Shown: positions 1-64,000 of the stretch, piece after piece
How the letters are laid out: the number at the start of each line of letters is the position of its first letter
Numbering within the stretch: position 1 is the first letter of the stretch
Assembly: GCF_011065895.1 (NCBI RefSeq)
Contig: NZ_JAALCR010000007.1
Coordinates: 1-64,000, forward strand
Length of the DNA stretch: 64,000 nt
Direction of reading: 5' to 3'
Source: Paludisphaera rhizosphaerae
Lineage (GTDB): Bacteria; Planctomycetota; Planctomycetia; Isosphaerales; Isosphaeraceae
Program-made: the position numbers and the translations under genes
Notes under the pieces: model-generated
Seen by the model: the letters and a program-made list of their open reading frames with translations, nothing else
Databases searched by the model: none
What the model was told of the DNA's origin: nothing

Positions 1-1322
1 CCACCACCGCCGCCTCCCCAACCGCCGCCGCCTCCGCCCCACCAGTTGCTGTTGTTGTGGACGATGTTGGTATTAATATTATTAATATTCGCGTTGATAT
101 TCGTGTTGTTATTCCAATTGTTCCAGTTCGGACGCCCTCCGCCCCAACCACCGGGACGATTGTTGTTGTTCCAGACGTTGTTGCCGCCGCCGGGACGATT
201 CCAGTTGCCCCAGTTCGGCCGGTTGTTGCCGTTCCAGCCGGGTCGGTTCGGCAAACCGCCGGCGTTCCCGCCGCCAGGACGATTGGGAAAGCCGCCGCCG
301 TTCCAACCTGGACGATTAGGAAGCCCTCCCGTTCCGCCCCCCGGACGATTGGGAAGGCCCCCCGTCCCACCGCCGCCGGCCCATGGAGGTCGCACACCTC
401 CCCCGCCAACGCCCGGACGATTGGGAAGCCCGCCGATCCCACCGCCTGGGCGATTAGGAAGCCCGCCGATCCCGCCCCCCGGGCGATTAGGAAACCCGCC
501 GGTCCCGCCCCCCGGGCGATTCGGAAGTCCTCCGATCCCGCCTCCAGGCCGGTTGGGGAGTCCGCCGATCCCACCTCCCGGCCGGTTGGGGAGCCCCCCT
601 GCACCGGTGCCCGGGCGCGATCCGCCCCAGCCAGGAATACCGCCGCCAACGCCACCGGGACGATTGCCGATGCCCCCGGGACGATTCGGCAACCCACCGC
701 CGATTCCCCCAGGACGATTGCCGATCCCACCGCCGATTCCGCCCGGCCGGTTCGGCAAGTTACCACCACCGATTCCGCCCGGCCGGTTCGGCAAGTTACC
801 ACCACCGATTCCACCCGGCCGATTCGGCATGTTACCGCCAATCCCCCCGGGTCGATTCGGCAAGCCGCCGCCGATCCCGCCCGGTCGATTCGGCAAGCCG
901 CCGCCTCCGGGACGATTCGGCAGTCCGCCGATCCCGCCGGGCCGGTTCTGCCCCCCCCCGCCGCCCGGACGGTTGGCAACCCCGCCTCCCCCCGGTCGAT
1001 TGGGCATTCCACCGCCGATCCCGCCGGGGCGAGTCGTAGGCATTGAGGGTCGGCTCATACCACCGCCCACGTTAGGCCGCGTCTGAGGTCTGGCCGGTCG
1101 GTTCACGGGCATGGAAGGCCGGGTCATTCCACCGGGACGAGCCATGCCGCCGCTGGGACGGGCCATGCCGCCGCCTGGTCGGGCCATGCCGCCCCGCGCG
1201 CCTCCGCCGCCGCCCCGCATACCTCCACCTCGCCCCCCGCGCTGGGCGAAGGCGACGTCGCCAGCAACGGCGAACACGACGCCGAGACACGCGACTGAAG
1301 ACAGGAGACGACGCCTGAACAT
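1..1322 (-). CDS. Secreted Gly/Asn/Pro-repeat protein, C-terminus off the left edge
   Basis: The gene is on the minus strand: ATG at 1322-1320, open without a stop to base 1 (about 440 codons). The start reads MFRRRLLSSVACLGVVFAV.., a signal peptide ending near AFAQ (residue 27). The mature part begins RGGRGGGMRGGGGG, followed by MARPGG units, then over twenty repeats of the type (L/M)PNRPGGIGG or LPNRPGGG. Near the left edge it becomes Asn/Trp-rich (GWNGNNRPNWGNW, NNNTNINANINN, SNWWGGGGG). The base composition also leaves both + frames open with PPGRLGS-type repeats, but only the minus frame has a signal peptide and a sensible start. Glycine-rich RPGG proteins like this are common in planctomycetes, often with an unrelated C-terminal domain, which here lies outside the window. 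Function unknown; likely extracellular or wall-associated. Confidence 0.82.
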   Translation of the reverse strand, partial: MFRRRLLSSVACLGVVFAVAGDVAFAQRGGRGGGMRGGGGGARGGMARPGGGMARPSGGMARPGGMTRPSMPVNRPARPQTRPNVGGGMSRPSMPTTRPGGIGGGMPNRPGGGGVANRPGGGGGQNRPGGIGGLPNRPGGGGLPNRPGGIGGGLPNRPGGIGGNMPNRPGGIGGGNLPNRPGGIGGGNLPNRPGGIGGGIGNRPGGIGGGLPNRPGGIGNRPGGVGGGIPGWGGSRPGTGAGGLPNRPGGGIGGLPNRPGGGIGGLPNRPGGGTGGFPNRPGGGIGGLPNRPGGGIGGLPNRPGVGGGGVRPPWAGGGGTGGLPNRPGGGTGGLPNRPGWNGGGFPNRPGGGNAGGLPNRPGWNGNNRPNWGNWNRPGGGNNVWNNNNRPGGWGGGRPNWNNWNNNTNINANINNINTNIVHNNSNWWGGGGGGWGGGGG

Positions 1323-1389
1323 GGCCGATCCTCGCTCTGCACGGGGGGATGCGCCGCGGTCCGTGCGGGCTTGGGCTCGGGACGTCCTC

Positions 1390-1417
1390 GCGCGACCCTG
1401 GTCGTTCAGGGTCGCGC
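1390..1417. terminator. Perfect 11-bp hairpin between two minus-strand genes
   Basis: GCGCGACCCTG, a 6-nt loop, then CAGGGTCGCGC, about 50 nt past the stop of the NTF2-like gene (1466). There is no clear T-run, so it is a terminator-like stem rather than a textbook Rho-independent terminator. Confidence 0.45.
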
Positions 1418-1465
1418 TCCCTTGGGTCATCGTCGAGAAGCGGTTGATCGCGAGAGCATTCGACC

Positions 1466-2503
1466 TCACTTCGCCTGCGGCGCGCCGCCGGTCGCCGGCG
1501 CGGGGGCCTTGCGAACCATCACCACGTCGAGGATGTCCTCGGAGACGACGCCGCCCAGAATCCGGTCGACCGAGTCGGTTTTGACCGAGTCCTTGTTGAG
1601 GATGGTGTGAACCAGCGTCGCCGAGTTGGGAAGGCCGTCGCGCATCATGCCCTGCGACTTGACGACCCACTGGTTTTCGGCCGTTTGCGTCCAGACGCCC
1701 TCGCCACGGCCTCCCTCAGAGTCGAACAACCAGGATTTGATCTGTCCCGTCTGAGGATCCCAACCGATGAACATGGTTCCGGAGGACCTGGGCTGCCCTT
1801 GAAATTCGGTTGCGTAGGTCCGAATGAGAAAGCTGTTGTTGTCGGCCCATTTAACCTGCGCGGTGACCTTGGCCTGGTCGCCCTCGTTGACCCAGTCGCC
1901 GACCATCCATTCCAGTGGCTTCAGCCGTTCATAAGGAACAACATCCTCCGGAGGCATGGGGTACTCGCGGATTTCAGCGATGCTCCATGCGCCAGCCTTC
2001 TGAACGGCCAGGGTGCTGAAACGGACGAACTCAGCGGCGTCGCCGCCGGGAACCGAGATGCGCGAACGTCCTTCGAGACGGGCGACGTCGGGGGTGAGGA
2101 AACGGATCGCCTCCACGTGCGACTCCAGTTTCAAGCCGCCGCCATCGGCGAACGAGTCGGCGTACATCTGAGAGATCTCGGCCTTCCCCTTGATCTCGTA
2201 GCCGTCCGGATCGACGATCACCGCGTCGTCGGTGTAGAGAGCGGACAGAGCCTGCGCATCGCCCCCTTCGTAGGCCTTGACGAATGCGGAGACCCGGGCC
2301 ATCAGGGCTTGTTCGGCCGGCGTCGTCGGCTTGAAGTCGGCCGCGGGCGTGGCGGGCGGAGTTGCAGGAACGGCCGGTTGAGCCGCGACGGCCGGCGCCT
2401 GGGCGGGCGCGGCGGCGGGGGTCTGCCAGCGCGCAACGGAGACCGTAGCCAAACCGACGGCCGCGACCGCGGTCGCCAGAATCTTCACGAACAGGACACG
2501 CAT
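1466..2503 (-). CDS. Secreted NTF2/SnoaL-like domain protein (YybH/SgcJ type)
   Basis: 345 aa from ATG at 2503; an upstream in-frame start would add 26 residues, but this ATG begins directly with a signal peptide (MRVLFVKILATAVAAVGLA). After an Ala/Pro-rich linker, about residues 65-185 form an NTF2-like/DUF4440 fold (ALMARVSAFVKAYEGGDA, LSALYTDDAVIVDPDGYEIK), the pattern of SnoaL-like polyketide-cyclase relatives. A second half (about 190-330: LEWMVGDWVNEG, FIGWDPQTGQIKSWLFDSEG) looks like a lipocalin-type beta barrel. Such two-domain exported proteins are frequent in planctomycetes and have no assigned reaction. The Ala/Pro-rich tail is probably disordered. Confidence 0.8.
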   Translation of the reverse strand: MRVLFVKILATAVAAVGLATVSVARWQTPAAAPAQAPAVAAQPAVPATPPATPAADFKPTTPAEQALMARVSAFVKAYEGGDAQALSALYTDDAVIVDPDGYEIKGKAEISQMYADSFADGGGLKLESHVEAIRFLTPDVARLEGRSRISVPGGDAAEFVRFSTLAVQKAGAWSIAEIREYPMPPEDVVPYERLKPLEWMVGDWVNEGDQAKVTAQVKWADNNSFLIRTYATEFQGQPRSSGTMFIGWDPQTGQIKSWLFDSEGGRGEGVWTQTAENQWVVKSQGMMRDGLPNSATLVHTILNKDSVKTDSVDRILGGVVSEDILDVVMVRKAPAPATGGAPQAK

Positions 2504-2651
2504 GGGAGGGGCCTCGATGCGGACGTGGACGCGATCGCGTCGATTGGAAAATCCCGGTGCGGTGCGACGATCGCCGGTCACTTCAGTAATAGTAGCGCCG
2601 ACGGTCGAGGTCCAGTGGCAAGGTGCAAGAGCCTCGAAGAAAGCAAAGCAA

Positions 2652-2691
2652 CCCGACCCGGCCCTCGGGTGCGCGAGGGCCGGATCGGGTG
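2652..2691 (-). terminator. Rho-independent-type terminator for the LESLEERW gene
   Basis: A 17-bp stem with one mismatch (ACCCGACCCGGCCCTCG / CGAGGGCCGGATCGGGT) and a 6-nt loop. On the minus strand it is followed by TTGCTTTGCTTTCTT. It lies 34 nt past the stop at 2725. Confidence 0.75.
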
Positions 2692-2724
2692 GATCCGGAA
2701 CCAGGATTCGGTCGACTTCTTGGC

Positions 2725-3612
2725 TTACCTGAGGGTGGGCTTCCTGAGCGCCGAGATGCTCATCACCTGAGGAATCGCGGCCGCCGTGGGGATCTGGCTG
2801 ATGGGCAGCATCCCTCTCACGGTGTGATACGTGGCGTCCGACGACTGGATCTGCATGCCGAGATTCCGCAGCGACGTGATCATGGCGTTGAAATCGCCGT
2901 TGGCGGTGCCGGTGATCGACACGCCGACGTTGGAGCCGACGATGTTGAGAGTCGGCGAAGCGATCTTGGTGGCGTCGACGCCATTGATATAAAGGGCGGC
3001 GAGGTCGCCCGAGACGTTCGCGGGGACGGTCGTCGCCGAGGTGCTGGCTGAAGTCGTCACGGTGGTCTTCGCCTGGGTTGGAGTCGTGGTCGTCTTCGAC
3101 GCGACCGACATCGACGAGGCACTCTCTAGACTAACGTTAGAAACCGTTGGCGTGGAGACTGTCCCTGAGAGGTTGCTACTCGAGGCCGTCCCCGTCGTGG
3201 TGATTGCAGAACGCGTCTGGGCGGAGTTGACGCTGCCCGCCCGCAGGTAGTTGGTGCTGAAATAGTAAATCCGGGTGATGACCGGCGTCGTGGTTGTTGG
3301 AGTCGTGGTCGTGGGCGTGGTTGGAGAGCTGGGAGTAACCGTCGAACCGTTGCTGGAGCCGATGGAACCCGCACGCAGGTAAGTGCCGTTGAAGTACCGG
3401 CTCGGAGTCGATGGAGTGGTGACGACCGGCGTGGTGCTCCCCGAGACAGTCCCGTCGAGCGTCCCGGTCCCGGTGACCGTGGTGGTGGGCAGGCCGGCTC
3501 GGAGGCCGGCCAGCCATGCGAGCGAGGTCGAGCCGGTTGCGGGGGTCCAGCGCTCCTCAAGCGATTCCAGGGTGAGCTTGCGACGGACGAAGAGGCTCCG
3601 GGTGCGGTTCAT
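2725..3612 (-). CDS. Secreted Thr/Ser-rich protein with planctomycete LESLEERWTPA head
   Basis: 295 aa. The N-terminus MNRTRSLFVRRKLTLESLEERWTPA matches the short head found on many exported planctomycete proteins (consensus RLxLExLExRxxPA), where it stands in place of a classical signal peptide. The middle (about 40-190) is a Thr/Ser/Val-rich low-complexity stretch with two copies of a unit ending YYFSTNYLRAGSVNS / RYFNGTYLRAGSIGS, each followed by a TTTPTTTTP-type linker, so an internal repeat is present. The last 100 residues (DLAALYINGVDATKIASPT, GTANGDFNAMITSLRNLGMQI) look like a compact alpha/beta module of unknown family ending SALRKPTLR. Likely a surface or extracellular protein; substrate and role not recognised. 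Confidence 0.75.
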   Translation of the reverse strand: MNRTRSLFVRRKLTLESLEERWTPATGSTSLAWLAGLRAGLPTTTVTGTGTLDGTVSGSTTPVVTTPSTPSRYFNGTYLRAGSIGSSNGSTVTPSSPTTPTTTTPTTTTPVITRIYYFSTNYLRAGSVNSAQTRSAITTTGTASSSNLSGTVSTPTVSNVSLESASSMSVASKTTTTPTQAKTTVTTSASTSATTVPANVSGDLAALYINGVDATKIASPTLNIVGSNVGVSITGTANGDFNAMITSLRNLGMQIQSSDATYHTVRGMLPISQIPTAAAIPQVMSISALRKPTLR

Positions 3613-3857
3613 CGGTCTGGCTCCGTGTATATGTCATCGCGACGCTGAACGTCACGTGAATGTTCGTCTTTGTCGGCGTGACTCCGCAAGATCGTCGAAG
3701 ACTAGCAACGGTCCATTTTGCGGATTACGCTTGACTTTCGCCGGAACCTAACAAGCGAAACGTGCGCCAAACATACGAATCTTGATGCGATCTCCGTCGT
3801 ATCCCACCGGAGTGCGTTAATTCGGGTGCTCGGCGCAGGATGCGAGGCGGTGGATCG

Positions 3858-5030
3858 ATGGGTGAGCGACGAACCTTTGTGCTGACGGACACGGCGCATG
3901 ACGTCTGGATTGAGGACTTCACACTTGAGGGAGCGAGCCTGGGGCCGGCGGCCCTGGGAGGATTCTCGGCGACCAAGCGGCGGCTCCGGGGCGGGCGTCG
4001 CGACGGCGTGGATCTGATCCGGGTCGACAACGGGACGTTCTCGTTCCAGGTCGTCCCGACGCGAGGGATGGGTCTGTGGCGGGCGTCCTGCCAGGGTGAT
4101 CGCGTGGGCTGGGACTCGCCGACCCGCGACGGCCCGATCCATCCGGCCTACGTGCAGCCTCATGACCTGGGGGGCATCGGCTGGCTCGAAGGCTTCGACG
4201 AGTTGATGGTCCGCTGCGGCCTGATGAACAACGGCGCCCCGTTCCGCGCGGGCGACGCCATTCATCCCCTGCACGGCCGGATCGCCTCGATCCCGGCCTG
4301 GTACGTGGCGCTTCACGTCGATTTGGAGCCGCCCTATACGATTACCCTCGAAGGACGGGTGACGGAGTCCTTCCTGTTCGGCGGCGGCGTGGAGTTGGTC
4401 GCGCGGTACACGACCACGCCGGGATCACACGCGGTGACGGTCCGCGACGAGTTCTTCAACGTGAAGGACGTGCCGGTGGAGATGGAGATCCTCTACCACT
4501 GGAACTTCGGCCCGCCTCACCTGGACGAAGGCGCGCGGTTCGTGGCCCCGATGAAGGAGGTCGTCCCCCGCGACGCCCGGGCCGTCGAGGGCCTGGCGAC
4601 GTGGGACGTGTACGGGCCGCCCGAACCCGGCTACGCGGAGCAGGTCTACTTCGGCTCGCTGCACGCCGAGGACGGCCGGACCGTCGCCATGCTCCGCGAT
4701 CGCGCCGGCGAGAAAGCCGTGGCGATGCGTTACGACGTGGCCGGCCAACCGTGCTTCAGCCTCTGGAAGAACACCGGCGGCCTTCGCGACGGCTACGTCA
4801 CGGGCCTTGAACCCGGCGTCAACTTCCCCAACCCCCGGCCGTTCGAGAAGGCCCAGGGCCGCGTCGTCACCATCCCCGTCGACGGCCTGCACGTCACCGA
4901 GACGACCCTGGAAGTCCTCTCCGGCCGCGAAGCCGTCGCCGCCGTCGAGGCCGAGGTCGCACGACTTCAGGCCAAAGGCGCAGCCGTCGTCAGCCCCCGG
5001 CCGGTCGGACCGTTTGCCGTCGAGGGGTGA
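3858..5030 (+). CDS. DUF4432 family, aldose 1-epimerase-like protein
   Basis: 390 aa from ATG 3858 (MGERRTFVLTD); an ATG 18 nt upstream is in frame but adds only MRGGGS. The protein is a beta-sandwich galactose-mutarotase-like enzyme of the DUF4432 family. Seen: FQVVPTRGMGLWRASCQG (about 70-87), PTRDGPIHPAYV, GGIGWLEGFDELMVRCGL, HPLHGRIASIPA, LYHWNFGPPHLDEGARFVAP and a C-terminal GLEPGVNFPNPRPFEK. The conserved HGR and the acidic GFDEL stretch sit where aldose epimerases hold their catalytic His and Glu. Length fits the family. Probably acts on a free sugar in the cytoplasm; the substrate is unknown. It stands alone between minus-strand genes. Confidence 0.85.
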   Translation: MGERRTFVLTDTAHDVWIEDFTLEGASLGPAALGGFSATKRRLRGGRRDGVDLIRVDNGTFSFQVVPTRGMGLWRASCQGDRVGWDSPTRDGPIHPAYVQPHDLGGIGWLEGFDELMVRCGLMNNGAPFRAGDAIHPLHGRIASIPAWYVALHVDLEPPYTITLEGRVTESFLFGGGVELVARYTTTPGSHAVTVRDEFFNVKDVPVEMEILYHWNFGPPHLDEGARFVAPMKEVVPRDARAVEGLATWDVYGPPEPGYAEQVYFGSLHAEDGRTVAMLRDRAGEKAVAMRYDVAGQPCFSLWKNTGGLRDGYVTGLEPGVNFPNPRPFEKAQGRVVTIPVDGLHVTETTLEVLSGREAVAAVEAEVARLQAKGAAVVSPRPVGPFAVEG

Positions 5031-5083
5031 CGGAAAAAGCGAGGCTCATCTCCGCCGAATTGTCAAAGAGCGATTCCCCCGCC

Positions 5084-6448
5084 TCAGACCGCCGTTCTGG
5101 GGCGGGTTCGTTTGCGCGGCGACGGAACGGCGATTCTCGACTTAACTTCATGTTCAACCGACGCTTCAATCGCGGCGGCGTTGGGTTCGTTCGTTGCCTT
5201 TTGGGAAGCGGCGAAACGTGCCGTATGAAAGTCGCGACGCTTCGCGGTCGCCCCGGCTGTTTCGGGCGAGTCTGATCCACGACGGCCTTCCCCCCTGGAG
5301 GGGGAAGGTGGCCCGCAGGGCCGGATGAGGGGGACGACCGGCTTCGCGTTCGGGGAGTCCGTCGGATCGGACGTGTTCGCGACGGCGGTCGTCCCCCTCA
5401 TCTGATCGCTCCGCGATCTGTCTTCCCCCTCCAGGGGGGAAGACGTTTTATGATCATGCTTCGCTGTGTCTTTCCGCATCTTCGTCAGCGTCTGCACCGC
5501 CCGGAACAGCTCGCGCGCCCGCGCCGACTGGTATCGCCGAAGCCGCTCGCCCTCGACGCCGGGCAGGAACGAGGCCGCTTCCGCTCGCTCCAGAGCGTCG
5601 TCCCCCTCGGCCTCCTCCAGTTCGGCCAACCGCTCGCTCAGGCGGTCGGTTTCGCCGTCGACGACCGCCCGCAACGTCGCCCGCGCCTCGTCCTCGTCGG
5701 CCGGCGGAGGGGCCAACTCGCGCCAGTGCTGCCACTGGCTGTAGGTCGGGTCGTGGAACGGCGTGTCCCGCCGCAACCGCTTCCAGAACCCGACGCCGCC
5801 TTCTTCCTCCAGCGCCTCCCAGGCCAGGAAGATCGCGTTCAGGGCCGGGTCGTCAGCGGCGTCGCCCGCCTGCTTCCCCAGCATCCGGACGAACCTGTAC
5901 TTATCGCAATACGTGAACACATGGTCGCCGTCGATTAATGAGCGGATCTCTCCCCAGCGGTCGAGCATCCAGCGCACGCCCTCGGGCGAGTCCTCCAGCG
6001 CCGCGACGATCGCCGCCGGTTCGTCGTCCGGCGGCGGGGCCGCCTTGCCGGAGGCGAAGCTGCCGACGATCGCGAACAGCCTCCGCCCCAGCGCGGCGAC
6101 CTTTGCCGCCCCCTTCGCCCGCGAAGTCAGCATCGCCCTCCGCACCCGCCTCGCCAGCATCGCCGCCTCGTAACGCTCCGCACGCTCCAGCGCCCACGAA
6201 GCCCGCGCCCCGCGCTCGACCAGCGCCCGTTCGATGGCGTTCTGCGGCTCCCACTCCTCGACCCAGCCGCGGATTCGCGAGTCCAGTTCGGCCGGGTCCT
6301 CATGCGGCAGGACCGGGCCGCTCTTCGACCGCATCCCGTGCTTCAGCGCGTTCATACGAGCCCGCGCCTTGCCGGCGTCGGACTTCGGCCCGGTCGATTT
6401 CTGCGCGTTCGCGCGATTGGCGCGGATCTGGGCCTCGGTGGCGGCCAT
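5084..6448 (-). CDS. Conserved protein of unknown function whose C-terminus is built from a repeat element
   Basis: 454 aa. Residues 1-40 (IRANRANAQKSTGPKSDAGK, then ARARMNALKHGM) carry the RxNxANAQKSTGPxxxxGK..xNxxxHG head seen in a family found in planctomycetes and acidobacteria, with no known function; the basic, Asn-rich pattern suggests nucleic-acid contact but that is inference. The middle (50-330) is helical and Glu/Arg-rich (AIERALVERGARASWALERAE, SERLAELEEAEGDDALERAE). From about residue 333 (KTSSPLEGEDRSRSDQMRG..) to about 388 the sequence is a translation of the dispersed palindromic repeat at 5282-5445, and the last 65 residues follow it. The natural stop was probably near residue 335. 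Confidence 0.7.
   Translation of the reverse strand: MAATEAQIRANRANAQKSTGPKSDAGKARARMNALKHGMRSKSGPVLPHEDPAELDSRIRGWVEEWEPQNAIERALVERGARASWALERAERYEAAMLARRVRRAMLTSRAKGAAKVAALGRRLFAIVGSFASGKAAPPPDDEPAAIVAALEDSPEGVRWMLDRWGEIRSLIDGDHVFTYCDKYRFVRMLGKQAGDAADDPALNAIFLAWEALEEEGGVGFWKRLRRDTPFHDPTYSQWQHWRELAPPPADEDEARATLRAVVDGETDRLSERLAELEEAEGDDALERAEAASFLPGVEGERLRRYQSARARELFRAVQTLTKMRKDTAKHDHKTSSPLEGEDRSRSDQMRGTTAVANTSDPTDSPNAKPVVPLIRPCGPPSPSRGEGRRGSDSPETAGATAKRRDFHTARFAASQKATNEPNAAAIEASVEHEVKSRIAVPSPRKRTRPRTAV
5282..5445. repeat. REPIN-like palindromic repeat, copy A (inside a CDS)
   Basis: Two inverted REP halves about 55 nt each. The left half starts GGCCTTCCCCCCTGGAGGGG and includes GGGCCGGATGAGGGGGACGA. 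The right half is its reverse complement with small changes (TCGTCCCCCTCATCTGATCG, then CTTCCCCCTCCAGGGGGGAA). The spacer differs between copies. Sister copies lie at 51558-51716 and 53788-53948, and a diverged subfamily member at 44747-44902. Confidence 0.9.
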
Positions 6449-6583
6449 GGCGGAGTCTCCTCGATCGTCGCGGCGGGAATGTCACTTAGGAGGGACGATC
6501 CGCACAACGAGCGAGGCGATTCCGATTGCCGAGACTTTTCACGCGCCGCTTCGGCCGACAAATCCGCCTGTGCGGGTTACCCT

Positions 6584-6666
6584 GGGTGCCGTGGCCACGC
6601 TTGCGTGGCCTTTAACCGGCATGAGACAGTTGCACGACCCTCGGCGATCGCATGGCCATGGCACCC
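6584..6666. repeat. 83-bp foldback element
   Basis: Outer inverted repeats GGGTGCCGTGGCCA and TGGCCATGGCACCC match at 13 of 14 positions and enclose an inner hairpin GGCCACGC-TT-GCGTGGCC at the left end. The stretch GTGGCC..AACCGGC.TG recurs at 59232-59325. This element fills most of the 300-base intergenic gap 6449-6749, in which no gene is seen. Confidence 0.65.
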
Positions 6667-6749
6667 GGCACCGATTCTCCGGGGAAAATCCGATGCTTCT
6701 GCAATGACAACGGCATCGAGGTGTTTGGGCCGTCGCAGGGGATGGGCAC

Positions 6750-7145
6750 ATGAAAGAGACCTACACCGGCCGGAAAGCAATCCGGCGGGATGGCCAGGAC
6801 CATTTCGCCGAAGTCACGGTCCGAGCATCACCGGGCGAGGCACCGTCCCAGGTGACTCTCTCCGCCGAGGCGATTGAAGATCTGAAATCCGCATTCGGCG
6901 AAGACTTCGAATACCATGGGCACAACGTCTGGACCGCCGTGATGCTCCAGATGAATATCGCGAACGTTGCCGGAGAGATGCCTTACGTCGGAGCCACGAC
7001 ATTCCACGCGGAGGTGCTCCGGGTCCGAGTCTCGGGCAACGCGGGCCGGGAGGTGAGCGGTTTCCTTCTCACGGTCGCGGGCATGGATGCCATCGGCGAA
7101 TGCCTCTGCGCCTGGGAAGACGAACGTCACGGGTTAATGAGTTGA
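6750..7145 (+). CDS. Hypothetical protein, 131 aa
   Basis: No family recognised. The protein is soluble-looking, with no signal peptide and no membrane segment. It begins MKETYTGRKAIRRDGQDHF and contains EAIEDLKSAFGEDFEYHGH and a hydrophobic patch EVSGFLLTVAGMDAIGECLCA near the end. Codon use has the strong third-position GC of neighbouring genes, which supports it as real, and no competing minus frame has a good start. GGGGATGGG a few bases upstream of the ATG may serve as ribosome site. It is a monocistronic orphan between the foldback repeat and the antitoxin-like gene. Confidence 0.55.
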   Translation: MKETYTGRKAIRRDGQDHFAEVTVRASPGEAPSQVTLSAEAIEDLKSAFGEDFEYHGHNVWTAVMLQMNIANVAGEMPYVGATTFHAEVLRVRVSGNAGREVSGFLLTVAGMDAIGECLCAWEDERHGLMS

Positions 7146-7239
7146 CACAGGTTTCCGCCATGACACCGGTTTTCCGCCAGGTCAGCAACGAGACCAGGAG
7201 TGGTAGAATAGCGTGAACCGGACTGAGGTTGGCGAGCCC

Positions 7240-7545
7240 ATGAGTACGGTGCTGAAAGGTTTCATCCGCAACGGCAAAGTCGAGTTGAATGAACCGGCGG
7301 ACTGGCCGGATGGGACCGAAGTCGTGGTCGCCCAGGAGGACGCCGGCAGGGAAGAAGGTCCGGCGCCGCCCGACGAGATCGCCCGCGTCCTGGCGGCCAT
7401 GCAGCGGTTGCAACCGCTCGACATTCCCGACGACGTCGGCGCCGACCTCGACGAGTGGGAGTCTCGGTCCACCGTCCGCTCACACCACCCAATATGGACG
7501 ACGAAACCGCCGCCTGACGATCGCGGGCGCGGGTTCGCGGGGTGA
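7240..7545 (+). CDS. Antitoxin-like protein (DUF104/AbrB-like head), orphan
   Basis: 101 aa from ATG 7240 (MSTVLKGFIRNGKVELNEPA), chosen over an in-frame start 27 nt upstream because the family begins exactly here. The head VxxGxIxNGxVxLxEPxDWPDGTEV is the swapped-hairpin DNA-binding module of small antitoxins that usually precede a PIN toxin. After residue 80 (DEWESRSTVRSHHPIWTTKP) the sequence stops resembling the usual helical toxin-binding tail, so the C-terminus may be frameshifted. No toxin gene follows; a PIN-domain relic lies 1.3 kb downstream (8861-9034). Probably a decaying or solitary antitoxin. Confidence 0.55.
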   Translation: MSTVLKGFIRNGKVELNEPADWPDGTEVVVAQEDAGREEGPAPPDEIARVLAAMQRLQPLDIPDDVGADLDEWESRSTVRSHHPIWTTKPPPDDRGRGFAG

Positions 7546-7665
7546 GCCGGTTCTCCGGCCGCCCCGCTTGCTTTTGTAGTTGGCCGATCGGCCGGGGGAG
7601 GGCCGCCGGGAAGACGTCTCCGCCGGTCGGCCGGGACGTTGGGGCTGATCGGCGGGGGGGGCGAG

Positions 7666-8484
7666 TTAGACCGTCGCGGGTCTGCGGGCTCGCCCAACGG
7701 CGACCGCCGCGGCGGCACCCAACGCGATGAAGGCGGAGACCACGCTCGCGGGCTCGGGCACGGCCGAGGTCGAGGTGGACAGGCCGCTCCACTGGATGTT
7801 GTAGCTATTGCCGTAGTTGTGGCCCTGGAGCATGACGGTGCCGATGCCGAGAGTCGGCTCGCTCAGCGTGTAGCCGCTGCCCAGGATGGAGCCGTTCAGG
7901 AAGTAGCTGACGAGGCCCGTCGACGACACGCTGAACCCCAAGCTGATCGTGTCGCCCGCCGTGACGCTGGTGACTCCGCTCCAGGCTCCAGTCTCCGAAT
8001 CATAGGTCCGGACTCCGAAGCCTCCCGCATCGCCGACGACCTCGATGATGGGGTAGCCCGTGCGGTCGGCGGGATCGGTGACGCTGGCCCCGCTGTAGGT
8101 GATTCCCCAGAAGCCCGCGAACCGAGTGTATCCGTCCGCCGGGGGATTGACCGCGAGGGTCCAGGTGGGATCGACGAAGACGCTGATCTGGGTCGCCAGC
8201 GTCCCCGTCTCGACGTCGTAGGCCCGCCCCTGGGTGTTGTAGAAGGCGTTGGCCTGGAAGTCGCCCCCGTTGATGGTCTGCTGGAGGATCCCGGAACCGC
8301 TCGGCAAGGGCGAAACGAACCCGTAGGGGGCGAACCGATCCGTGTACCATTTGCCGGGATCATGCGCGACGCCGAGCTGGACGGGAGTGTTGAAATCGAA
8401 GAGCTGGTCGGCCCGGGACGGGGCCGAGAGCACGACGACCAGGGCGAAGCCGAGAACCACGTTGCGGAAGTTCAAGATGCTCAT
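7666..8484 (-). CDS. PEP-CTERM sorted secreted protein
   Basis: 272 aa from ATG 8484, preceded by GGAG 10 nt upstream; the frame stays open further upstream but without a signal peptide. N-terminal signal peptide MSILNFRNVVLGFALVVVLSAPSRA. The body (30-235) is a beta-rich extracellular domain of the kind seen in PEP-CTERM proteins (WYTDRFAPYGFVSP, FAGFWGITYSGASVTDP, GYPIIEVVGDAGGFGVRTYD), with a lectin-like jelly-roll look. The C-terminus holds the sorting signal: VPEPAS, a hydrophobic helix (VVSAFIALGAAAAVAVG) and a basic end RARRPATV. In such systems exosortase removes the tail at the outer surface; no exosortase gene is in this window. Function of the body unknown. Confidence 0.85.
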   Translation of the reverse strand: MSILNFRNVVLGFALVVVLSAPSRADQLFDFNTPVQLGVAHDPGKWYTDRFAPYGFVSPLPSGSGILQQTINGGDFQANAFYNTQGRAYDVETGTLATQISVFVDPTWTLAVNPPADGYTRFAGFWGITYSGASVTDPADRTGYPIIEVVGDAGGFGVRTYDSETGAWSGVTSVTAGDTISLGFSVSSTGLVSYFLNGSILGSGYTLSEPTLGIGTVMLQGHNYGNSYNIQWSGLSTSTSAVPEPASVVSAFIALGAAAAVAVGRARRPATV

Positions 8485-8860
8485 TGATGGACGTCTCCGG
8501 TGATTTTGTGCGGTCGACATGTGGTGCGTTTCAAGTCCCTTAGCGATGTCGTCCCTCTCCGAGTCGTTGCCTGATTTGCGACGCAGCCTCTCGGACGGCC
8601 ACGCCCGCCGCCGGCCTCTCGACCGGACGCCATGGAGGCTAGCCGAAGGCCTCCGCCCGGCTCCAGGGTCCGTGCGATTAATCGTCAAACGCATCAGCCC
8701 GTTCATGCATCAGTTGGTTTTGAGAGACAATGCGCCGGTGGACGGGGGCGCTCGTCGAGGTTCGACATCGCTCGGGAGAGCCGCGGCCGGACATAGGCGC
8801 TTGGGCTCAGAAGTTGCAACCGCGCCAGGCCCTCAACGTCGAAAGGCGTGGCTGGCCGAC

Positions 8861-9034
8861 ACCGCTGCGGAACCCGAGTACGGCCGGATCGCGTTCGCGT
8901 TGAACGCCGTCGCCCGCCCGATCGGGCTGAACGATATCATCATCGCAGCGATCGCATTCGCCCTGGCCAATGCGGCCGTCGTCACGATGGACAGCGAGCT
9001 TGCGTCGGAGCCAGGTCGCACCGTGGTGGACTGG
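8861..9034 (+). pseudogene. Relic of a VapC-type PIN toxin (C-terminal part)
   Basis: The + frame reads EYGRIAFALNAVARPIGLND, then IIIAAIAFALANAAVVTMDS and ..RTVVDWATP. This matches the end of VapC toxins: Y.R....L...G.PIGPND..IAA.A......VVT...EF....GL.VEDW. The conserved PIxxNDxxIAA and the following Asp are present, but the N-terminal half of a PIN domain is missing and no credible start precedes it. The rest of the 730-base gap (8485-9211) shows no other gene. Confidence 0.6.
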
Positions 9035-9211
9035 GCGACCCCGTCTCAGCCGGACCACAAGGTTCGAGAAATAGGGTTGTCCCTGTGCGCTTTCTCATCG
9101 AAATTGGTTTAGCCTTGCACGATCTCTCGACTTCCGGCATCTATCCCCACCGGGGCGGGCTCGGACTCCCGTCGTCGTTCCGCAGCCCACCCGACGTAAG
9201 AGGAGGTGGAT

Positions 9212-9802
9212 ATGAACCACGGCAAGGGATTCCTGGCGGCGGCCCTGCTCGGCCTGTGTGCATCGGCGATCGCCGAGGACTCGACGGTGACCGTCGGCAG
9301 CACTCGCTACCTCACGTCGGTCGCCGGCCAGTCTGGCGACAAGTCAATCCGTCTCAAGCTGACGGGGACCGCGATGCGGACGATGTGGACGTTCAAGGTC
9401 TACTCCATCGCGAGCTACGTGCAGGAGGACGCCGTCGTGCGGACGCCGGAGGCCCTGGCGAGCGCGGCCGTCCCGAAGAAGCTCTGCCTCACCTTCGAGC
9501 GCACGGTCGCCAGCGCCGATCTCGCCAAGTCGTTCCGCGAGGCCGTCGCGCTGAACCACCCGGCCCCCGCCTTCAAGGCCGAGCTGGACGCGCTGGCTGG
9601 ATACTTCGAAGCGCATCCCGTCAGCCAGGGAAACAGCATCTGGCTCAGCTCCGAGCCCAACGCCGGATTCCACTGCCAACTCGTCGGCGCCCCGGCCCTG
9701 GCCCTACCGAACGACAAGTTCGCGCAGGCCGTGTGGGAAGTCTACCTCGGCCCCAAGAACCTGGGCGCCGCCATCAAGACGGGGCTCACCTCACGCCGTT
9801 GA
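9212..9802 (+). CDS. Secreted chalcone isomerase-like protein
   Basis: 196 aa from ATG 9212, with a perfect AGGAGG five bases upstream; the GTG at 9206 lies inside that site and is rejected. Signal peptide to about residue 22 (FLAAALLGLCASAIAEDST). The mature protein is a chalcone-isomerase-like fold: LTGTAMRTMWTFKVYSIASY (about 50-70), LCLTFERTVASADLAKSFREA, LDALAGYFEAHPVSQGNSIW, WEVYLGPKNLGAAIKTGL. In bacteria these periplasmic proteins do not make flavonoids; a fatty-acid or small-ligand binding role is usually proposed. Stands alone. Confidence 0.8.
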   Translation: MNHGKGFLAAALLGLCASAIAEDSTVTVGSTRYLTSVAGQSGDKSIRLKLTGTAMRTMWTFKVYSIASYVQEDAVVRTPEALASAAVPKKLCLTFERTVASADLAKSFREAVALNHPAPAFKAELDALAGYFEAHPVSQGNSIWLSSEPNAGFHCQLVGAPALALPNDKFAQAVWEVYLGPKNLGAAIKTGLTSRR

Positions 9803-9899
9803 GGGGACTCGCCTGTCGCCGACAGACCCGAAGAAAACCTCCTCATCCCTCGACAGGATCTAACGAAGTCGGGCCTGCCGCCGCCGAAGAATGAGACCT

Positions 9900-10021
9900 C
9901 GGACGGCTTCGCAAGAATGACGGGACAAGGCCTTCGAAACAGCGACGCCCCCCGAATATGGGGGCCGTCGGATTCGTCATGCATCTCCAGCTCAGTTCGT
10001 CTGCGCAGCGTGACGGTTGCT
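9900..10021. repeat. Island-flanking direct repeat, left copy, with terminator-like hairpin
   Basis: Aligns without gaps in 10-base blocks over its right 90 bases to 15392-15481 (e.g. GGGGCCGTCG/GGGGCCGTCA, CTCAGTTCGT/CTCAGCTCGT, GAAAC at the same offset), and loosely further left. The right copy includes the 3' end and terminator of the SPFH gene; here the minus strand would read ..SNRHAAQTN-stop, against GNGHPAKTS-stop in the SPFH gene. A hairpin of C and G runs around GAATAT lies at 9946-9969. The rest of 9803-10329 holds no gene that I can support. Confidence 0.6.
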
Positions 10022-10329
10022 GTGGCGAGATCCGGGAAAAGAACTGACAACGGTTTCCGTGACACCGGTTTCCCAAACAAGTACGAACCGTCGCGTCACG
10101 TGACTACGCCTCCGTCACCTCTTATTCGCGTATGCCGCCCGAAGGTAAAGCACCGCAAGCCGAACAGCGCATACAGATTGCGTCGCCCCCCCAGAGGCAC
10201 ACCGTTGCGTCAAAAAAATCGCCCTTTTTGTTTGCTCTTTGAATCTCACCTACTTAAACTCCTCGTCGTTCCATGTAACTTCGGAAACCCGGTCCGGATA
10301 CCGCTCTCCCAAGTTGGAAAGCCGATATC

Positions 10330-11427
10330 ATGCGCGATAAACGTCGGGAAATACAGCGGTCGCTGACAACCGCTGTCGCTCTCGCTTTGGCCGGGTGTGC
10401 GTCGCAGATCGATCCACCGAAAGTCATTCGCTATGACGCGGGCTATGTATTTGCGGGCGAAACCAAGCAGGTAACGCATGTATTCAAGGTTTCTAACAAT
10501 TTATCGCGACAGCTTACAATCCTTAAGGAAACTCACAGTTGTAGCTGCACCAATGTAGAAATCGACAAGAAAATAATACCGCCTAAATCGGAGGCCAGCG
10601 TCGTGGTCAGGGTCAACGTACCCTACAATTATGGGACGACTTCCGTCGCATGCTCCGTGGAGACGGACCACCCGAGTCAGCCCAAGCAGTCCTTCGAAAT
10701 GAGGTTCACGACATACACTCGACTGCGAGTCGTACCGGACAAGTTAGATATGGGGAACCTGGATTACAATGAACGGGAAGACGGTTCATCAGGTGCCAAC
10801 GAGAGCAGTCGCGTGGCTTCCCGTACGTCTCGCCAATGTCTCGCAGAAGTCTACTCACGGGACAGCGAAGAGGAGATGAAGCCAACTCTAATATCTCGTT
10901 CGACGATATTGTCTGTGGACGTCGGCGAATGTTTCGATTCCGAACGTTTTCCGAGCGGAGTTATACGAAGAAGATACCCGGTAACCGTCGAATTCTCCAA
11001 GCACGGGAATAGTGAAGCCCTTAGATCCAGATCGGAGACAATGACGTTACGCATTGCAGACGCACTGCCCGCAGTCATCACTGTGCAATGGAGAACTGCT
11101 CCCCCCTACAGAGTCCTGCCTTCCTCGATTTATTTTGGGCTCATCGACCGTGGCGCTCAAGATCCAATTTTTGTTGATATAGAAGTCGCATCGACTCAGA
11201 ACAGACCGTTTCGCGTAACCAGCGTAACAACGGGATCCACATTTGTACGCGCCGTTTCTGATCTCTCCGCTTCATCCGAGGCCAGAGAAACACACCGACT
11301 ACGTTTTCAAGTAAATCCTGCGACCGTCGAGAAATCCGTTACCGGCAGTGTCGCTGTCGAGACAGACAACATGCATTCGCCAATCATCCATATACCATGG
11401 TCTTTGTTCCTTCGGCGCGATGGATGA
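10330..11427 (+). CDS. DUF1573-type lipoprotein
   Basis: 365 aa with lipobox ALAGC (Cys23) after a basic head MRDKRREIQR. Residues 35-120 are a DUF1573 beta-sandwich (DAGYVFAGETKQVTHVFKVS, KETHSCSCTNVEID, IIPPKSEASVVVRVNV), including the Cys-x-Cys pair typical of the family, whose role is unknown although an Ig/ASPM-SPD-2-like fold is likely. Two further similar segments follow (LRVVPDKLDMGNL; YRVLPSSIYFGLIDRG), so about three sandwich modules. GGAAAG precedes the ATG. Codon use is clearly more AT-rich than in neighbours outside 10-15 kb. First gene of the accessory island, 90 bases before a Cys-rich secreted protein. Confidence 0.8.
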   Translation: MRDKRREIQRSLTTAVALALAGCASQIDPPKVIRYDAGYVFAGETKQVTHVFKVSNNLSRQLTILKETHSCSCTNVEIDKKIIPPKSEASVVVRVNVPYNYGTTSVACSVETDHPSQPKQSFEMRFTTYTRLRVVPDKLDMGNLDYNEREDGSSGANESSRVASRTSRQCLAEVYSRDSEEEMKPTLISRSTILSVDVGECFDSERFPSGVIRRRYPVTVEFSKHGNSEALRSRSETMTLRIADALPAVITVQWRTAPPYRVLPSSIYFGLIDRGAQDPIFVDIEVASTQNRPFRVTSVTTGSTFVRAVSDLSASSEARETHRLRFQVNPATVEKSVTGSVAVETDNMHSPIIHIPWSLFLRRDG

Positions 11428-11520
11428 GACAGAGTCAGAATATAGAGGAGCCGTCACCGTTGCCGGCTCCAATGAGTACGGCACCCGCCTGTTGAGGCTG
11501 CGAACAATTGGAGGCCGATG

Positions 11521-11904
11521 ATGAAACGTTCAGTGATCGCAACGACTGTTGCTGCCTGTACGCTGTTGCTCGCCAACTTCTCATTCGGTTGGGTCGGCTG
11601 CGGACAGATATGTGGAGTCTTCTGGTCTTATCCATGTCCGAATTTTTGTTTCTCTATGGAAGGCATGGACTCTCCTTGCGAGGATCAACCGTACCCGGAC
11701 TGTTATTCAGTCGTAGGCAATAGCGTTCCACTGTGCAGCCAGTCAAACTCAAGCATTGATGACTGCAGACTTGTTGCGATACAGCCAACTTGCACAACGG
11801 CTTACTGGCTAGACTGTTGTCCCGAATGCATGGATTGCCAGGCGGTTTTCCTTTGCTACGAAACTGGCTACGAGGAAGAGTGCACTAACTTGATGTGCCT
11901 CTAG
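11521..11904 (+). CDS. Small secreted cysteine-rich protein
   Basis: 127 aa. Two adjacent ATGs (11518, 11521); GGAGG at 11510-11514 spaces better to the second. Signal peptide MKRSVIATTVAACTLLLANFSFG, then about 100 mature residues with 16 cysteines (GCGQIC, YPCPNFC, LDCCPECMDC, ETGYEEEC, MCL). The many Cys, aromatic and acidic residues suggest a disulfide-knit or metal-binding exported protein. Lies just after the DUF1573 lipoprotein in the same orientation and likely shares its transcript. No known family recognised. Confidence 0.7.
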   Translation: MKRSVIATTVAACTLLLANFSFGWVGCGQICGVFWSYPCPNFCFSMEGMDSPCEDQPYPDCYSVVGNSVPLCSQSNSSIDDCRLVAIQPTCTTAYWLDCCPECMDCQAVFLCYETGYEEECTNLMCL

Positions 11905-11954
11905 CGACATGCGTGTTTGAGCCCGCATTCTGGTGCTGTCAATTGTGGGTTACA

Positions 11955-12594
11955 GAAGCATCGATTAACTCATCACCAGCCTGATGAACGCCTTCGACTA
12001 CAGGAGGGTCTTTCAACTCGGTCCCTTGGTCAGGCGACGGCGACGGCCGAGCTAGGCTGAGGTGCGCTTGACGGTCCAGCGGATCGGCGACTCATCAGCC
12101 GATCGAGTCCTCAGGGCGGAGGAGGATCTCCGATCCCCACTCCGCCTACTCGTCGACCTATGCGTAAGGCTCGAAGTTATGATGTCTCAGGTTGGCAACC
12201 TCCGCGTGACTCGTCCCATCGGCTGGCCTTCCAGTCGGCGGCCGCCTCGCGTCGTCCATCGAAGCAGACCTGACCATGATGGCCGACGAAAAACTCACAG
12301 CGTCAATGATGATGTGACTTTTCCGACCGTCGACATTCTTTGCGTTGTTGCGATGCCGCTGGAGGTCTCGTCGAGCGATCGGCTATCGACACCGATGATA
12401 CTCGGGGTCTATCATATCTTCTCTTTCATGCAGAGGTTCCGCACCAGGACTTTGCGAATGCAATCCAAGACGCAGGCTGAACGCCTTTCATCCAGGCACC
12501 GCCAGGCCGTTCTCCGGGGAGCGAAGCCGACCTCAATCTTGCACCAATAGCCGGTCCGGAGCAGGGAGAACGGCTTTAAGGCCCCTGCGGACAA
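11955..12594 (-). pseudogene. IS5-family transposase relic
   Basis: Pieces of an IS5-type DDE transposase occur in order on the minus strand, in shifting frames. An N-terminal piece is LKPFSLLRTGYWCKIEV..TAWRCLDERRSACVLDCIRK (like the YVLRTGCQW..P helix region). Next is SIIGVDSRSLDETSSG (the catalytic IDSxS Asp), then NNAKNVDGRKSHIIIDAVS (GK.V.GRKRHIIVDT), RWTVKRTSA-stop-LGRRRRLTK (RW.VERTFAWLGR.RRL.KDYE, with TAG in place of the Trp codon) and SKAFIRLVMS (the C-terminal AFIRLAMI helix). Frameshifts and stops make it non-functional. No intact terminal inverted repeats seen. It occupies most of the gap 11905-12769. Confidence 0.7.
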
Positions 12595-12769
12595 CTGCTT
12601 TGCGGACCGCCGCCGGCGCAGATCGGGATGAACGGCTCAATCAGGGCTCACTGGCCGTCGTTGACGTCGCTGGATAACCGAGATTTATCATCCCTTTCTT
12701 GCAACGCTTAACAAACGTTCGGCTTACTTACCGGCCATTTACTTAATCACTAATTCGCGAGAGCGCATT

Positions 12770-13891
12770 ATGATCTATGTTGCACTGGCCGTCACGATCG
12801 GGTTAAGCCCGTCTGCCGAGGAGCGAAACTTCCTCGAAGCGGTTCGCGACGTGTATCGCTCAAATCTTTCGGGCGTCACTGTTGCCGATGTTTCCTTCCG
12901 CTTTTCGACTGGAAATGCCCTTACTCTAATAGACGCTCTAGCAGGAAAATGGACCAAGCGTTCCAATGCGAACGGACGGCTCGTCTTCAACGAGTCTCTG
13001 AAGCGATTCGATCGTGTTAGCTCCCTTGACGATTCCAACGCATCACGGAAATGGATCACCGATAAGAGTTTTAAATCCGACCTTCCTCCTTCGGTCCGCG
13101 TCGTCACGGACGGCAACTGCACATTCTTGGATAAAATCGAGCCTTCGGTCGATGGAAGCAAGTTTATCCACGGCGTTCAGATCCATGCCGGCATTCAGCC
13201 ATTCAATACGTACGCGAGAATTCCGCTAGGTCTCGGAGGGGTCGGAGACCGGGTTATGAACCTCGCTGCGGACTTGGATTCTGCGCTCCTGGAAAATGCC
13301 GACACACACTTTGAATCAATTGACAGAGACGCCGTCTTAGACGGAAAACCGCTGATTAGAATCACGTTCAACCACAATGGAGGTCAGAGGGAGTATTGGA
13401 TTGACCTTCAACGTGGAGCTACTCCTCAGCAAATAGTCACTCGATCTACCAAGCACCAAGCATTCACAATTATATATGATGATTTTTATAATATAAATAA
13501 TACTACATGGTATCCATTCCGTGAGCTTGTATTTACCGAAGGCGGCCTGGCACGTGAAACTATCATAGAACGACATTCCAAATTTACCGGACGCCTGCCT
13601 GAAAATGCTTTTGAGCTTGATTTCCCGGAGCCCATCGCGGTCATGGATCAAGCACGTATGCTAAAGTATGCACCGAGAGTTGCGTGGAAATTGGATTCCC
13701 TTCCTTCTGCTTCTTCTCGCGATGCGGCCCCGGTCTTCTTTCAAGAGCCTCAAGTGGAGGTACCGAAGATGCCCAGTGAGCGTGAAGCTGCGTCGCACCT
13801 TGGCTGGACTGTTGCAGGGGGTTTCGCGTTGGTGATATTTGGGTGCATAACTCTCACACGCAAGTTTAAACGAAATCGAAAGTCTAGCTGA
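12770..13891 (+). CDS. Exported, C-terminally membrane-anchored protein of unknown function
   Basis: 373 aa. Short hydrophobic head (MIYVALAVTIGLSPSAEE), a large hydrophilic domain (20-325) and one C-terminal membrane helix (LGWTVAGGFALVIFGCITL, about 343-361) followed by KFKRNRKSS, so the body is probably periplasmic. The beta-rich body (DRDAVLDGKPLIRITFNHNG, REYWIDLQRGATPQQIVTRS, WYPFRELVFTEGGLARETII) has the feel of LolA/LolB-like lipoprotein-sorting folds common in planctomycetes, but I see no diagnostic motif. Its TGA shares the A with the ATG of the following DUF1559 gene, so translation is coupled. Codon use is AT-rich like the rest of the island. Confidence 0.65.
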   Translation: MIYVALAVTIGLSPSAEERNFLEAVRDVYRSNLSGVTVADVSFRFSTGNALTLIDALAGKWTKRSNANGRLVFNESLKRFDRVSSLDDSNASRKWITDKSFKSDLPPSVRVVTDGNCTFLDKIEPSVDGSKFIHGVQIHAGIQPFNTYARIPLGLGGVGDRVMNLAADLDSALLENADTHFESIDRDAVLDGKPLIRITFNHNGGQREYWIDLQRGATPQQIVTRSTKHQAFTIIYDDFYNINNTTWYPFRELVFTEGGLARETIIERHSKFTGRLPENAFELDFPEPIAVMDQARMLKYAPRVAWKLDSLPSASSRDAAPVFFQEPQVEVPKMPSEREAASHLGWTVAGGFALVIFGCITLTRKFKRNRKSS

Positions 13892-14928
13892 TGTGTGTTG
13901 CAACATCGACGGCCTCAGAGCGTCATGCGTACACCATCGTTGAGCTTCTGGCTGCCTCCGCTGTGATCGGCGTTATGCTCGGGATCGCTATTCCGGCTAC
14001 CATGTCCGCCCGGGAAGCTGCACGACGCCTTCAATGCCAGAACAACTTGAAACAAATTGGACTAGCGCTTACTGCCTATGAGTCCGTAGGAGGTTGCTTC
14101 CCTCCTATTAATCTTCCATCTATCACTACTAAAACGGGCCGGTCTGTCTCGATGCATTACTACAGTGCGTCGACGCGGATTTTGCCATACTTGGAAATGC
14201 GAAATCTTAGCAATGGCATAAATTTTAATTTATCCCCATCCAACCCGATTTCATTAAGGTCGAATTCCACCGTAATGCGCACGCCGGTTGACATTTTCCT
14301 GTGTCAATCCGATATTTCACATGGTTTAGATGGCTATGGTCGGACCAACTATCGATACAATATCGGCCCCAGCCCCTGGTTCTCGCCCGTATCAGGCCGT
14401 GATTCCGGTTGGTCAGGTGCTTTCACCGTCCACAAGACGTATCAGCCTGCGGATTTCCCGGACGGTTTGTCTCAGACTGTTGGCCTGTCCGAACGACTGC
14501 AAGGAGATTGGATTCGGAACCATATAGGTGCCGGTGATTACGCACTGCTACAGTCAGGAGACCGGCATAAACACGAACCGACACAATGGATTCGAGAGCT
14601 TTGCCGCGCGCTCGCACCGGACGTTGCGAGGGAATCGCGAGGCGGAGAATCTTGGTTCGTCTCCGGGCTGCACTTTACAAACTACAACCATTTCGAGACT
14701 CCCAATTCCAACGTATCGGATTGCGCATTAGACTCGGGCCGTGAAGGTTTACATCAGAGGACGTTGCACGATGGTATTTTCAGTGCCAGGAGTCGACACA
14801 CGGGCGGCGTTAATCTTCTAATGATGGACGGCAGCGTTAAGTTCTGCCGCGACACCGTGGATCTCAGAGTTTGGCACGCGATCGGCAGTCGCAATGGCCA
14901 AGAGTTAAGTTCGTTAGAGATGTGGTAG
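13891..14928 (+). CDS. DUF1559 pilin-like protein (island copy)
   Basis: 345 aa. Type IV pilin-like head: after a short leader the helix begins AYTIVELLAASAVIGVMLG with the Glu at position 5 of the helix, though it is a divergent version of the usual [16 protein letters not shown]. It continues with the planctomycete hallmark [20 protein letters not shown] (about 48-67). The C-terminus holds the H-x9-DG motif HTGGVNLLMMDGSVKFCRD, typical of DUF1559. Translation is coupled to the preceding gene by a one-base overlap. DUF1559 proteins are massively expanded in planctomycetes and may be surface pseudopilins. More AT-rich than the two other copies here (18209, 36343), which agrees with acquisition of the island. 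Confidence 0.85.
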   Translation: MCVATSTASERHAYTIVELLAASAVIGVMLGIAIPATMSAREAARRLQCQNNLKQIGLALTAYESVGGCFPPINLPSITTKTGRSVSMHYYSASTRILPYLEMRNLSNGINFNLSPSNPISLRSNSTVMRTPVDIFLCQSDISHGLDGYGRTNYRYNIGPSPWFSPVSGRDSGWSGAFTVHKTYQPADFPDGLSQTVGLSERLQGDWIRNHIGAGDYALLQSGDRHKHEPTQWIRELCRALAPDVARESRGGESWFVSGLHFTNYNHFETPNSNVSDCALDSGREGLHQRTLHDGIFSARSRHTGGVNLLMMDGSVKFCRDTVDLRVWHAIGSRNGQELSSLEMW

Positions 14929-14982
14929 GCTTTTCCTCATGCGTTTTGATTGGGATTGGGCGGCATGCTGTGAGCTACTATA

Positions 14983-15069
14983 CTGACGACAGCCTGGCCA
15001 ATGAGACAGAATTCGGGTGAGAAGAGCCGAGAAATCGGAATAGTGTCTCATTGGGACACCTGGAGTCAG
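14983..15069. mobile_element. 87-bp MITE with TA flanks (IS630/Tc1-mariner type)
   Basis: Terminal inverted repeats of about 26 bp, imperfect: left starts CTGACGACAGCCTGG, right ends CACCTGGAGTCAG. The inner CCAATGAGACA (14998-15008) pairs perfectly with TGTCTCATTGG (15044-15054). Immediately outside both ends is TA (14981-14982 and 15070-15071), the target duplication expected for IS630/Tc1-type elements. No coding capacity. The rest of 14929-15361 shows no gene. Confidence 0.7.
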
Positions 15070-15361
15070 TAGTGGACCGACCGTGTCGATCTGCTGGATG
15101 GAAGACCTGGGAAACGGCTCGAAGGCCGTACCTATGCCCGGCGATTCAACGTGGGCGATCCACTAGTGTTCCACCACACCTGAAATGTGACGTCTATGTC
15201 CAGCGATAACCGCTGGCCACATGCTTGGTCGCCTATCAGATCAACTGTGGTAGAGCACTAGGTAAGCTTGGGCGTTTTCGTCCCGGCTGTAGGGCCAAAC
15301 GATGCTACTCGTCGGATCTTGGAGAAGGCGAGCGTTATACCACCTTAGAATAAGACGTGGG

Positions 15362-15481
15362 ACATCTCCGAAGGAGTGACGGAGAATAGGCTTTAGAAAC
15401 ACCGACGGCCCCCATATCCGGGGGCCGTCAGTTTCGTTTCGCGGGTTCAACTCAGCTCGTCTTCGCCGGGTGTCCGTTCCC
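15362..15481. repeat. Island-flanking direct repeat, right copy
   Basis: Same block order and orientation as 9900-10021. It covers the last codons of the SPFH gene, its stop and its terminator hairpin, so the left copy looks like a duplicate of this gene end. Confidence 0.6.
15404..15429 (-). terminator. Terminator of the SPFH gene
   Basis: GACGGCCCCC, 6-nt loop, GGGGGCCGTC: a perfect 10-bp stem starting 22 nt past the stop at 15452. On the minus strand it is followed by GGTGTTTCT. Confidence 0.7.
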
Positions 15482-17716
15482 GTTGGCCAGGACGGCCGGG
15501 CCGCCGTCGGCGTCCATGGCTTCGCGGATGTTTCGCATGGCCTGGCTCGAGACGGAGTCGACGAAGTCGTGCAGGGTCGCCGAGTCGGTCCGGGGGGAGG
15601 CTGTCAGGTCGAAGCCTGATTTCTCGGCGACCATCAGGCTGAGGAGCATCCCCAGGACGCCCGAGCCGGCGGAGGTTCCGCCCGCGGCCTGGCCGTCGCC
15701 GCCGCCGGGGGCGACGAAGACGCGTTCGGGGACCAGCGGCTGGGCGCTGTTGGCCAGGGTCTGGGCGGCGGTCGTCAGGGCGTAGAGCCTCGGGTCGGTG
15801 AACGACTCGATCTTGCGGAGCAGGACCGACGCCTCCGACAGACCCTCTTGCAGCAGCCGGGCGCCCTCGCCGCGGCCGGCGAGGATCTTGCGACGGCTCT
15901 CGGCCTCGGCCGTGACGATCACCTGCTCGGCCTCCTTGCGGGCGCGGGCGAGTTGGGCCTCGGCCTGGTTTTCAATGATGCGGACCTGGACCTGCGAGTT
16001 CGTCAGCTCGGTCTGCATCTGGGCCGTCGCCTGGGCGTCGTTGAGCGCCCGGAGCTTCTCGGCCGCGGCGACCTGCTTGGTGTAGGTCTCCATCTGCTCC
16101 AGCGAAAGCTGCCGCAGGCGGAGCTGTTCCAGCAGGTTCTCAATCTTGCCGCCGGCCTCGGCCGTGTCGGGCTTGCCGATGAGGACGTCGACGCACTCGA
16201 TGTCGAAGTTGTGGAACTTCCGCGACAGCTCCTCCTGGGCCGCGTGCTGGATAGCGTCTCGCTCCTGGAGGAGCGCCAGCATCGTGCACTTGTGGGCGAC
16301 GTCCCGGAAGTAGGCGCTGAGCATCGGGTCGAGCGTCTGGGTGATCAGCTTCTTCACGTCGCCGAACCGCTGGATGACGCTGGGCGCCTTCTGGTAGTCG
16401 ATGTGGACGACCACGGAGAGCGGCAGCGTGGGCTCGTAGGCGTCGCGCGTGACCAGGTCGATCGACCGCAGGCTTTCGTCGTAGCGGTGCGACTCGGTCC
16501 GGCCGGTCACCCAGTGCAGGACGAAGTTGGTCGTCGGCACCAGGATGATGTTGCCGGCGTACGTGTTGAAGGCGTACTTGCCGGGTCCCAGCGGCTTCTC
16601 CTGCACGCCGCGCTCGCCCTCGGAGACGCGCTCGCCGTGGCGGAACGTCTGGCCCGAGAGGTCGCTGCCGATCCGCCCGTAATAGCTGACGATCACGCCG
16701 ACGTAGCCGATCGGCACGATCGTCTTGGGGATCGACTCCACCGTCGCGAACCATCGGTTGATGAAGTACGTGCCGTCGGTCAGCACGGAGTACTGGCGAC
16801 CCCGTCGGCCGCCGGCGCGGAGGAAGGCCTCCGGATCCTGGTAGTTGTTATGGTAATCCTTGTCGGTCCGCTCGCCGCCGACGGCCGGCGCGATGATCTC
16901 TCCGGCGGTCAACGAGGGGCCGTCGTGGACGATGACGATCCCCATGCCGTCCACGCTGAGTCTGCGCTGGGGGTCCAGCGGATCGGGCGTCTCCACCCTG
17001 CCGCCGATGACGACGGGGTCGTAGCCGTCGACCTCGGCGAGTTCCCCCTGCCAGGCGACGAGCGTCTTGAACTCGTAATCGCCGCCGGCCTTCAACCGAT
17101 AAACGAAATCCTCGGTGATCACGTAAAAGATCGCCGGATTGATCGCGTACACGCCTTCGCGGAGGATCGCGCGTTGGCGGCCGCGCTGGCCGCGGTTCGG
17201 CTCGCGTTCGACGGTCCCGCCCTCGCCGGCGAGGAACGCGCGGGCGTCCTGGAAGTTGTTGCAGTCGACGACGAAGCCAAGGGTCTGAGTCGGCGCGAGG
17301 GGCTCGCCGTCGCGGGCGTAGACGTAGCCGATCTTCCCCTGCGGCACCGTGACCAGCGGGGCGCGGTGGATCCGATACTGCCACCGCCAGAGGCCGAAAT
17401 GGAGGCCGCCTCGAAGGACCTCGGCCTGGAATCCAGCCTCGCCGTCGAGGGCGAGGATCCGCCCCTCGGGGACCGAGCCGCGCGTCGACCAGAGCTTCTC
17501 AACGACCCCCACGCGGTCGTTGGCGATGTACCGCAATCCCGACAGCTCGCAGAGAGCGATCAGCCCCAGGACCAGGGCCATGACCCAGAACAAACCCGCC
17601 GGCAGGTCGACGAAAGCCGCGGCGAGCGGGAGAGAGACGAGGTGGGGAAGAACGTGCTGCGAGGCGTAACCGACGAAGAGTTGCGAACCCACGTTGGGGC
17701 TCCAGGGCGAACGCAC
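15452..17716 (-). CDS. SPFH/band-7 (flotillin-like) membrane protein
   Basis: 754 aa. Two N-terminal hydrophobic segments (about 24-55, ending VMALVLGLIALCELSGL) anchor it. Residues 60-480 form SPFH-type beta/alpha modules (IANDRVGVVEKLWSTRGSVP, PQGKIGYVYARDGEPLAP, IGYVGVIVSYYGRIGSDLSG, LPLSVVVHIDYQKAPSVIQRF), longer than a simple flotillin because the N-terminal part seems doubled. Residues 500-620 are a helical Gln/Ala/Glu-rich coiled coil (LRLRQLSLEQMETYTKQVAA, ARKEAEQVIVTAEAESRRKI), as in flotillins and YuaF/FloT-like scaffolds, which order membrane domains. The tail after 660 is Gly-rich. Monocistronic, with its own terminator. Confidence 0.88.
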   Translation of the reverse strand: MRSPWSPNVGSQLFVGYASQHVLPHLVSLPLAAAFVDLPAGLFWVMALVLGLIALCELSGLRYIANDRVGVVEKLWSTRGSVPEGRILALDGEAGFQAEVLRGGLHFGLWRWQYRIHRAPLVTVPQGKIGYVYARDGEPLAPTQTLGFVVDCNNFQDARAFLAGEGGTVEREPNRGQRGRQRAILREGVYAINPAIFYVITEDFVYRLKAGGDYEFKTLVAWQGELAEVDGYDPVVIGGRVETPDPLDPQRRLSVDGMGIVIVHDGPSLTAGEIIAPAVGGERTDKDYHNNYQDPEAFLRAGGRRGRQYSVLTDGTYFINRWFATVESIPKTIVPIGYVGVIVSYYGRIGSDLSGQTFRHGERVSEGERGVQEKPLGPGKYAFNTYAGNIILVPTTNFVLHWVTGRTESHRYDESLRSIDLVTRDAYEPTLPLSVVVHIDYQKAPSVIQRFGDVKKLITQTLDPMLSAYFRDVAHKCTMLALLQERDAIQHAAQEELSRKFHNFDIECVDVLIGKPDTAEAGGKIENLLEQLRLRQLSLEQMETYTKQVAAAEKLRALNDAQATAQMQTELTNSQVQVRIIENQAEAQLARARKEAEQVIVTAEAESRRKILAGRGEGARLLQEGLSEASVLLRKIESFTDPRLYALTTAAQTLANSAQPLVPERVFVAPGGGDGQAAGGTSAGSGVLGMLLSLMVAEKSGFDLTASPRTDSATLHDFVDSVSSQAMRNIREAMDADGGPAVLANGNGHPAKTS

Positions 17717-17935
17717 GCGCCGGGCCCGCCTGAGGCGGAACGACCGCGAGGCGTCGCGGCCAGGCGCACAGCGCCCGACGAAGGTCGGGCCCGACAGGGT
17801 CGTTCATCCCCGTCGGATTCGGAGTATCTTCGCATCGGGCCGAGAAGATTCCAGAGAATCCGCCCAAAGCCGCGCGGATTGTGCATTGAGTGCGTTTCGG
17901 CCGTCCTCGCCTCCGATGCGGCCTTCGAAACGCGA

Positions 17936-17970
17936 AACGGGGCCCGCGTCGATTGGACGCGGACCCCGTT
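17936..17970 (-). terminator. Terminator of the DUF1559/lipoprotein pair
   Basis: AACGGGGCCCGCGTC, loop GATTG, GACGCGGACCCCGTT: a 15-bp stem with one mismatch. On the minus strand it is followed by TCGCGTTTC. It lies 34 nt past the stop at 18005. Confidence 0.75.
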
Positions 17971-18004
17971 GACGTCGATCATCGATCGGGCGTCGCCGAG
18001 GCGA

Positions 18005-18166
18005 TCAACCCTTCTTCTTCGTCTTCAGGACCTCGGGCCCCTCGGAGGGAGCGCCGGGGAGCTGCGCCCGCTGCTCCTGGGTCGGCGGGGGAGCGGCGGT
18101 CTCGCCGCAGCCGAGGATGGAGAGGGTCAGCGAGGCCAGCAGAGCGGCCAGGATCGTCTTACGCAT
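18005..18166 (-). CDS. Small lipoprotein downstream of DUF1559
   Basis: 53 aa. Reads MRKTILAALLASLTLSILGC, then GETAAPPPTQEQRAQLPGAP and ..LKTKKKG. Signal peptide with lipobox SILGC (Cys20), a short Pro/Gln-rich linker and a basic end. It begins 42 nt after the stop of the DUF1559 gene on the same strand and is closed by a strong terminator, so the two form one unit. The same DUF1559-then-small-lipoprotein pair occurs at 36343/37562, where the lipoprotein also has a CGE start and a TQxQ patch. Unknown function. Confidence 0.8.
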   Translation of the reverse strand: MRKTILAALLASLTLSILGCGETAAPPPTQEQRAQLPGAPSEGPEVLKTKKKG

Positions 18167-18208
18167 GGAGGATTCCTCAAGCTCGTTGCGAGCGCCGTTC
18201 GGGATCGA

Positions 18209-19234
18209 TCAGTACGAGTCGGAGCTGAGGATCTCGCTGCCCTGAGTCGTGCTGAGGGCCCGCCAGGTGGGGATGGCGATCGAATCCTTCATGAAGTGGA
18301 CCGAGCCGTCGGCGAAGACCGCGTTCACGCCGCCGGGGTGCCGGCTGCGGGAGGCGTAGGTGTCGCCGTTGATCGCCGCGGTCGTGTCGCCGGGGTAGGC
18401 CGGCGGGGACTGCGTGCGGAACTTGCACGGCGGGTTGTTGGCGTAAGGATAGTTGCAATAGCTGGCCGCGCTGAGCAGGTCAGGCTGCTTCGAGTTGGGG
18501 GCGAGGTAAGTCGCGAAGCCGCTCGAATTGCCGTACTGGATGAAGCCGCGAAGGTCGGTCAGCGTGCTCGTGCTGGCGGCCTGAAGCACCTCGCCGACGA
18601 GCATCGTGTTGCTGGTGCCGTCGCTGATGCTGGAGATGTTGTAGGAGGTGCCGAACGACTGCACGGGCGACCCGGAGCCGGCCGAGATCCACGAGAACGG
18701 AGCACCCAGGAACAGCACGCCGTTATAGGTGGCGCAGCAGTAGGTGGCGTCCTTGATCTGGAACAGACCCGTGCCGGTGTTGCCGTAGTTGCAGCCGTAG
18801 TTGTACGACGGCACGCCGGCGATCGGCGCGACCGGCTGGTCGCTGGGGCACTGGAACGTATTGACCCGCGCCGTGGTCGCCGTCAGGTTGGCGCCGTGGC
18901 TGTAGGTCAGGCTCGGGTTCGAGACGGTCGAGCCGTTGAAGTTGAACGAGTTGTAGATGCCCGACTGTTCCATGAACGTGATCGTGTAGTGGTACCACGT
19001 CCCCCAGCCGTAGTAGCGGGCGCCGGGAGGGAACGAACCCAGAGAATCGTGGTAGTTCTGCAGAGCCAGGCCGATCTGCTTCAGGTTGTTCGTGCACTGA
19101 ATGCGGCGCGCGGCTTCGCGAGCCGCCTGGACGGCGGGCAGCAGCAGGGCGATCAGAACGGCGATGATGGCGATGACGACCAGCAGTTCGATCAGCGTGA
19201 ACGCTTCGCGCACGGTAGCACGGCGGCGTGCCAT
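18209..19234 (-). CDS. DUF1559 pilin-like secreted protein
   Basis: 341 aa. The head has a basic leader ([10 protein letters not shown]), prepilin-type motif [20 protein letters not shown] and [20 protein letters not shown], so prepilin-peptidase processing before Phe is expected. The middle is Tyr/Asn/Gly-rich ([15 protein letters not shown]). The C-terminal H-x9-DG signature [20 protein letters not shown] is intact, followed by [17 protein letters not shown]. First gene of a two-gene unit with the small lipoprotein at 18005. DUF1559 proteins are planctomycete-specific and probably surface-located; partner and role unknown. Confidence 0.9.
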
Positions 19235-19402
19235 GGAAGGCGTCTCCAGGGAATCGTGGCAGGGGAAAAGGGGGATCGGGGCCGCAAGAATGCGGCGAGG
19301 CGTCTCGCCTCGCCAGCCCCGAAGTCATCCATTAGACCGAACCTCTTCGGAGTCCGCAAGGCCAACCGCGAGGAATGTATCACATAAACAAATCGCACCG
19401 CT

Positions 19403-20716
19403 TTAACCGATTGCGCGGAGGGGAAGCTTGATGGTGACGGCCAGTCCGGGGCCGGCGTTGGCGGCCGCGATGGAGCCGCCGTGCAGGGCGACGGCTCGGC
19501 GAGCGATGGCCAGGCCCAATCCGACGCCCCCGCTGGCTCGGCTGCGATCCCCCTCGATGCGGAAGAACGGCCGAAAGACGTCTTCCAGGTGCTCCGGCGG
19601 CACCCCCTCGCCCCGATCCCGAACGACGACGGTTGCGGACTCGTCGTCGGACTGGAGATCGACGTCCACGGCCGAGCCCTCCGGCGCGTGGCGGACCGCG
19701 TTGCGCAAGGCGTTCTCCACGGCCCGGCGGAGCAACTCCGGATCCCCCTCGACGGCGACCGGACCGTCGGCGTGGAATCCCAGGCGGCAGCCCTTGGCTT
19801 CGGCCTCGACGGTGCAATCCTCGGCCAGTTCGGCGAGCAGGTCGTGCAAGGGGACCTCCTCGCGACGCCCCGCCTGCGGGTCCTCCTCGGCTGAGTGCAG
19901 CCGCAGCAACTGGTCGACCAGGTCCGAGAGCCGGTCCGCCTCCTTCTTGATCCGACTCATCGCCGCTTCCCGATCACCGGCGCGACCCAGCCGGACGGCC
20001 AGTCCCAAACGCGTCAACGGCGAGCGCAGCTCGTGCGATACGTCCTGGATCAGACGCCGCTCGGCCGACAGCAGCGACTCGATCCGATGCGCCATCACGT
20101 CGAACGTCCGCGACAGTTCGCCGATCTCGTCGCGCCGCATCGACCCGATCCGCGTCGTCAGCTCGCCCCGGCCGAAGGCGTCGAGCGCCCGCTGAAGCCG
20201 TCTCAGAGGTCGGACCAGATGGACCGCCAGCGCGTAGAGGAGCGCCAGCACCAGGATCGGGATCCACAGGAAGTAGGGCAGCAACGGCGTCCACTCGAAC
20301 CGGTGGCGGGGGAGCGCCGCGAACCGGAAGCCCTCGGACGTCGGCGGGCTGATGAGGACGGGCGGGCCGCCTGTGTGGGGAGGCTTCGGACCGTGCGACC
20401 AGGGGCCGTGGCCGCGCGTCAGGAGGTCGGAACGATCGCTGCCGTCGACGAGGTCGCGGCCCTGGCGGTCGAGCAAGTAATGATCGCCCTCGAACGACGT
20501 CCCCATCCGGGCCAGGTACGAACGCAGCCCCTCGGCCCCTTTCTCGCGATAGGCCGCCGCGGCGCCGTCGCGTTGAAGGGCGATGATGCCGCCGAAGAAC
20601 CGGGACTCTTCCGACCGCGACTCCGACAGGTACCAGAAGGTGGCGACGAATCCGGCCGACGCCAGCGCGACGGTGACCGCCGCCCAGGCCAGGATCTTGG
20701 CGTAGATCGATGTCAT
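19403..20716 (-). CDS. Sensor histidine kinase, CpxA-like arrangement
   Basis: 437 aa. Membrane helix 1 at about 8-30, a periplasmic sensor of about 115 residues, membrane helix 2 at about 147-168, HAMP (170-222), then the kinase core: H-box DVSHELRSPLTRLGLAVRLG with phospho-acceptor His228, N-box ENALRNAVRHAPEG, G1 VRDRGEGVPPEHLE and G2 GGVGLGLAIARRAVALHGG. All catalytic boxes are complete. The stretch 100-130 is Gly/Pro/His-rich (HGPWSHGPKPPHTGG), which could bind metal; this is inference. Overlaps the upstream response-regulator gene by 4 bases, so the pair is co-translated. Classic inner-membrane two-component sensor; stimulus unknown, possibly envelope stress given the architecture. Confidence 0.92.
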   Translation of the reverse strand: MTSIYAKILAWAAVTVALASAGFVATFWYLSESRSEESRFFGGIIALQRDGAAAAYREKGAEGLRSYLARMGTSFEGDHYLLDRQGRDLVDGSDRSDLLTRGHGPWSHGPKPPHTGGPPVLISPPTSEGFRFAALPRHRFEWTPLLPYFLWIPILVLALLYALAVHLVRPLRRLQRALDAFGRGELTTRIGSMRRDEIGELSRTFDVMAHRIESLLSAERRLIQDVSHELRSPLTRLGLAVRLGRAGDREAAMSRIKKEADRLSDLVDQLLRLHSAEEDPQAGRREEVPLHDLLAELAEDCTVEAEAKGCRLGFHADGPVAVEGDPELLRRAVENALRNAVRHAPEGSAVDVDLQSDDESATVVVRDRGEGVPPEHLEDVFRPFFRIEGDRSRASGGVGLGLAIARRAVALHGGSIAAANAGPGLAVTIKLPLRAIG

Positions 20717-21453
20717 CGCGGCTCCCCCCCCTCGGCGGACTCAGGGTCGAACCGGAACATGTAGCCTGCGCCGCGGACGGTTCGCACGGCCGCACCCATC
20801 GGCCCGAGCTTCTTCCGCAAGCGGCTGACGTGCACGTCGATGGCCCGGTCGAAGGGCGAGCTCCGACGGTGGTACAACGCCGCCGTCAGCTCGTCTCGGC
20901 TGACGACCCGCCCGGCGGCGCGGACCAGATACTCCAGAATCTCGTACTCGAACGTCGTGGTCGGAACGACCTCGCCCCCCACGACCACCTCGCGGGCCGT
21001 CGGGATCAGCCGGATCCCCTCCGCCTCCAGGGGCGTCGAAGCCGGTTTGGACGAACCGCCGGAGCGACGGAGCACGGCGCGAACGCGGGCGAGCAGTTCA
21101 TCAGGGTCGAACGGCTTGGGGACGTAATCGTCGGCCCCCGCGCCCAGGCCCTCCAGGCGGTCGGCCTTGGCGGTTCGGGCCGTCAGCATGATCACCGGCA
21201 CCTGGCTGCGACGCCGGAGCATCCGCAGCACCTCGAACCCGTCGAGGCCGGGGATCATCACGTCCAGCAGGATCAGGTCGCGCTCGAAGTCCAGGGCCGC
21301 CCCCAGACCGCGACGGCCGTCGTTGGCCGTCTCCAGCCGAATCCCCTCCTGGGCGAAGAACTCGCGGAGCAGCTCGCAAAGCTCCAGGTCGTCGTCGACC
21401 AGGAGGATCGACGGGCATTCCGAGTTGAGCTTCGGAGGGGTCGTCTCGGCCAT
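20713..21453 (-). CDS. OmpR/PhoB-family response regulator
   Basis: 246 aa. Receiver domain 14-130: LLVDDD acid pocket at 18-22, phospho-acceptor Asp64 (LILLDVMIPGLDGFE), Thr near 91 (MLTART), Lys113 (VPKPFDP). The C-terminal winged helix (about 150-240) contains EIRLIPTAREVV-like strands, TFEYEILEYLVRAAGRVVSR and the recognition-helix region DRAIDVHVSRLRKKLGPMG, ending YMFRFDPESA. Its end overlaps the start of the sensor kinase by 4 bases. It lies 31 bases after the DUF4956 gene, so the CotH-associated genes and this regulator may be linked. Confidence 0.95.
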   Translation of the reverse strand: MAETTPPKLNSECPSILLVDDDLELCELLREFFAQEGIRLETANDGRRGLGAALDFERDLILLDVMIPGLDGFEVLRMLRRRSQVPVIMLTARTAKADRLEGLGAGADDYVPKPFDPDELLARVRAVLRRSGGSSKPASTPLEAEGIRLIPTAREVVVGGEVVPTTTFEYEILEYLVRAAGRVVSRDELTAALYHRRSSPFDRAIDVHVSRLRKKLGPMGAAVRTVRGAGYMFRFDPESAEGGEPR

Positions 21454-21484
21454 GGTCCCGACTTTCGTTTCGATGCTCGACGGC

Positions 21485-22159
21485 TCAATCGTCCCGACGC
21501 AGTTCCACGGCCTCGACGCCCGGCGTCCGGGTCAACTCAGAGGCAATGGTTAGAGGAGAGACGTCGGGCCGCAGACGGAGGCGGTACTTCAGGTCGAGCG
21601 ACGCCCCCTGCCGGGCCGTCTCGACCGCCAGCAGGTCGGCCCTGACGGCGAACGTGGAGAGCAGTTGTTCGGCCGCTCCACGCACGTCCTGACCGGCGGC
21701 GAGGCGGACCTTCATTTCAACCTCAAGCCCCTCCCAGGCGCCCTCGCGACGAGGAGGCCACAGGAACGGCGAGGCCGCGCCGACGAACCCCAGGCCCACC
21801 AGCGCCACCAGAAGATTGTTGGCTCCGGCCGCCATGCCGACCACCACCGCCAGGATCACGAAGGCCGTGTCCTGCGTATCCTTGACCACCGTGCGGAAGC
21901 GGGCGACCGACAGGGCGCCGACCAGGCTGAACGCCCGCGCCACGCTGTCGCCGATGACCTGCGTCGCCATGGCGATCGTGACTGAGAGAAGGACGAGCGT
22001 CGTCAGAAAGGTCGCCTGCGCGACCCGTCCGCGACTGGCCCAGCGGTAAACGCCGGCCACGATCACTCCCAGCAACAGCGACGCGCCGATCCGCCAGGCC
22101 ATCACCGTCCCCGGGAGCCCCTGAGTATTGGACAAAGACTCGATCAGCCACGTCGGCAT
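21485..22159 (-). CDS. DUF4956 membrane protein
   Basis: 224 aa. Four hydrophobic segments at about 22-41, 50-70, 93-118 and 120-135, followed by a soluble C-terminal domain (145-224) with an ACT-like pattern (EMKVRLAAGQDVRGAAEQLL, TIASELTRTPGVEAVELRRD). The signature SVARAFSLVGALSVARFRT followed by TQDTAFVILAVVVGMAAG is that of DUF4956. The family often sits beside CotH kinase and VTC (polyphosphate polymerase-like) genes; here CotH is directly upstream but no VTC gene is present. GGGAGG precedes the ATG. Role unknown, thought to be in extracellular matrix or polyphosphate-related processes. Confidence 0.85.
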   Translation of the reverse strand: MPTWLIESLSNTQGLPGTVMAWRIGASLLLGVIVAGVYRWASRGRVAQATFLTTLVLLSVTIAMATQVIGDSVARAFSLVGALSVARFRTVVKDTQDTAFVILAVVVGMAAGANNLLVALVGLGFVGAASPFLWPPRREGAWEGLEVEMKVRLAAGQDVRGAAEQLLSTFAVRADLLAVETARQGASLDLKYRLRLRPDVSPLTIASELTRTPGVEAVELRRDD

Positions 22160-22202
22160 CGCCGACCTCCCTTCCCGGATATTCTACGCGATCCCGCGGC
22201 CG

Positions 22203-22234
22203 GCGAGCCCCCTTCCAGGCGGAAAGGGGCTCGC
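22203..22234. terminator. Intercistronic hairpin between CotH and DUF4956
   Basis: GCGAGCCCCCTTCC, loop AGGC, GGAAAGGGGCTCGC: 14-bp stem with one mismatch and no T-run, 18 nt past the CotH stop. It may attenuate transcription into the DUF4956/two-component genes or stabilise the CotH message. Confidence 0.55.
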
Positions 22235-22251
22235 GACGCGTCGGCCTGAGG

Positions 22252-24810
22252 TCAAAGCGCCTTCGCCGCACGAACGGCCGGAAGGCTCAGGAGATACTTG
22301 CGACGGGCGTCGGCGAAGTCGCGAAGACCCATGCCGCCGCCAGGCCCACGACCGCGCTGCTGCTTGGCGGCAGCCCCCGTCGTGGATCGAGGCTGGGAAG
22401 CGGTGGCCGCCTCGAAGGCCTCATAGCTGGAGAGCTTCTTGGTGTCGGCCTTGATCTCGGGGGCGATGAGCGTCTTGTATTTCGACACGATCGGCCCGAG
22501 CGTCTTCCAATCCAGATCCTTGTCGGCGATCTGCTTCACATAGCTGAGGTATCGCGCCTTGAGCGCGGGGACCGCCAGCAGTTTGCTCCGCAGCGGAGCG
22601 CGCTGATTGTTGCCGTCGATCCCGACCAGCGGGTCGAGTTCCACGCTGCCGAACCCCGGAGGGCCGCCGAATCCGCCGGGGCCGCCGCCGAAGCCGCCGC
22701 GACCGCCCATCCGGCCGCCGCCTCCGAAGCCCGGCCCGCCGCCCTGCGGTCCCGGACCGAAGCCTCCCGGCCCCTGCTGACCACCGCCCGGAGGGCCGCC
22801 GAATCCGCCGGGGCCTCCCGGAGGCGGGCCGCCCGCAAAGCCTTCTGGACCTCCCGGAGGAGGACCGCCGAAGCCGCCAGGGCCTCCCGGAGGACCACCG
22901 CCAGGGCCGAATCCGCCGCCGGGACCACCAGGGCCTCCCGGAGGACCACCGCCGAAACCACCAGGGCCGCCGGGACCACCGCCGAAACCACCAGGGCCGC
23001 CGCCCGGTCCGCCCGGTCCGCCGCCAAAACCGCCGCGGCCTCCCGGGCCGCCTCCACCGGGCCCGAATCCGCCGCCGCCCTGGAAGGTCTCGTTCATGTC
23101 GTGGGGAATGACGTGGAATTTGCCCTTGGGATCGAGGTAGATGCTGTAGTCGCTGGAGCGCGTCCAGTAGCCGTCGCCGTTGACCAGGACGACGTCGAGA
23201 GCCAGGAACTTCAACGCCCCGTCGATGTCGAGCATCGGTTCCAGCGCCTTCTCAAGCTGGTCGGCCGGGGTCTGGTCGAGCGTCCGGCAGAGGGTGACGA
23301 GCGCCTTCCAGGCGTCGTCCTCGTTCTTCTTGGAGGACTTCAGCTCATAACGCTGCTTGTAAGGGGCGAGATCCTCCCCCTTGTAGCCGAGCCCGCCGTC
23401 GGCGCCGGGGTTTCCCGGAACCTTCCAGCGCGAGCCTTCCTCGGTGCCGTAGTTCTCGGCCAGGAACGTCTTGTCGAACTGCTGGACGTTCGTGTAAAGC
23501 CCCCAGCTCTCGCCGTTGATGACCACGCGGACGAAGTTCGCCTTCGGCGCGGGGATGTACCGGCGGGCGACCTCTGAGTAGAGGACCGTGTGCAGAAAGG
23601 TCGAGTCCTCATGGGCGTTCAACAGGTTGAGCGTCTTGTATCCTTCCAGCCGAGCGTCCTTGTCGGTGAAGTCGATCGAGACGTTGAGCGACCGCTTGCG
23701 CCCCTCGGGAACCGTGAAGTACGACGACATACCCCGAAAGTGGACGCCGACTCCCTTGACGGCCCGGCCGTCGACGGTGAGCGTCGCGGGGACCTCGACG
23801 TCGGACTTGTAGAAGGCCGACATCTCCGACTCCCAGCCGTCGTTCTCAAAGTCGAGGAAGATCGTGCGGAGGACGTCCGGATCGTAGAGCTTCTTGCCGG
23901 TGAACGACTTGACGTCGGACTTGGCGACCTTGGCGCCGGGCTCGGGCGTTCCCATCTCCCCGCCGCCGAAGCCTCCCGGAGGTCCGAAGCCCCCCGGCCC
24001 GCGTCGACCGCCGCCGGAGTTCTTCTCGCCCGCGACGGCGGCCTTGCGCTCGTCGGCGTTGAGTCGGCCGTCGCCGTCCTTGTCGTATTTCTTCACGAGC
24101 TTGCGCTCGCCGCCTCCCATGGGTCCGCCGGGGCCGCCGGGGCCTCCCGGCCCGCCGGGACGAGGCATGGACGCGTTGACGGCCGCGGCGAGGGCGCCGG
24201 CGTTGAGCCCTTTCTCAGCACCAGCGGCCTTCTTGACGAACCCCGAGGCGGCCTGTTCAGCCTCCTGAGGCGTCAGCTTGCCGTCCTTGTCGGCGTCGGC
24301 GGCGTCCAGGAGCATCGGCCCCATGAACATCCCGGGGCCGAAGTCGCCGGCGTCGTCGGCGGCGTCCCCCCCCTGCAAGGCCGCCAGGCGACGGTTCAGC
24401 GCGCGTCCCAGCGCCTGGGCGTCGATCGAGCCCTTGCCGTCGGCGTCGGCCTTCTTGACGAGCCCCGCGGCCGCCTTGCCGGCCTCCTCGGGCGTGATCG
24501 TGTTGTTCTGGTCGGCGTCGGCCGCCTCAAGAATGACGCCGGCGAAGAACGTGCCGGGGCCTCCTCCTCCACCAGGGCCGAATCCGCCCGGTCCGCCTCC
24601 GCCGGGCCCGAATCCACCGGGCCCGCCCGGCGGTCCAAACTGGCCGGGGCCCCCTGGAGGTCCGAATCCGCCGGGGCCGGGCGGCGGATCCTGAAATTCG
24701 GCGGCCTCCAGGCCGCCGTCGGTCGTCTTGTACTCCGAGCCGATGTAGGCGAGCCCGCCCGCGACGACCGCGGCGGAGAACGCCAGAAAACGCAGGATGG
24801 CCGTCGGCAT
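22252..24810 (-). CDS. EF-hand and CotH kinase protein with large Gly/Pro insertion
   Basis: 852 aa, exported (hydrophobic head ILRFLAFSAAVVAGGLAYIG). A GPGGFGPP-rich linker (44-86) leads into four EF-hand loops at about 98-109 (DADQNNTITPEE), 121-132 (DADGKGSIDAQA), 171-182 (DADKDGKLTPQE) and 242-253 (DKDGDGRLNADE). From about 305 it is a CotH domain (YDPDVLRTIFLDFENDGWE, GMSSYFTVPEGRKRSLNVSI, FLHTVLYSEVARRYIPAPKA, VNGDGYWTRSSDYSIYLDPK, HVIPHDMNETF), an atypical secreted protein kinase in spore-coat CotH. The domain is split by about 145 Gly/Pro/Phe residues (575-720) before it resumes LDPLVGIDGNNQRAPLRSKL. Calcium binding is likely from the loops; kinase activity is inference. First gene of the run toward DUF4956. 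Confidence 0.9.
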   Translation of the reverse strand: MPTAILRFLAFSAAVVAGGLAYIGSEYKTTDGGLEAAEFQDPPPGPGGFGPPGGPGQFGPPGGPGGFGPGGGGPGGFGPGGGGGPGTFFAGVILEAADADQNNTITPEEAGKAAAGLVKKADADGKGSIDAQALGRALNRRLAALQGGDAADDAGDFGPGMFMGPMLLDAADADKDGKLTPQEAEQAASGFVKKAAGAEKGLNAGALAAAVNASMPRPGGPGGPGGPGGPMGGGERKLVKKYDKDGDGRLNADERKAAVAGEKNSGGGRRGPGGFGPPGGFGGGEMGTPEPGAKVAKSDVKSFTGKKLYDPDVLRTIFLDFENDGWESEMSAFYKSDVEVPATLTVDGRAVKGVGVHFRGMSSYFTVPEGRKRSLNVSIDFTDKDARLEGYKTLNLLNAHEDSTFLHTVLYSEVARRYIPAPKANFVRVVINGESWGLYTNVQQFDKTFLAENYGTEEGSRWKVPGNPGADGGLGYKGEDLAPYKQRYELKSSKKNEDDAWKALVTLCRTLDQTPADQLEKALEPMLDIDGALKFLALDVVLVNGDGYWTRSSDYSIYLDPKGKFHVIPHDMNETFQGGGGFGPGGGGPGGRGGFGGGPGGPGGGPGGFGGGPGGPGGFGGGPPGGPGGPGGGFGPGGGPPGGPGGFGGPPPGGPEGFAGGPPPGGPGGFGGPPGGGQQGPGGFGPGPQGGGPGFGGGGRMGGRGGFGGGPGGFGGPPGFGSVELDPLVGIDGNNQRAPLRSKLLAVPALKARYLSYVKQIADKDLDWKTLGPIVSKYKTLIAPEIKADTKKLSSYEAFEAATASQPRSTTGAAAKQQRGRGPGGGMGLRDFADARRKYLLSLPAVRAAKAL

Positions 24811-24929
24811 GATTCGTCCTCGAGTGGCCTTGCGGACAGGGTCGGGTCCGTCGCTCGATCCTGGACGAATTATGTGAATTCGGCGAAGCTCGATCCGTAA
24901 CAGAATGTAAAATCCAACCGAGGCCCCGT

Positions 24930-25316
24930 ATGCGGCTCGAACGTATCCATCACGCGGCGATCATCTGTTCGGACTACCAGACCTCCCGGCGGTTCTACGC
25001 GGAGATCCTCGGACTCGCCGTCGTCCGCGAGGTCCACCGCCGCGAACGGAACTCGTACAAGCTCGACCTGGCCCTGCCCGACGGCTCGCAGATCGAGCTT
25101 TTCTCCTTCCCCGACCCGCCCCCGCGCCCGAGCTACCCGGAAGCCCGCGGCCTCCGCCACCTGGCCTTCGCCACGCCCGACCTCGACGAGGCCGTCCGCG
25201 AGTTGGAGGCGAAAGGCGTGACCGTTGAGCCCGTCCGCGTCGACGAGCACACCGGCCGGCGGTTCACGTTCTTCGCCGATCCCGACGGCCTCCCCCTGGA
25301 GTTGTATGAGGAGTGA
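24930..25316 (+). CDS. gloA2: VOC superfamily glyoxalase I-like metalloprotein (YaeR/SMU1112c type)
   Basis: 128 aa, one complete pair of beta-alpha-beta-beta-beta modules. Motifs: LERIHHAAIICSDYQTSRRF at the start (His8 the likely first metal ligand), GSQIELFSFPDPPPRPSYPE (Glu ligand and the proline-rich YaeR loop), GLRHLAFATPDLDEAVRELE (second His) and FFADPDGLPLELYEE (second Glu). All four expected ligands are present. Family members bind Ni or Zn; the reaction is unproven, though methylglyoxal-type chemistry is assumed. Monocistronic; converges on the RND gene with 27 bases between stops. Confidence 0.88.
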   Translation: MRLERIHHAAIICSDYQTSRRFYAEILGLAVVREVHRRERNSYKLDLALPDGSQIELFSFPDPPPRPSYPEARGLRHLAFATPDLDEAVRELEAKGVTVEPVRVDEHTGRRFTFFADPDGLPLELYEE

Positions 25317-25343
25317 AGCGCCTCGCGGTGATCGTCGTCCAAC

Positions 25344-28300
25344 TCAGGCGCGGGACTGGGGAGGATCCCAGCGGATCAAGTGAAGGTCCTCGACGAAGAT
25401 GACGTAAATCACCGGGACCACGACCTTCGTCACCAGCGTGGCCAGCAACAGGCCGACGATCTGGACGTAGCAGAGCGGTTCCCAGAGCGGCCCCCCGCGC
25501 ACGGCCAGGGGGATCAGGCCCCCCACGGTGGCGAGGACCGTCACCAGGACGGGCCGCAGCCGGACCAAAGCGGCGTCGATCACCGCCCGCCGCAAGGGGA
25601 GTCCGTGCTCGTGAGCCTCCTCGATGTACTCGAAGAGGACGATGACGTGGCTGACGATCACGCCGGCCAGCGACGACAGCCCGAGCAGTGCGAAGAACCC
25701 CAGGGGAACGTCGAACAGCAAGAGCCCCATCAACCCGCCCGCCATCCCGAACGGGACCGCCGCGAAGACCACCAGCGGTTTCGCCGCGCTGTTGAACTGC
25801 ATCACCAGGGCCAGGTAGATGGCGAGAATCGAGACGATCATCGCCACTCGCATCGAGGCGAACCCCTTCGCCTGCTCTTCCTTCTCTCCGCCGAAGGCGT
25901 AGCGGTATCCCGCCGGCCAGTTGGGAGCGGCCTCGGCCAGCCGGCTCTCCAGCCGTTCGACGATGCGGCTGGGGAGCACGCCGTCGCCGGCGTCGCACTT
26001 GACGGTCAAACAGCGCTCGTGATCGCGGCGGGCGATCTTCGGGGCGGCGGCCTCAGGACGGAACACGGCGATCTGATCGAGGGGCGCCCGCGAACCGTCG
26101 CGAGCCGGGACGCTGAGCGTCGAGAGGTCGACGAGTCGGCTCCGCTCGTCGGGGCGAAGCTTCAGGACGACGGGGATCAGTCGGTCTCGATCGCGGATCG
26201 ACGTGACCGTCTCCCCCGAGACCGCCCCGTGGATCAACCGGGCCACCGACTCATTCGTCACGCCGGCCGCGTTGGCGCGATCGGCGTCGATCTGCAACGA
26301 AAGCCGGAGGATCTCCGGGTCCCAGTCGTCCTGCACGTCGATGGCGCCGGGCCGCTCGCGCATCATGGCCTTCACCTCGTCACCCAGGCGGCGGAGCACC
26401 GCGACGTCAGGACCGGTGAGACGCACCTGGACCGGAACGCCGATGGGAGGCCCGGTCTCCAGTTGATTCACCCGCACGCGGGCGGCGGCGACCTGCGGCG
26501 GCAATTCGTGCTTCAGACGGGCGGCCAGGGCGCCCGTGCGACGACGGTCGCGGGCATGGACCATGATCTGGGCGTAGCTCGGTGCCGCCGGCTCCGGTAC
26601 GACTGAGAGCCAGAATCGCGGCCCCCCCGCCCCCACGAAGGTCGTATACGACTCGACGTCCGGCCCGATGATCCCGTCGATCGCGGCGATCGCGCGCATG
26701 GCCTCGGCGGTGGTCGTCCGGATGGGCGTCCCCTCGGTCAGGAACAGCTCGACGGTGAAGACCGTGTGCAGGTCCTTGGGAAAGAAGCTCGTGCCGATCA
26801 GCGGAATCAGGCTCATCGCCCCTCCCAGGGCGATCAGGCAGACCGCCAGCGCCGACCACCGGTATTCCATGCAGATCTCGGAGAGGCCGTTGTAGGCGCG
26901 GGCGAACCGCGCCCCCCGAGTCCCGCCGGCGAGCCCCGCCTCCAGGCCCAACTGTCCCCGAAGCATGAGCCGGCCGAGCATCGGGATGAACGTCATCGAC
27001 ACGATCCGGCTGGCCACCAGCGAGGCCGTGACGACGACGGGCAGCGAGTAGATGAACTCGCCGACCACCCCCGTCACCAGCAGGAGCGGCAGGAAGGCCA
27101 CGCAGTTGGTGATGGTGGCGTAGAGGATCGCCCGAGCCAGCTTCTGAGGCCCGAGCCAGGCCGCCACGTCGCGGGGCTCGCCGTGGGCCATCTCGCGATT
27201 GATCGCGTCGCCCGCGACGACCGGGTCGTCCACCAGCAACCCCAGAGCGATGATCAGCGCAGCGATCGAGACCTGCTGCAGGTCGATCCCCATCGCGGCG
27301 CAGATCCCCAGGGTCATCGCCAGGGTGAGCGGGATCGAGACGGCCACCAGCAGGGCGCTCCGCCACTCCATGAAGACCAGGGCCACCAGCACCACGATCA
27401 CGACGGCCTCGATCAGGCAGTCGTCGAACTCATGGATCTTCCGCTCGACGCGCTGCGGCTCGTCGCTCGTCCGCTCAATCCGGAGGTCCTCGGGCAGGAC
27501 GCCTCGGAGCGACTCCAACGCCTCGTCGACGTCGCGCGAGAAGTCGGCGATGTGCGTCCCCTTCACGTGTCGGACGGCCAGCGTGAGGGCGCGTGCGGTC
27601 CTCGGCGCCGACGACTCCTTGACCGTGCGGAAATTGAGCGATCGCGGCGGATTCTCGTAACCCCGGACGATCTCGGCGAGGTCGCGGAGATACACGGGAT
27701 AGCCGTCGACGACGTCGACCACCACGTCGGCCAGGTCGGACGCCTCCGCCAGCTTGCCGGTGGGCTTCACCACCAGGCTCCCCTCGCGCAGGTCGACCCG
27801 ACCGCCGGGGACGTCGACGTTGCGCGCCGCCAGCAAGCGGCCGAGCGACTCCAGGTCCAGGCCCGAGGAACCGAACCGCCGGCCCCCCAGGTAGAGGTAG
27901 ACGGCCTCGTTCACGACGCCGAGTTGCTCGATCCTCCCCACTCGCGACGATTGCCTCAGCCGGTCCTGGACCTGATCGGCGAATCGCCGGAGTTCCTCGT
28001 AGGAGTAGCGGGCCACCCCGCCCGGCTCGTCCCGACATCGCCGCTTCAACTCCCCGGCCAGATCGTCGAGCGATTCGACGACGACGGGGGGCCAGACGTC
28101 GGGTTGGCCCAGGCCGCCGCCGAGGGTCTCAGCGCACCAGCGCTCCAACTCGGCGGCCAGACGGGCGTGATCGACGCCTTCCGCCATGCGGAAATCGATG
28201 GCGCCCGCGCCGGCCAGGCCCACGAAGACGCCGTCCTCGGCCAGGCCCTGGTCGGCCAGATCGCGGAGGAACGAGCGCGCCAGACGCTCGACCAGCCCGG

Positions 28301-28910
28301 GATCGAACCCCGCCGGATGGACCACGACTCCGCTCGCCCGCCGATCGCGCAGGCCCTCAGGTCGAGCCTGCCGCGCCTCGGCCAACCGCCGCGCGACAAC
28401 CTCCGCCCGACGTTCGATCTCGAAATCCGTCACTGACGGCGAGGAGAGGGTGAGCATCACCGCCACAGTGTCGCCGAAATCCTTGTCGAGCCTGGGCCGA
28501 AGCGGCGCGCCGCCGACGGTCGGCAGATCGGACGACATCGCGGCCAGCTTGGCGTCGAGGTCGTGCCACACCTTCTCGGCGTCCTTGACGGAGTCGTAGA
28601 GGTCCACGAAGACGACCGAGAGATCCTGCCGGCTGATGGAGCGGACGTGCTGGACCGCCGGGTTCTCGGCGAGCGTCTTCTCGACCTTGCGCGTCAGCTC
28701 CAGCTCGACCTCGTCAGCCCCCGCGCCGGGGTAGGAGGTCAGGACCAGGCCGCTGCGGATCTGGATGAGGGGATCCTGCCGCTGGGGCATCGCCAGATAG
28801 GCGTAGGCTCCCCACAAGGCGGTGGTGATGAGCAGGGTCCACGCGATCGGCCTCTTGTAGACGAAGAACTGGGCGACCGTCATCCGACGCTCTGGCAACT
28901 CACCGTTCAC
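25344..28910 (-). CDS. RND efflux pump inner-membrane permease (AcrB-like)
   Basis: 1188 aa, longer than the usual 1030-1060 because the first periplasmic porter half carries extra sequence. Twelve helices expected: TM1 near 15-33 (RPIAWTLLITTALWGAYAYL), the TM2-6 block at about 490-650 and TM7-12 from about 700 on. The proton-relay aspartates are kept in IALGLLVDDPVVAGDAI. Porter signatures include GAGADEVELELTRKVEKTLA and FVDLYDSVKDAEKVWHDL. Three bases separate it from the adaptor gene, and a TetR gene heads the operon; no outer-membrane TolC-like channel is nearby, so one must be shared. Substrate unknown, probably organic compounds rather than metal. Confidence 0.93.
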   Translation of the reverse strand: MNGELPERRMTVAQFFVYKRPIAWTLLITTALWGAYAYLAMPQRQDPLIQIRSGLVLTSYPGAGADEVELELTRKVEKTLAENPAVQHVRSISRQDLSVVFVDLYDSVKDAEKVWHDLDAKLAAMSSDLPTVGGAPLRPRLDKDFGDTVAVMLTLSSPSVTDFEIERRAEVVARRLAEARQARPEGLRDRRASGVVVHPAGFDPGLVERLARSFLRDLADQGLAEDGVFVGLAGAGAIDFRMAEGVDHARLAAELERWCAETLGGGLGQPDVWPPVVVESLDDLAGELKRRCRDEPGGVARYSYEELRRFADQVQDRLRQSSRVGRIEQLGVVNEAVYLYLGGRRFGSSGLDLESLGRLLAARNVDVPGGRVDLREGSLVVKPTGKLAEASDLADVVVDVVDGYPVYLRDLAEIVRGYENPPRSLNFRTVKESSAPRTARALTLAVRHVKGTHIADFSRDVDEALESLRGVLPEDLRIERTSDEPQRVERKIHEFDDCLIEAVVIVVLVALVFMEWRSALLVAVSIPLTLAMTLGICAAMGIDLQQVSIAALIIALGLLVDDPVVAGDAINREMAHGEPRDVAAWLGPQKLARAILYATITNCVAFLPLLLVTGVVGEFIYSLPVVVTASLVASRIVSMTFIPMLGRLMLRGQLGLEAGLAGGTRGARFARAYNGLSEICMEYRWSALAVCLIALGGAMSLIPLIGTSFFPKDLHTVFTVELFLTEGTPIRTTTAEAMRAIAAIDGIIGPDVESYTTFVGAGGPRFWLSVVPEPAAPSYAQIMVHARDRRRTGALAARLKHELPPQVAAARVRVNQLETGPPIGVPVQVRLTGPDVAVLRRLGDEVKAMMRERPGAIDVQDDWDPEILRLSLQIDADRANAAGVTNESVARLIHGAVSGETVTSIRDRDRLIPVVLKLRPDERSRLVDLSTLSVPARDGSRAPLDQIAVFRPEAAAPKIARRDHERCLTVKCDAGDGVLPSRIVERLESRLAEAAPNWPAGYRYAFGGEKEEQAKGFASMRVAMIVSILAIYLALVMQFNSAAKPLVVFAAVPFGMAGGLMGLLLFDVPLGFFALLGLSSLAGVIVSHVIVLFEYIEEAHEHGLPLRRAVIDAALVRLRPVLVTVLATVGGLIPLAVRGGPLWEPLCYVQIVGLLLATLVTKVVVPVIYVIFVEDLHLIRWDPPQSRA

Positions 28911-28913
28911 GGC

Positions 28914-30179
28914 TCAATCCTCCAGCCGAACGTCGCGGCCGTCGCTGAGCTTCTGGACGCCGACGACGACCACCCGATCGCCGAGGCGAAGGCCGCCGGG
29001 CTCGCCGAGCCGGACCACCACGCGGTCGTCGACGACGTCCGCCAGCACGATCGGTCGGCGACGCGCGACAAGCCGCCCCCCCTCCTCAACGACCAGAAAA
29101 ACGTCGCAGCCTTCTCCCTCCGGCCTCGGCACGACGGCCGACAGCGGAACGAGCGCGGCCTGCGTTTCCCGCCTCAGGTGGACGGTCGCAATCATCCCCG
29201 GACGAAGCCCCCCGGGCTCGTCGACGCGGACCTCGACTTCATAGGTCCGCGTCCGGGGGTCGGCCGCGGCGGCGACCTTGTAAACGACGCCCCGGAACCG
29301 CTCGGCCGGCGCTGCGTCGGTCGAGACGTCGATCGTCTCGCCCAGCCGAACCCGGCCGACCAGCGTATCCGGGACGCCGAAGGCGATCGTCACGGCGGAA
29401 AGGTCATGAACCAAAAGCGCCCGCTGGCCCACCGTCACCCGTTCGCCCACGTCCACGTAGCGGGCGGCCACCGTCGCCGACTTGAACGGGACGGCCAGCT
29501 CGCAGTAGGAGACGTCCGCCTCGGCCTGAGCCACGGCGATCCGCGCCGAGTCGACCTCGCGTTCGGCGGCCTTGAGCGAGGCCCGGGCCGCCGCGTCCCG
29601 CGTCCGGGCCGAGTCCAGTTCGGCGGCCGTCGACGCCTCACGCCTCGCGAGCCGGTCGACCCGCCCGAAGTCGAGTCGGGCCAGGTCGGCTTCCGCCGCG
29701 GCCTGGGCCTGCCTGGCCTCCGACGCCGCCAACCGCGCCGCCGCCGTATCCCGTTCTCGGCGGTAGTCCGAGGGATCGAGCCGAACCGGCGACGCCCCGT
29801 CCGGGATCACGTCCCCCTCGTGGATGGGATGCGGCTTCCCGTCCGGCCCCATCACGTCCAGAAGCGACTCAACCGTCCCCGAAACGCGGAACGACAACTC
29901 GGCCCGCCTCAGCTCCTTCACCGCCGCGTGATAACTCAGGCCCGCCGCGATCGACTCCATCCTCAAAACCGTCGTCCGCACGGTCGTCGGCGGCTCCGGC
30001 CCCGGCCGGATAGCCCTCTCACGCACCGTCGCCACCACCCAGGACCTCGCTCCCAGGACGGCCAGCGCGAAAGCCACGACGCCGATTAGGCGAATCGTCG
30101 AATTCCGACGATTCGTAGGCCAAACTCGAAAAAAAGCCCGTTCGGCGTCTGCCGCCGAAGTCGCAGCATGATTCGGCAT
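28914..30179 (-). CDS. RND efflux periplasmic adaptor (HlyD/MexA-like)
   Basis: 421 aa from ATG 30179, with GGAGGG upstream; the same frame runs further back, but that part overlaps the TetR gene. One N-terminal membrane segment (LIGVVAFALAVLGARSWVV, about 26-44), lipoyl/barrel-sandwich halves (LSFRVSGTVESLLDV and AVPFKSATVAARYVDVGERV), and between them an alpha-hairpin (AAARLAASEARQAQAAAEAD, ARASLKAAEREVDSARIAVA). A beta-barrel and membrane-proximal domain follow (VGRVRLGETIDVSTDAAPAE, VDEPGGLRPGMIATVHLRRE). It bridges the permease at 25344 to an outer-membrane channel. Start lies 98 bases after the TetR stop, with a strong palindrome in between. Confidence 0.92.
   Translation of the reverse strand: MPNHAATSAADAERAFFRVWPTNRRNSTIRLIGVVAFALAVLGARSWVVATVRERAIRPGPEPPTTVRTTVLRMESIAAGLSYHAAVKELRRAELSFRVSGTVESLLDVMGPDGKPHPIHEGDVIPDGASPVRLDPSDYRRERDTAAARLAASEARQAQAAAEADLARLDFGRVDRLARREASTAAELDSARTRDAAARASLKAAEREVDSARIAVAQAEADVSYCELAVPFKSATVAARYVDVGERVTVGQRALLVHDLSAVTIAFGVPDTLVGRVRLGETIDVSTDAAPAERFRGVVYKVAAAADPRTRTYEVEVRVDEPGGLRPGMIATVHLRRETQAALVPLSAVVPRPEGEGCDVFLVVEEGGRLVARRRPIVLADVVDDRVVVRLGEPGGLRLGDRVVVVGVQKLSDGRDVRLED
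30091..30115. promoter_or_regulatory. Secondary inverted repeat inside the adaptor gene
   Basis: CGAATCGTCG, loop AATTC, CGACGATTCG: perfect 10-bp arms sharing the CGATTCG core with the main palindrome at 30205-30237. It lies about 20 codons into the adaptor gene and is a possible second TetR-binding site. Confidence 0.4.
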
Positions 30180-30204
30180 GTTCAGAGCCCTCCGAAAGAT
30201 TGCT

Positions 30205-30237
30205 CCTACGATTCGTCGGTTTCCGACGAATCGTAGG
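30205..30237. promoter_or_regulatory. Perfect 15-bp palindrome, probable TetR operator
   Basis: CCTACGATTCGTCGG, TTT, CCGACGAATCGTAGG. It sits in the 97-base gap between the TetR stop (30277) and the adaptor ATG (30179), 26 nt before that ATG and overlapping any promoter for the pump genes. No T-run follows on either strand, so an operator fits better than a terminator. Confidence 0.6.
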
Positions 30238-30276
30238 TCGACATCGATCAGAGTACGCATCAGGAGGGGGGGGACG

Positions 30277-30996
30277 TCAAGACGAGGCTTCGCCGAAAAC
30301 CTCGCGCAGGACGCGTTGATAGGAGGCTTCGTAGTCCCATTCGCTCCCAAGCGGACGCCAACCGAGGCCGTCCGCCACGACGTGGCAGCCGGAGCGGAGG
30401 GCGACGAGCGGATCGTCGGCGACGAGCCCGGCGAGCATCCGGGGGCGATTGACCATGAATCCGTGCACCCCGACGACCATCGCCAGCAGATTGAAGACGA
30501 CATGCCCGGGGGTTTGGCCGGGAGGGATGATCAGGTCGCCGGCGGCGACCGCTTCCTCGACGATCTCGCGAATCCAGCCGGCGATGAGGTCGTCCTGACG
30601 ATCCATGGCCTCGCGACGCTCGGCCGAGGCTCGTTCCCCCAGGTCGGCCATGTGGACGATCTGCTCGGAACGGAAGGCGTAGGGGTGGCGACGCGCGAAC
30701 AGCTCGTCCGCGACCCCCATCGCCAGGAGCCGTTCACGGCTGCGACCCTGAAAGCTTCGCGCCTTGGCGAGCAACTCGAGTCGATGCTCCGTGCTCTGGA
30801 TCAGCAAGGCCGCGACCAGATCCTCCTTGGAGGCGAAATGCTGGTAGACGATCCACTTGGAGTACTCGGTCGCCTCGGCGACGCGATCCATCGTCAGCCC
30901 GGCGTATCCCTGCTCGATCAGCAGACGGCGCGCGACGTCCAGGAGGGCGTTCTCCCGGGCGCGAAGCTCTCGCTGTTTGCGGATCGACGTACTCAT
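30277..30996 (-). CDS. TetR-family repressor of the RND operon
   Basis: 239 aa from ATG 30996 (MSTSIRKQRELRARENALLD); an upstream in-frame start would add 19 unlikely residues. The TetR helix-turn-helix spans about 15-60: ARRLLIEQGYAGLTMDRVAE, then ATEYSKWIVYQHFASKEDLV, with the conserved tyrosine-histidine-phenylalanine of the recognition helix. The C-terminal ligand domain is helical (DLIAGWIREIVEEAVAAGDL, VVFNLLAMVVGVHGFMVNRP). It is the first gene of the TetR - adaptor - RND run, so it most likely represses the pump through the palindrome at 30205-30237. Confidence 0.9.
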   Translation of the reverse strand: MSTSIRKQRELRARENALLDVARRLLIEQGYAGLTMDRVAEATEYSKWIVYQHFASKEDLVAALLIQSTEHRLELLAKARSFQGRSRERLLAMGVADELFARRHPYAFRSEQIVHMADLGERASAERREAMDRQDDLIAGWIREIVEEAVAAGDLIIPPGQTPGHVVFNLLAMVVGVHGFMVNRPRMLAGLVADDPLVALRSGCHVVADGLGWRPLGSEWDYEASYQRVLREVFGEASS

Positions 30997-31071
30997 GACC
31001 GGATTATGACGGCCGAACCGGCCCTGGTCGAGCCGGCTCGGCTTCAACTTCAACGCCCCTGCTCCACGCGG

Positions 31072-32148
<1,077 letters not shown>

Positions 32149-32294
32149 TCATTAGAGGTTTCCGAACCGGCCCGGAAAAGGAACGATCCTCCGAAAGGCT
32201 TGCCTGATTCTCCGACGACCCAGGATTTCCACCTGGGAACACCGGAACTTCGTAACATAATACTCCGAGGGCTCACGAGAGACGGGAGGATCAT

Positions 32295-33197
32295 ATGGAA
32301 GACGGGAACGACGACCGCAGCCGGCTGGCCAGGCTGCTCGACGAGATCGCCGTGAACGAGGGAGTGCAGCCGACGCCCGTCGACGGCGTGCGCGTTCTGC
32401 GACGTTCCCACACGCTGGCCCGCGCTCCGATCGTCTACGACCCGCGGATCATCATCGTCGGCCAGGGCCGGAAGCGGGCCTATCTTGGCGATCAGGTCTA
32501 CACGTACGACCCGTTGAACTATCTTGTCCTGTCCGTCCCCATGCCGGCCGAATGCGAGGCCGAGGCGACCCCTGAGGAGCCGATCCTCGTCGTCACCATC
32601 GACGTCGATCCGGCGATGCTCGGCGAGATGCTTCTGGAGATGGACGAGCCCTCGCCGCCGCTCTCAATCACGCCTCGGGGGATTTCCTCGACCCCCATGA
32701 GCGATGAGTTGATCGGGGCGGTCGTGCGGCTGCTCGAATGCCTCAAGAGCCCGATCGACAGCCGCATCCTCGGCCGCCAGACGGTCCGCGAGATCGTCTA
32801 TCGCGTCCTCCTCGGCGAACAGGGGGGCGCCCTGCGCGCGTTAGCGAGCCGCGACGACCACTTCGCCCGGATCGCCCGGGTGGTGAAGTACATCCACGCT
32901 GAGTACGCCCGACCGCTCGGCGCCGAGGAGCTTGCGAGACGCGCGGGGATGAGCCTGTCGGTCTTCCACCACCACTTCAAGCTGGTGACGGCCAGCTCGC
33001 CGCTCCAGTACCTGAAGCGGATCCGGCTCGACCACGCGCGACGTCTCATGGCTCACGACGGCCACAACGCCAGCACCGCCGCCCGCGCCGTCGGCTATGA
33101 GAGCGCCTCGCAGTTCAGCCGGGAGTTCAAACGCCTCTTCGGCGCGACCCCCGTCGAGGAGGCCGAACAGACGCGGGCTCGACTCATCGCTGGATGA
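32295..33197 (+). CDS. AraC-family regulator with AraC_N domain
   Basis: 300 aa. N-terminal cupin-like AraC_N domain (about 25-165: RVLRRSHTLARAPIVYDPRI, LNYLVLSVPMPAECEAEATP). C-terminal double helix-turn-helix (about 198-295: HAEYARPLGAEELARRAGMS, FHHHFKLVTASSPLQYLKRI, ARAVGYESASQFSREFKRLF). GGGAGG lies upstream of the ATG. Divergent from the aldo/keto reductase, which it likely activates in response to an aldehyde-type ligand; that link is by analogy with YqhC/YqhD-like pairs, not shown here. Confidence 0.92.
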   Translation: MEDGNDDRSRLARLLDEIAVNEGVQPTPVDGVRVLRRSHTLARAPIVYDPRIIIVGQGRKRAYLGDQVYTYDPLNYLVLSVPMPAECEAEATPEEPILVVTIDVDPAMLGEMLLEMDEPSPPLSITPRGISSTPMSDELIGAVVRLLECLKSPIDSRILGRQTVREIVYRVLLGEQGGALRALASRDDHFARIARVVKYIHAEYARPLGAEELARRAGMSLSVFHHHFKLVTASSPLQYLKRIRLDHARRLMAHDGHNASTAARAVGYESASQFSREFKRLFGATPVEEAEQTRARLIAG

Positions 33198-33213
33198 CGA
33201 CCATCGCTCTCGT

Positions 33214-33768
33214 TCAGCTCAGGCGTTCCTGAAGCCTGGTCAGACGGTCGGCTTCGCGGTCCTCGCCGATGGCGCGGAGGCAGGCGGCGAGACCCTGGAG
33301 GGCGTCGTGGAACGGACGGTTGGCGGGGCGTTCGCGGGGGAGCTTGCCGTCGAAGTCGGGGGGCAGGGCGCGATGGCCGAGTTCGAAGGCGTAGCCGTAG
33401 TGGCCCCGGGCCAGGCGAGGGTCCTTGAACTCCTTGAGAGCCAGGTCGCCGAGCGCGACGTGGACCCACAGGTTGTCGCCGCAGCCTTCCAGGGCGTACC
33501 GGAGGGCGTCGCGGGCCTCCTCGGGCTCGCCGTTCTTCCAGATCTCCAACCCCTCGCGATAGTCGAGGATGACCTCCTCGACGCACTTGGGATGGACGAG
33601 TTCGAAGACGTCCCCCTCAACCTTGCGGAGGCCGATGGAGCTGGGGGGCGAGCGTCGCGGGCCGCCGCCGCCGGGCCGTCCGCCAGGACGAGGTCGACGC
33701 TTGGGGGGGCCGCCGCCGGGGCGGTTCGGGTTGGGTCGGCCGTTGCCGTGTCCGTTGTGCTCGCTCAT
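33214..33768 (-). CDS. TPR-like protein with basic Pro/Gly-rich head
   Basis: 184 aa. The first 40 residues are disordered and basic (GGGPPKRRPRPGGRPGGGGP). The remainder is a helical repeat (ELVHPKCVEEVILDYREGLE, WKNGEPEEARDALRYALEGC, LWVHVALGDLALKEFKDPRL, FHDALQGLAACLRAIGEDRE), read as two or three TPR-type units. Overlaps the upstream HAD gene by 4 bases, so the pair is co-translated. Probably a scaffold; nucleic acid or partner contact through the basic head is a guess. Confidence 0.75.
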   Translation of the reverse strand: MSEHNGHGNGRPNPNRPGGGPPKRRPRPGGRPGGGGPRRSPPSSIGLRKVEGDVFELVHPKCVEEVILDYREGLEIWKNGEPEEARDALRYALEGCGDNLWVHVALGDLALKEFKDPRLARGHYGYAFELGHRALPPDFDGKLPRERPANRPFHDALQGLAACLRAIGEDREADRLTRLQERLS

Positions 33769-34436
33769 GGGGCCTTCCGCTCGGCCAGGCCGAGGGCTTC
33801 CAGGGTTTCGTCCAGGGATTCAAAGTCGGCGAGGAAGCGGGCGTCGCCCGTCCAGTCGCCGGGGCCTCGGCGATGGCCCACGGCCACCCGCGCCACGCCG
33901 GCGGCCTCGGCGGCGGCCAGGCCGCGAGGCGAATCCTCCACGACCACGGCCTTCGACGCGGCGACCTTCAGCTTTTTCAAGGCGGCCAGATAGCCGTCGG
34001 GGGCCGGTTTCAGAGCCTTCACATCCTCCTTGCCGACGATCGTCGCGACGAGGTCGGCCAGGCCGGCGGCCTTCAGGAACGTCTCCACGTTCTCTCGCCA
34101 GGTCGTCGAAACGACGGCGACCTTCACCCGAGCTTTCTTCAGGGCGCGAATCAGATCGGAAACGCCTGGGTAGATGCGGGGGTGAAGCTGGATCATCTCA
34201 ACGGTCAGGTCCTGCTTCTTGCGGACCCAGCCGTCGACGTCGGCGTCGGCGAGGCCGCGGCGGGCGAAGAGTTCGGCGGCGAAATCGTGGTCGTCCATCT
34301 CCAACGCGGCGGAGGCGGCCTCGTCGGAAAGCTCCCAGCCCATCCGGACGAGCGTGCGCTGCCAGGCGGCGATGTGGTAGTTCTCCGAATCGGCGATCAC
34401 GCCGTCGAAGTCGAACAGGACGGCGGTTGGAGACAT
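33765..34436 (-). CDS. HAD hydrolase, phosphoglycolate phosphatase/beta-phosphoglucomutase type
   Basis: 223 aa. Motif I is LFDFDGVIADSENYH (nucleophile Asp9, acid/base Asp11), motif II VAVVSTTWRENVE (Thr/Ser), motif III Lys around LVGKEDVKALKPAPDGYL and motif IV VVVEDSPRGLAAAEAAG. The C1 cap between motifs I and II (ALEMDDHDFAAELFARRGLA) makes it subclass I. Acts in the cytoplasm on a small phosphomonoester or on a sugar phosphate; substrate not readable. Ends overlapping the TPR-like gene. Confidence 0.9.
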   Translation of the reverse strand: MSPTAVLFDFDGVIADSENYHIAAWQRTLVRMGWELSDEAASAALEMDDHDFAAELFARRGLADADVDGWVRKKQDLTVEMIQLHPRIYPGVSDLIRALKKARVKVAVVSTTWRENVETFLKAAGLADLVATIVGKEDVKALKPAPDGYLAALKKLKVAASKAVVVEDSPRGLAAAEAAGVARVAVGHRRGPGDWTGDARFLADFESLDETLEALGLAERKAP

Positions 34437-34687
34437 GGGACTCGCACGCAGCGGCAGTGGGGAGAAGGAAGAGACGTCCCTGACTCATCACGGAGAGGTC
34501 TCGGACGACCATCGCGAACCGGCCCATTATCGCGGGGCTGTCGCGGGGCGTCAAATTGTTGACTACGCCTCCCGGCCGCGCTATTCTGCCATTTCCCGCG
34601 GGCCCCCCGCGCCGACGCTGGGGGCCGGGTCGCCCCTCGCAATTCGATTCCCGTTCCGCCTCCCCGAGCCAAGCTGGAGACCGCACC

Positions 34688-35707
34688 ATGTCGCGTCCCG
34701 TGACGCTGTTCACCGGCCAGTGGGCCGACCTTCCGATCGAGTCGATCTGCGAGAAAGCCAGCAAGTGGGGGTACGACGGAATCGAGTTGCCGTGCTGGGG
34801 CGACCACTTCAACGTCCAGAAGGCGCTCGAGGACGACAAGTACTGCCAGGGTCGCCACGATATGCTGGCGAAGTACGGCCTGAAGACCTGGGCCATCTCC
34901 AACCACCTGGTCGGCCAGGCGATCTGCGACGTCATCGACGAGCGCCACAAGCTGATCCTGCCCCCCCACGTCTGGGGCGACGGCAAGCCCGACGGCGTCA
35001 AGGAACGCGCCGCCAAGGAGCTGATCGACACCGCCCGCGCCGCGGCCAAGATGGGCGTGAAGGTCGTCAATGGCTTCACCGGCTCTTCGATCTGGCACCT
35101 GCTGTACTCGTTCCCGCCGGTCTCCGACGCCATGATCGAGGCCGGGTTCAAGGACTTCGCCGACCGCTTCAACCCGATCCTCGACGAGTTCAAGAAGCTC
35201 GGCCTGAAGTTCGGGCTGGAAGTCCACCCGACTGAGATCGCCTTCGACCTCTACTCGGCCGAGACGGCGCTCAAGGCCGTGAACCACCGGCCGGAGTTCG
35301 GGTTCAACTTCGACCCCAGCCACCTCCTCTGGCAGTTCGTCGACCCCGTCGCCTTCATCCGGGCCTTCCCGGATCGCATCTACCACGTCCACGTCAAGGA
35401 CGCCGCGCGGACGCTCGACGGCAAGACGGGCATCCTGGGCTCGCACATCAACTTCGGCGACCCCCGCCGCGGTTGGGACTTCCGCTCGCCGGGCCGCGGC
35501 CAGGTCGACTTCGACGCCATCGCCCGCGCCCTCAACGAGGTCGGCTACCAGGGTCCCCTCTCCATCGAGTGGGAAGACCCCGGCATGGATCGCGAGTACG
35601 GCGCCGCCGAGGCCGCCCGCTTCACCAAGGAGCGGATGGGCTTCGCCACCCCGGGCCGCCTCTTCGACCAGGCCTTCGCCGAGGGCCAGGCCAAGGCCAA
35701 GGGCTGA
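34688..35707 (+). CDS. Sugar phosphate isomerase/epimerase (xylose isomerase-like TIM barrel)
   Basis: 339 aa from ATG 34688 ([20 protein letters not shown]); the frame is open 44 codons upstream but without family similarity, and this start fits the usual beginning. Motifs: [53 protein letters not shown] (metal-ligand Glu), [20 protein letters not shown] (Asp and His ligands), [10 protein letters not shown] and [16 protein letters not shown] (the last Glu). A typical planctomycete AP-endonuclease-2-like family member, probably in myo-inositol or sugar catabolism. Followed by a strong terminator. Confidence 0.92.
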
Positions 35708-35740
35708 GCCGGCGTACCAGTTCGGCCAGCGACGATCTCG

Positions 35741-35772
35741 AACGGCTCCTCGGTCCCGGCCGAGGAGCCGTT
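35741..35772 (+). terminator. Rho-independent terminator after the isomerase gene
   Basis: AACGGCTCCTCGG, loop TCCCGG, CCGAGGAGCCGTT: a perfect 13-bp stem whose second arm ends in TT and is followed by TCCTCTC. Confidence 0.85.
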
Positions 35773-35848
35773 TCCTCTCGGCTCGCTCGTCTCTATGATG
35801 GAGTGGATGGGCTCGCCTCCCCCGTCACCACCTTCCCGGAGCTTCGCC

Positions 35849-36028
35849 ATGAGCGGCCCGATCATCCGCAAGTACGGATTCCCCAACCACGAGCAGATCT
35901 TCGGCCGTCGCCCCCTGGAGCACGGCGCCGAAGAGTCGAAGCAAGACGACGCCGCGCAGGCCGACGCCAAGGAAGCCCCGAAAGGCGAAAAGTCCACGCC
36001 CCCGAAATCCGAATCGCGCCGCGACTGA
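35849..36028 (+). CDS. Small conserved planctomycete protein, 59 aa
   Basis: Start ATG 35849 (MSGPIIRKYGFPNHEQIFG), preceded by CCCGGAGCTTCGCC, with the GGAG six to nine bases upstream. The head IRKYGFPNxExIFGxRxLxHG is a pattern I recognise from short hypothetical proteins in planctomycete genomes. The tail is charged and disordered (EESKQDDAAQADAKEAPKGE). No signal peptide or Cys motif. Function unknown. After it, 36029-36342 holds no gene; it contains only a spaced GAAGAAATC/GATTTCTTC inverted pair and the leader of the DUF1559 gene. Confidence 0.65.
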   Translation: MSGPIIRKYGFPNHEQIFGRRPLEHGAEESKQDDAAQADAKEAPKGEKSTPPKSESRRD

Positions 36029-36342
36029 CAATTTTCCTGCCAACCACCCCCGCCTCCCCCACGCATCATTCGGAAGAAATCCTACAAAATTAAGGAATTA
36101 GGGGTCGACGAAAGCGAATCGTCACCCTAAGATTTCTTCATGAGGCCCCTGGAGATCGGGGCAGCCTCAAATCGTGCGTAACCCTGCAAGCGTTCCGGCG
36201 GCCGTCGGGCTCCCTCCCCGGGCTGAATAGGTCCGACGCGCCGACCGCGATCGACAACACTGAGAAGCCGACCCGTCTCGACGAGACGGCGGCGCGGTGC
36301 TGCGCGTCGCCAGCCGGGAGGTCGGCTGGAGAGGGGCTGTCC

Positions 36343-37476
36343 ATGCGAGAGCATGCGTCGTCGCGTCGTCGCGCCTTCACGTTGATCGAGCTGCTGGTGG
36401 TCATCGCGATCATCGCCGTCCTCATCGCCCTCTTACTGCCGGCCGTTCAGGCCGCCCGCGAGGCCGCCCGCCGGGCTCAATGCGTCAACAACCTGAAGCA
36501 GATGGGTCTGGCGATCCACAACTACCTTTCGCAGCAGAACTGCCTCCCCCCGCTCTGCGCGAACATCTCCAACGCGGAAACGTTGATGGGGAGCACGGAT
36601 CCCTGGGTCCTGGACTGGACCGCCTCGATCCTCCCGAACATGGAGCAGATGCCGCTCTATAACGCGATCAACTTCATGCTGGGAGTCAACCAGGGGAACC
36701 CGTCGGCCCCCGGCGGCGCGGCGAATTCGACCGTCCTGGCCTCCAAGATCGCCACGATGGCCTGTCCTTCGGAGAGCATGTCGGCCCCGACGAACGCCTG
36801 GGGCTGGAAGAACTACGTGGCGAACATCGGCGGCCCGCCGGTCTCGATGACCTGGAGCGGAGCCTTCGCCCCGATGAGGTCCGACGGCGCGGGGACCTCG
36901 ACGTCCGGCTACGTCAACGGCAATTGCAGCGTCGTCGGCACGCAGTCGATCACCGACGGCACGTCCAACACGGCGCTCTTCAGCGAGACCCTGCTCGGCA
37001 CCGGGCCAGTGGCCAACACCATCACGATCAGCTCAGCCAAGCGGAAGCCGACCTACCTCTTCGTGACCGGCCAGACCATGGCCGTCGACCTGGGGGCGAG
37101 CAACCCGCAGGGCGCCTTGCAATTCATCTCCACCTGCCGAGGCTTGTCGGGCTCGACCCCGGGCTTCGGCAACCTGGCGCCGGCCAACGGGAATTTCTGG
37201 ATCTCCGGCAACGCGAACTCAGCGCTGATGTGGGACTCGTACAACCACTGGCAGGCTCCCAACGGCCAGGGTTGCGACAACGGTTTTGACGGCAACACGG
37301 GCGGTTGGGGCTCGTACTCCGACGCGATGCCCCCCAGCAGCAACCACTCGGGCGGCGTGAACGTCGGCATGTGCGACGGCTCCGTCAAGTTCCTCAAGGA
37401 CAGCGTCGCCCTGCCGACCTGGTGGGCTCTGGGGACGCGGAACGGCGGCGAAGTCATCAGCTCCGACGCTTACTGA
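36343..37476 (+). CDS. DUF1559 pilin-like secreted protein
   Basis: 377 aa. Leader [10 protein letters not shown], prepilin helix [20 protein letters not shown] and the hallmark [20 protein letters not shown]. The middle is Asn/Gly/Ser-rich and contains [15 protein letters not shown]-type segments and [17 protein letters not shown]-terminal H-x9-DG motif [20 protein letters not shown], then [18 protein letters not shown]. Followed after 85 bases by a small lipoprotein gene; the two mirror the pair at 18209/18005. Location expected at the cell surface; biological role unknown. Confidence 0.9.
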
Positions 37477-37561
37477 GCGTCCGTCTCTCGCCGTCGCGAC
37501 GCCCGCCGCCTCAACCGCGCGGGCGTGGCGACGGCGTCCTTCTTCGAAGCGAGATCGAACC

Positions 37562-37762
37562 ATGCTGAAGCGCGCAACGACCCTGGCGGCCTGTCTCGCC
37601 CTCGGGCTCATGCTGACCGGCTGCGGCGAAGGCGAGACCGAGCACGGGATCCCCAAGTCGCCTTACGCTCCCACCCAGGCGCAGCTCGACGAGTTCAACA
37701 AGCAGGCGATGAAAGCCTATACCAAGGTCACTCACAAGGGGGCGGCTCGTCGGCATCATTGA
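37562..37762 (+). CDS. Small lipoprotein paired with DUF1559
   Basis: 66 aa. Signal peptide MLKRATTLAACLALGLMLTG with lipobox LTGC (Cys21), then GEGETEHGIPKSPYAPTQAQ and a basic His/Arg-rich tail (KGAARRHH). Same position and general shape as the 53-aa lipoprotein at 18005, including the CGE start and a TQxQ patch before a helical tail. Lies 85 bases after the DUF1559 stop and 18 bases before the converging S1/P1 nuclease stop. Probably outer-membrane or inner-membrane anchored; function unknown. Confidence 0.8.
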   Translation: MLKRATTLAACLALGLMLTGCGEGETEHGIPKSPYAPTQAQLDEFNKQAMKAYTKVTHKGAARRHH

Positions 37763-37780
37763 CGCCGTCGTCTCAGGTCC

Positions 37781-38764
37781 TCAGCGCGGCGGCTGCCCCG
37801 GCGCGATCCGATCGCGGTCCTGCTGGGGCTGGCGGCTGCGGTCGAGGTGAGGCGCGGGGACGGCGTTGGACTTCGCCGCGTCCTTCCGCTTCGAATCGGC
37901 GAGATCGGCGTTGAGGACCTCGGAAAGTCGCAGACCGGCCTTGGTGAGGCGCTCGACGACCATCCGGATGTGGATGGTCTGGTATTCATCGCCCAGCCGC
38001 GCGCCGCTGCGGATCGTCTGGCCGGTGGCGGGGTCGATGTACGCCTTCTTGGCGGCCTCCAGGCTCTCGTCGGCCCAGTCCTCGGCCTTCCCGCCGAGCC
38101 AGGCCCGCGAGGTGGGCCGGCGGGCGACCTCGAAAAGAGCGTCGGCCGCTTGACGCTCATTGTGGAACTCCATCCGGAGGATGCCCGAATCCCAGACCTG
38201 GTGCAGGTTGGTGAAGTCGTCCCGGAAGAACGAAACCTGCACGTTGTTCCCCCCCCGGTCCCGACGATCGCCGACGTGCAGCGGCTGGTGGACGTCCTGT
38301 ACGAGGTGGACGACGTACCGCAAGGCCATCCTCCGGCGGGCCTTGGGAGCCGTCGGATCGGCGAGGATCCGGCGGAACTCGGCCAGACGGGTGACGACGC
38401 AGTCGCCGTGGCAGTAACGCCCCTCGTAGTGGTCGGAATCAACGGGCACGTTGACGAAATGCCACGAGGCGCTGCCGGGGATGTCGCGCGAGTGGTCGTC
38501 GGCCCACGTGGAAGCGTCGGCCAGCGATTCGCCCTCGTCCAACAGTTCGCGGATCAAGGCGCGGGCTTCCGGGGTGAGTCGGCTCTCGGCCAGCCGGGCG
38601 GAGGCGCGATGGGCGTTGCGACCCCAGGCGAAGACGGAAGGCGGGGTCGCGCCGACGAACGCGGCCAGGAGCGCCGCGGCGGTCGCGATCAGGCGTCGTC
38701 GACGAGGCGTCCGTAAGGGGGCGAGACCGGCCGTCGACCGCGTCGGGACTGCTTGGGGAGGCAT
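37781..38764 (-). CDS. S1/P1 zinc nuclease, exported
   Basis: 327 aa from ATG 38764, preceded by GGAG; the longer frame upstream overlaps the next gene's promoter region and is not used. Signal peptide ends near SVFA, so that the mature N-terminal Trp (WGRNAHRASARLAE), a conserved zinc ligand in S1/P1 nucleases, is exposed. Other ligands are in STWADDHSRDI, SWHFVNVPVDSDHY, LRYVVHLVQDVHQPLHVGDR, GGNNVQVSF and NLHQVWDSGIL. The three-zinc site thus looks complete. Single-strand nuclease / 3'-nucleotidase acting outside the cytoplasm. A charged tail (DLADSKRKDAAKSNA) follows the domain. Confidence 0.92.
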   Translation of the reverse strand: MPPQAVPTRSTAGLAPLRTPRRRRLIATAAALLAAFVGATPPSVFAWGRNAHRASARLAESRLTPEARALIRELLDEGESLADASTWADDHSRDIPGSASWHFVNVPVDSDHYEGRYCHGDCVVTRLAEFRRILADPTAPKARRRMALRYVVHLVQDVHQPLHVGDRRDRGGNNVQVSFFRDDFTNLHQVWDSGILRMEFHNERQAADALFEVARRPTSRAWLGGKAEDWADESLEAAKKAYIDPATGQTIRSGARLGDEYQTIHIRMVVERLTKAGLRLSEVLNADLADSKRKDAAKSNAVPAPHLDRSRQPQQDRDRIAPGQPPR

Positions 38765-38922
38765 GTCGAACCGCTCCGGGCGGGTGGGGCTGACGACGCG
38801 CCGGGGCCTCGCCGCGCGGCGTGCGGACGCGTACGGCATCAGCATAGACGCCGACGGCGCGGTTTTGCTAGTGTGGCCCCAAGTGCTGGTTGCGGTCACT
38901 CTCCCTGTAGGAAACGACGACG

Positions 38923-41151
38923 ATGGCGGCGGTCGATCCCTATGCACCTTGCCCGTGCGGTTCGGGCGAGAAGTTCAAGTGGTGCTGCCAGAAGGCGGAA
39001 TCCTACATCGACCGCGCCCTGCGGTTGGAGCGGAACGGCCAGAGTGAAGCCGCGCTGGCGGCCCTGACGGAAGGGCTGGCGAAGAACCCCGGCAACCCGT
39101 TGCTGTCGCTCCGGCGAGCGATGTTGTTGTCGACGCTCGGCCGAGGCGCCGAGGCCCTTGAGACCGTCGACGGCATGCTCAAGACGTCGCCGAACCACCG
39201 AGGCGCGCTGGCCGTCAAGTTCCGGCTCCTCCAGGCGAACGGCGACCAGCGTGGAGCCGTCGACCTGCTTCAGACGCTGATCGAGCAGAGCGCCGACCGC
39301 GGCGAGCCCGCGCCCGACGACCTGGCGACCTCGCTGGGCGCCACGCTCTTCCGCGCCGGCTTCATCCCGTCGGCGCTGAGGCATCTGACGCTGGCCGATC
39401 CCGAACATGCCGCGGCCCAGCGGCCGGACCGGGTCGAGGCGGTGCGTCGCGAATTGCTGAACTCGTTCCAGTCCGCGCCGACGATCTCGCCCTGGCTGAA
39501 GAACCCGTACAAGCCCCTCTCCTGCCCCGAGGGCGTCGGCGACGACGCGCGGCGGCGGTTCGAAGAGGCGCTCGGCTGGTACAACCAGGCGATGTGGCGA
39601 CGGGCCGCCGACGCCTTCGAGTTGCTCTCCGGAGACCCGAAGGCCGGTCGCGCCGCCGAGGTGAACCAGGGGCTCTGCCGCCTGTTGCTGACCGACCACG
39701 CTGGAGCGGCCGCCACGATCCGTCGCGGGATCGCCGGCTCCCCGGCGACGACCGAGGCCGTCGACCTTGAGGCCCTCTGCCAGCTCATCGACCCCACGAT
39801 CGGCGACGACCCCGTGGAATCGGTGGAGCTCTCGTGGCCCGTCCGCGACCGCGGCGGACTCCTGAAGCGGCTCCGCGAGTCGGTGAAGTGCGTCGAGCGC
39901 GTCGAGGCCGACGCCGAGCCGGGCGACGACGTCGAATTCTCGCTGCTGGACCGCCCCCGGCTCGCCGACGACGCCAGGCCCAACGCCGCCGACGTGCCGA
40001 TGATCCTGGGCTCGGTCTTCGTCGAGGCCGAGACCCTCACGCTCCAGACGTTCGACGACGGTCGGCTCAACGACCTGATCGACGTCCTGACCGCGATCGC
40101 CGGCACGACGATCCCGCCGGCCCACCCTCGGACCAAGGTTCTGGGGCCGGTCTCCCGCCAGGCGCTCGCCCTGGAAAACGTGTTCGAGCCGCCGGCGGCC
40201 CTGCCGATCCCCGAGCTGCGGAAGCTCACCGCTGAACTCTCCGCGACGCGGATCCAGGACCGCTGGGTCGAAACGCCGCTGGCCCCGCTGAAGGGCAAGA
40301 CTCCGATCGAAGCGGGTCGCGACGGCGGCTACGAGATTCCGCTGCGGGCCTCCCTGACCGTGTTGGAAGCCCAGGCGCCGACGAGCGAAGGCGTCGACTG
40401 GCCGGCGCTTCGGGCCCGTCTGGGCGTGCCGCAGGAACCGGCGATCGACCCGATCGACGTCGTGCTGGAAGACGTCCACATCGGCCGCCTGGTCAAGGTC
40501 GACCCGCACGGCCTGGACGACGAGCGGCTGGTGAAGCTCCGCGAGATCGCCCACGAGTGGGGTCTGGTGGATGTCGTCACGGCGGCCTCGCGCGAGATCG
40601 CCTCGCGACGGCGGCTGCTGGAGCGCGAAGGATTCCCGACGATCGGCGTGTTCACTGACCTGGCCGTCGAGGAGGCCGTCCGGGGCAACCGGGAAGCCGC
40701 GCTCGGCTGGATCGCCAAGGGACGAGACTCCGAGCCTCAGGCGCGTCGCCCCGTAACGGCTCCCGCCTGGGACATGCTGGGGATCCGCGTCCGCATGATG
40801 CTGGAGGGCCCGGAGGAGTGGGCCCCTGAGGTCGCCGCCGTGATGGGCCGCTACGAGTCGAACGCCCAGGCGATGCAGACGATCCTCGCGCAATTCATCG
40901 ACCTGGGGCTGGTCGAGTTGGTCCCCTCGCCCGAAGACCCGGGCCGATACGTCGCCGACCCGACGATCCTCTACAACATCCTGATGCGCTACGGCCCGAG
41001 GGTTCAGGCGGTCGGCGGCGCTCCGGCCGGCGGCGGCCTCTGGACGCCCGGATCGGGAGCGCCGGCCGGTGGATCGAGCGGCGTCTGGACGCCCGGATCG
41101 TCCTCGTCGGCCCCGGCGGAAAAGCCCCGGATCATCATCCCCGGCCGCTGA
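38923..41151 (+). CDS. SEC-C zinc-motif and TPR protein
   Basis: 742 aa. The start carries a SEC-C motif (PYAPCPCGSGEKFKWCC; Cys10, 12, 21, 22), the zinc finger found at SecA ends and in many SecB/ribosome-linked proteins. TPR-like helices follow (SYIDRALRLERNGQSEAALA, ALETVDGMLKTSPNHRGALA, EALGWYNQAMWRRAADAFEL). About residues 365-500 hold ILGSVFVEAETLTLQTFDDG and the motif DRWVETPLAPLKGKTPIEAG, also present in diverged form in the next gene. Late helical part (DERLVKLREIAHEWGLVDVV, WIAKGRDSEPQARRPVTAPA) and a Gly/Ser-rich linker before ..KPRIIIPGR. Role unknown; co-oriented with the next gene. Confidence 0.8.
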   Translation: MAAVDPYAPCPCGSGEKFKWCCQKAESYIDRALRLERNGQSEAALAALTEGLAKNPGNPLLSLRRAMLLSTLGRGAEALETVDGMLKTSPNHRGALAVKFRLLQANGDQRGAVDLLQTLIEQSADRGEPAPDDLATSLGATLFRAGFIPSALRHLTLADPEHAAAQRPDRVEAVRRELLNSFQSAPTISPWLKNPYKPLSCPEGVGDDARRRFEEALGWYNQAMWRRAADAFELLSGDPKAGRAAEVNQGLCRLLLTDHAGAAATIRRGIAGSPATTEAVDLEALCQLIDPTIGDDPVESVELSWPVRDRGGLLKRLRESVKCVERVEADAEPGDDVEFSLLDRPRLADDARPNAADVPMILGSVFVEAETLTLQTFDDGRLNDLIDVLTAIAGTTIPPAHPRTKVLGPVSRQALALENVFEPPAALPIPELRKLTAELSATRIQDRWVETPLAPLKGKTPIEAGRDGGYEIPLRASLTVLEAQAPTSEGVDWPALRARLGVPQEPAIDPIDVVLEDVHIGRLVKVDPHGLDDERLVKLREIAHEWGLVDVVTAASREIASRRRLLEREGFPTIGVFTDLAVEEAVRGNREAALGWIAKGRDSEPQARRPVTAPAWDMLGIRVRMMLEGPEEWAPEVAAVMGRYESNAQAMQTILAQFIDLGLVELVPSPEDPGRYVADPTILYNILMRYGPRVQAVGGAPAGGGLWTPGSGAPAGGSSGVWTPGSSSSAPAEKPRIIIPGR

Positions 41152-41193
41152 GCCGGACGAGTCGCCCCGTCCCCCTCACCAGGACCTCAGCGG

Positions 41194-42951
41194 ATGGCCT
41201 CCACGACCCGAAACGAAAGCGATGCGGCTCTGGCCCTCGTCCACGAGGGCTGGAACCACCTGATGTCCCAGCGCCCCCTGGCGGCCTGGGGGTCGTGGCA
41301 GCGGGCGCTTCGAGCCGAGCCCGATTCGACGGCCGCCCGCAAGGCGTTGGCCACCCTGGAAAGCGCCGCCGAACTGCCGCTGGCGGCGCGCAAGGTCTAC
41401 CGCCTCCGCCAGCCTCGAACGCCCGATCAGCGGACGCGCTGGGACCTCCGACTCCGCGCCGGCGGGGCCGAGGACCTGGACGCCGCCGCGGCCGCCTTCG
41501 AGCGGCTCGTCGAGGACGCCCCGGACGACGCCGAAGCCTGGTTCAACCGCGCCCTCTGCCTGGCCTGGCGAGGCCGGGACGTGGACGCCGTCGAGTGCCT
41601 GGACCGCGTCGTCGCCCTGTCGGCCGCGCACGATTTCGAGGGGGCCGTCGAGGCCTGGACGCTCGCGGAGGTCCTCCGCCAGGGCGGGGGCGCCGAACTG
41701 CTGGCCGACGACCTCCGCTACGCCTGCACCTTCCCCCGGATGGGCGCCGACGTCGACGAGATGATCGCCCTGTTCCCCGAGATCCGCCGCATCCCCACGC
41801 CGAAGGACCCCACCCGGCCCGAAGCCTCGGCCGACGACCTGGAAGTCCTGGAGTGGCTCGACCGACCGTTCCCGGCCGCCGATTCCGACGACGGCCTGCC
41901 GGCCTCGGCTCTGCCGCAAGTGCTGGCCACGGTTTACGCAGACGGCTCACTGCGGCTTTCCAGCCCTCGGGTCGACGGCCTGGAACAGGCCGAGGAACGG
42001 CTCAAGCTGCTGATCCGCGACCCCGGCGAGGCCGTTGAGCGAGCCGCCGCTCCCCTGCCCCTCCCCTTTCTGGACGCCGCCGTCTGGACCGTTCGCTTCC
42101 CCGAGGGCCGCGACCGGGCCGACGCCGACCGCTGGGCCCGCGAGGTCGTCGAGAACTACTACGAGGATCGCTGGATCCACGGCCCGCGTCAGGGGCTCGA
42201 CGGCCTCTCTCCGCTGGCCGCCGCCCACGACGCCCACGCCGGCGACGACCAGGCTCGGGCCAAGCTGGCCGGCGTCGTCCGGCTCCGCGAGCAGCTCGGC
42301 GCCCGGCCCAGCTCGGCGGCGATGTATCAGGGGTATCCCTTCGACCGCCTCCGCCGCCGGCTCGGGCTCGATCCGATCGATCCGGCTTCGATCGATTCGG
42401 CCGACCTCAGTTGCGCCGGGCCCTGGGAATTGAAGGCCCAGGAGCCCGCCGATCTAGACGACCAGCAGCTCGTCGACGCCTTCCTGTCGGCGAAGGGGCT
42501 GGGGGACGACGCGATCTCCGCCCCGCTGGCCGAGGAACTGTTCCGTCGACGCCCTGATTCCCTGGCGCGGGTGGACGCCTCTGATCTGGCCGCCCCCCTC
42601 ATCCGCCGGGCGATGCAGGAGGGCCGGTCGTCGGACGCTCTGGAGCGGATCGCCCAGGCCCGCGAACTGGCCGACGCGAACCAGACGCGCACGCTGGACG
42701 TCTGGAAGGCGGAGGTTTACGCCCGCACCGGCCGCCCCGACCGCGCGGCCGAGGTCTACGAGGCCCTGATCGACGCCTCCCCGACCGGCGTCCGGCTGGC
42801 GCTCGACGCCGCCGAGACCCTGATCGACGCCGGCTCCGCGGCTGCCGCCCAGCCGTTTCTGAAAGACGTCGTTCGGACCGCCCCCGCCCTCGGTCTGAGA
42901 GGGCTCGCCCAACGCGCCGAGATGCTCCTGGACTCCCTGGGACGAGACTGA
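41194..42951 (+). CDS. TPR protein, paralogue of the SEC-C gene product
   Basis: 585 aa. No SEC-C finger; TPR-like start ([60 protein letters not shown]). The middle repeats the upstream protein's order: [20 protein letters not shown], a proline patch, then [20 protein letters not shown] and [20 protein letters not shown], the counterpart of DRWVETPLAPLKGKTPIEAG. The end is helical ([40 protein letters not shown]). 42 bases after the SEC-C gene, 4 before hisI, so likely one transcript. Function unknown. Confidence 0.75.
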
Positions 42952-42955
42952 CCCG

Positions 42956-43411
42956 ATGCCCCCCGCCCCCGCAGATCCTGCCGCCGCCGCCCCCGCGCCC
43001 GCCTTCTTCCGCGAGATCGCCTGGAACGCCGACGGCCTCGTCCCGGCCATCGTCCAGGACGCCGAATCCGGCGAGGTCCTGATGATGGCCTGGATGAACG
43101 AAGAGGCCCTGCTCAAGACCTTGCAGTCCGGCCTGGCCCACTTCTACTCCCGCTCCCGCCGCCGAGGCTGGCTCAAGGGGGAGACCTCGGGCCACGTCCA
43201 GCACGTCGAGTCGGTTCACGTCGACTGCGACGCCGACGTATTGTTGATCAAGGCCCGGCAGGTCGGCGGGGCCTGTCACGAAGGGTATCGCTCGTGCTTC
43301 TTCCGGCGGGTCGACAAGGACGGCCGGCTGGAGGTCGTCGGTGAGCCCGTTTTCGACGCCGGGGCCGTCTATCAGGATGCGACGGCCCACCAGACGCCCC
43401 CCGCCGGCTGA
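42956..43411 (+). CDS. hisI: Phosphoribosyl-AMP cyclohydrolase
   Basis: 151 aa with an Ala/Pro-rich head (1-20) before the HisI domain. Opens the adenine ring of PR-AMP in histidine synthesis (third step), cytoplasmic. Motifs: [60 protein letters not shown] (metal-ligand Asp/Cys) and [12 protein letters not shown] (Cys pair). It has no HisE (pyrophosphohydrolase) fusion. The gene begins 4 bases after the TPR gene, an unusual neighbour, and other his genes are not in this window. Confidence 0.95.
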
Positions 43412-43523
43412 CCGCCCGCCGGAAGTCCCCTTACGGGAGGGGGCGTCCACCCACTAGAATGGACGGCCGGGCGAAGGGGCCCGAAGACCCCGTCGCCGGC
43501 GCAACCGAGAGGATCAAGAGTCG

Positions 43524-44678
43524 ATGCGTAAGCCGCGATTGATGACCCCGGGCCCCGCGATGGTCCCGGAAGACGTTCTGCTCGAACTGGCCCGCCCGGT
43601 CATCCACCATCGTTCCGACGAGGCCAAGCAGGTCATCGTCGAGGTCGCCGAGGGTCTCAAGGAAGTCTTCCAGACCCAGAACGACGTCATGATCCTGACG
43701 TCTTCCGGTACGGGCGCCATGGAAGCGGCGGTCGTCAACGTGGTTCCCCCCGGCGGCAAGGCGCTCATTCTCAACGCCGGCCACTTCGCCGCTCGTTGGG
43801 GCGCCATCTGCAAGGCCTTCGGCATCAACGCCGTGATGATCGACACCGAGTGGGGCAAGCCGGTCGACCCTGATCAGGTCGCCGAGGCCCTCAAGCAGCA
43901 CCCCGACGCCGTGGCCGTCTTCGGCACGCTGTCGGAGACCTCCACCGGCACCGGCCACCCCGTCGAGGCCATCGGCCGCGTGGTCGCCAAGACCGACGCC
44001 GTCTTCGTCGTCGACGGCATCTCGGGCGTCGGCGCCATGGAATGCCGCCCGGACGACTGGGGGATCGACGTCCTCTGCGCCGGCTCCCAGAAGGCCCTGA
44101 TGCTTCCTCCCGGCCTGGCGTTCATCTCCGTCAGCCCCAAGGCCTGGGCCAAGATCGACGCCTTCGAGTCGCACAGCTACTACTTCAGCCTGAAGGCCGC
44201 TCGGAGCAAGGCGAAGGAATCCGACACGCCTTACACCCCGGCCCACACGCTCATCCTGGCCCTCCGCACGGCCCTGCGGCGGATCAAGGACGAGGGCGTC
44301 GAGAACGTCTGGAAGCGCCACAAGCTGATGAGCGAGGCCTGCCAGGCCGGCGTTCAGGCGCTCGGGCTGGAGCTGTTCAGCGCTCGTCCGGCCGAAGGCT
44401 TGACCGCCTTCCGCGTCCCCGACGGCCTGAAGGACTCGCAGATCCGCGGCAAGATGGCCGACCGCTTCGGCGTCCAGACCGTCGGCGGCCAGGCCAAGCT
44501 CAAGGGCAAGATCGTCCGGATCGGCCACATGGGCTACACCGACGAGCTTGACGTGATCTCCGCCCTCGCCGCCCTGGAGATGACCCTGTCCGAACTCGGC
44601 TTCGACTTCGAGCCCGGCAAGGCCGTCACCGCCGCCCAGCAGGTCTTCCTCGGCAAGACCGCCGACGCTTTGGCCTGA
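43524..44678 (+). CDS. Class V PLP aminotransferase (alanine-glyoxylate / serine-pyruvate type)
   Basis: 384 aa, fold-type I PLP enzyme. Motifs: LMTPGPAMVPEDVLLELARP, LTSSGTGAMEAAVVNVVPPG, FGTLSETSTGTGHPVEAIGR, FVVDGISGVGAMECRPDDWG and the PLP lysine Lys190 in CAGSQKALMLPPGLAFI. C-terminal VGGQAKLKGKIVRIGHMGYT closes the site. The next gene is serA (3-phosphoglycerate dehydrogenase). In several archaea and cyanobacteria a class V enzyme of this kind makes phosphoserine or serine from the SerA product, so this one may replace SerC; by sequence alone, glyoxylate aminotransferase is equally possible. Followed by a strong terminator and repeat D. Confidence 0.88.
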   Translation: MRKPRLMTPGPAMVPEDVLLELARPVIHHRSDEAKQVIVEVAEGLKEVFQTQNDVMILTSSGTGAMEAAVVNVVPPGGKALILNAGHFAARWGAICKAFGINAVMIDTEWGKPVDPDQVAEALKQHPDAVAVFGTLSETSTGTGHPVEAIGRVVAKTDAVFVVDGISGVGAMECRPDDWGIDVLCAGSQKALMLPPGLAFISVSPKAWAKIDAFESHSYYFSLKAARSKAKESDTPYTPAHTLILALRTALRRIKDEGVENVWKRHKLMSEACQAGVQALGLELFSARPAEGLTAFRVPDGLKDSQIRGKMADRFGVQTVGGQAKLKGKIVRIGHMGYTDELDVISALAALEMTLSELGFDFEPGKAVTAAQQVFLGKTADALA

Positions 44679-44690
44679 GCCGAGTTCCGA

Positions 44691-44720
44691 CCGGCCTTCC
44701 CGCGCGAACGGGAAGGCCGG
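44691..44720 (+). terminator. Terminator after the aminotransferase
   Basis: CCGGCCTTCCCG, loop CGCGAA, CGGGAAGGCCGG: a perfect 12-bp stem 12 nt past the stop. Confidence 0.7.
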
Positions 44721-44746
44721 CCGCGGACCGAGGCCGACGCGTATCG

Positions 44747-44902
44747 TCCCTTCTCCCCCCGGGAGAAGGTGCCGCGCAGCGGCGGATGAGGGTCGCCGCG
44801 CTTCGCGATCGCTTCGGCGAATTCGCGTCCGCCATGCCCTCCGAAATCCGACGACCCTCACCCGGCCCAGTGGGCCGCCCTCTCCCGGCGGGAGAGGGGA
44901 CG
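44747..44902. repeat. REPIN-like repeat, copy D (diverged subfamily)
   Basis: Two inverted halves: CCCTTCTCCCCCCGGGAGAA with GCGGATGAGGGTCG, and CGACCCTCACCCGGCCCAGT with CCCTCTCCCGGCGGGAGAGG. Same design as copies A-C but with CTCCC/GGGAG hairpins and GATGAGGGTCG in place of GATGAGGGGGACGA. It fills the gap between the aminotransferase and serA. Confidence 0.75.
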
Positions 44903-44986
44903 TGAGGGCTTGTCCCACTGTCCGGTTGTATTCGACCCCAATCGAACGAACTCCCAACCGCCTCTCCCGACATCCCGGAGCATCCC

Positions 44987-46621
44987 GTGGCGTACCGCGT
45001 GCTCGTGACCGACAAGCTCTCCGAAGAAGGCCTGGCCCTCCTCCGCGCCGAGAAGGACGTCGAGGTCGTCGTCGACACCAAGCTGGCCAAGGATCCGAAG
45101 GCGCTGAAGGAAGCGCTGAAGGACGCCGACGGGATCGCCATCCGCTCCGGCACCACGCTCACGGCCGAGGTCCTGGAAGGCCAGACCCGGCTCAAGGCGA
45201 TCGTCCGCGCCGGCGTTGGCGTCGACAACATCGACGTGCCCGCCGCCACCAAGCAGGGCATCGTCGTGATGAACACGCCGGGGGGGAACACGATCTCCAC
45301 GGCCGAGCAGACGATGGCCCTGATGCTGGCCCTCTCGCGCAACACCCCCAGGGCCGACGCCAGCCTGAAGGCCGGCAAGTGGGACCGCAACGCCCTGACC
45401 GGCGTGCAGCTTGAGGGCAAGACGCTGGGCGTCGTCGGCCTCGGCCGCGTCGGCCTGGCGGTCGCCCAGCGGGCGCTCGGGTTCGAGATGAAGGTGCTGG
45501 GTTATGACCCGCTCCTCTCCGCTGAGAAGGCCCAGGAGCACGGCGTCGAGTTCGTCCCCAAGCTGGACGACCTCTGGCCCCAGTGCGACTACATCACCCT
45601 GCACACGCCGCTGACGCCCGAGACCCGCCACGTGGTCTCCGCCAAGGCGATCGCCTCGATGAAGCCGAACGTCCGGATCATCAACTGCGCCCGCGGCGGC
45701 CTGATCGACGACGCCGCCCTGCTGGAGGCGCTGAATTCGGGCAAGGTCGCGGGCGTCGCGGTCGACGTCTTCGAGACCGAGCCGCCGCCGGCCGACGAAC
45801 CGATCGTCGCCCACCCGAAGTCGGTCGTCACGCCCCACCTCGGCGCCTCCACCGAGGAAGCCCAGGTGAACGTGGCCATTGAGGCCGCCCATCTCCTCTG
45901 CGACTACCTGATCCGCGGCCAGGTCCGCTGCTCCGTCAACACGCCGACCCTCGACCGGGCCGAGATGCAGGCTCTCCGCGGCCACCTCGACCTGGCCTGG
46001 CGGCTGGGTTTGCTGCACTCCCAGATGGACCGGGGCGCGATCAGCAAGGCCGTCCTCACCTACCGCGGCGAGGCTGCGCTCAAGAACACCAAGCTTCTCA
46101 CCGCCTGCTTCGCCGCAGGCCTGATGGAAGGCTCGCTGGATCAGAACGTCAACCTCGTCAACGCCCTGCCGTTCGCTCGCGAGCGCGGGCTGGTCATCGA
46201 GGAAAAGTCCGTCGAGGCCCCCGGCGACTTCGGCACCCTGATCCAGGCCGACGTGACGACCGACAAGAAGACGTACACCGCCTCCGGCACGCTCTTCGGC
46301 AAGGAGTACCTGCGGCTGGTCCGGCTGGGCTCGTTCCAACTGGACGCCCACTTCGACGGCCCGCTGCTGATCTTCACCCACAACGACCGCCCCGGCCTGA
46401 TCGGCTTCCTGGGGACGACGCTGGGCGACCTCGGCGTGAACATCGCCCAGATGAACGTCGGCCGCGAGAAGCCCGGCGGCGAGGCCATCGGCGTCGTCAA
46501 CCTCGACGGCGTCCCCAGCCAGGAAGCCCTCGACGCCATCGCCAAGCACCAGGACATCCTCAGCGTCCGCCTCGTCAAGCTCCCCGCCCAGGGCGTGCTG
46601 CCGAGCTGGCTGGGCTCCTGA
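44987..46621 (+). CDS. serA: D-3-phosphoglycerate dehydrogenase
   Basis: 544 aa, GTG start with CGGAG seven bases upstream. The long (type 1) form: substrate domain 1-100 and 290-320, Rossmann NAD domain (GKTLGVVGLGRVGLAVAQRA), catalytic Arg/Glu/His around INCARGGLIDDAALLEAL and TPHLGASTEEAQ (His near 284). The allosteric substrate-binding domain (about 320-450, SVNTPTLDRAEMQALRGHL) and C-terminal ACT domain (455-544, LLIFTHNDRPGLIGFLGTTL) suggest feedback by L-serine. First step of serine synthesis in the cytoplasm; pairs with the class V aminotransferase upstream. Confidence 0.96.
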   Translation: MAYRVLVTDKLSEEGLALLRAEKDVEVVVDTKLAKDPKALKEALKDADGIAIRSGTTLTAEVLEGQTRLKAIVRAGVGVDNIDVPAATKQGIVVMNTPGGNTISTAEQTMALMLALSRNTPRADASLKAGKWDRNALTGVQLEGKTLGVVGLGRVGLAVAQRALGFEMKVLGYDPLLSAEKAQEHGVEFVPKLDDLWPQCDYITLHTPLTPETRHVVSAKAIASMKPNVRIINCARGGLIDDAALLEALNSGKVAGVAVDVFETEPPPADEPIVAHPKSVVTPHLGASTEEAQVNVAIEAAHLLCDYLIRGQVRCSVNTPTLDRAEMQALRGHLDLAWRLGLLHSQMDRGAISKAVLTYRGEAALKNTKLLTACFAAGLMEGSLDQNVNLVNALPFARERGLVIEEKSVEAPGDFGTLIQADVTTDKKTYTASGTLFGKEYLRLVRLGSFQLDAHFDGPLLIFTHNDRPGLIGFLGTTLGDLGVNIAQMNVGREKPGGEAIGVVNLDGVPSQEALDAIAKHQDILSVRLVKLPAQGVLPSWLGS

Positions 46622-46628
46622 AGTCCCA

Positions 46629-46666
46629 TGCGGAGGCCGACGCAAACCTGCGCGACGGCCTCCGCA
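46629..46666 (+). terminator. Terminator of serA
   Basis: TGCGGAGGCC, 18-nt loop, GGCCTCCGCA, then TTCTCCC: a perfect 10-bp stem, 7 nt past the stop. Confidence 0.65.
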
Positions 46667-46698
46667 TTCTCCCCCGCTCTCCGACCAGCGAGGCGGCT

Positions 46699-47055
46699 AT
46701 GAAGACGCTCGGCAAGCGGTCGATCTCCATCGCTCGGGCGATGCTGATCGTTGCAGGGGTTGCCATGGTCGCGGCCTCGCCCCGCTTCTTGGTCGACGCC
46801 TTCAGGTTTGTATCCGACACCACGGTTTATGCGCCCGGATATACCGAGGCCGGCTTTGAATCCGTTCGGCTCGGGATGAAACGGGCCGAAGTCCTCTCAC
46901 GGCTAGGCCCGCCTCTAAAGACTCGACGTGAAGCGGGATCCGTCGTCCTCTCGTATTCAGGAACCCGCGTCGACAGCAGCTACTGGATGCGAATCATCGT
47001 CATCGGGCCTGACGAGAAGGTCGCCGAGGTCGTCGCCGATTGGTACCAGGACTGA
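46699..47055 (+). CDS. Small exported protein, BamE/SmpA-like
   Basis: 118 aa. One hydrophobic head (SIARAMLIVAGVAMVAASPR), then GFESVRLGMKRAEVLSRLGP, the vxxGMtrxeVxxxLGxP pattern of SmpA/OmlA (BamE-like) domains, and a beta-sheet tail (WMRIIVIGPDEKVAEVVADW). No lipobox Cys, unlike true BamE, so it is anchored by the head or cleaved. Alone between serA and a convergent membrane protein. Function unknown. Confidence 0.7.
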   Translation: MKTLGKRSISIARAMLIVAGVAMVAASPRFLVDAFRFVSDTTVYAPGYTEAGFESVRLGMKRAEVLSRLGPPLKTRREAGSVVLSYSGTRVDSSYWMRIIVIGPDEKVAEVVADWYQD

Positions 47056-47163
47056 TCGCAAGCCCCGCGACGGCGGTACCCATTGCGACGCCGTCCCGTC
47101 ATTCGCGCCCTTCAACCTCCGCGGCGTATCTTTGGAAGCCGAAGCCCTCTCCCCTTCAATCCG

Positions 47164-48051
47164 TCACACGAGCGACGAAGGAGGCGGCCAAGCATCTCCC
47201 ATGAAGTCTGGGTCCTCGACCCGACCTTTGGGCCGCTCGAAATACATCTTGAATTCGGGCCGCAGCCCGTATGTCAGTGATATGGCCGTGTAGACGATTC
47301 CGAACATCGTCAGAGCGAAGAGGCCCGAGCCGACGATGTGGCAGGTGTATCCCCATCGCCGCCGGAGTAGCATGCCGACGCTCCCAGCGATCATGGCCCC
47401 GGCCATCGTCAGGTAGAGCGACCCGAAGCCCAGACACATCCACATGACCCTCGGCAGGTCGCCGGGGTAGGTATTCGCCGTCCGTCCCACGAGGCGGTTC
47501 AATCCCCACGCCCCGCCGCTGGCCTCGTCCGCGCCCAGGGCCAGAATCAAGAGGCTCACCAGCCCAAGGGCGAGCGCCGGGAGAGCCAGGACGAGGTCCG
47601 CGACGGCGAAGCCGCGGATCATCCTCTCGCTGACGAACCCGCTCTCTGCGAGAGTCCCCTCCTTGAGGGGGTGAGCGACGGGTGCATCCCAATGCACGTC
47701 GACCCGATCGAATCCCGCCGGACGGTTGCTCAGGGCAACACGGGCCACAGCCCGATGCAACCGGCCCTCGTGATCCTCCACGAGGATCGGATGGATGGAA
47801 TAGCCGCGAGTCACGGCCTTCAGAGTCCAGACGTCGAACGCATCCGCCCGTCGCCATTCGACCACCCGGAGCCCTCGGGTGGCGGCCCAGCGATCAAGGA
47901 GCCTGGGAACGCTGTAAGTCTCATGGAGGAGGTAGCCGCACACCGCGAACGGCCAGGCGAGGGCGATGAATCCGAAGAACCACACGGCCCTCTCCGAACC
48001 TCGAGGAGATTTCTTTAACCGTCTGAGTTCGCCGGGGCGGGCTCGAATCAA
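47164..48051 (-). CDS. Membrane protein of unknown function
   Basis: 295 aa. Hydrophobic segments at about 23-42 (AVWFFGFIALAWPFAVCGYL), 148-173, 203-225 and 236-257 (HIVGSGLFALTMFGIVYTAI). The 105-residue loop between the first and second helix (RGLRVVEWRRADAFDVWTLK, HPILVEDHEGRLHRAVARVA, FDRVDVHWDAPVAHPL) is beta-rich and probably periplasmic. The C-terminus is hydrophilic. No family recognised. Convergent with the BamE-like gene, 34 bases from the aldehyde dehydrogenase stop. Confidence 0.7.
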   Translation of the reverse strand: MIRARPGELRRLKKSPRGSERAVWFFGFIALAWPFAVCGYLLHETYSVPRLLDRWAATRGLRVVEWRRADAFDVWTLKAVTRGYSIHPILVEDHEGRLHRAVARVALSNRPAGFDRVDVHWDAPVAHPLKEGTLAESGFVSERMIRGFAVADLVLALPALALGLVSLLILALGADEASGGAWGLNRLVGRTANTYPGDLPRVMWMCLGFGSLYLTMAGAMIAGSVGMLLRRRWGYTCHIVGSGLFALTMFGIVYTAISLTYGLRPEFKMYFERPKGRVEDPDFMGDAWPPPSSLV

Positions 48052-48084
48052 GAGACGGGCCCGCCCCGTGGGTCCTCGAAATCG

Positions 48085-49563
48085 TCACTTCAGCGACACG
48101 GTCACCGTCTTGTGCTCGGTGTAGTTTTCCAGGGCCTTGAAGCCCAGCTCGCGGCCGATGCCGCTGGCCTTGAAGCCGCCGAAGGGGGCGGCGGCGTCGA
48201 AGACGTCGTAGCAGTTGATCCAGACGGTGCCGGCCCGCAGGCGGTCGGCCAGGGAGTGGGCCTTGCCGATGTCGCGCGACCAGACGGCGGCGGCGAGGCC
48301 GTAGTCGGTCGTGTTGGCCCGCTGGACGACTTCCTCAACGTCCTTGAACTTCAGCACCTGCATGACGGGGCCGAAGATCTCGTCGGTGGCGATGGCCATG
48401 TGGTCCTTCACGTCGGCGAAGACGGTGGGCTTGATGAAGTAGCCCTTGTCGCCGGCGCGCTCGCCGCCCGTGACGCACCTGGCGCCCTGCTCCTTCCCCT
48501 TGGCGATGTAGCCGAGGATCTTGTTGAACTGGTCCTCGTCGATCTGCGGGCCCTGGTCGGTGTCGGCCGCGAACGGGTCGCCGACCTTCCGCTTCTCGGT
48601 GGCCGCGGCGAGCTTGTCCACCATCTTGTCGTAGATCTTGTCCTGGACCAGCAGGCGGCTGCCGGCGCAGCAGCACTGGCCCTGGTTGAGGAAGAGGCCG
48701 AGCATGGCGCCGTCGACGGCCGCGTCAAGGTCGGCGTCGGCGAAGACGATGTTGGGGCTCTTGCCGCCGAGTTCCAGCGTCACCCGCTTCAGGGTCTTGG
48801 CCGCGTCCCGCATGATGATCTTGCCGACCTCGGTCGAGCCGGTGAACGCGATCTTGTCGACGTCCTTGTGGGCGACCAGCGGCGCTCCGGCGGGCTCGCC
48901 GAAGCCGGTGACGAGGTTGATGACGCCGGCCGGGAAGCCGGCCTCCATCGCCAGTTCGCCCATGCGGAGGGCGGTCAGCGGCGTCTGCTCGGCCGGCTTC
49001 ATGACGATGGTGCAGCCGGCGGCCAGCGCGGGGCCCCACTTCCAGGCGACCATCAGCATCGGGAAGTTCCAGGGGATGATCTGGCCGACCACTCCCACGG
49101 GCTCTCGCTTGCTGTAACAGAAGTAGTCGCCGCGGATGGGGATGGTGTCGCCGGTGATCTTGTCGGCCCAGCCGGCGTAGTAGCGGATGCAGTCGACGAC
49201 CAGCGGCAGGTCGCCGTTGCGGGCTTCCTTCAGCGGCTTACCGTTGTCCAGGGATTCCAGCGCCGCGAGGTCGTCGATGTTGGCCTCGATCAGGTCGGCC
49301 AGCTTGTACATCAGCTTGCCGCGGTCGCGGGCGTCCATCTTCGACCAGGGCCCGGAGTCGAACGCCTTGCGAGCCGCCTTGACCGCCAGGTCGATGTCGG
49401 CGGCGGTCCCCTCGGCGACCTGGGCGATCTCCTTCTCCGTGGCGGGATTGATCGTCGCGAACGTCCTCCCCTCGACGGCGTCGCGGAACTTGCCGTCGAT
49501 CAGGAGCTTGGTCTGGTAAGAAGCGGCGGGCTTGTCCTTGCGAGCCTTGGTGGCGGTGGCCAT
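48085..49563 (-). CDS. NAD(P)-dependent aldehyde dehydrogenase
   Basis: 492 aa from ATG 49563, AAGGA upstream; an upstream start would add 31 unrelated residues. ALDH superfamily: [20 protein letters not shown] (Asn), [30 protein letters not shown] (cofactor), catalytic Glu in [20 protein letters not shown] and catalytic Cys in [17 protein letters not shown], plus [20 protein letters not shown]. The lysine and asparagine of the active site are present. Closest to the ALDH1/betaine-aldehyde clade; substrate uncertain. Oxidises an aldehyde to its acid in the cytoplasm. Monocistronic. Confidence 0.93.
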
Positions 49564-49721
49564 GCGCACGTCCTTTCCGGTGTCGCCGAGACGAGGGCGG
49601 AGGAGAGATGGGACGCGACCCGCATCTCCACGCGGGCGGTCCGTTCTTACCCTCATCTTAGGGGGGGCCGGACGAGTGATTCAAGGACGCGGCAGTTCCT
49701 CGTCGAACCGGAGGTGCGAAC

Positions 49722-50417
49722 TCATGCCGGTTCGACGAGCCGGGGCACATGAACTCGGACATCACCATCGTTGCCGAAATGGAATTCGACCCCGTGCCGC
49801 CAGAGATCGAAGAAGGGTTGGAACGGCTCCTCGATCGTCGAAGCGTCTCGGTATAAGGGCCAGAGCACGAAATGCCGCAAGTTGACGTCGGCAAATGACT
49901 GGAACGCCTCCTCCAACGCCAAAATTGGGCTCTCGCGAGGCGAGAGCGCCCCCATGTAGCTCTTGATGGCCGTATGGATGATGAACTCAAGATCCTCTTG
50001 GCCCTGCCCCCAAGGTTCGACCCTTTGGATGATCTCCACTCTCGGTAGTGGTTCGAGGACCGCGACTGGACCATCGAGGCCGCGAATTTGGGCCATGAGT
50101 TTGACGTTCAGGAGATGGCCGAGAACGAGTTCGACCGCATATGACGCGGTGATCGGGGATGGATCGAAGACGTTGAAATACGCGTCGTACTCATCATAGT
50201 CCGGGGGCCATCCCTCGGCCGCTGCACGATAGACCGACAGGAGCCGAGGGACGATCTCGTCCCCCGCCTCGACCCCCGCGAGGACTTCCATCAGTCCGAC
50301 TCCGTCCGGTCGAAATCGCTGAAAGAAGTCGACGAGATCCCCTGGTCTCCATGGCCGTCGCGGATCGAGGCCCGCGACGGCCCTGCACCGAGCCAGGAAG
50401 GATTCATACTCGGGCAC
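49722..50417 (-). CDS. Hypothetical soluble protein, 231 aa
   Basis: No signal peptide and no membrane segment. Acidic, helical and Asp/Glu/Phe-rich (WRPGDLVDFFQRFRPDGVGL, LSVYRAAAEGWPPDYDEYDA, EAFQSFADVNLRHFVLWPLY, FHFGNDGDVRVHVPRL). The DEYDAYFNVFDPSP segment looks conserved-type. No domain recognised. Ends 10 bases after the start of the minus-strand intergenic gap to dus, and both are on the same strand with only 9 bases between, so they may be co-transcribed. Confidence 0.6.
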   Translation of the reverse strand: MPEYESFLARCRAVAGLDPRRPWRPGDLVDFFQRFRPDGVGLMEVLAGVEAGDEIVPRLLSVYRAAAEGWPPDYDEYDAYFNVFDPSPITASYAVELVLGHLLNVKLMAQIRGLDGPVAVLEPLPRVEIIQRVEPWGQGQEDLEFIIHTAIKSYMGALSPRESPILALEEAFQSFADVNLRHFVLWPLYRDASTIEEPFQPFFDLWRHGVEFHFGNDGDVRVHVPRLVEPA

Positions 50418-50426
50418 TCGTCATCC

Positions 50427-51554
50427 TCACCACGCCTCGATCGGCCCCGAAGGCACCGGCACGTGGGCCTCGAAGTGCCCGGGGAGCGGGCCCCAGGGGC
50501 CTTCGGCGCGGACTTCGGCGACGACGCGGTCGAAGACTTCGCTGGATCGGAGGTTGATCAGTTCCAGATAGTATTTCTTGGGCATGCGGGTGAAGTGGTA
50601 GTACCACTTGAGGATCTTGCGGAACTGCAGGCAGGCGAAGTGCTCGCCGCGGCGGTCGAGCAGGCCGTGGAAGTGGATGCTCATGAAGTCGAGCCGCTCG
50701 TCGAAGCTCGGGTCGGGGCCGGGCTCGCCGGTGCGGACCCAGTGGTCGAGCTGGCGGAAGAAGAACGGGTTGGCCAGCGAGCCGCGGCCGATCGACACCG
50801 CGGCGCAGCCGGTCTCTTCCATCATCGAAGCCGCGTCGGCGATCGACCGCACGTCGCCGTTGGCCACGATGGGCATGGAGTCGACGGCGTCGACCACCGC
50901 CTTGATCCCCGAGCGGTTGACCTGGCCCGAGAACCCCTGCTCACGCGTCCGGCCGTGGATGATCACCGCGGCGACGCCGATCTGCTCGAAGGCTCGCGCC
51001 AGGGCCGGCGCCGTCAGCGATTCGTCGTCCCAGCCCAGCCGCATCTTGACCGTCACCGGCACGCCGGCCGCTTTCACCACAGCCTCGACCAGTTCGGTCG
51101 CACGATCCGCCTGGCACATCAGCGCCGAGCCGCCGCCGATGCGGACGACCTTGCGGACGGGGCACCCCATGTTGATGTCGACGATCGACGCCCCGTGCGC
51201 CGCGACGTGGCGAGCGGCCTGCTCCATCTCGGAAGCGACCTGGCCGTAGATCTGGATCGAGAGCGGCTTGTCCGCCGGGCAGGTCTCGGAAAGCTCCAGG
51301 GCGCGGCGGCGATGCTCGATGAGCGACCGGGCGTTGACGAGGTCGGTCGTCGCCAGGCCGAGGCCGCCCAGCTCGCGCACGGCGAGCCGGTAGGCCAGGC
51401 TCGTGTACCCGGCCAGCGGGGCGAGGAAGAACCGCGAAGGGATCGCCACGCCCCCAATCGCGAACGGCTCGCGGGCGATCGGCGGGACCGGCGGGTACAA
51501 TGGTTCGGCGGGGCTCAACGATCGGCTCCGGGGCTGCGGAACGGCGTACAGCAT
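50427..51554 (-). CDS. dusB: tRNA-dihydrouridine synthase
   Basis: 375 aa, with a Pro-rich head of about 30 residues before the enzyme starts (FAIGGVAIPSRFFLAPLAGY). FMN-binding TIM barrel reducing uridines in tRNA: LAPLAGYTSLAYRLAVRELG, IQIYGQVASEMEQAARH, catalytic Cys131 in DINMGCPVRKVVRIGGGSAL, VKMRLGWDDESL, IHGRTREQGFSGQVN and IVANGDVRSIADAASMMEET. The C-terminal helical tRNA-binding domain includes FACLQFRKILKWYYHFTRMP. DusB-like by the GCPV motif. The ATG is 4 bases from the REPIN copy B, so the promoter must lie in or beyond the repeat. Confidence 0.92.
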   Translation of the reverse strand: MLYAVPQPRSRSLSPAEPLYPPVPPIAREPFAIGGVAIPSRFFLAPLAGYTSLAYRLAVRELGGLGLATTDLVNARSLIEHRRRALELSETCPADKPLSIQIYGQVASEMEQAARHVAAHGASIVDINMGCPVRKVVRIGGGSALMCQADRATELVEAVVKAAGVPVTVKMRLGWDDESLTAPALARAFEQIGVAAVIIHGRTREQGFSGQVNRSGIKAVVDAVDSMPIVANGDVRSIADAASMMEETGCAAVSIGRGSLANPFFFRQLDHWVRTGEPGPDPSFDERLDFMSIHFHGLLDRRGEHFACLQFRKILKWYYHFTRMPKKYYLELINLRSSEVFDRVVAEVRAEGPWGPLPGHFEAHVPVPSGPIEAW

Positions 51555-51557
51555 TCA

Positions 51558-51716
51558 ACGGCCTTCCCCTCTGGAGGGGGAAGGTGGCCCGAAGGGCCGG
51601 ATGAGGGGGATGACCGGCGTCGCGCTCGAAGCAGGCATCGGATGTGAGTCCGACGGCGGTCGTCCCCCTCATCTGACCGCTGCGCGGTCTGTCTTCCCCC
51701 TCCAGGGGGGAAGACG
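51558..51716. repeat. REPIN-like repeat, copy B
   Basis: ACGGCCTTCCCCTCTGGAGG with GGGCCGGATGAGGGGGATGA at the left; TCGTCCCCCTCATCTGACCG and CTTCCCCCTCCAGGGGGGAA at the right. Same orientation as copies A and C. Sits between dusB and the methyltransferase. Confidence 0.9.
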
Positions 51717-51742
51717 AAGGTCGGTTCCCACTTTTGATCACC

Positions 51743-52999
51743 ATGACATCATACGAAAACGACGCCCGCCGCTCGACCCAGGTTCGCCGCGTCCGGGGTG
51801 CGGACGGTTCCGACGCCGAGTTCGATCTCCTGACGACCGAGGACGGCCTCGCCCTGCTGGCCGAGGTCCAGACCGTGAAATCGCCCGGCCCGGCCGACGT
51901 GACCCGTTGGCGGAAGCGGCACGCGCCGGAGGTCGTCGCAGCGGCGTTGCGGCTGGCGGAAGCCCGGCGCAAGGGGGCGGTCAAGTATTCCCGGAGCGAT
52001 CGGATGTGGCTCGACCCGGTGGGCGTCGAGCAGGCGACGGCGGAGATCGTGGCCGAGCACAAGGCCCGGCGGTTTCAGGCCGACGTGGTGGTCGACCTTT
52101 GCTCCGGGATCGGCGGCGACGCGGTCGCGCTGGCGGCCCGGTCGAACGTCCTGGCCGTCGACCGCGATCGGGGGATGGCCCGCCGCGTCGCCTGGAACGC
52201 GGACGCCTACGACCGCGGCGGCCGCGTCCTCCCCTGCCAGTCGACGGCCGAGGCGTTCCCCATCCCCGCCGGCGCCTGGGTCCACATCGACCCCGACCGC
52301 CGCACCTCCGGCAAGGGCCGCGCCGTGGCCGCCGAGGGCTACGTCCCGGGGCCGGAGTTCCTCCATCAACTGATCCGCACAGCCCCCGCCGGCGCGATCA
52401 AGCTCGGCCCGGCCAGCGACTTCGCCGGATTCGTCGCCAACCTCCCCTGCGAGGTCGAGATCATCAGCCTGGACGGCGAGGCCAAGGAGGCCACCGTCTG
52501 GTTCGGCGCGGCAGCCACCGCATCCCGACGCGCCACCAAACTGCCCGAGGCCGTCACCTGGACCGATCGCATGGGTGAGCCGTCGGCGAACGACTTCCCG
52601 GCCGTCGCCCCGGCCGTCGGCCGCTGGCTGTACGACCCGGACCCCGCCCTCTCGCGGTCGGGCCTGCTCGACTCGTTCGCCAGAGCCCACGGCCTGGGCC
52701 GGATCGCCGCCGACCTCCCCTACCTCACGGCCGACGTCTTCCTCGCCACGCCCTGGCTCGAAGCCTTCGAGGTGCTGGAGGTCCACCCGCTCGACCTCAA
52801 AAAGCTCCGCCGCCAGATCGACGCCTCATCCCTCGGCCCCGTCCAGGTCAAGCACAAGACGACCGACCTGAAGCCCGAAGCCCTCCGCCCCCTGCTCCGC
52901 CCCAAAGGCGACGCCCCCGCCGTCCTCTTTCTCACCGGAGGAGCCGGCCCCGGCCGGGCGTTCGTCACGCGGCGTCCTGGGATCACCCCGACACGCTGA
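51743..52999 (+). CDS. Class I SAM-dependent methyltransferase with THUMP-like C-terminal domain
   Basis: 418 aa from ATG 51743 (MTSYENDARRSTQ); a TTG three codons upstream is in frame but weak. SAM motif I VVDLCSGIGGDAVALAARSN at about 115-134, acidic VDRDRGMARRVAWNAD after it and motif IV-like WVHIDPDRR followed by TSGKGR. The C-terminal THUMP-like domain runs from about 310 (LGRIAADLPYLTADVFLATP; LKKLRRQIDASSLGPVQVKH). Known relatives are annotated only as class I SAM methyltransferases; an RNA substrate is likely from the THUMP-like part but unproven. Its stop overlaps the convergent neighbour by 17 bases. Confidence 0.85.
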   Translation: MTSYENDARRSTQVRRVRGADGSDAEFDLLTTEDGLALLAEVQTVKSPGPADVTRWRKRHAPEVVAAALRLAEARRKGAVKYSRSDRMWLDPVGVEQATAEIVAEHKARRFQADVVVDLCSGIGGDAVALAARSNVLAVDRDRGMARRVAWNADAYDRGGRVLPCQSTAEAFPIPAGAWVHIDPDRRTSGKGRAVAAEGYVPGPEFLHQLIRTAPAGAIKLGPASDFAGFVANLPCEVEIISLDGEAKEATVWFGAAATASRRATKLPEAVTWTDRMGEPSANDFPAVAPAVGRWLYDPDPALSRSGLLDSFARAHGLGRIAADLPYLTADVFLATPWLEAFEVLEVHPLDLKKLRRQIDASSLGPVQVKHKTTDLKPEALRPLLRPKGDAPAVLFLTGGAGPGRAFVTRRPGITPTR

Positions 53000-53747
53000 T
53001 TCCCCAGCACCAGTCCCAGGGCTCGCCAAGGTCGTCGTAAGGCCAAAGGTCGCCCATGGATTTGCGGAGTTGGACGATGTGCCGCGGGGCCCTGCTCGAG
53101 TCGCGAAGGTGGAGGAGCGGGAATCGAGGAGGATCGAGGGGCCAGGCGCGGCGGCAGAGGTCTAGCAGGGCGGGGACGCCGGGGACGGCCTCGGCGCGTG
53201 CGATCAGGTCGCGGTAGGTCCAGGGGTACGGGTAGCCCTGTCCGCTCAGGGAGACCGCCAGCCAGCCGATCTGGAACGGCCCGTCGCTTGCAATTTCGCA
53301 ACACTCGATCGGCCCGGCCGTCAGCGACCAGCCAAGGTTGAAGCCAAGTTGCTGGTCGTTCTCCTCCGACGGCTCGCGCCAAAGCGCCTCGTAAACCGGC
53401 CGCGTGGGATCTCCCAGGCTCACCCAGGCACGATAAATCGGTTTCGCGGGCAAGGCGTCGAGGGCGTCGGCCAGGCGGGCGAGGTCGGGGATGCCGCTGT
53501 CCTCGGCGTCGTACTCGATTTCACGCCAGGTCGAGATGCAGCCCCTGGTGCCTGGGACCGGCTCGTCCCAGGCCGTCGGTCGGCTGTCCTGGGCCACCGA
53601 CTTGCCGAACTTGATTTTGAAGGACAGGAAGTCCGGTTCCGACAGCCCCAGCGCGGCGAATTCTCGCACGAAGCCGGCGAGCTTCGCGGCCGTCAAATCC
53701 CGGGGCGGCTGGGGGCGGTAGAGCAGGAGCGAGGTTTGAAATGACAT
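52983..53747 (-). CDS. Hypothetical soluble protein, 254 aa
   Basis: Start ATG 53747 (MSFQTSLLLYRPQPPRDLTA), 13 codons inside a longer open frame. No signal peptide. Trp/Pro/Asp-rich (DALPAKPIYRAWVSLGDPTR, GWSLTAGPIECCEIASDGPF, VSLSGQGYPYPWTYRDLIAR, PYDDLGEPWDWCWGISVSG). The domain pattern, with repeated W and GY/PWTY, is not one I recognise. Convergent with the methyltransferase gene; preceded by REPIN copy C. Function unknown. Confidence 0.6.
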   Translation of the reverse strand: MSFQTSLLLYRPQPPRDLTAAKLAGFVREFAALGLSEPDFLSFKIKFGKSVAQDSRPTAWDEPVPGTRGCISTWREIEYDAEDSGIPDLARLADALDALPAKPIYRAWVSLGDPTRPVYEALWREPSEENDQQLGFNLGWSLTAGPIECCEIASDGPFQIGWLAVSLSGQGYPYPWTYRDLIARAEAVPGVPALLDLCRRAWPLDPPRFPLLHLRDSSRAPRHIVQLRKSMGDLWPYDDLGEPWDWCWGISVSG

Positions 53748-53787
53748 CGTCGTCGATGGATAACCTGAGTACCACCTCGATCCCATA

Positions 53788-53948
53788 ACGGCCTTCCCCC
53801 CTCGCGGGGGAAGGTGGCCGCGAAGCGGCCGGATGAGGGGGGGATCGGCGTCGCTGTAAGGTCCAACCGACGGACGCGAGTCCGACGGCGATCATCCCCC
53901 TCATCTGACCGCTGCGCGGTCTGTCTTCCCCCGCGAGGGGGGAAGACG
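53788..53948. repeat. REPIN-like repeat, copy C
   Basis: ACGGCCTTCCCCCCTCGCGG with GCGGCCGGATGAGGGGGGGA at the left; GATCATCCCCCTCATCTGAC and CTTCCCCCGCGAGGGGGGAA at the right. The loop of the outer hairpin is CTCGCGAG rather than CTGGAG as in A and B. Lies between the FtsK stop (53978) and the minus-strand gene at 53747. Confidence 0.9.
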
Positions 53949-53977
53949 TTCGTTCGGGAACTCTGGGAGTCCGCCCC

Positions 53978-56900
53978 TCAGAAGTCCTCGGGGTTGGATT
54001 CCTTGCTAGGCGTCTCGACGGGGTCGTCGAAGCTGGGGAACGCCGGCGGGGCGTCGCTCGAGTCGTCGAAGCTGGGGAACGGCGGCGGGCCGTCCTCGTC
54101 GAAGCGATGGGAGAAGCCGTTCGACTTGGCGACGGGCGGCTCGTCCGACGGTTCAGGCTCGGGCGGAGCCTCGGGCTCAAAAGGGGCGGGACGGCTCTCG
54201 AACTTCGCCTTGATTCCCGCGGCCCACTCGGGGTCCGGGATGCTGTAGGGGCGGAACTTCTCGACGCGGTTCTCTTCCTCGCTGTAGAAGAGCGCCCGGT
54301 TCTCGCCGAGCTTGCCGGCGGCCGGCGAGTCGATCACCGTGCTGGAGTCGTTGGCGCTCATCTGGAAGAGGACCCGCAGCTCGAACTCGCGGAGGGCGTT
54401 GCGGTCGAACATGCGGTTCATGTTGTTGACGCTGTCGATCCAGACGATCGTGTGGATGTTGTACGTCGGCCCGTCGCGGAGGATCTCGCCGAACTGCTTG
54501 CCCGGCGACGGCGCCTTCTCCTCGCCGAAGCTGCTGCCGCCGAAGCCGAAGTCGTCGTCGGCCTTCTTGAGGTCGCGGAACCGCTGGAGGTCGTAGATCA
54601 TCAGGTAGACGGGCGCCTGATTCTCGACGTCGTCGGTGTTGTTGCGGCGGCGATCCAGCTCGCGGGCGACCTGATTGATCGAGGTCGCCATGTTGCGCTG
54701 GGTGACGTTGGTCACGTTGTGCGGCAGCCACTCCTTGATCTGGCCGAGCTTGCCGGCGAGCCAGGAGTCGACGGGCGAGCCATCCAGCATGTAGAACTTG
54801 ATCCCCGTCCGCTGCTTGGGCGGGTGCTGGGCGGCGATCCCCACGGCCGCCATCATCATCATCGCCAGCGCGGCCTCGCCGTTCTGGCCGATGATGAGCA
54901 GGTTGGAGCCCGACTGGGGCCGGAAGACGGCGACGGTCGGGTCCTTGATGGCGATCGCGTCGCCGAGCCAGGCCTGCTCGTACCGGGGCGATTCGGCGGG
55001 CCACTCGGTCGCGTCCAGAAGCTTGTTGAGCAGCGGGTTCTTGTGGATGTCGGCCGGCAGGTTGCCTTCGAACACGATCGGCGTGGCGGCGGGCCGGTTC
55101 TGGGCCTTGGCCAGGTCGAGCATGTTCTGGAGGTACTCGACGCGGCGCTTGTCCGTGAGCCAGACGACCTGGAACAGGTTGTTGCCCTCGGGCATGCCGT
55201 TGGCGTCGTTGTAGATCGCCTCGCCGGGGCGGGTCAGCAGCCGGGCCGCGCTGTTGTCCTCGCTGAGGATCAGGTGGGCGTCGGCCTCGGAGCATTGCAG
55301 GGCGATGCGGATGGCCATCTGGCCGAGCGTCGCCCGGCCGACCGAGTAGGCGCCGCCGAGCGTCTGTGAGCCGAGGATGACGTGGACGCCGAAGGCACGA
55401 CCCTGGCGGACCAGACGGTCGAGGAGCAGCGAGACCTCCTGGGCGATCTTGTCGTCCTCGACGAAGAACTCCTGGAACTCGTCAACCACCAGCAGGATGC
55501 GCGGCATGACCATGTCGGGCTTCGCCTCGCGGAAGCCCTTCAGGTCCTGGGCGCCGTAGTCGCGGTACAGGTCGCCGCGATACTTCAGCTCAGCGTCCAG
55601 CCGCTGGAGCACGCTGAGGCCGAACTCGCGCTCGGACTCGACGGCGATGACCTTGGCGTGGGGCAGCTCCTTCTCGGCGTAGACCTTGAATTCAACGCCC
55701 TTCTTGAAGTCGATCAGGTACAGCTCAAGCTGGTCCGGGCCGTACCGCAGCGCCGCGTTGACGATCAGGGCGTGCAGCAGGGTCGACTTACCTGAACCCG
55801 TCTTGCCGGCGACCAGGGCGTGCTGCGAGGTTCCGCGTCCCAGCAGGAGCGGCTGGTACTTGGTGGCCCCGGCGCGGCCGAGGGGGACCTCCATGATCTT
55901 ACCGCTGTCCCAGGTCCAGAACTGCTCGGGCTTGGGGGCGATCCAGTCGAAGGGGACCTCGACCTTGTTGGCGTTCTTGGACGCCTCGCCCATGAAGTGC
56001 ATGAGCTTGCTGTAGTAGCCCGGATCGGGGATCGAGTCGAGCTGGAGCGGGAAGCGGCCGAAGTGGTCGTCGCGCCAGCCGAGCTTGCCGTCGCGCCAGC
56101 TCAGGTTGATGCAGTTCGATTCCAGGTCCTTAAGCTGGAGCCCGGCCGGCATCGAGAGCTTGGTGTCGACCGAGATCAACGCATACACGCCGCAGCGGGC
56201 GCCGCTGGAGACGATGCTCAGCAACCGTCGCGCGGCGGTCTCGTTGAAGTTCGACGGGAAGTTGGCGACCACGAGGATCCGGAACGGCTCGGCGACCTCG
56301 CCGGCGTGCTGGTTGTACTCCTCGATCGACTCGAACTCGTTGCGGAGGTACTTCTGGATGACGTTCTCCATGTGCGCGGAGAGGTCTTCCAACTGCTGGT
56401 CGAAGTCGCGGGCCTCGGTCCAGATCCGCTTGGTGACCAGCAGCTCCTGGTAGTCGGCCAGGTGCATGAAGGCGGCGAAGTTCTCGCCCAGACCGATGGG
56501 GTCGAAGATGGTGAACCGGACCTTGCCCGGCGGGATCGAGGTCAGGAACCGGAGCATCATGCTCTGGAGCAGTTTGTTGGCCTCGGCGCGGCCGGCTTCG
56601 CCGGTCTTGATCAGGACCGAGCTCTGGGTGGGGAACGGCAGGAACGCGGGGAAGTCGAACTCGGTCGGCCCGGCGTTCTTGAGGCGGTCGTCGGTGGGAC
56701 GGCCGTGGGGGAAGTCGGCCAGCTCGAACTTGAAGCGGCCGAAGGGCATGGCCGGCGGGACTTCCTCCGGGGGCTTCCAGCCGTCGATCTCTTCCTTGCC
56801 GTCCCATTCGAGGAACCGCCGGGCGGATTCCGAATTCACGTCGCTGTTGATCGCCCCGACGTGCGCCAGGCCGTCGGTCCAGCTCTTGATGAGGTCGGCC

Positions 56901-58162
56901 CAGGCGGTCTCGTAGGCGGTCTTGGTCGCCCCCTTCTCGGATTGGATCCGATCGGTCAGGGCCTTGGTCTCCTGCTCGTGCTTTTCCTTGCGGGCCTGGA
57001 TCTTGGGCGGGTAGTGGGAGTCCGCCTTCTTGAGGTCCTCGTCGCGCTTGGACTTGAGGCCGGCCAGCCGGGCGGGGTAGACGGAGTCGGCCTCTTCGAG
57101 GGCCTTCCGCATCTTCGTCTCGGCGTCGCCGACGCGGACCTTCATCTTGTCCTCGGCGAGCTTGTAGTTCTCCTCGCGCTTCTCGTCGGCCTGCTTCTGG
57201 CGGTCCTCGGTGTCGGTCTTGATCCAGTCCTTCGTCTCCTCGGCGAGGCGCACGCCTTCCTCAAGGTGGGCCTTGAGCGGGTGGTAGATCCCCGAGACGG
57301 CCGGCTCGGCCTTCTTCTTGAGCACCACGAAGGCGGCGGCGCCCGAGGCGATGGCCGCAATGACCCCCGCGACGGCCCCGATCACCGGGCCGAGGACGAA
57401 CGCCAGGCCGCCGCCGACCGCCGCGCCCAGGAAGAGCCAGGGCCAGATGAAGTTGGAGATCCGCAGGAAGTTGGGGAGCTTGAGCGTCTCCAGCCCGTGC
57501 AGCTCCTCGTCGATCTTGCGGATGACCTCCTGGAGCAGGTCGAGCTTGTTCGGCGGGCCCTTGGGCTCGGGGGGGGCCAGCAGCTCAGCGCCGTCGGCCT
57601 CCGGCGTCTCGGGGGCCTCGGGAGGGCGGACGTCGGTGGTGGGGGGAACCTCGAACGCCGGGCCGGCGAGCTTGGCGTTGCGGGCCAGGACGACCTCGGC
57701 GATGTCCCGCAGGTGCTCCAGGTCGCGGGAGGAGGCGGCCAGGCCCTCGTCCAGAACCTTGCGGCGCTTCACCGTGTTGTCGCGGGCGGCCTCGTACATG
57801 GCCAGCGACTGCCATCGGGATTCGTCGCTGGTCTTCTTGGCCTTGGCCCGCTCCGACTTGAACTGGGCCTCGATCTTCTGCTTGACCTGGCCGTATTCGG
57901 CCTCGACGGCCTGGGTGTCGGCCTGGGCCTTGCGGACGATGGCGGCCTTCACCTTGTCGTATTCGGCCTGGAGGGCCTCGCTCTCCGCCTTGTACCGCAC
58001 GGCCAGTTCTTGCTGCGCCTGGCGGTGCTCCTGGTCCTCGCGGTCGCGACGGCGCTTGAAGGTCTGCTCGATCTCGGTCTCGAGCTTGGCCCGGCGGGCG
58101 ATCAGCCCTTCCAGGTCGGTCAGCGCCTCGACTTCTTTCTGGATCAGCGGTGACTCGGGCAT
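53978..58162 (-). CDS. Membrane FtsK/SpoIIIE-family ATPase with three tandem ATPase modules (EccC/EssC-like)
   Basis: 1394 aa. Residues 1-230 are coiled coil (LIARRAKLETEIEQTFKRRR). Two membrane helices lie at about 235-281 (ISNFIWPWLFLGAAVGGGLA, IAAIASGAAAFVVLKK). A second coiled coil spans 300-430. Three RecA-like modules follow. Module 1 (about 470-730) has a degenerate P-loop near 511 (LIKTGEAGRAEA) and IPPGKVRFTIFDPIGLGENF. Module 2 (770-1000) is intact: Walker A AGKTGSGKST with Lys792, YLIDFKKGVEFK, Walker B ILLVVDEFQEFF (Asp894, Glu895) and VHVILGSQTLGG. Module 3 (1070-1340) has a degenerate P-loop near 1086 (LIIGQNGEAALAM). The Glu/Pro/Phe-rich tail repeats PPAFPSFDD. It shares the membrane-plus-three-ATPase plan of type VII secretion motors; downstream of small WXG100-like genes in one operon. 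Confidence 0.9.
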   Translation of the reverse strand: MPESPLIQKEVEALTDLEGLIARRAKLETEIEQTFKRRRDREDQEHRQAQQELAVRYKAESEALQAEYDKVKAAIVRKAQADTQAVEAEYGQVKQKIEAQFKSERAKAKKTSDESRWQSLAMYEAARDNTVKRRKVLDEGLAASSRDLEHLRDIAEVVLARNAKLAGPAFEVPPTTDVRPPEAPETPEADGAELLAPPEPKGPPNKLDLLQEVIRKIDEELHGLETLKLPNFLRISNFIWPWLFLGAAVGGGLAFVLGPVIGAVAGVIAAIASGAAAFVVLKKKAEPAVSGIYHPLKAHLEEGVRLAEETKDWIKTDTEDRQKQADEKREENYKLAEDKMKVRVGDAETKMRKALEEADSVYPARLAGLKSKRDEDLKKADSHYPPKIQARKEKHEQETKALTDRIQSEKGATKTAYETAWADLIKSWTDGLAHVGAINSDVNSESARRFLEWDGKEEIDGWKPPEEVPPAMPFGRFKFELADFPHGRPTDDRLKNAGPTEFDFPAFLPFPTQSSVLIKTGEAGRAEANKLLQSMMLRFLTSIPPGKVRFTIFDPIGLGENFAAFMHLADYQELLVTKRIWTEARDFDQQLEDLSAHMENVIQKYLRNEFESIEEYNQHAGEVAEPFRILVVANFPSNFNETAARRLLSIVSSGARCGVYALISVDTKLSMPAGLQLKDLESNCINLSWRDGKLGWRDDHFGRFPLQLDSIPDPGYYSKLMHFMGEASKNANKVEVPFDWIAPKPEQFWTWDSGKIMEVPLGRAGATKYQPLLLGRGTSQHALVAGKTGSGKSTLLHALIVNAALRYGPDQLELYLIDFKKGVEFKVYAEKELPHAKVIAVESEREFGLSVLQRLDAELKYRGDLYRDYGAQDLKGFREAKPDMVMPRILLVVDEFQEFFVEDDKIAQEVSLLLDRLVRQGRAFGVHVILGSQTLGGAYSVGRATLGQMAIRIALQCSEADAHLILSEDNSAARLLTRPGEAIYNDANGMPEGNNLFQVVWLTDKRRVEYLQNMLDLAKAQNRPAATPIVFEGNLPADIHKNPLLNKLLDATEWPAESPRYEQAWLGDAIAIKDPTVAVFRPQSGSNLLIIGQNGEAALAMMMMAAVGIAAQHPPKQRTGIKFYMLDGSPVDSWLAGKLGQIKEWLPHNVTNVTQRNMATSINQVARELDRRRNNTDDVENQAPVYLMIYDLQRFRDLKKADDDFGFGGSSFGEEKAPSPGKQFGEILRDGPTYNIHTIVWIDSVNNMNRMFDRNALREFELRVLFQMSANDSSTVIDSPAAGKLGENRALFYSEEENRVEKFRPYSIPDPEWAAGIKAKFESRPAPFEPEAPPEPEPSDEPPVAKSNGFSHRFDEDGPPPFPSFDDSSDAPPAFPSFDDPVETPSKESNPEDF

Positions 58163-58245
58163 GTTCGCGATTTCCGGGGTCAGGGGGCGGTGCGGGAGGG
58201 ATCAGGCAAGGCGGGAATCAGGTCGGACCTCGCGGCCGGGGCCGC

Positions 58246-58458
58246 TCAGTTCTCTTCCATCGCCTTGCGGATCTTGGCGAGCGACTCGGAGAGCTTGTCC
58301 ATGCCGACCATGGTCCTCTTCACCAGGCTGTCAACCGGCGCGATGTGGTTCTTCTCATAGTCCAGGGCGACCTGGTCGGCCCAGGAGTCCCTGGTGACGT
58401 CCCACTTCTCGCGGAGGTCTCTAAGGGCGTGCTGAAGGCGGGCGGAGTGGCTGCTCAT
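58246..58458 (-). CDS. Small helical WXG100-like protein, 70 aa
   Basis: MSSHSARLQHALRDLREKWD, then VTRDSWADQVALDYEKNHIA and a second helix SLVKRTMVGMDKLSESLAKI. The length and helix-turn-helix pattern with a W-x-x-x-x-x-W..D turn resemble WXG100 family secretion substrates, though the exact WXG is absent (WAD). It lies 83 bases upstream of the FtsK/SpoIIIE gene on the same strand. Likely a substrate or adaptor of that ATPase; alternatively an unrelated small coiled-coil protein. Confidence 0.7.
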   Translation of the reverse strand: MSSHSARLQHALRDLREKWDVTRDSWADQVALDYEKNHIAPVDSLVKRTMVGMDKLSESLAKIRKAMEEN

Positions 58459-58572
58459 GGTCGGACGCCTCCTCTTCTCTCTACTTAACTATTAGCGATC
58501 ATCGTGAGCGGTCGGGCGAAGCGTGCGGGCGAGATTCGATTCAACTCAACGATCGGCGGCGGCCTCGGCGGG

Positions 58573-59175
58573 CTAGGTTCCGGCCGGAGCCGCCGGGGCC
58601 CCGCCGGCGGGCGCGGCGGGGCCGGCGCTCGAGGTCACGCCGTCGGCCGAGCGGGCGGAGCTGCCGGCGGGGGCGTCGCGAGCGGTCGTCGGGGCCTGGA
58701 GCGCCAGATATTCTTCCAGGGAGCGGACCATCTTCTCCAGCGTCCCCAGCGACTTCTCGAAGCCGCCCGAGAGGTGGTCGCCCAGCGGCGAGGAGCACGA
58801 CTTGTAGTCGGCGATCTCGTGGTGCAGGAACGGGATCAGCTTCTTGACGAGCTGCACCTTCTCCTCGGCCACGCGGAGCTTCTGCATGGCGATGCGGACG
58901 GCCTCTTTCTGCTCGGTGTCGGAGATCGAGCTATTGCCCTTGGCGGCGATCTGCCGCTTGGCCAGCTCGGACCGGGCGTTCATGAGGGCTTCCTGCCGCC
59001 GCTTCACCTGCATCTGCCAGTAGCCGAGCTGGTCGCGCTCCAGCCAGTCGCGCATCCGGCGAAGCTCCATGTCGACCCCCGACAGCGCGCCGCGGGCCTC
59101 CTCGACGAACTGGATCATCGAGGCCTTGAAGTCCCTCAGGGCTTGGACCGACAGAACTCTCGCGTCCTGGCTCAT
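58573..59175 (-). CDS. Coiled-coil protein of the WXG100/FtsK operon
   Basis: 200 aa from ATG 59175 (MSQDARVLSVQALRDFKASM), the longer upstream frame being rejected since it crosses a repeat. Helical from 10 to 150 (VEEARGALSGVDMELRRMRD, WLERDQLGYWQMQVKRRQEA, RIAMQKLRVAEEKVQLVKKL, EKSLGTLEKMVRSLEEYLAL). The tail is Ala/Pro/Ser-rich. The head FKASMIQFVEEA..AL is like the LXG/WXG-type helical hairpins of type VII substrates. No signal peptide. Probably a secreted or chaperone-type partner of the ATPase; function unknown. Confidence 0.75.
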   Translation of the reverse strand: MSQDARVLSVQALRDFKASMIQFVEEARGALSGVDMELRRMRDWLERDQLGYWQMQVKRRQEALMNARSELAKRQIAAKGNSSISDTEQKEAVRIAMQKLRVAEEKVQLVKKLIPFLHHEIADYKSCSSPLGDHLSGGFEKSLGTLEKMVRSLEEYLALQAPTTARDAPAGSSARSADGVTSSAGPAAPAGGAPAAPAGT

Positions 59176-59231
59176 GGTGCTGGATCCTGCTCGGCTGGAC
59201 GGGACGGTGGACAAGGTCGAATTCGGGCGGC

Positions 59232-59325
59232 GGGTGGCATGGCCACACGAGCGTGGCCATGAACCGGCGTGGGACGACTGCTCGACCATCGCCGATCACA
59301 CGCCCACGACCAGCGTGGGCATGGC
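59232..59325. repeat. Second copy of the GTGGCC foldback repeat family
   Basis: Hairpin CATGGCCAC-ACGAGC-GTGGCCATG (59238-59261), a middle AACCGGCGTGGGACGACTGC similar to AACCGGCATGAGACAGTTGC of 6584-6666, then a hairpin GCCCACG-ACCAG-CGTGGGC (59302-59320). It lies between two genes of the WXG100/FtsK operon. Confidence 0.6.
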
Positions 59326-59371
59326 GTTCTTCAGCCGCAGGCGATGGTCGAGAAGTCTCGAATCCGGACGA

Positions 59372-59644
59372 TCAGCGCTGCTGGAGGTATTCCTCGAGCC
59401 GTTCCGCTTTGCGGAGCAAGAACGGGATGTGCTGATTGGTGACGTCGACGAACCGCTTGACGGTGGTGAGGGTCGAGTCGAACTCCTCCACGAACTTGGC
59501 GTGCTCGCGGTCGCGCCACGTCTGCCCCAGCGCGGAGACCTGTCCGTGGATGGCCGAGAGTTGGTTCAGGAGGTCGTTGTTGAACTGCTTCAACCGCGCG
59601 GCGAAGCGGCGGATCTCCTCGGGATTTGCAATGGCTTGGGCCAT
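59372..59644 (-). CDS. WXG100-family protein, first gene of the operon
   Basis: 90 aa from ATG 59644 (MAQAIANPEEIRRFAARLKQ). Two helices joined by a turn that carries the W-x-x motif: HGQVSALGQTWRDREHAKFV, then EEFDSTLTTVKRFVDVTNQH. WRD..E..F..EF matches the WXG100/ESAT-6-like pattern (W.G..A..F..F) except that the Gly is replaced. The length is the classic 90-100. No signal peptide, as expected for type VII substrates. Preceded by a sigma-70-like promoter at 59750-59777 and followed by the coiled-coil, the 70-aa and the FtsK/SpoIIIE genes. Confidence 0.8.
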   Translation of the reverse strand: MAQAIANPEEIRRFAARLKQFNNDLLNQLSAIHGQVSALGQTWRDREHAKFVEEFDSTLTTVKRFVDVTNQHIPFLLRKAERLEEYLQQR

Positions 59645-59749
59645 ACCGTGACCTCGTTTCGTTGCGGCCAGGGGTTCGTGGAGTTCGTCGGACGGGGGCC
59701 GACGACGCGGCGGAGCGCGTCGCGTCGCCTGAGATTTGTCGTCTCTTAT

Positions 59750-59777
59750 GGTATACGGGCTGTTACGAGCCTGTAAA
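59750..59777 (-). promoter_or_regulatory. Sigma-70-like promoter of the WXG100/FtsK operon
   Basis: On the minus strand TTTACA (-35), 16-nt spacer, TATACC (-10), giving a leader of about 100 bases before ATG 59644. It stands out in high-GC DNA. The 303-base gap 59645-59947 also holds the upstream region of the divergent lipoprotein; no other gene is seen there. Confidence 0.6.
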
Positions 59778-59947
59778 GCCTCGCCCCATCTCCGCGCCAC
59801 CCATCCATCACGGGCGATGCCGGGACGCGACGGGGTCCGCCGTCGCGTCCCTCCGAGAATCCCATCCCCGCCCCCGGGAATGTGATAGATTCCCGTAGAC
59901 GGATCGTCCGAACGGAGTCGATCCCCTCGACCATGGAGGTCCTCGTC

Positions 59948-60610
59948 GTGAAACGCCGCCTCATCGTCGCGGCCCTGCTAGCCGTCACATCCGGATGCTC
60001 GATGATCCGGCGGATCGACGACACGTTGCTGCAGCTGCGCACAGCCAACACGCTGCTCGCCGCGACCAACCAGCAGATCGCCGAGACCAACCAGAAGGTC
60101 GACGCCGCCAATCAGGCGATCCTGACCGCGAACGAGCAGGTCCGCGAGGCCAACCGGATCGTCGCCAAGGCCAACGAGCAGGTCCTCGCCGCCAACGAGA
60201 TCGTCGGCCGCGCCAACGTCCTGGTCGATCGGACCAACGGGACCGTCGAAAACTCCAACAAGCTCGTCGAGCGGACCAACGCCAACGTTGAGAACTCCAA
60301 CCGGCTGATCGTCCAGTCCAACGGCAACGTCGAGACTTCGAACAAACTGGTTCAGCAGACGATCACGAACGTCGAGACGTCCAACCGGCTCATCACCCAG
60401 ATGGGCGGCAACCTGGAGACGTCCAACAAGCTCGTCGAGCAGACCAACGCCACGGTCGGCAACTCGAACAAGCTCATCGAGCAGTCCAACACGCTGGTCG
60501 GCACGGCCAACGGCTCGATCGAACGCTCGACGAACACGGTCAGCGAGGCGGCCAAGAAGATGGACGTCATCGATCAGATCATGCGGAAGATCCCCGGTAT
60601 GAAGCCCTGA
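59948..60610 (+). CDS. Lipoprotein with a 14-residue Asn-rich coiled-coil repeat
   Basis: 220 aa. The GTG at 59948 is chosen because GGAGGT lies seven bases before it; an ATG 15 nt upstream is in frame but has no such site. Lipobox VTSGC follows a signal peptide. The rest is one long helix: LLAATNQQIAETNQKVDAAN, then a repeat of two heptads such as ENSNKLVERTNANV, ENSNRLIVQSNGNV, ETSNKLVQQTITNV, ETSNRLITQMGGNL, ETSNKLVEQTNATV, GNSNKLIEQSNTLV. Asn recurs at core positions between Leu/Val, as in trimeric asparagine-layer stalks. End KKMDVIDQIMRKIPGMKP. Divergent from the WXG100 operon. Likely a periplasm-spanning or surface stalk; function unknown. Confidence 0.85.
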   Translation: MKRRLIVAALLAVTSGCSMIRRIDDTLLQLRTANTLLAATNQQIAETNQKVDAANQAILTANEQVREANRIVAKANEQVLAANEIVGRANVLVDRTNGTVENSNKLVERTNANVENSNRLIVQSNGNVETSNKLVQQTITNVETSNRLITQMGGNLETSNKLVEQTNATVGNSNKLIEQSNTLVGTANGSIERSTNTVSEAAKKMDVIDQIMRKIPGMKP

Positions 60611-60637
60611 CCGCGACGACCTCACCCCGCTCGCTGG

Positions 60638-61186
60638 TCAAGAAACTGGATCGTCGCCGAGTTTGATCGATACGGCCGGCCGGCTCTTGCCGCGAGTAAT
60701 CGCCCCCAGGAAGCCGGCGAAGGCGACCAGCAGCATCGCGGTGACCAACGTCGCGATCAGGCCGCCGAGCAAGGTGTTCGCAGTGCCGCCGAGTAGTGGA
60801 TCGAAGCTGTGGCCCAATCCCAATTCCGCGGCCGCCCCCAATCCCATCGCGCCGGCCATCATGTGGAAGATCGGCAGGAACTGGAGGATGGCGACGACCC
60901 ATCCACCGCGCACGACGGCGCGCACCTCGTCGCGGGCGGTGAGGCAAGCTCGATAGCCGATCCAGTACACGGCGATAACGCCGAGCACCAATCCTACATG
61001 GCCAAGATTCTGCGTGGAGATGAACCCGAGGAAAAGCGGGACGGGCAGATTCAGCGTACATACGATGAACCAGCTTTCCACCGGCGGCGGGTAGACCTCG
61101 GGCCTCCCGTCCTTCAGGGCGGCCTACCGCTTGCTGAGATACGCGGCGAAGGGGTTGTCGAAATCAGGGTCGGCGGACGCAGACAT
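60638..61186 (-). pseudogene. Four-helix membrane protein, copy 1, interrupted by an in-frame TAG
   Basis: From ATG 61186 the frame reads MSASADPDFDNPFAAYLSKR, then TAG at 61126-61124 (codon 21), then AALKDGRPEVYPPPVESWFI and on without further stops to 60638. The same frame restarts at GTG 61081, giving 147 aa. The DPDF head, the ESWF/EWLM segment, NLPVPLFLGFISTQNLGHVG and GGWVVAILQFLPIFHMMAGA align with the two neighbouring paralogues (61246-61755 and 62399-62917), so the head belongs to the gene. Either a pseudogene with an amber mutation, a sequencing error, or a real gene that starts at GTG 61081. Four membrane helices. Confidence 0.7.
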
Positions 61187-61245
61187 TTGGGCTCACCTCA
61201 TACGTCACGATAAAGGTCCCGCAACGTGACCGGCCTTCCCGATCT

Positions 61246-61755
61246 TCAGCGGCGGGCCAAGCGGCCGAAGCCCAGGAGGATCACCCCAAACAACCCGGCA
61301 AAGGCAACAAGAATCAAGGCGGTCGCCAACGTCGAGATCAGTCCGCCCAAGAGAGAGTCGATCGAGGGGCGTCCTTCAAGCTGTGCGAGGCCCAGCAGTC
61401 CGGCCACGCCGAGGCCCATCCCTCCAGCCAGCATTTGAGGGAGCGGCAGGAGCTGAAGGATGGCGACGACCCAGCCGCCGTCGATGATCACGCCTGTCCG
61501 TTCTGGGGCGACGAAGCACACGAAACTCCCCACCGCGAAAGCGATCAGCACACCCAGCAACATCCCGACCCTGCCGCCGTTGCTGGAGACAAGGAAACCC
61601 AAGACCCCTGGGACGATCAGGTTGGCCGAGGAGACCATGAGCCATTCCATCACCGGCGGGCTCACGGATTGGGTTTCGGCATTCCAACCGATGACCTCAT
61701 TCTCAACCCTGGCAAATTCGGGATCGCCGCAGTCAGGATCTACCAGGCTGGGCAT
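61246..61755 (-). CDS. Four-helix membrane protein, copy 2
   Basis: 169 aa from ATG 61755 (MPSLVDPDCGDPEFARVENE), with GGGAG ten bases upstream. Head with DPEF, then membrane helices near 38-58, 63-84, 93-113 and 135-158 (SANLIVPGVLGFLVSSNGGR, VGMLLGVLIAFAVGSFVCFV, GGWVVAILQLLPLPQMLAGG, LLGGLISTLATALILVAFAG). Shared with copies 1 and 3: NxxVPGxLGF, GxVGMxLGI, GGWVVAILQ, and a Gly-rich final helix. Unknown family. It lies between copy 1 and the histidine phosphatase, all on the minus strand. Confidence 0.75.
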   Translation of the reverse strand: MPSLVDPDCGDPEFARVENEVIGWNAETQSVSPPVMEWLMVSSANLIVPGVLGFLVSSNGGRVGMLLGVLIAFAVGSFVCFVAPERTGVIIDGGWVVAILQLLPLPQMLAGGMGLGVAGLLGLAQLEGRPSIDSLLGGLISTLATALILVAFAGLFGVILLGFGRLARR

Positions 61756-61793
61756 GGAGCGTTTCTCCCTCGAACCTCGCGCCGATGAACGCC

Positions 61794-62402
61794 TCACTCC
61801 GGCACGCCGCCGCGGAATGAGACGTCGTTCCAGAGGCGGATGACCGGCTCGTCGTGGTCGTGGTCGTAGCCCAGGATGCTGACGGAGGCGGTGGCCAGGG
61901 TGAACCGCGCGGCGGCGGCGATCTCCAGGCCGATCCAGCGCACGGCCAGGCTGCGGATGAAGTGGGCGTGCGAGAAGACCGCGACGTCCTCGCGGGCCTC
62001 GCGCAGACGGGCGACGACGCGGTCGGCCCGCGCGGTCGCCTTCTCGACCGAATCGCCCCCGGGGCAGCCGTCGCGGAAGATCGCCCAGCCGGGACGCTGG
62101 GCGCGGATCTCGGCGGTCGTCAAACCCTCATAGTCGCCGTAGCGGAACTCGACGAGGTCCGGGACCACCTCCGCCCCCTCGCCGAAGCCGGACAACACGC
62201 ACGTCCGAAAGGCTCGCTGGAGGGGGCTGGTGAGCACCTGGCAGAACTTCCACCCGTTCAGCCCCTGCCCCAGCCGACGCGCGTCCGCCTCGCCGACCTC
62301 CGTCAGCGGGATGTCCGTCATGCTCGTATGCCGCCTCGTGGCCGACCACTCGGTCTCGCCATGACGCACCAGGAAAATCCGCGGCAACTTCGATCCCATC
62401 AT
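61794..62402 (-). CDS. Histidine phosphatase superfamily protein (phosphoglycerate mutase-like)
   Basis: 201 or 202 aa; ATGATG at 62402 and 62399, GGAGG four bases before the second. Catalytic RHGETEW (FLVRHGETEWSATRRH), DIPLTEVGEADARRLG, TSPLQRAFRTC, EFRYGDYEGLTTAEI and the second histidine AVFSHAHFIRSLAVRW. Hydrolyses phosphomonoesters (cobalamin/adenosylcobalamin-type or nucleotide) in the cytoplasm; substrate not readable. Its start overlaps the stop of the copy 3 membrane-protein gene by 4 bases (ATGA), so it is translationally coupled to it. Confidence 0.88.
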   Translation of the reverse strand: MMGSKLPRIFLVRHGETEWSATRRHTSMTDIPLTEVGEADARRLGQGLNGWKFCQVLTSPLQRAFRTCVLSGFGEGAEVVPDLVEFRYGDYEGLTTAEIRAQRPGWAIFRDGCPGGDSVEKATARADRVVARLREAREDVAVFSHAHFIRSLAVRWIGLEIAAAARFTLATASVSILGYDHDHDEPVIRLWNDVSFRGGVPE

Positions 62403-62917
62403 GCCTCCTTCGGTATCGGTTCGGACGCTCCCCAACCCCCCACGCGACGTACCAGGAAAGCGACGGCGCGGCCGACGAGCCCAAGCATCCAGGCCAGGGC
62501 AATCAGCAGAGCCGCCGTGATGATCGTCGCCAGAAAGCCGCCGGACACAGTCCCAATCGTCGGATTTGAATCCTCGGCCAATCCCAGGGCTTTGACGATC
62601 TCGACCCCGACCGAACCGGCCGCGATCTGGAGCAAGGGAAAGAACTGGACGACGGCGACGATCCACCCGCCGTGAACCACCGTCCGAACCACCTGGGGAA
62701 CGATATGAGCCGCATACCAGCCGAGCCCCAACACGGCGGCGATCCCCAGCGCCATCCCGACGAGGCCTGCGTTGAATGTGAGCAACAACCCGAGACCACC
62801 CGGGACGAGCATATTGACGAGAGCGACGCCCAGCCAGGTCCACGCCAACGTCGTTCCCGAAGATGGCGCAAGCGGCTTGTCGACGATCGGCTCGGCAAAA
62901 TCAGGGTCAGATCGCAT
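62399..62917 (-). CDS. Four-helix membrane protein, copy 3
   Basis: 172 aa. MRSDPDFAEPIVDKPLAPSS head, helices near 23-50 (TWLGVALVNMLVPGGLGLLL), 53-75 (GLVGMALGIAAVLGLGWYAA), 83-105 (VVHGGWIVAVVQFFPLLQIA) and 126-150 (LATIITAALLIALAWMLGLV). The shared sequences are the NxLVPGGLG, GxVGMxLGI and GGWIVAVVQFFP segments. Ends in KEA overlapping the histidine phosphatase start. No known family recognised. Confidence 0.75.
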   Translation of the reverse strand: MRSDPDFAEPIVDKPLAPSSGTTLAWTWLGVALVNMLVPGGLGLLLTFNAGLVGMALGIAAVLGLGWYAAHIVPQVVRTVVHGGWIVAVVQFFPLLQIAAGSVGVEIVKALGLAEDSNPTIGTVSGGFLATIITAALLIALAWMLGLVGRAVAFLVRRVGGWGASEPIPKEA

Positions 62918-62947
62918 GAGGGTCTCGATCCACGGCCCCGGATGAGA

Positions 62948-63259
62948 TCAGAAGTCGGAGAACTGGTCGATCGGGATGACCTTGTCGGGAAACCGCGCCA
63001 CGATCTCCAGTTCGCCCCCCATCGCCTCGACGTACTTACGGAGGGTGCTGATGTAGACGTCGGTGCGATGTTCGATCTTGGAGACGGCCGACGGCTTGAC
63101 CTTCAATCGCGCGGCGACCTCCTCCTGGGAGCGCCGCCGAGCCTCTCGCAGCCGCTGAAGATCGTGTTCTTCAGCCTTCATCTCGTCGGCTCGGCGACGA
63201 ACCTGTTCCTGCACCTGGGGTGTGAGGCCGTCGATGAAATCGCGTGCTCGGATCGCCAT
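62948..63259 (-). CDS. Xre-family transcriptional regulator / HigA-like antitoxin
   Basis: 103 aa from ATG 63259 (MAIRARDFIDGLTPQVQEQV). A helical N-terminus (RRRADEMKAEEHDLQRLREA) leads into a cro/C1-type helix-turn-helix (RRRSQEEVAARLKVKPSAVS, then KIEHRTDVYISTLRKYVEAM), ending MGGELEIVARFPDKVIPI. This helix order, with a leading helix and DxYISTLRxYVEAMGG, is that of HigA-like antitoxins whose partner is a RelE-like toxin. The upstream start (about 51 bases) is rejected. A toxin remnant lies just upstream on the same strand. Confidence 0.8.
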   Translation of the reverse strand: MAIRARDFIDGLTPQVQEQVRRRADEMKAEEHDLQRLREARRRSQEEVAARLKVKPSAVSKIEHRTDVYISTLRKYVEAMGGELEIVARFPDKVIPIDQFSDF

Positions 63260-63261
63260 GG

Positions 63262-63365
63262 GCCGCCCTGCAACTCGATGATAACGGCCGTGATTTCCAG
63301 TTAATTCCAAGCTCCGGCGCTTGAAACCACGCCCAACAATCAGGGTCGAAGAGAACCTCCCACAT
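63262..63365 (-). pseudogene. Decayed RelE/HigB-like toxin remnant
   Basis: From ATG 63365 the minus strand reads MWEVLFDPDCWAWFQAPELG and soon NWKSRPLSSSCRAAHGDP. The start matches HigB/Gp49-like toxins (MWEVxFxPExxxWL) and NWK recalls their end, but the 60-70 residues between are missing. It directly precedes the Xre/HigA gene in the usual toxin-first order. The antitoxin seems to have outlived its toxin through an internal deletion. The gap 63366-63606 after it shows no gene I can support. Confidence 0.5.
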
Positions 63366-63606
63366 CGGTCCCCCTCACGGAATTATACTCGGACGTAGAA
63401 CTGTCGGCGTCCCCGGCCTCCGTCGACGGGACGTAGGTTGGGCTCATACGCCGCTTCGCGGCTGACCATTCGGTCTGAGGGCAGCGAGAACCTGCCGCTC
63501 GTGCTTGAAGACGACATCCCGATTCGGCGAGCCCCCCGCCGGCGCTTCGGCCTCGAGGGCGAGCGGGTCCGGATGGATCGCCGTCGCATGCCGATCTCGC
63601 AACCCT

Positions 63607-64000
63607 TCAATCCTTCAGCGCCCGGTCGAGGAACTCGAAGAGGGCCTTGGTGGCGGGGTCGCCGGGGACGCCGAGATCGGCGTTGATCTTGTTGTGGTGG
63701 GTCTCGCCGGCCCCGAACGCCGAGGCCTGGACGCCCGCCGCTTTGAGCACGTTCGCCAGGTGTTGCGCCTGTACGGTGGTGTCGGGGTTGCCGGCGACGT
63801 AGAGAATCAGGAACGGCGGCAGTCCCTTTCCCGAGGCGACGTGCGTCACGGCGGAGAACTCGCGATGCTTCGCCGGGTCGTTGCCGAACTTCTCGCGGTG
63901 GCCGAAGGTCGGCAGCGGCAGCCCGTGCACGCGACGCCGGGTCTCGTTGGTCTCGATGATGGCGGGCACGTCGTAGGTGTCGCCGTCGACGGGCACGCAG
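63607..64000 (-). CDS. Alpha/beta hydrolase, C-terminal part (continues past the right edge)
   Basis: At least 131 codons, open to the window edge. The visible sequence is the last part of an alpha/beta hydrolase of the BD-FAE/carboxylesterase-like group ([20 protein letters not shown], with the Asp of the triad in [24 protein letters not shown], with His at HH). The nucleophile Ser must lie in the missing N-terminal part. The first visible residues ([17 protein letters not shown]) are internal, since no plausible start precedes the edge. Confidence 0.8.

What the first reader, a model, noticed from the sequence alone, without database searches (positions are those of the whole stretch)
53978..59644. 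Compact type VII-like secretion operon in a planctomycete
Seen: a 90-aa WXG100-like protein, a 200-aa coiled-coil protein, a 70-aa WXG-like protein and a 1394-aa membrane FtsK/SpoIIIE ATPase on one strand, with small gaps and one promoter. Known: WXG100 genes beside such ATPases mark type VII systems of Actinobacteria and Firmicutes. Inference: a reduced T7SS-like export system in a Gram-negative-type cell, without EccB/D/E, YukD or mycosin genes here, which would be new in design.
Basis: partly seen in the sequence, partly recalled or inferred. Interest (0 to 1): 0.8.

Follow-up and report, generated by a model that had tools for sequence, protein, structure and literature searches.

The report
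Planctomycete type VII-like export operon
Four neighbouring genes encode a membrane motor protein and three small helical partners resembling a protein-export machine of Gram-positive bacteria; relatives of the cargo carrier elsewhere seem to bear DNA-cutting toxins, but here it has no such part, so planctomycetes may use the machine for housekeeping.

Summary
The four genes are real, on the minus strand, at the stated coordinates. The 90-aa protein is a WXG100 by Pfam's cut-off, with W-x-D in place of W-x-G. The 70-aa protein is a shortened relative. The ATPase has a predicted transmembrane hairpin and three FtsK-like domains, with an intact Walker A only in the middle one; over the whole region its best fold match is the type VII ATPase EccC. 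ATPase and WXG100 occur together in 114 of 393 Planctomycetota genomes and each alone in one, often unlinked.

The design is not new. This ATPase type with WXG proteins was noted for planctomycetes in 2012 (PMC3482391) and described in CoCoNuT defence islands in 2024 (PMC11090510).

Added here: the 200-aa coiled-coil protein is homologous to carriers whose C-terminal ends in Chloroflexota and other phyla look nuclease-like by eye (mostly no Pfam match). In the window's family 0 of 53 copies have a tail over 100 aa. The operon is chromosomal and, within the family, vertically inherited; a second, WXG100-free copy exists.

Best reading: a membrane-anchored, type VII-like export module in which two small hairpins escort a carrier. 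Export itself is untested.

The parts
59372..59644 (-). P1: WXG100 protein, 90 aa, W-x-D motif (WRD)
   Evidence: Pfam PF06013 35 bits, cut-off 27.3; W43 and D45 invariant in 28 of 28 aligned rows; closest solved sequence HP0062, E 1e-5
58573..59175 (-). P2: 200-aa coiled-coil protein; long two-helix hairpin (10-78, 87-160) plus low-complexity tail; homologous to cargo-carrier domains
   Evidence: AlphaFold2 mean pLDDT 87.4; profile comparison of its family with five carriers 99.8%, E 2e-27
58246..58458 (-). P3: 70-aa shortened WXG-like hairpin with W-x-D
   Evidence: profile comparison of P1 and P3 families 87.7%, E 3e-6 over 37 columns; reversed control 0.8%; untrimmed alignments gave 2.7%
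53978..58162 (-). ATPase, 1394 aa, EssC/EccC-like FtsK/HerA family
   Evidence: TIGR03928 102.6 bits, TIGR03924 98.7, TIGR03925 91.7, against FtsK PRK10263 20.6, all below curated cut-offs
57320..57448 (-). predicted transmembrane hairpin (residues 239-281) between two coiled-coil-like stretches
   Evidence: hydropathy scan; 84 of 86 planctomycete ATPases have one or two such segments before the motor
55958..56680 (-). ATPase domain 1 (residues 495-735), degenerate
   Evidence: no Walker A; profile match to domain 3 90.7%, but not to domain 2 (1.3%); alpha/beta fold in model
55127..55930 (-). ATPase domain 2 (residues 745-1012), the only one with intact Walker A (GKTGSGKST) and B (VDEFQEFF)
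   Evidence: conservation in 86 ATPases, 28 of them chosen partly by a Walker A pattern; profile match to EssC/EccC ATPase 1 99.3/99.2%
54227..54985 (-). ATPase domain 3 (residues 1060-1312), degenerate
   Evidence: profile match to domain 2 97.5%, no Walker A
59748..59777 (-). promoter-like site upstream of P1 (weak)
   Evidence: 9 of 12 matches; 1 found, 0.4 expected

Best explanation
Operon A encodes a membrane-anchored, type VII-like protein-export module of the EssC-like three-domain ATPase family, in a toxin-free planctomycete form that is vertically inherited within its family. Likely working: P1 and P3, two short W-x-D hairpins, bind the long helical hairpin of P2 and form an export complex. 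The ATPase, tethered by its transmembrane hairpin and driven by its middle domain, recognises this complex and moves P2 (with or without P1) across the inner membrane. The logic resembles Lap1-Lap2-LXG complexes of T7SSb. In other phyla P2 relatives have extra C-terminal domains, several of which look like nucleases, so the helical domain is probably the delivery part; in the window's family it ends in a flexible tail and may serve a structural or housekeeping role. Shown: gene content, homology, predicted folds of ATPase and P2, co-occurrence of P1 and ATPase. Inferred: complex formation, export, direction, and the role of P2.
For: P1 is a WXG100. P3 is a related short hairpin. The ATPase region gives EccC as best Foldseek match, aligned across the three domains (E 1.7e-33), and T7SS ATPase chains fill the top eight rows. 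P1 and ATPase co-occur: 114 genomes with both, 1 ATPase only, 1 P1 only, 277 neither, of 393. By best ATPase match per genome, in 33 of the 114 the two are not within 6 kb, 10 of these on one contig. One P1 per genome in 115 of 115 at E 1e-6, with at most 13 candidates scored per genome. G022 (98% complete) lacks P1 and has an ATPase nearer type B (56% to L038, 40% to the window). P2 family vs five carriers with C-terminal domains: 99.8%, E 2e-27 over 166 columns; coiled-coil controls 0.3-0.6%. Carriers at the same position: Colicin-DNase 9e-21 and WHH 1.5e-15 in Campylobacter sp. US33a, WHH 1e-11 in Helicobacter sp. NHP19-012. 84 of 86 planctomycete ATPases have a hydrophobic segment or pair before the motor. 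Each genus with two or more sequences in the tree is monophyletic, 8 of 8 in type A and 6 of 6 in type B.
Against: No export has been measured. Operon B has no WXG100 of its own. The 14 Caballeronia- and Campylobacter-type ATPases of the genome scan and 5 of 5 from Chloroflexota show no transmembrane segment before the motor, so membrane export may not be a family-wide function. Window-type P2 against the proteobacterial carriers directly gives only 40% over 62 columns; the link runs through the five carriers (90.8%). The two carriers with a Pfam-confirmed nuclease (L129, L148) are not shown homologous to P2 (0.6% and 3.1%), only in the same position. The tree does not settle whether this clade is nearer T7SS ATPases or FtsK, and its tool flags long branches. 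FtsK motors give the highest Z for the middle domain (31.7, 270 residues, rmsd 2.3, against EssC 28.6 over 489 residues, rmsd 6.4). NCBIfam T7SS scores are far below curated cut-offs. No outer-membrane part is known.
Confidence: 0.6

Rival explanations
1. It is a conflict or defence cassette acting inside the cell, as proposed for CoCoNuT- and TerY-P-associated relatives, and not an exporter.
For: A relative on a Caballeronia plasmid sits between genes annotated vWA, DUF1887, PP2C, kinase and AAA; PMC11090510 and PMC4978471 place such cassettes in defence or stress islands; those ATPases lack transmembrane segments.
Against: Ten neighbours in the window show no vWA, PP2C, kinase or McrBC domain and only weak partial PADLOC matches in 3 of 10. 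No long tail on P2 (0 of 53 over 100 aa in the family set), no PADLOC match for P1-P3, a transmembrane hairpin, and single-copy, genus-true inheritance.
Confidence: 0.18
2. It is a cytoplasmic or envelope scaffold (for example in division or membrane organisation) built from an FtsK-family motor and coiled coils, with no export.
For: P2 is a plain long helical hairpin whose fold matches are unspecific; long coiled-coil-like stretches flank the ATPase membrane hairpin (by eye); P2 and P3 persist without WXG100 in operon B.
Against: P1 tracks the ATPase across 393 genomes; multi-domain fold match to T7SS ATPases; P2 homologues carry diverse C-terminal domains, as delivered cargo does.
Confidence: 0.16
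3. It is a DNA translocase of FtsK type and the small proteins are DNA-segregation partners.
For: Middle-domain fold is nearest FtsK motors by Z.
Against: The genome has its own FtsK, which falls with SspH proteins (98/90, flagged as a long-branch join) outside this 25-row clade (100/98); the three tandem domains match T7SS ATPases.
Confidence: 0.05

Closest known systems
[quoted passage not shown] 2012, PMC3482391, table footnote; passages seen)
   Same: WXG protein plus three-domain ATPase with only the middle domain intact; planctomycetes are named.
   Different: They call these versions mobile. Here the operon is chromosomal, single-copy and vertically inherited in its family, and has P2, P3 and a membrane hairpin, which the passages seen do not mention.
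[quoted passage not shown] 2024, authors recalled; PMC11090510, passages seen)
   Same: Three-domain ATPase with N-terminal coiled coil, two WXG100-type proteins (one without the motif), one coiled-coil protein.
   Different: [quoted passage not shown] not so in the window.
H. pylori HP0062 / HP0066 (PMC3397514 passages; PMC4978471 section 17)
   Same: HP0062 is a WRD-motif helical hairpin dimer in a cluster with an FtsK/SpoIIIE-type gene, and the nearest solved sequence to P1.
   Different: Function not determined in the passages seen; HP0066 was not compared here.
T7SSa/T7SSb (EccC/EssC systems)
   Same: WXG100 plus EccC/EssC-type ATPase.
   Different: No EssB in the genome, ATPase in a separate clade, one intact Walker A only, W-x-D instead of W-x-G.
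Lap1-Lap2-LXG export complexes (PMC9600955; abstract and passages)
   Same: Long helical carrier domain with variable C-terminal domain plus two small WXG100-like hairpins.
   Different: No sequence link tested; the carrier in the window has no toxin.

Membership tests
Canonical T7SS (a or b) | WXG100 protein | tested here: met
   PF06013 above cut-off; TIGR03930 below its cut-off
Canonical T7SS (a or b) | ATPase inside the EccC/EssC clade, above family cut-off | tested here: not met
   102.6 bits against cut-off 778.4; separate 25-row clade
Canonical T7SS (a or b) | EssB/YukC membrane partner | tested here: not met
   none in genome at E 0.01; control rings in B. subtilis
Canonical T7SS (a or b) | EccB membrane partner | tested here: inconclusive
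   none found, but control rang nowhere
Canonical T7SS (a or b) | EccD, EccE, mycosin, EsaA, EssA | not tested
   no search made
Canonical T7SS (a or b) | YukD/EsaB in the locus | tested here: not met
   the one YukD match lies on another contig beside E2-, E1- and JAB-like genes
Canonical T7SS (a or b) | ATP-driven secretion of WXG proteins | not testable with these tools
   needs a secretome
EssC-like three-domain ATPase / WXG cassette (PMC3482391, PMC11090510) | three FtsK/HerA domains, only the middle one intact | tested here: met
EssC-like three-domain ATPase / WXG cassette (PMC3482391, PMC11090510) | WXG100 plus a second WXG-like protein | tested here: met
   P1 profile hits the Caballeronia WXG100 at 8.5e-24 in a small set
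EssC-like three-domain ATPase / WXG cassette (PMC3482391, PMC11090510) | coiled-coil protein fused to a nuclease | tested here: not met
   coiled coil present, linked to the nuclease carriers through intermediates; 0 of 53 family copies have a tail over 100 aa
CoCoNuT / TerY-P defence island | vWA, PP2C, kinase, McrBC-type neighbours | tested here: not met
   none among ten window neighbours by Pfam; other gene clusters recur in at most 4 of the 21 stretches compared (where the gene finder missed the ATPases of L055 and L057)
FtsK DNA translocase | groups with FtsK in a phylogeny | tested here: not met
   own FtsK falls outside the clade; one tree, long branches flagged
LXG/Lap targeting complex | homology of P2 to LXG, P1/P3 to Lap1/Lap2 | not tested
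   analogy from PMC9600955 only

The most novel reading that the evidence does not exclude
Planctomycetes, Verrucomicrobia and Chloroflexota hold a third lineage of type VII export, outside T7SSa and T7SSb-like systems, defined by W-x-D hairpins and a three-domain motor. In planctomycetes it is an ancient housekeeping secretion machine of a diderm cell with a toxin-free carrier, and the toxin-loaded plasmid and defence-island cassettes of Proteobacteria and Campylobacterota derive from it by losing the membrane anchor and gaining nucleases.
Probability: 0.25. Interest if true: 0.8.

Novelty: new variant of a known kind. Interest (0 to 1): 0.55.

Why it matters
T7SS is known mainly from Gram-positive bacteria and mycobacteria. 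A single-copy T7SS-like module inherited within planctomycete lineages, with a toxin-free relative of a toxin carrier, would show what the core machine does apart from warfare, and gives a small four-gene system in which WXG export can be tested. It also links separately described cassettes (H. pylori HP0062/HP0066, TerY-P and CoCoNuT extensions, plasmid toxin loci) into one family.

Tried and rejected
'New in design' was rejected after PMC3482391 and PMC11090510. A search for orphan carriers in the own genome found only the two operon copies and one chance match at E 0.95. The second WXG100-like match in the genome (C7:247313, 24.6 bits) is under the cut-off and was not followed. The P2 fold search was uninformative: no Foldseek match with E under 0.001, and VIA Z near 10.9 (rank 1: 127 aligned, rmsd 6.5) is in the range the tool gives for any long helices. 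The EccB search is void. PADLOC matches of the ATPase are mainly to its motor domain. No Rfam match in the window. A first P1-P3 profile comparison with untrimmed alignments gave 2.7%; trimmed to 90 and 68 conserved columns it gave 87.7%, so this link depends on trimming. Domain 1 matches EccC only weakly (12.4%). On print: searches of the held library listed no paper devoted to a planctomycete T7SS; subscription journals are mostly not held, and three of these ten searches had fewer listed than found.

Full report
What is there. P1 passes the Pfam WXG100 cut-off but not that of TIGR03930. The ATPase matches NCBIfam EssC, EccCa and EccCb at 102.6, 98.7 and 91.7 bits and FtsK at 20.6, all below the curated cut-offs. 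P2 and P3 have no Pfam match. Ten neighbouring window genes include an aldehyde dehydrogenase, a dihydrouridine synthase, a THUMP-like protein, a histidine phosphatase and an HTH protein, and none with a vWA, PP2C, kinase or McrBC domain.

Own genome and family. The genome has a paralogous operon (C23) whose ATPase is 44% identical, with P2 and P3 but no WXG100, and a separate FtsK. The ATPase is in 45 of 45 genomes of the family, weakest best E 4e-101. Of 59 ATPase loci read in the family, 34 have all four genes (in L076 and L082 P1-P2 lie on the other strand), 19 have P2-P3-ATPase without P1, 2 are cut at contig ends and 4 (one genus) have the ATPase alone; all four of those genomes have P1 elsewhere. 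P1 is in 41 of 45 family genomes; the four without are G013, G035, G036 (81, 64 and 77% complete) and G022 (98%). Type B ATPases form one clade (20 of 20, support 1.0); type A is not resolved as a clade (0.298). Each genus with two or more sequences is monophyletic in both types (8 of 8, 6 of 6, a FastTree of 62 sequences over 1200 aa).

Phylum. At E 1e-20 the ATPase is in 115 of 393 Planctomycetota genomes, and P1 at E 1e-6 in 115 of 393, one match each, at most 13 candidates scored per genome. Both: 114; ATPase only: G022; P1 only: G351; neither: 277; Fisher p 5e-98, which ignores shared ancestry. By the best ATPase match, in 81 of 114 the two lie within 6 kb, in 10 they are farther apart on one contig and in 23 on different contigs. 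G351 has no ATPase of this family even at E 0.001, only a 7e-12 match over 202 residues.

Parts. All 28 aligned P1 rows have W-x-D, not W-x-G. The nearest solved sequences are H. pylori HP0062 (E 1e-5), then EsxB; HP0062 is described as a WRD hairpin dimer (PMC3397514, passages). PMC3935865 (passages) picked WXG100 candidates by a W-X-G pattern and found them almost only in Actinobacteria and Firmicutes; such a screen would miss W-x-D proteins (inference). P3 aligns with P1 around the W-x-D turn (87.7%, E 3e-6; reversed control 0.8%), but not with untrimmed alignments (2.7%). P2 is predicted as two long helices, 10-78 and 87-160, with a flexible tail. The ATPase region is predicted with three alpha/beta domains, pLDDT 89; Walker motifs are intact only in the middle one across 86 planctomycete ATPases (shorter ORFs were dropped, and the 28 rows from outside the family search were chosen partly by a Walker A pattern). 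Foldseek ranks EccC first over the whole region (E 1.7e-33); VIA-align ranks FtsK motors first for the middle domain (Z 31.7, 270 aligned, rmsd 2.3) and gives EccC Z 27.1 with 737 aligned, rmsd 14.1. In the tree, 25 rows of this family, window included, form one clade (100/98) apart from EssC/EccC and from the own FtsK with SspH (98/90); its nearest kin is unresolved and long branches are flagged.

Wider family. P1 profile matches occur in 62 of the 80 loci and P2 matches in 52; several loci are cut short. Plasmid relatives exist in Caballeronia, two Rhodococcus, Deinococcus and Helicobacter. P2 homologues with long C-terminal ends occur in L150, L152, L180 (Chloroflexota), L190, L195 and several Phycisphaerae and other Planctomycetota. 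By eye the non-planctomycete ends look ParB-like, restriction-endonuclease-like and HNH-like; Pfam does not confirm them (best, ParB_N 0.083 in L190). Pfam confirms Imm33-like ends over the cut-off in L169, L171, L197 and L207; L196 and L200 fall below it and L203 has none. Pfam confirms Colicin-DNase and WHH ends in the carriers at the same position of L148 and L129, whose helical parts are not shown homologous to P2. Window-type P2 against five carriers: 99.8%, E 2e-27; those carriers against 11 proteobacterial carriers: 90.8%; window-type P2 against these directly: 40%; coiled-coil controls 0.3-0.6%. A profile with the carriers added also finds the carrier of L160, a planctomycete locus of the Caballeronia type. 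Tails over 100 aa: 0 of 53 in the family set, 13 of 53 in the genome scan set.

Membrane anchor. 84 of 86 planctomycete ATPases have one or two hydrophobic segments before the motor. By the same scan none is seen before the motor in 14 of 14 Caballeronia- and Campylobacter-type ATPases (L134-L146, L148; L141 is cut at its start) and in 5 of 5 from Chloroflexota. The betaproteobacterial L190 and the Electronema L195, of the planctomycete-like branch, have one and two; some Planctomycetota and Verrucomicrobiota of the scan show none (for example L156, L165, L189, L199). The scan is a simple hydropathy threshold.

Reading. The gene set matches a known but little-studied cassette (PMC3482391 footnote, passages; PMC11090510, passages; PMC4978471, section 17 read). 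The window form differs by its membrane hairpin, its tail-only carrier and its stable single-copy descent. The most likely mechanism is export of P2 in complex with P1 and P3, by analogy with LXG-Lap1-Lap2 (PMC9600955, abstract and passages). None of the biochemical steps is shown.

Noticed in passing
L215:9447-13144 (own genome, contig C21): Ubiquitin-like (YukD family by Pfam), E2-like, E1/ThiF-like and JAB-like genes in a row: a bacterial ubiquitin-like conjugation cluster (the last three named by eye).
   Followed up: partly
window 59882-60610 (+): Divergent gene for a lipoprotein-like protein (Cys after a hydrophobic start) with repeated Asn-rich stretches.
   Followed up: no
L150:2353-6412: In an Anaerolineae locus two coiled-coil proteins with a hydrophobic segment and WD40-like repeats (by eye) lie between P3 and a hairpin-free ATPase; they may supply the membrane anchor.
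   Followed up: no
L169, L171, L197, L207 (P2 genes): These planctomycete P2 proteins end in an Imm33-like domain, an immunity-type fold on the carrier itself.
   Followed up: partly
L044:8734-12917: In congener G031 the ATPase is split into two overlapping ORFs (339 and 1055 aa), separating coiled coil from motor.
   Followed up: no
own genome C23, L038:7338-12155: Paralogous P2-P3-ATPase operon without WXG100 (P2 210 aa, P3 79 aa). Whether it borrows P1 is unknown; G022 has an ATPase nearer this type and no P1.
   Followed up: partly
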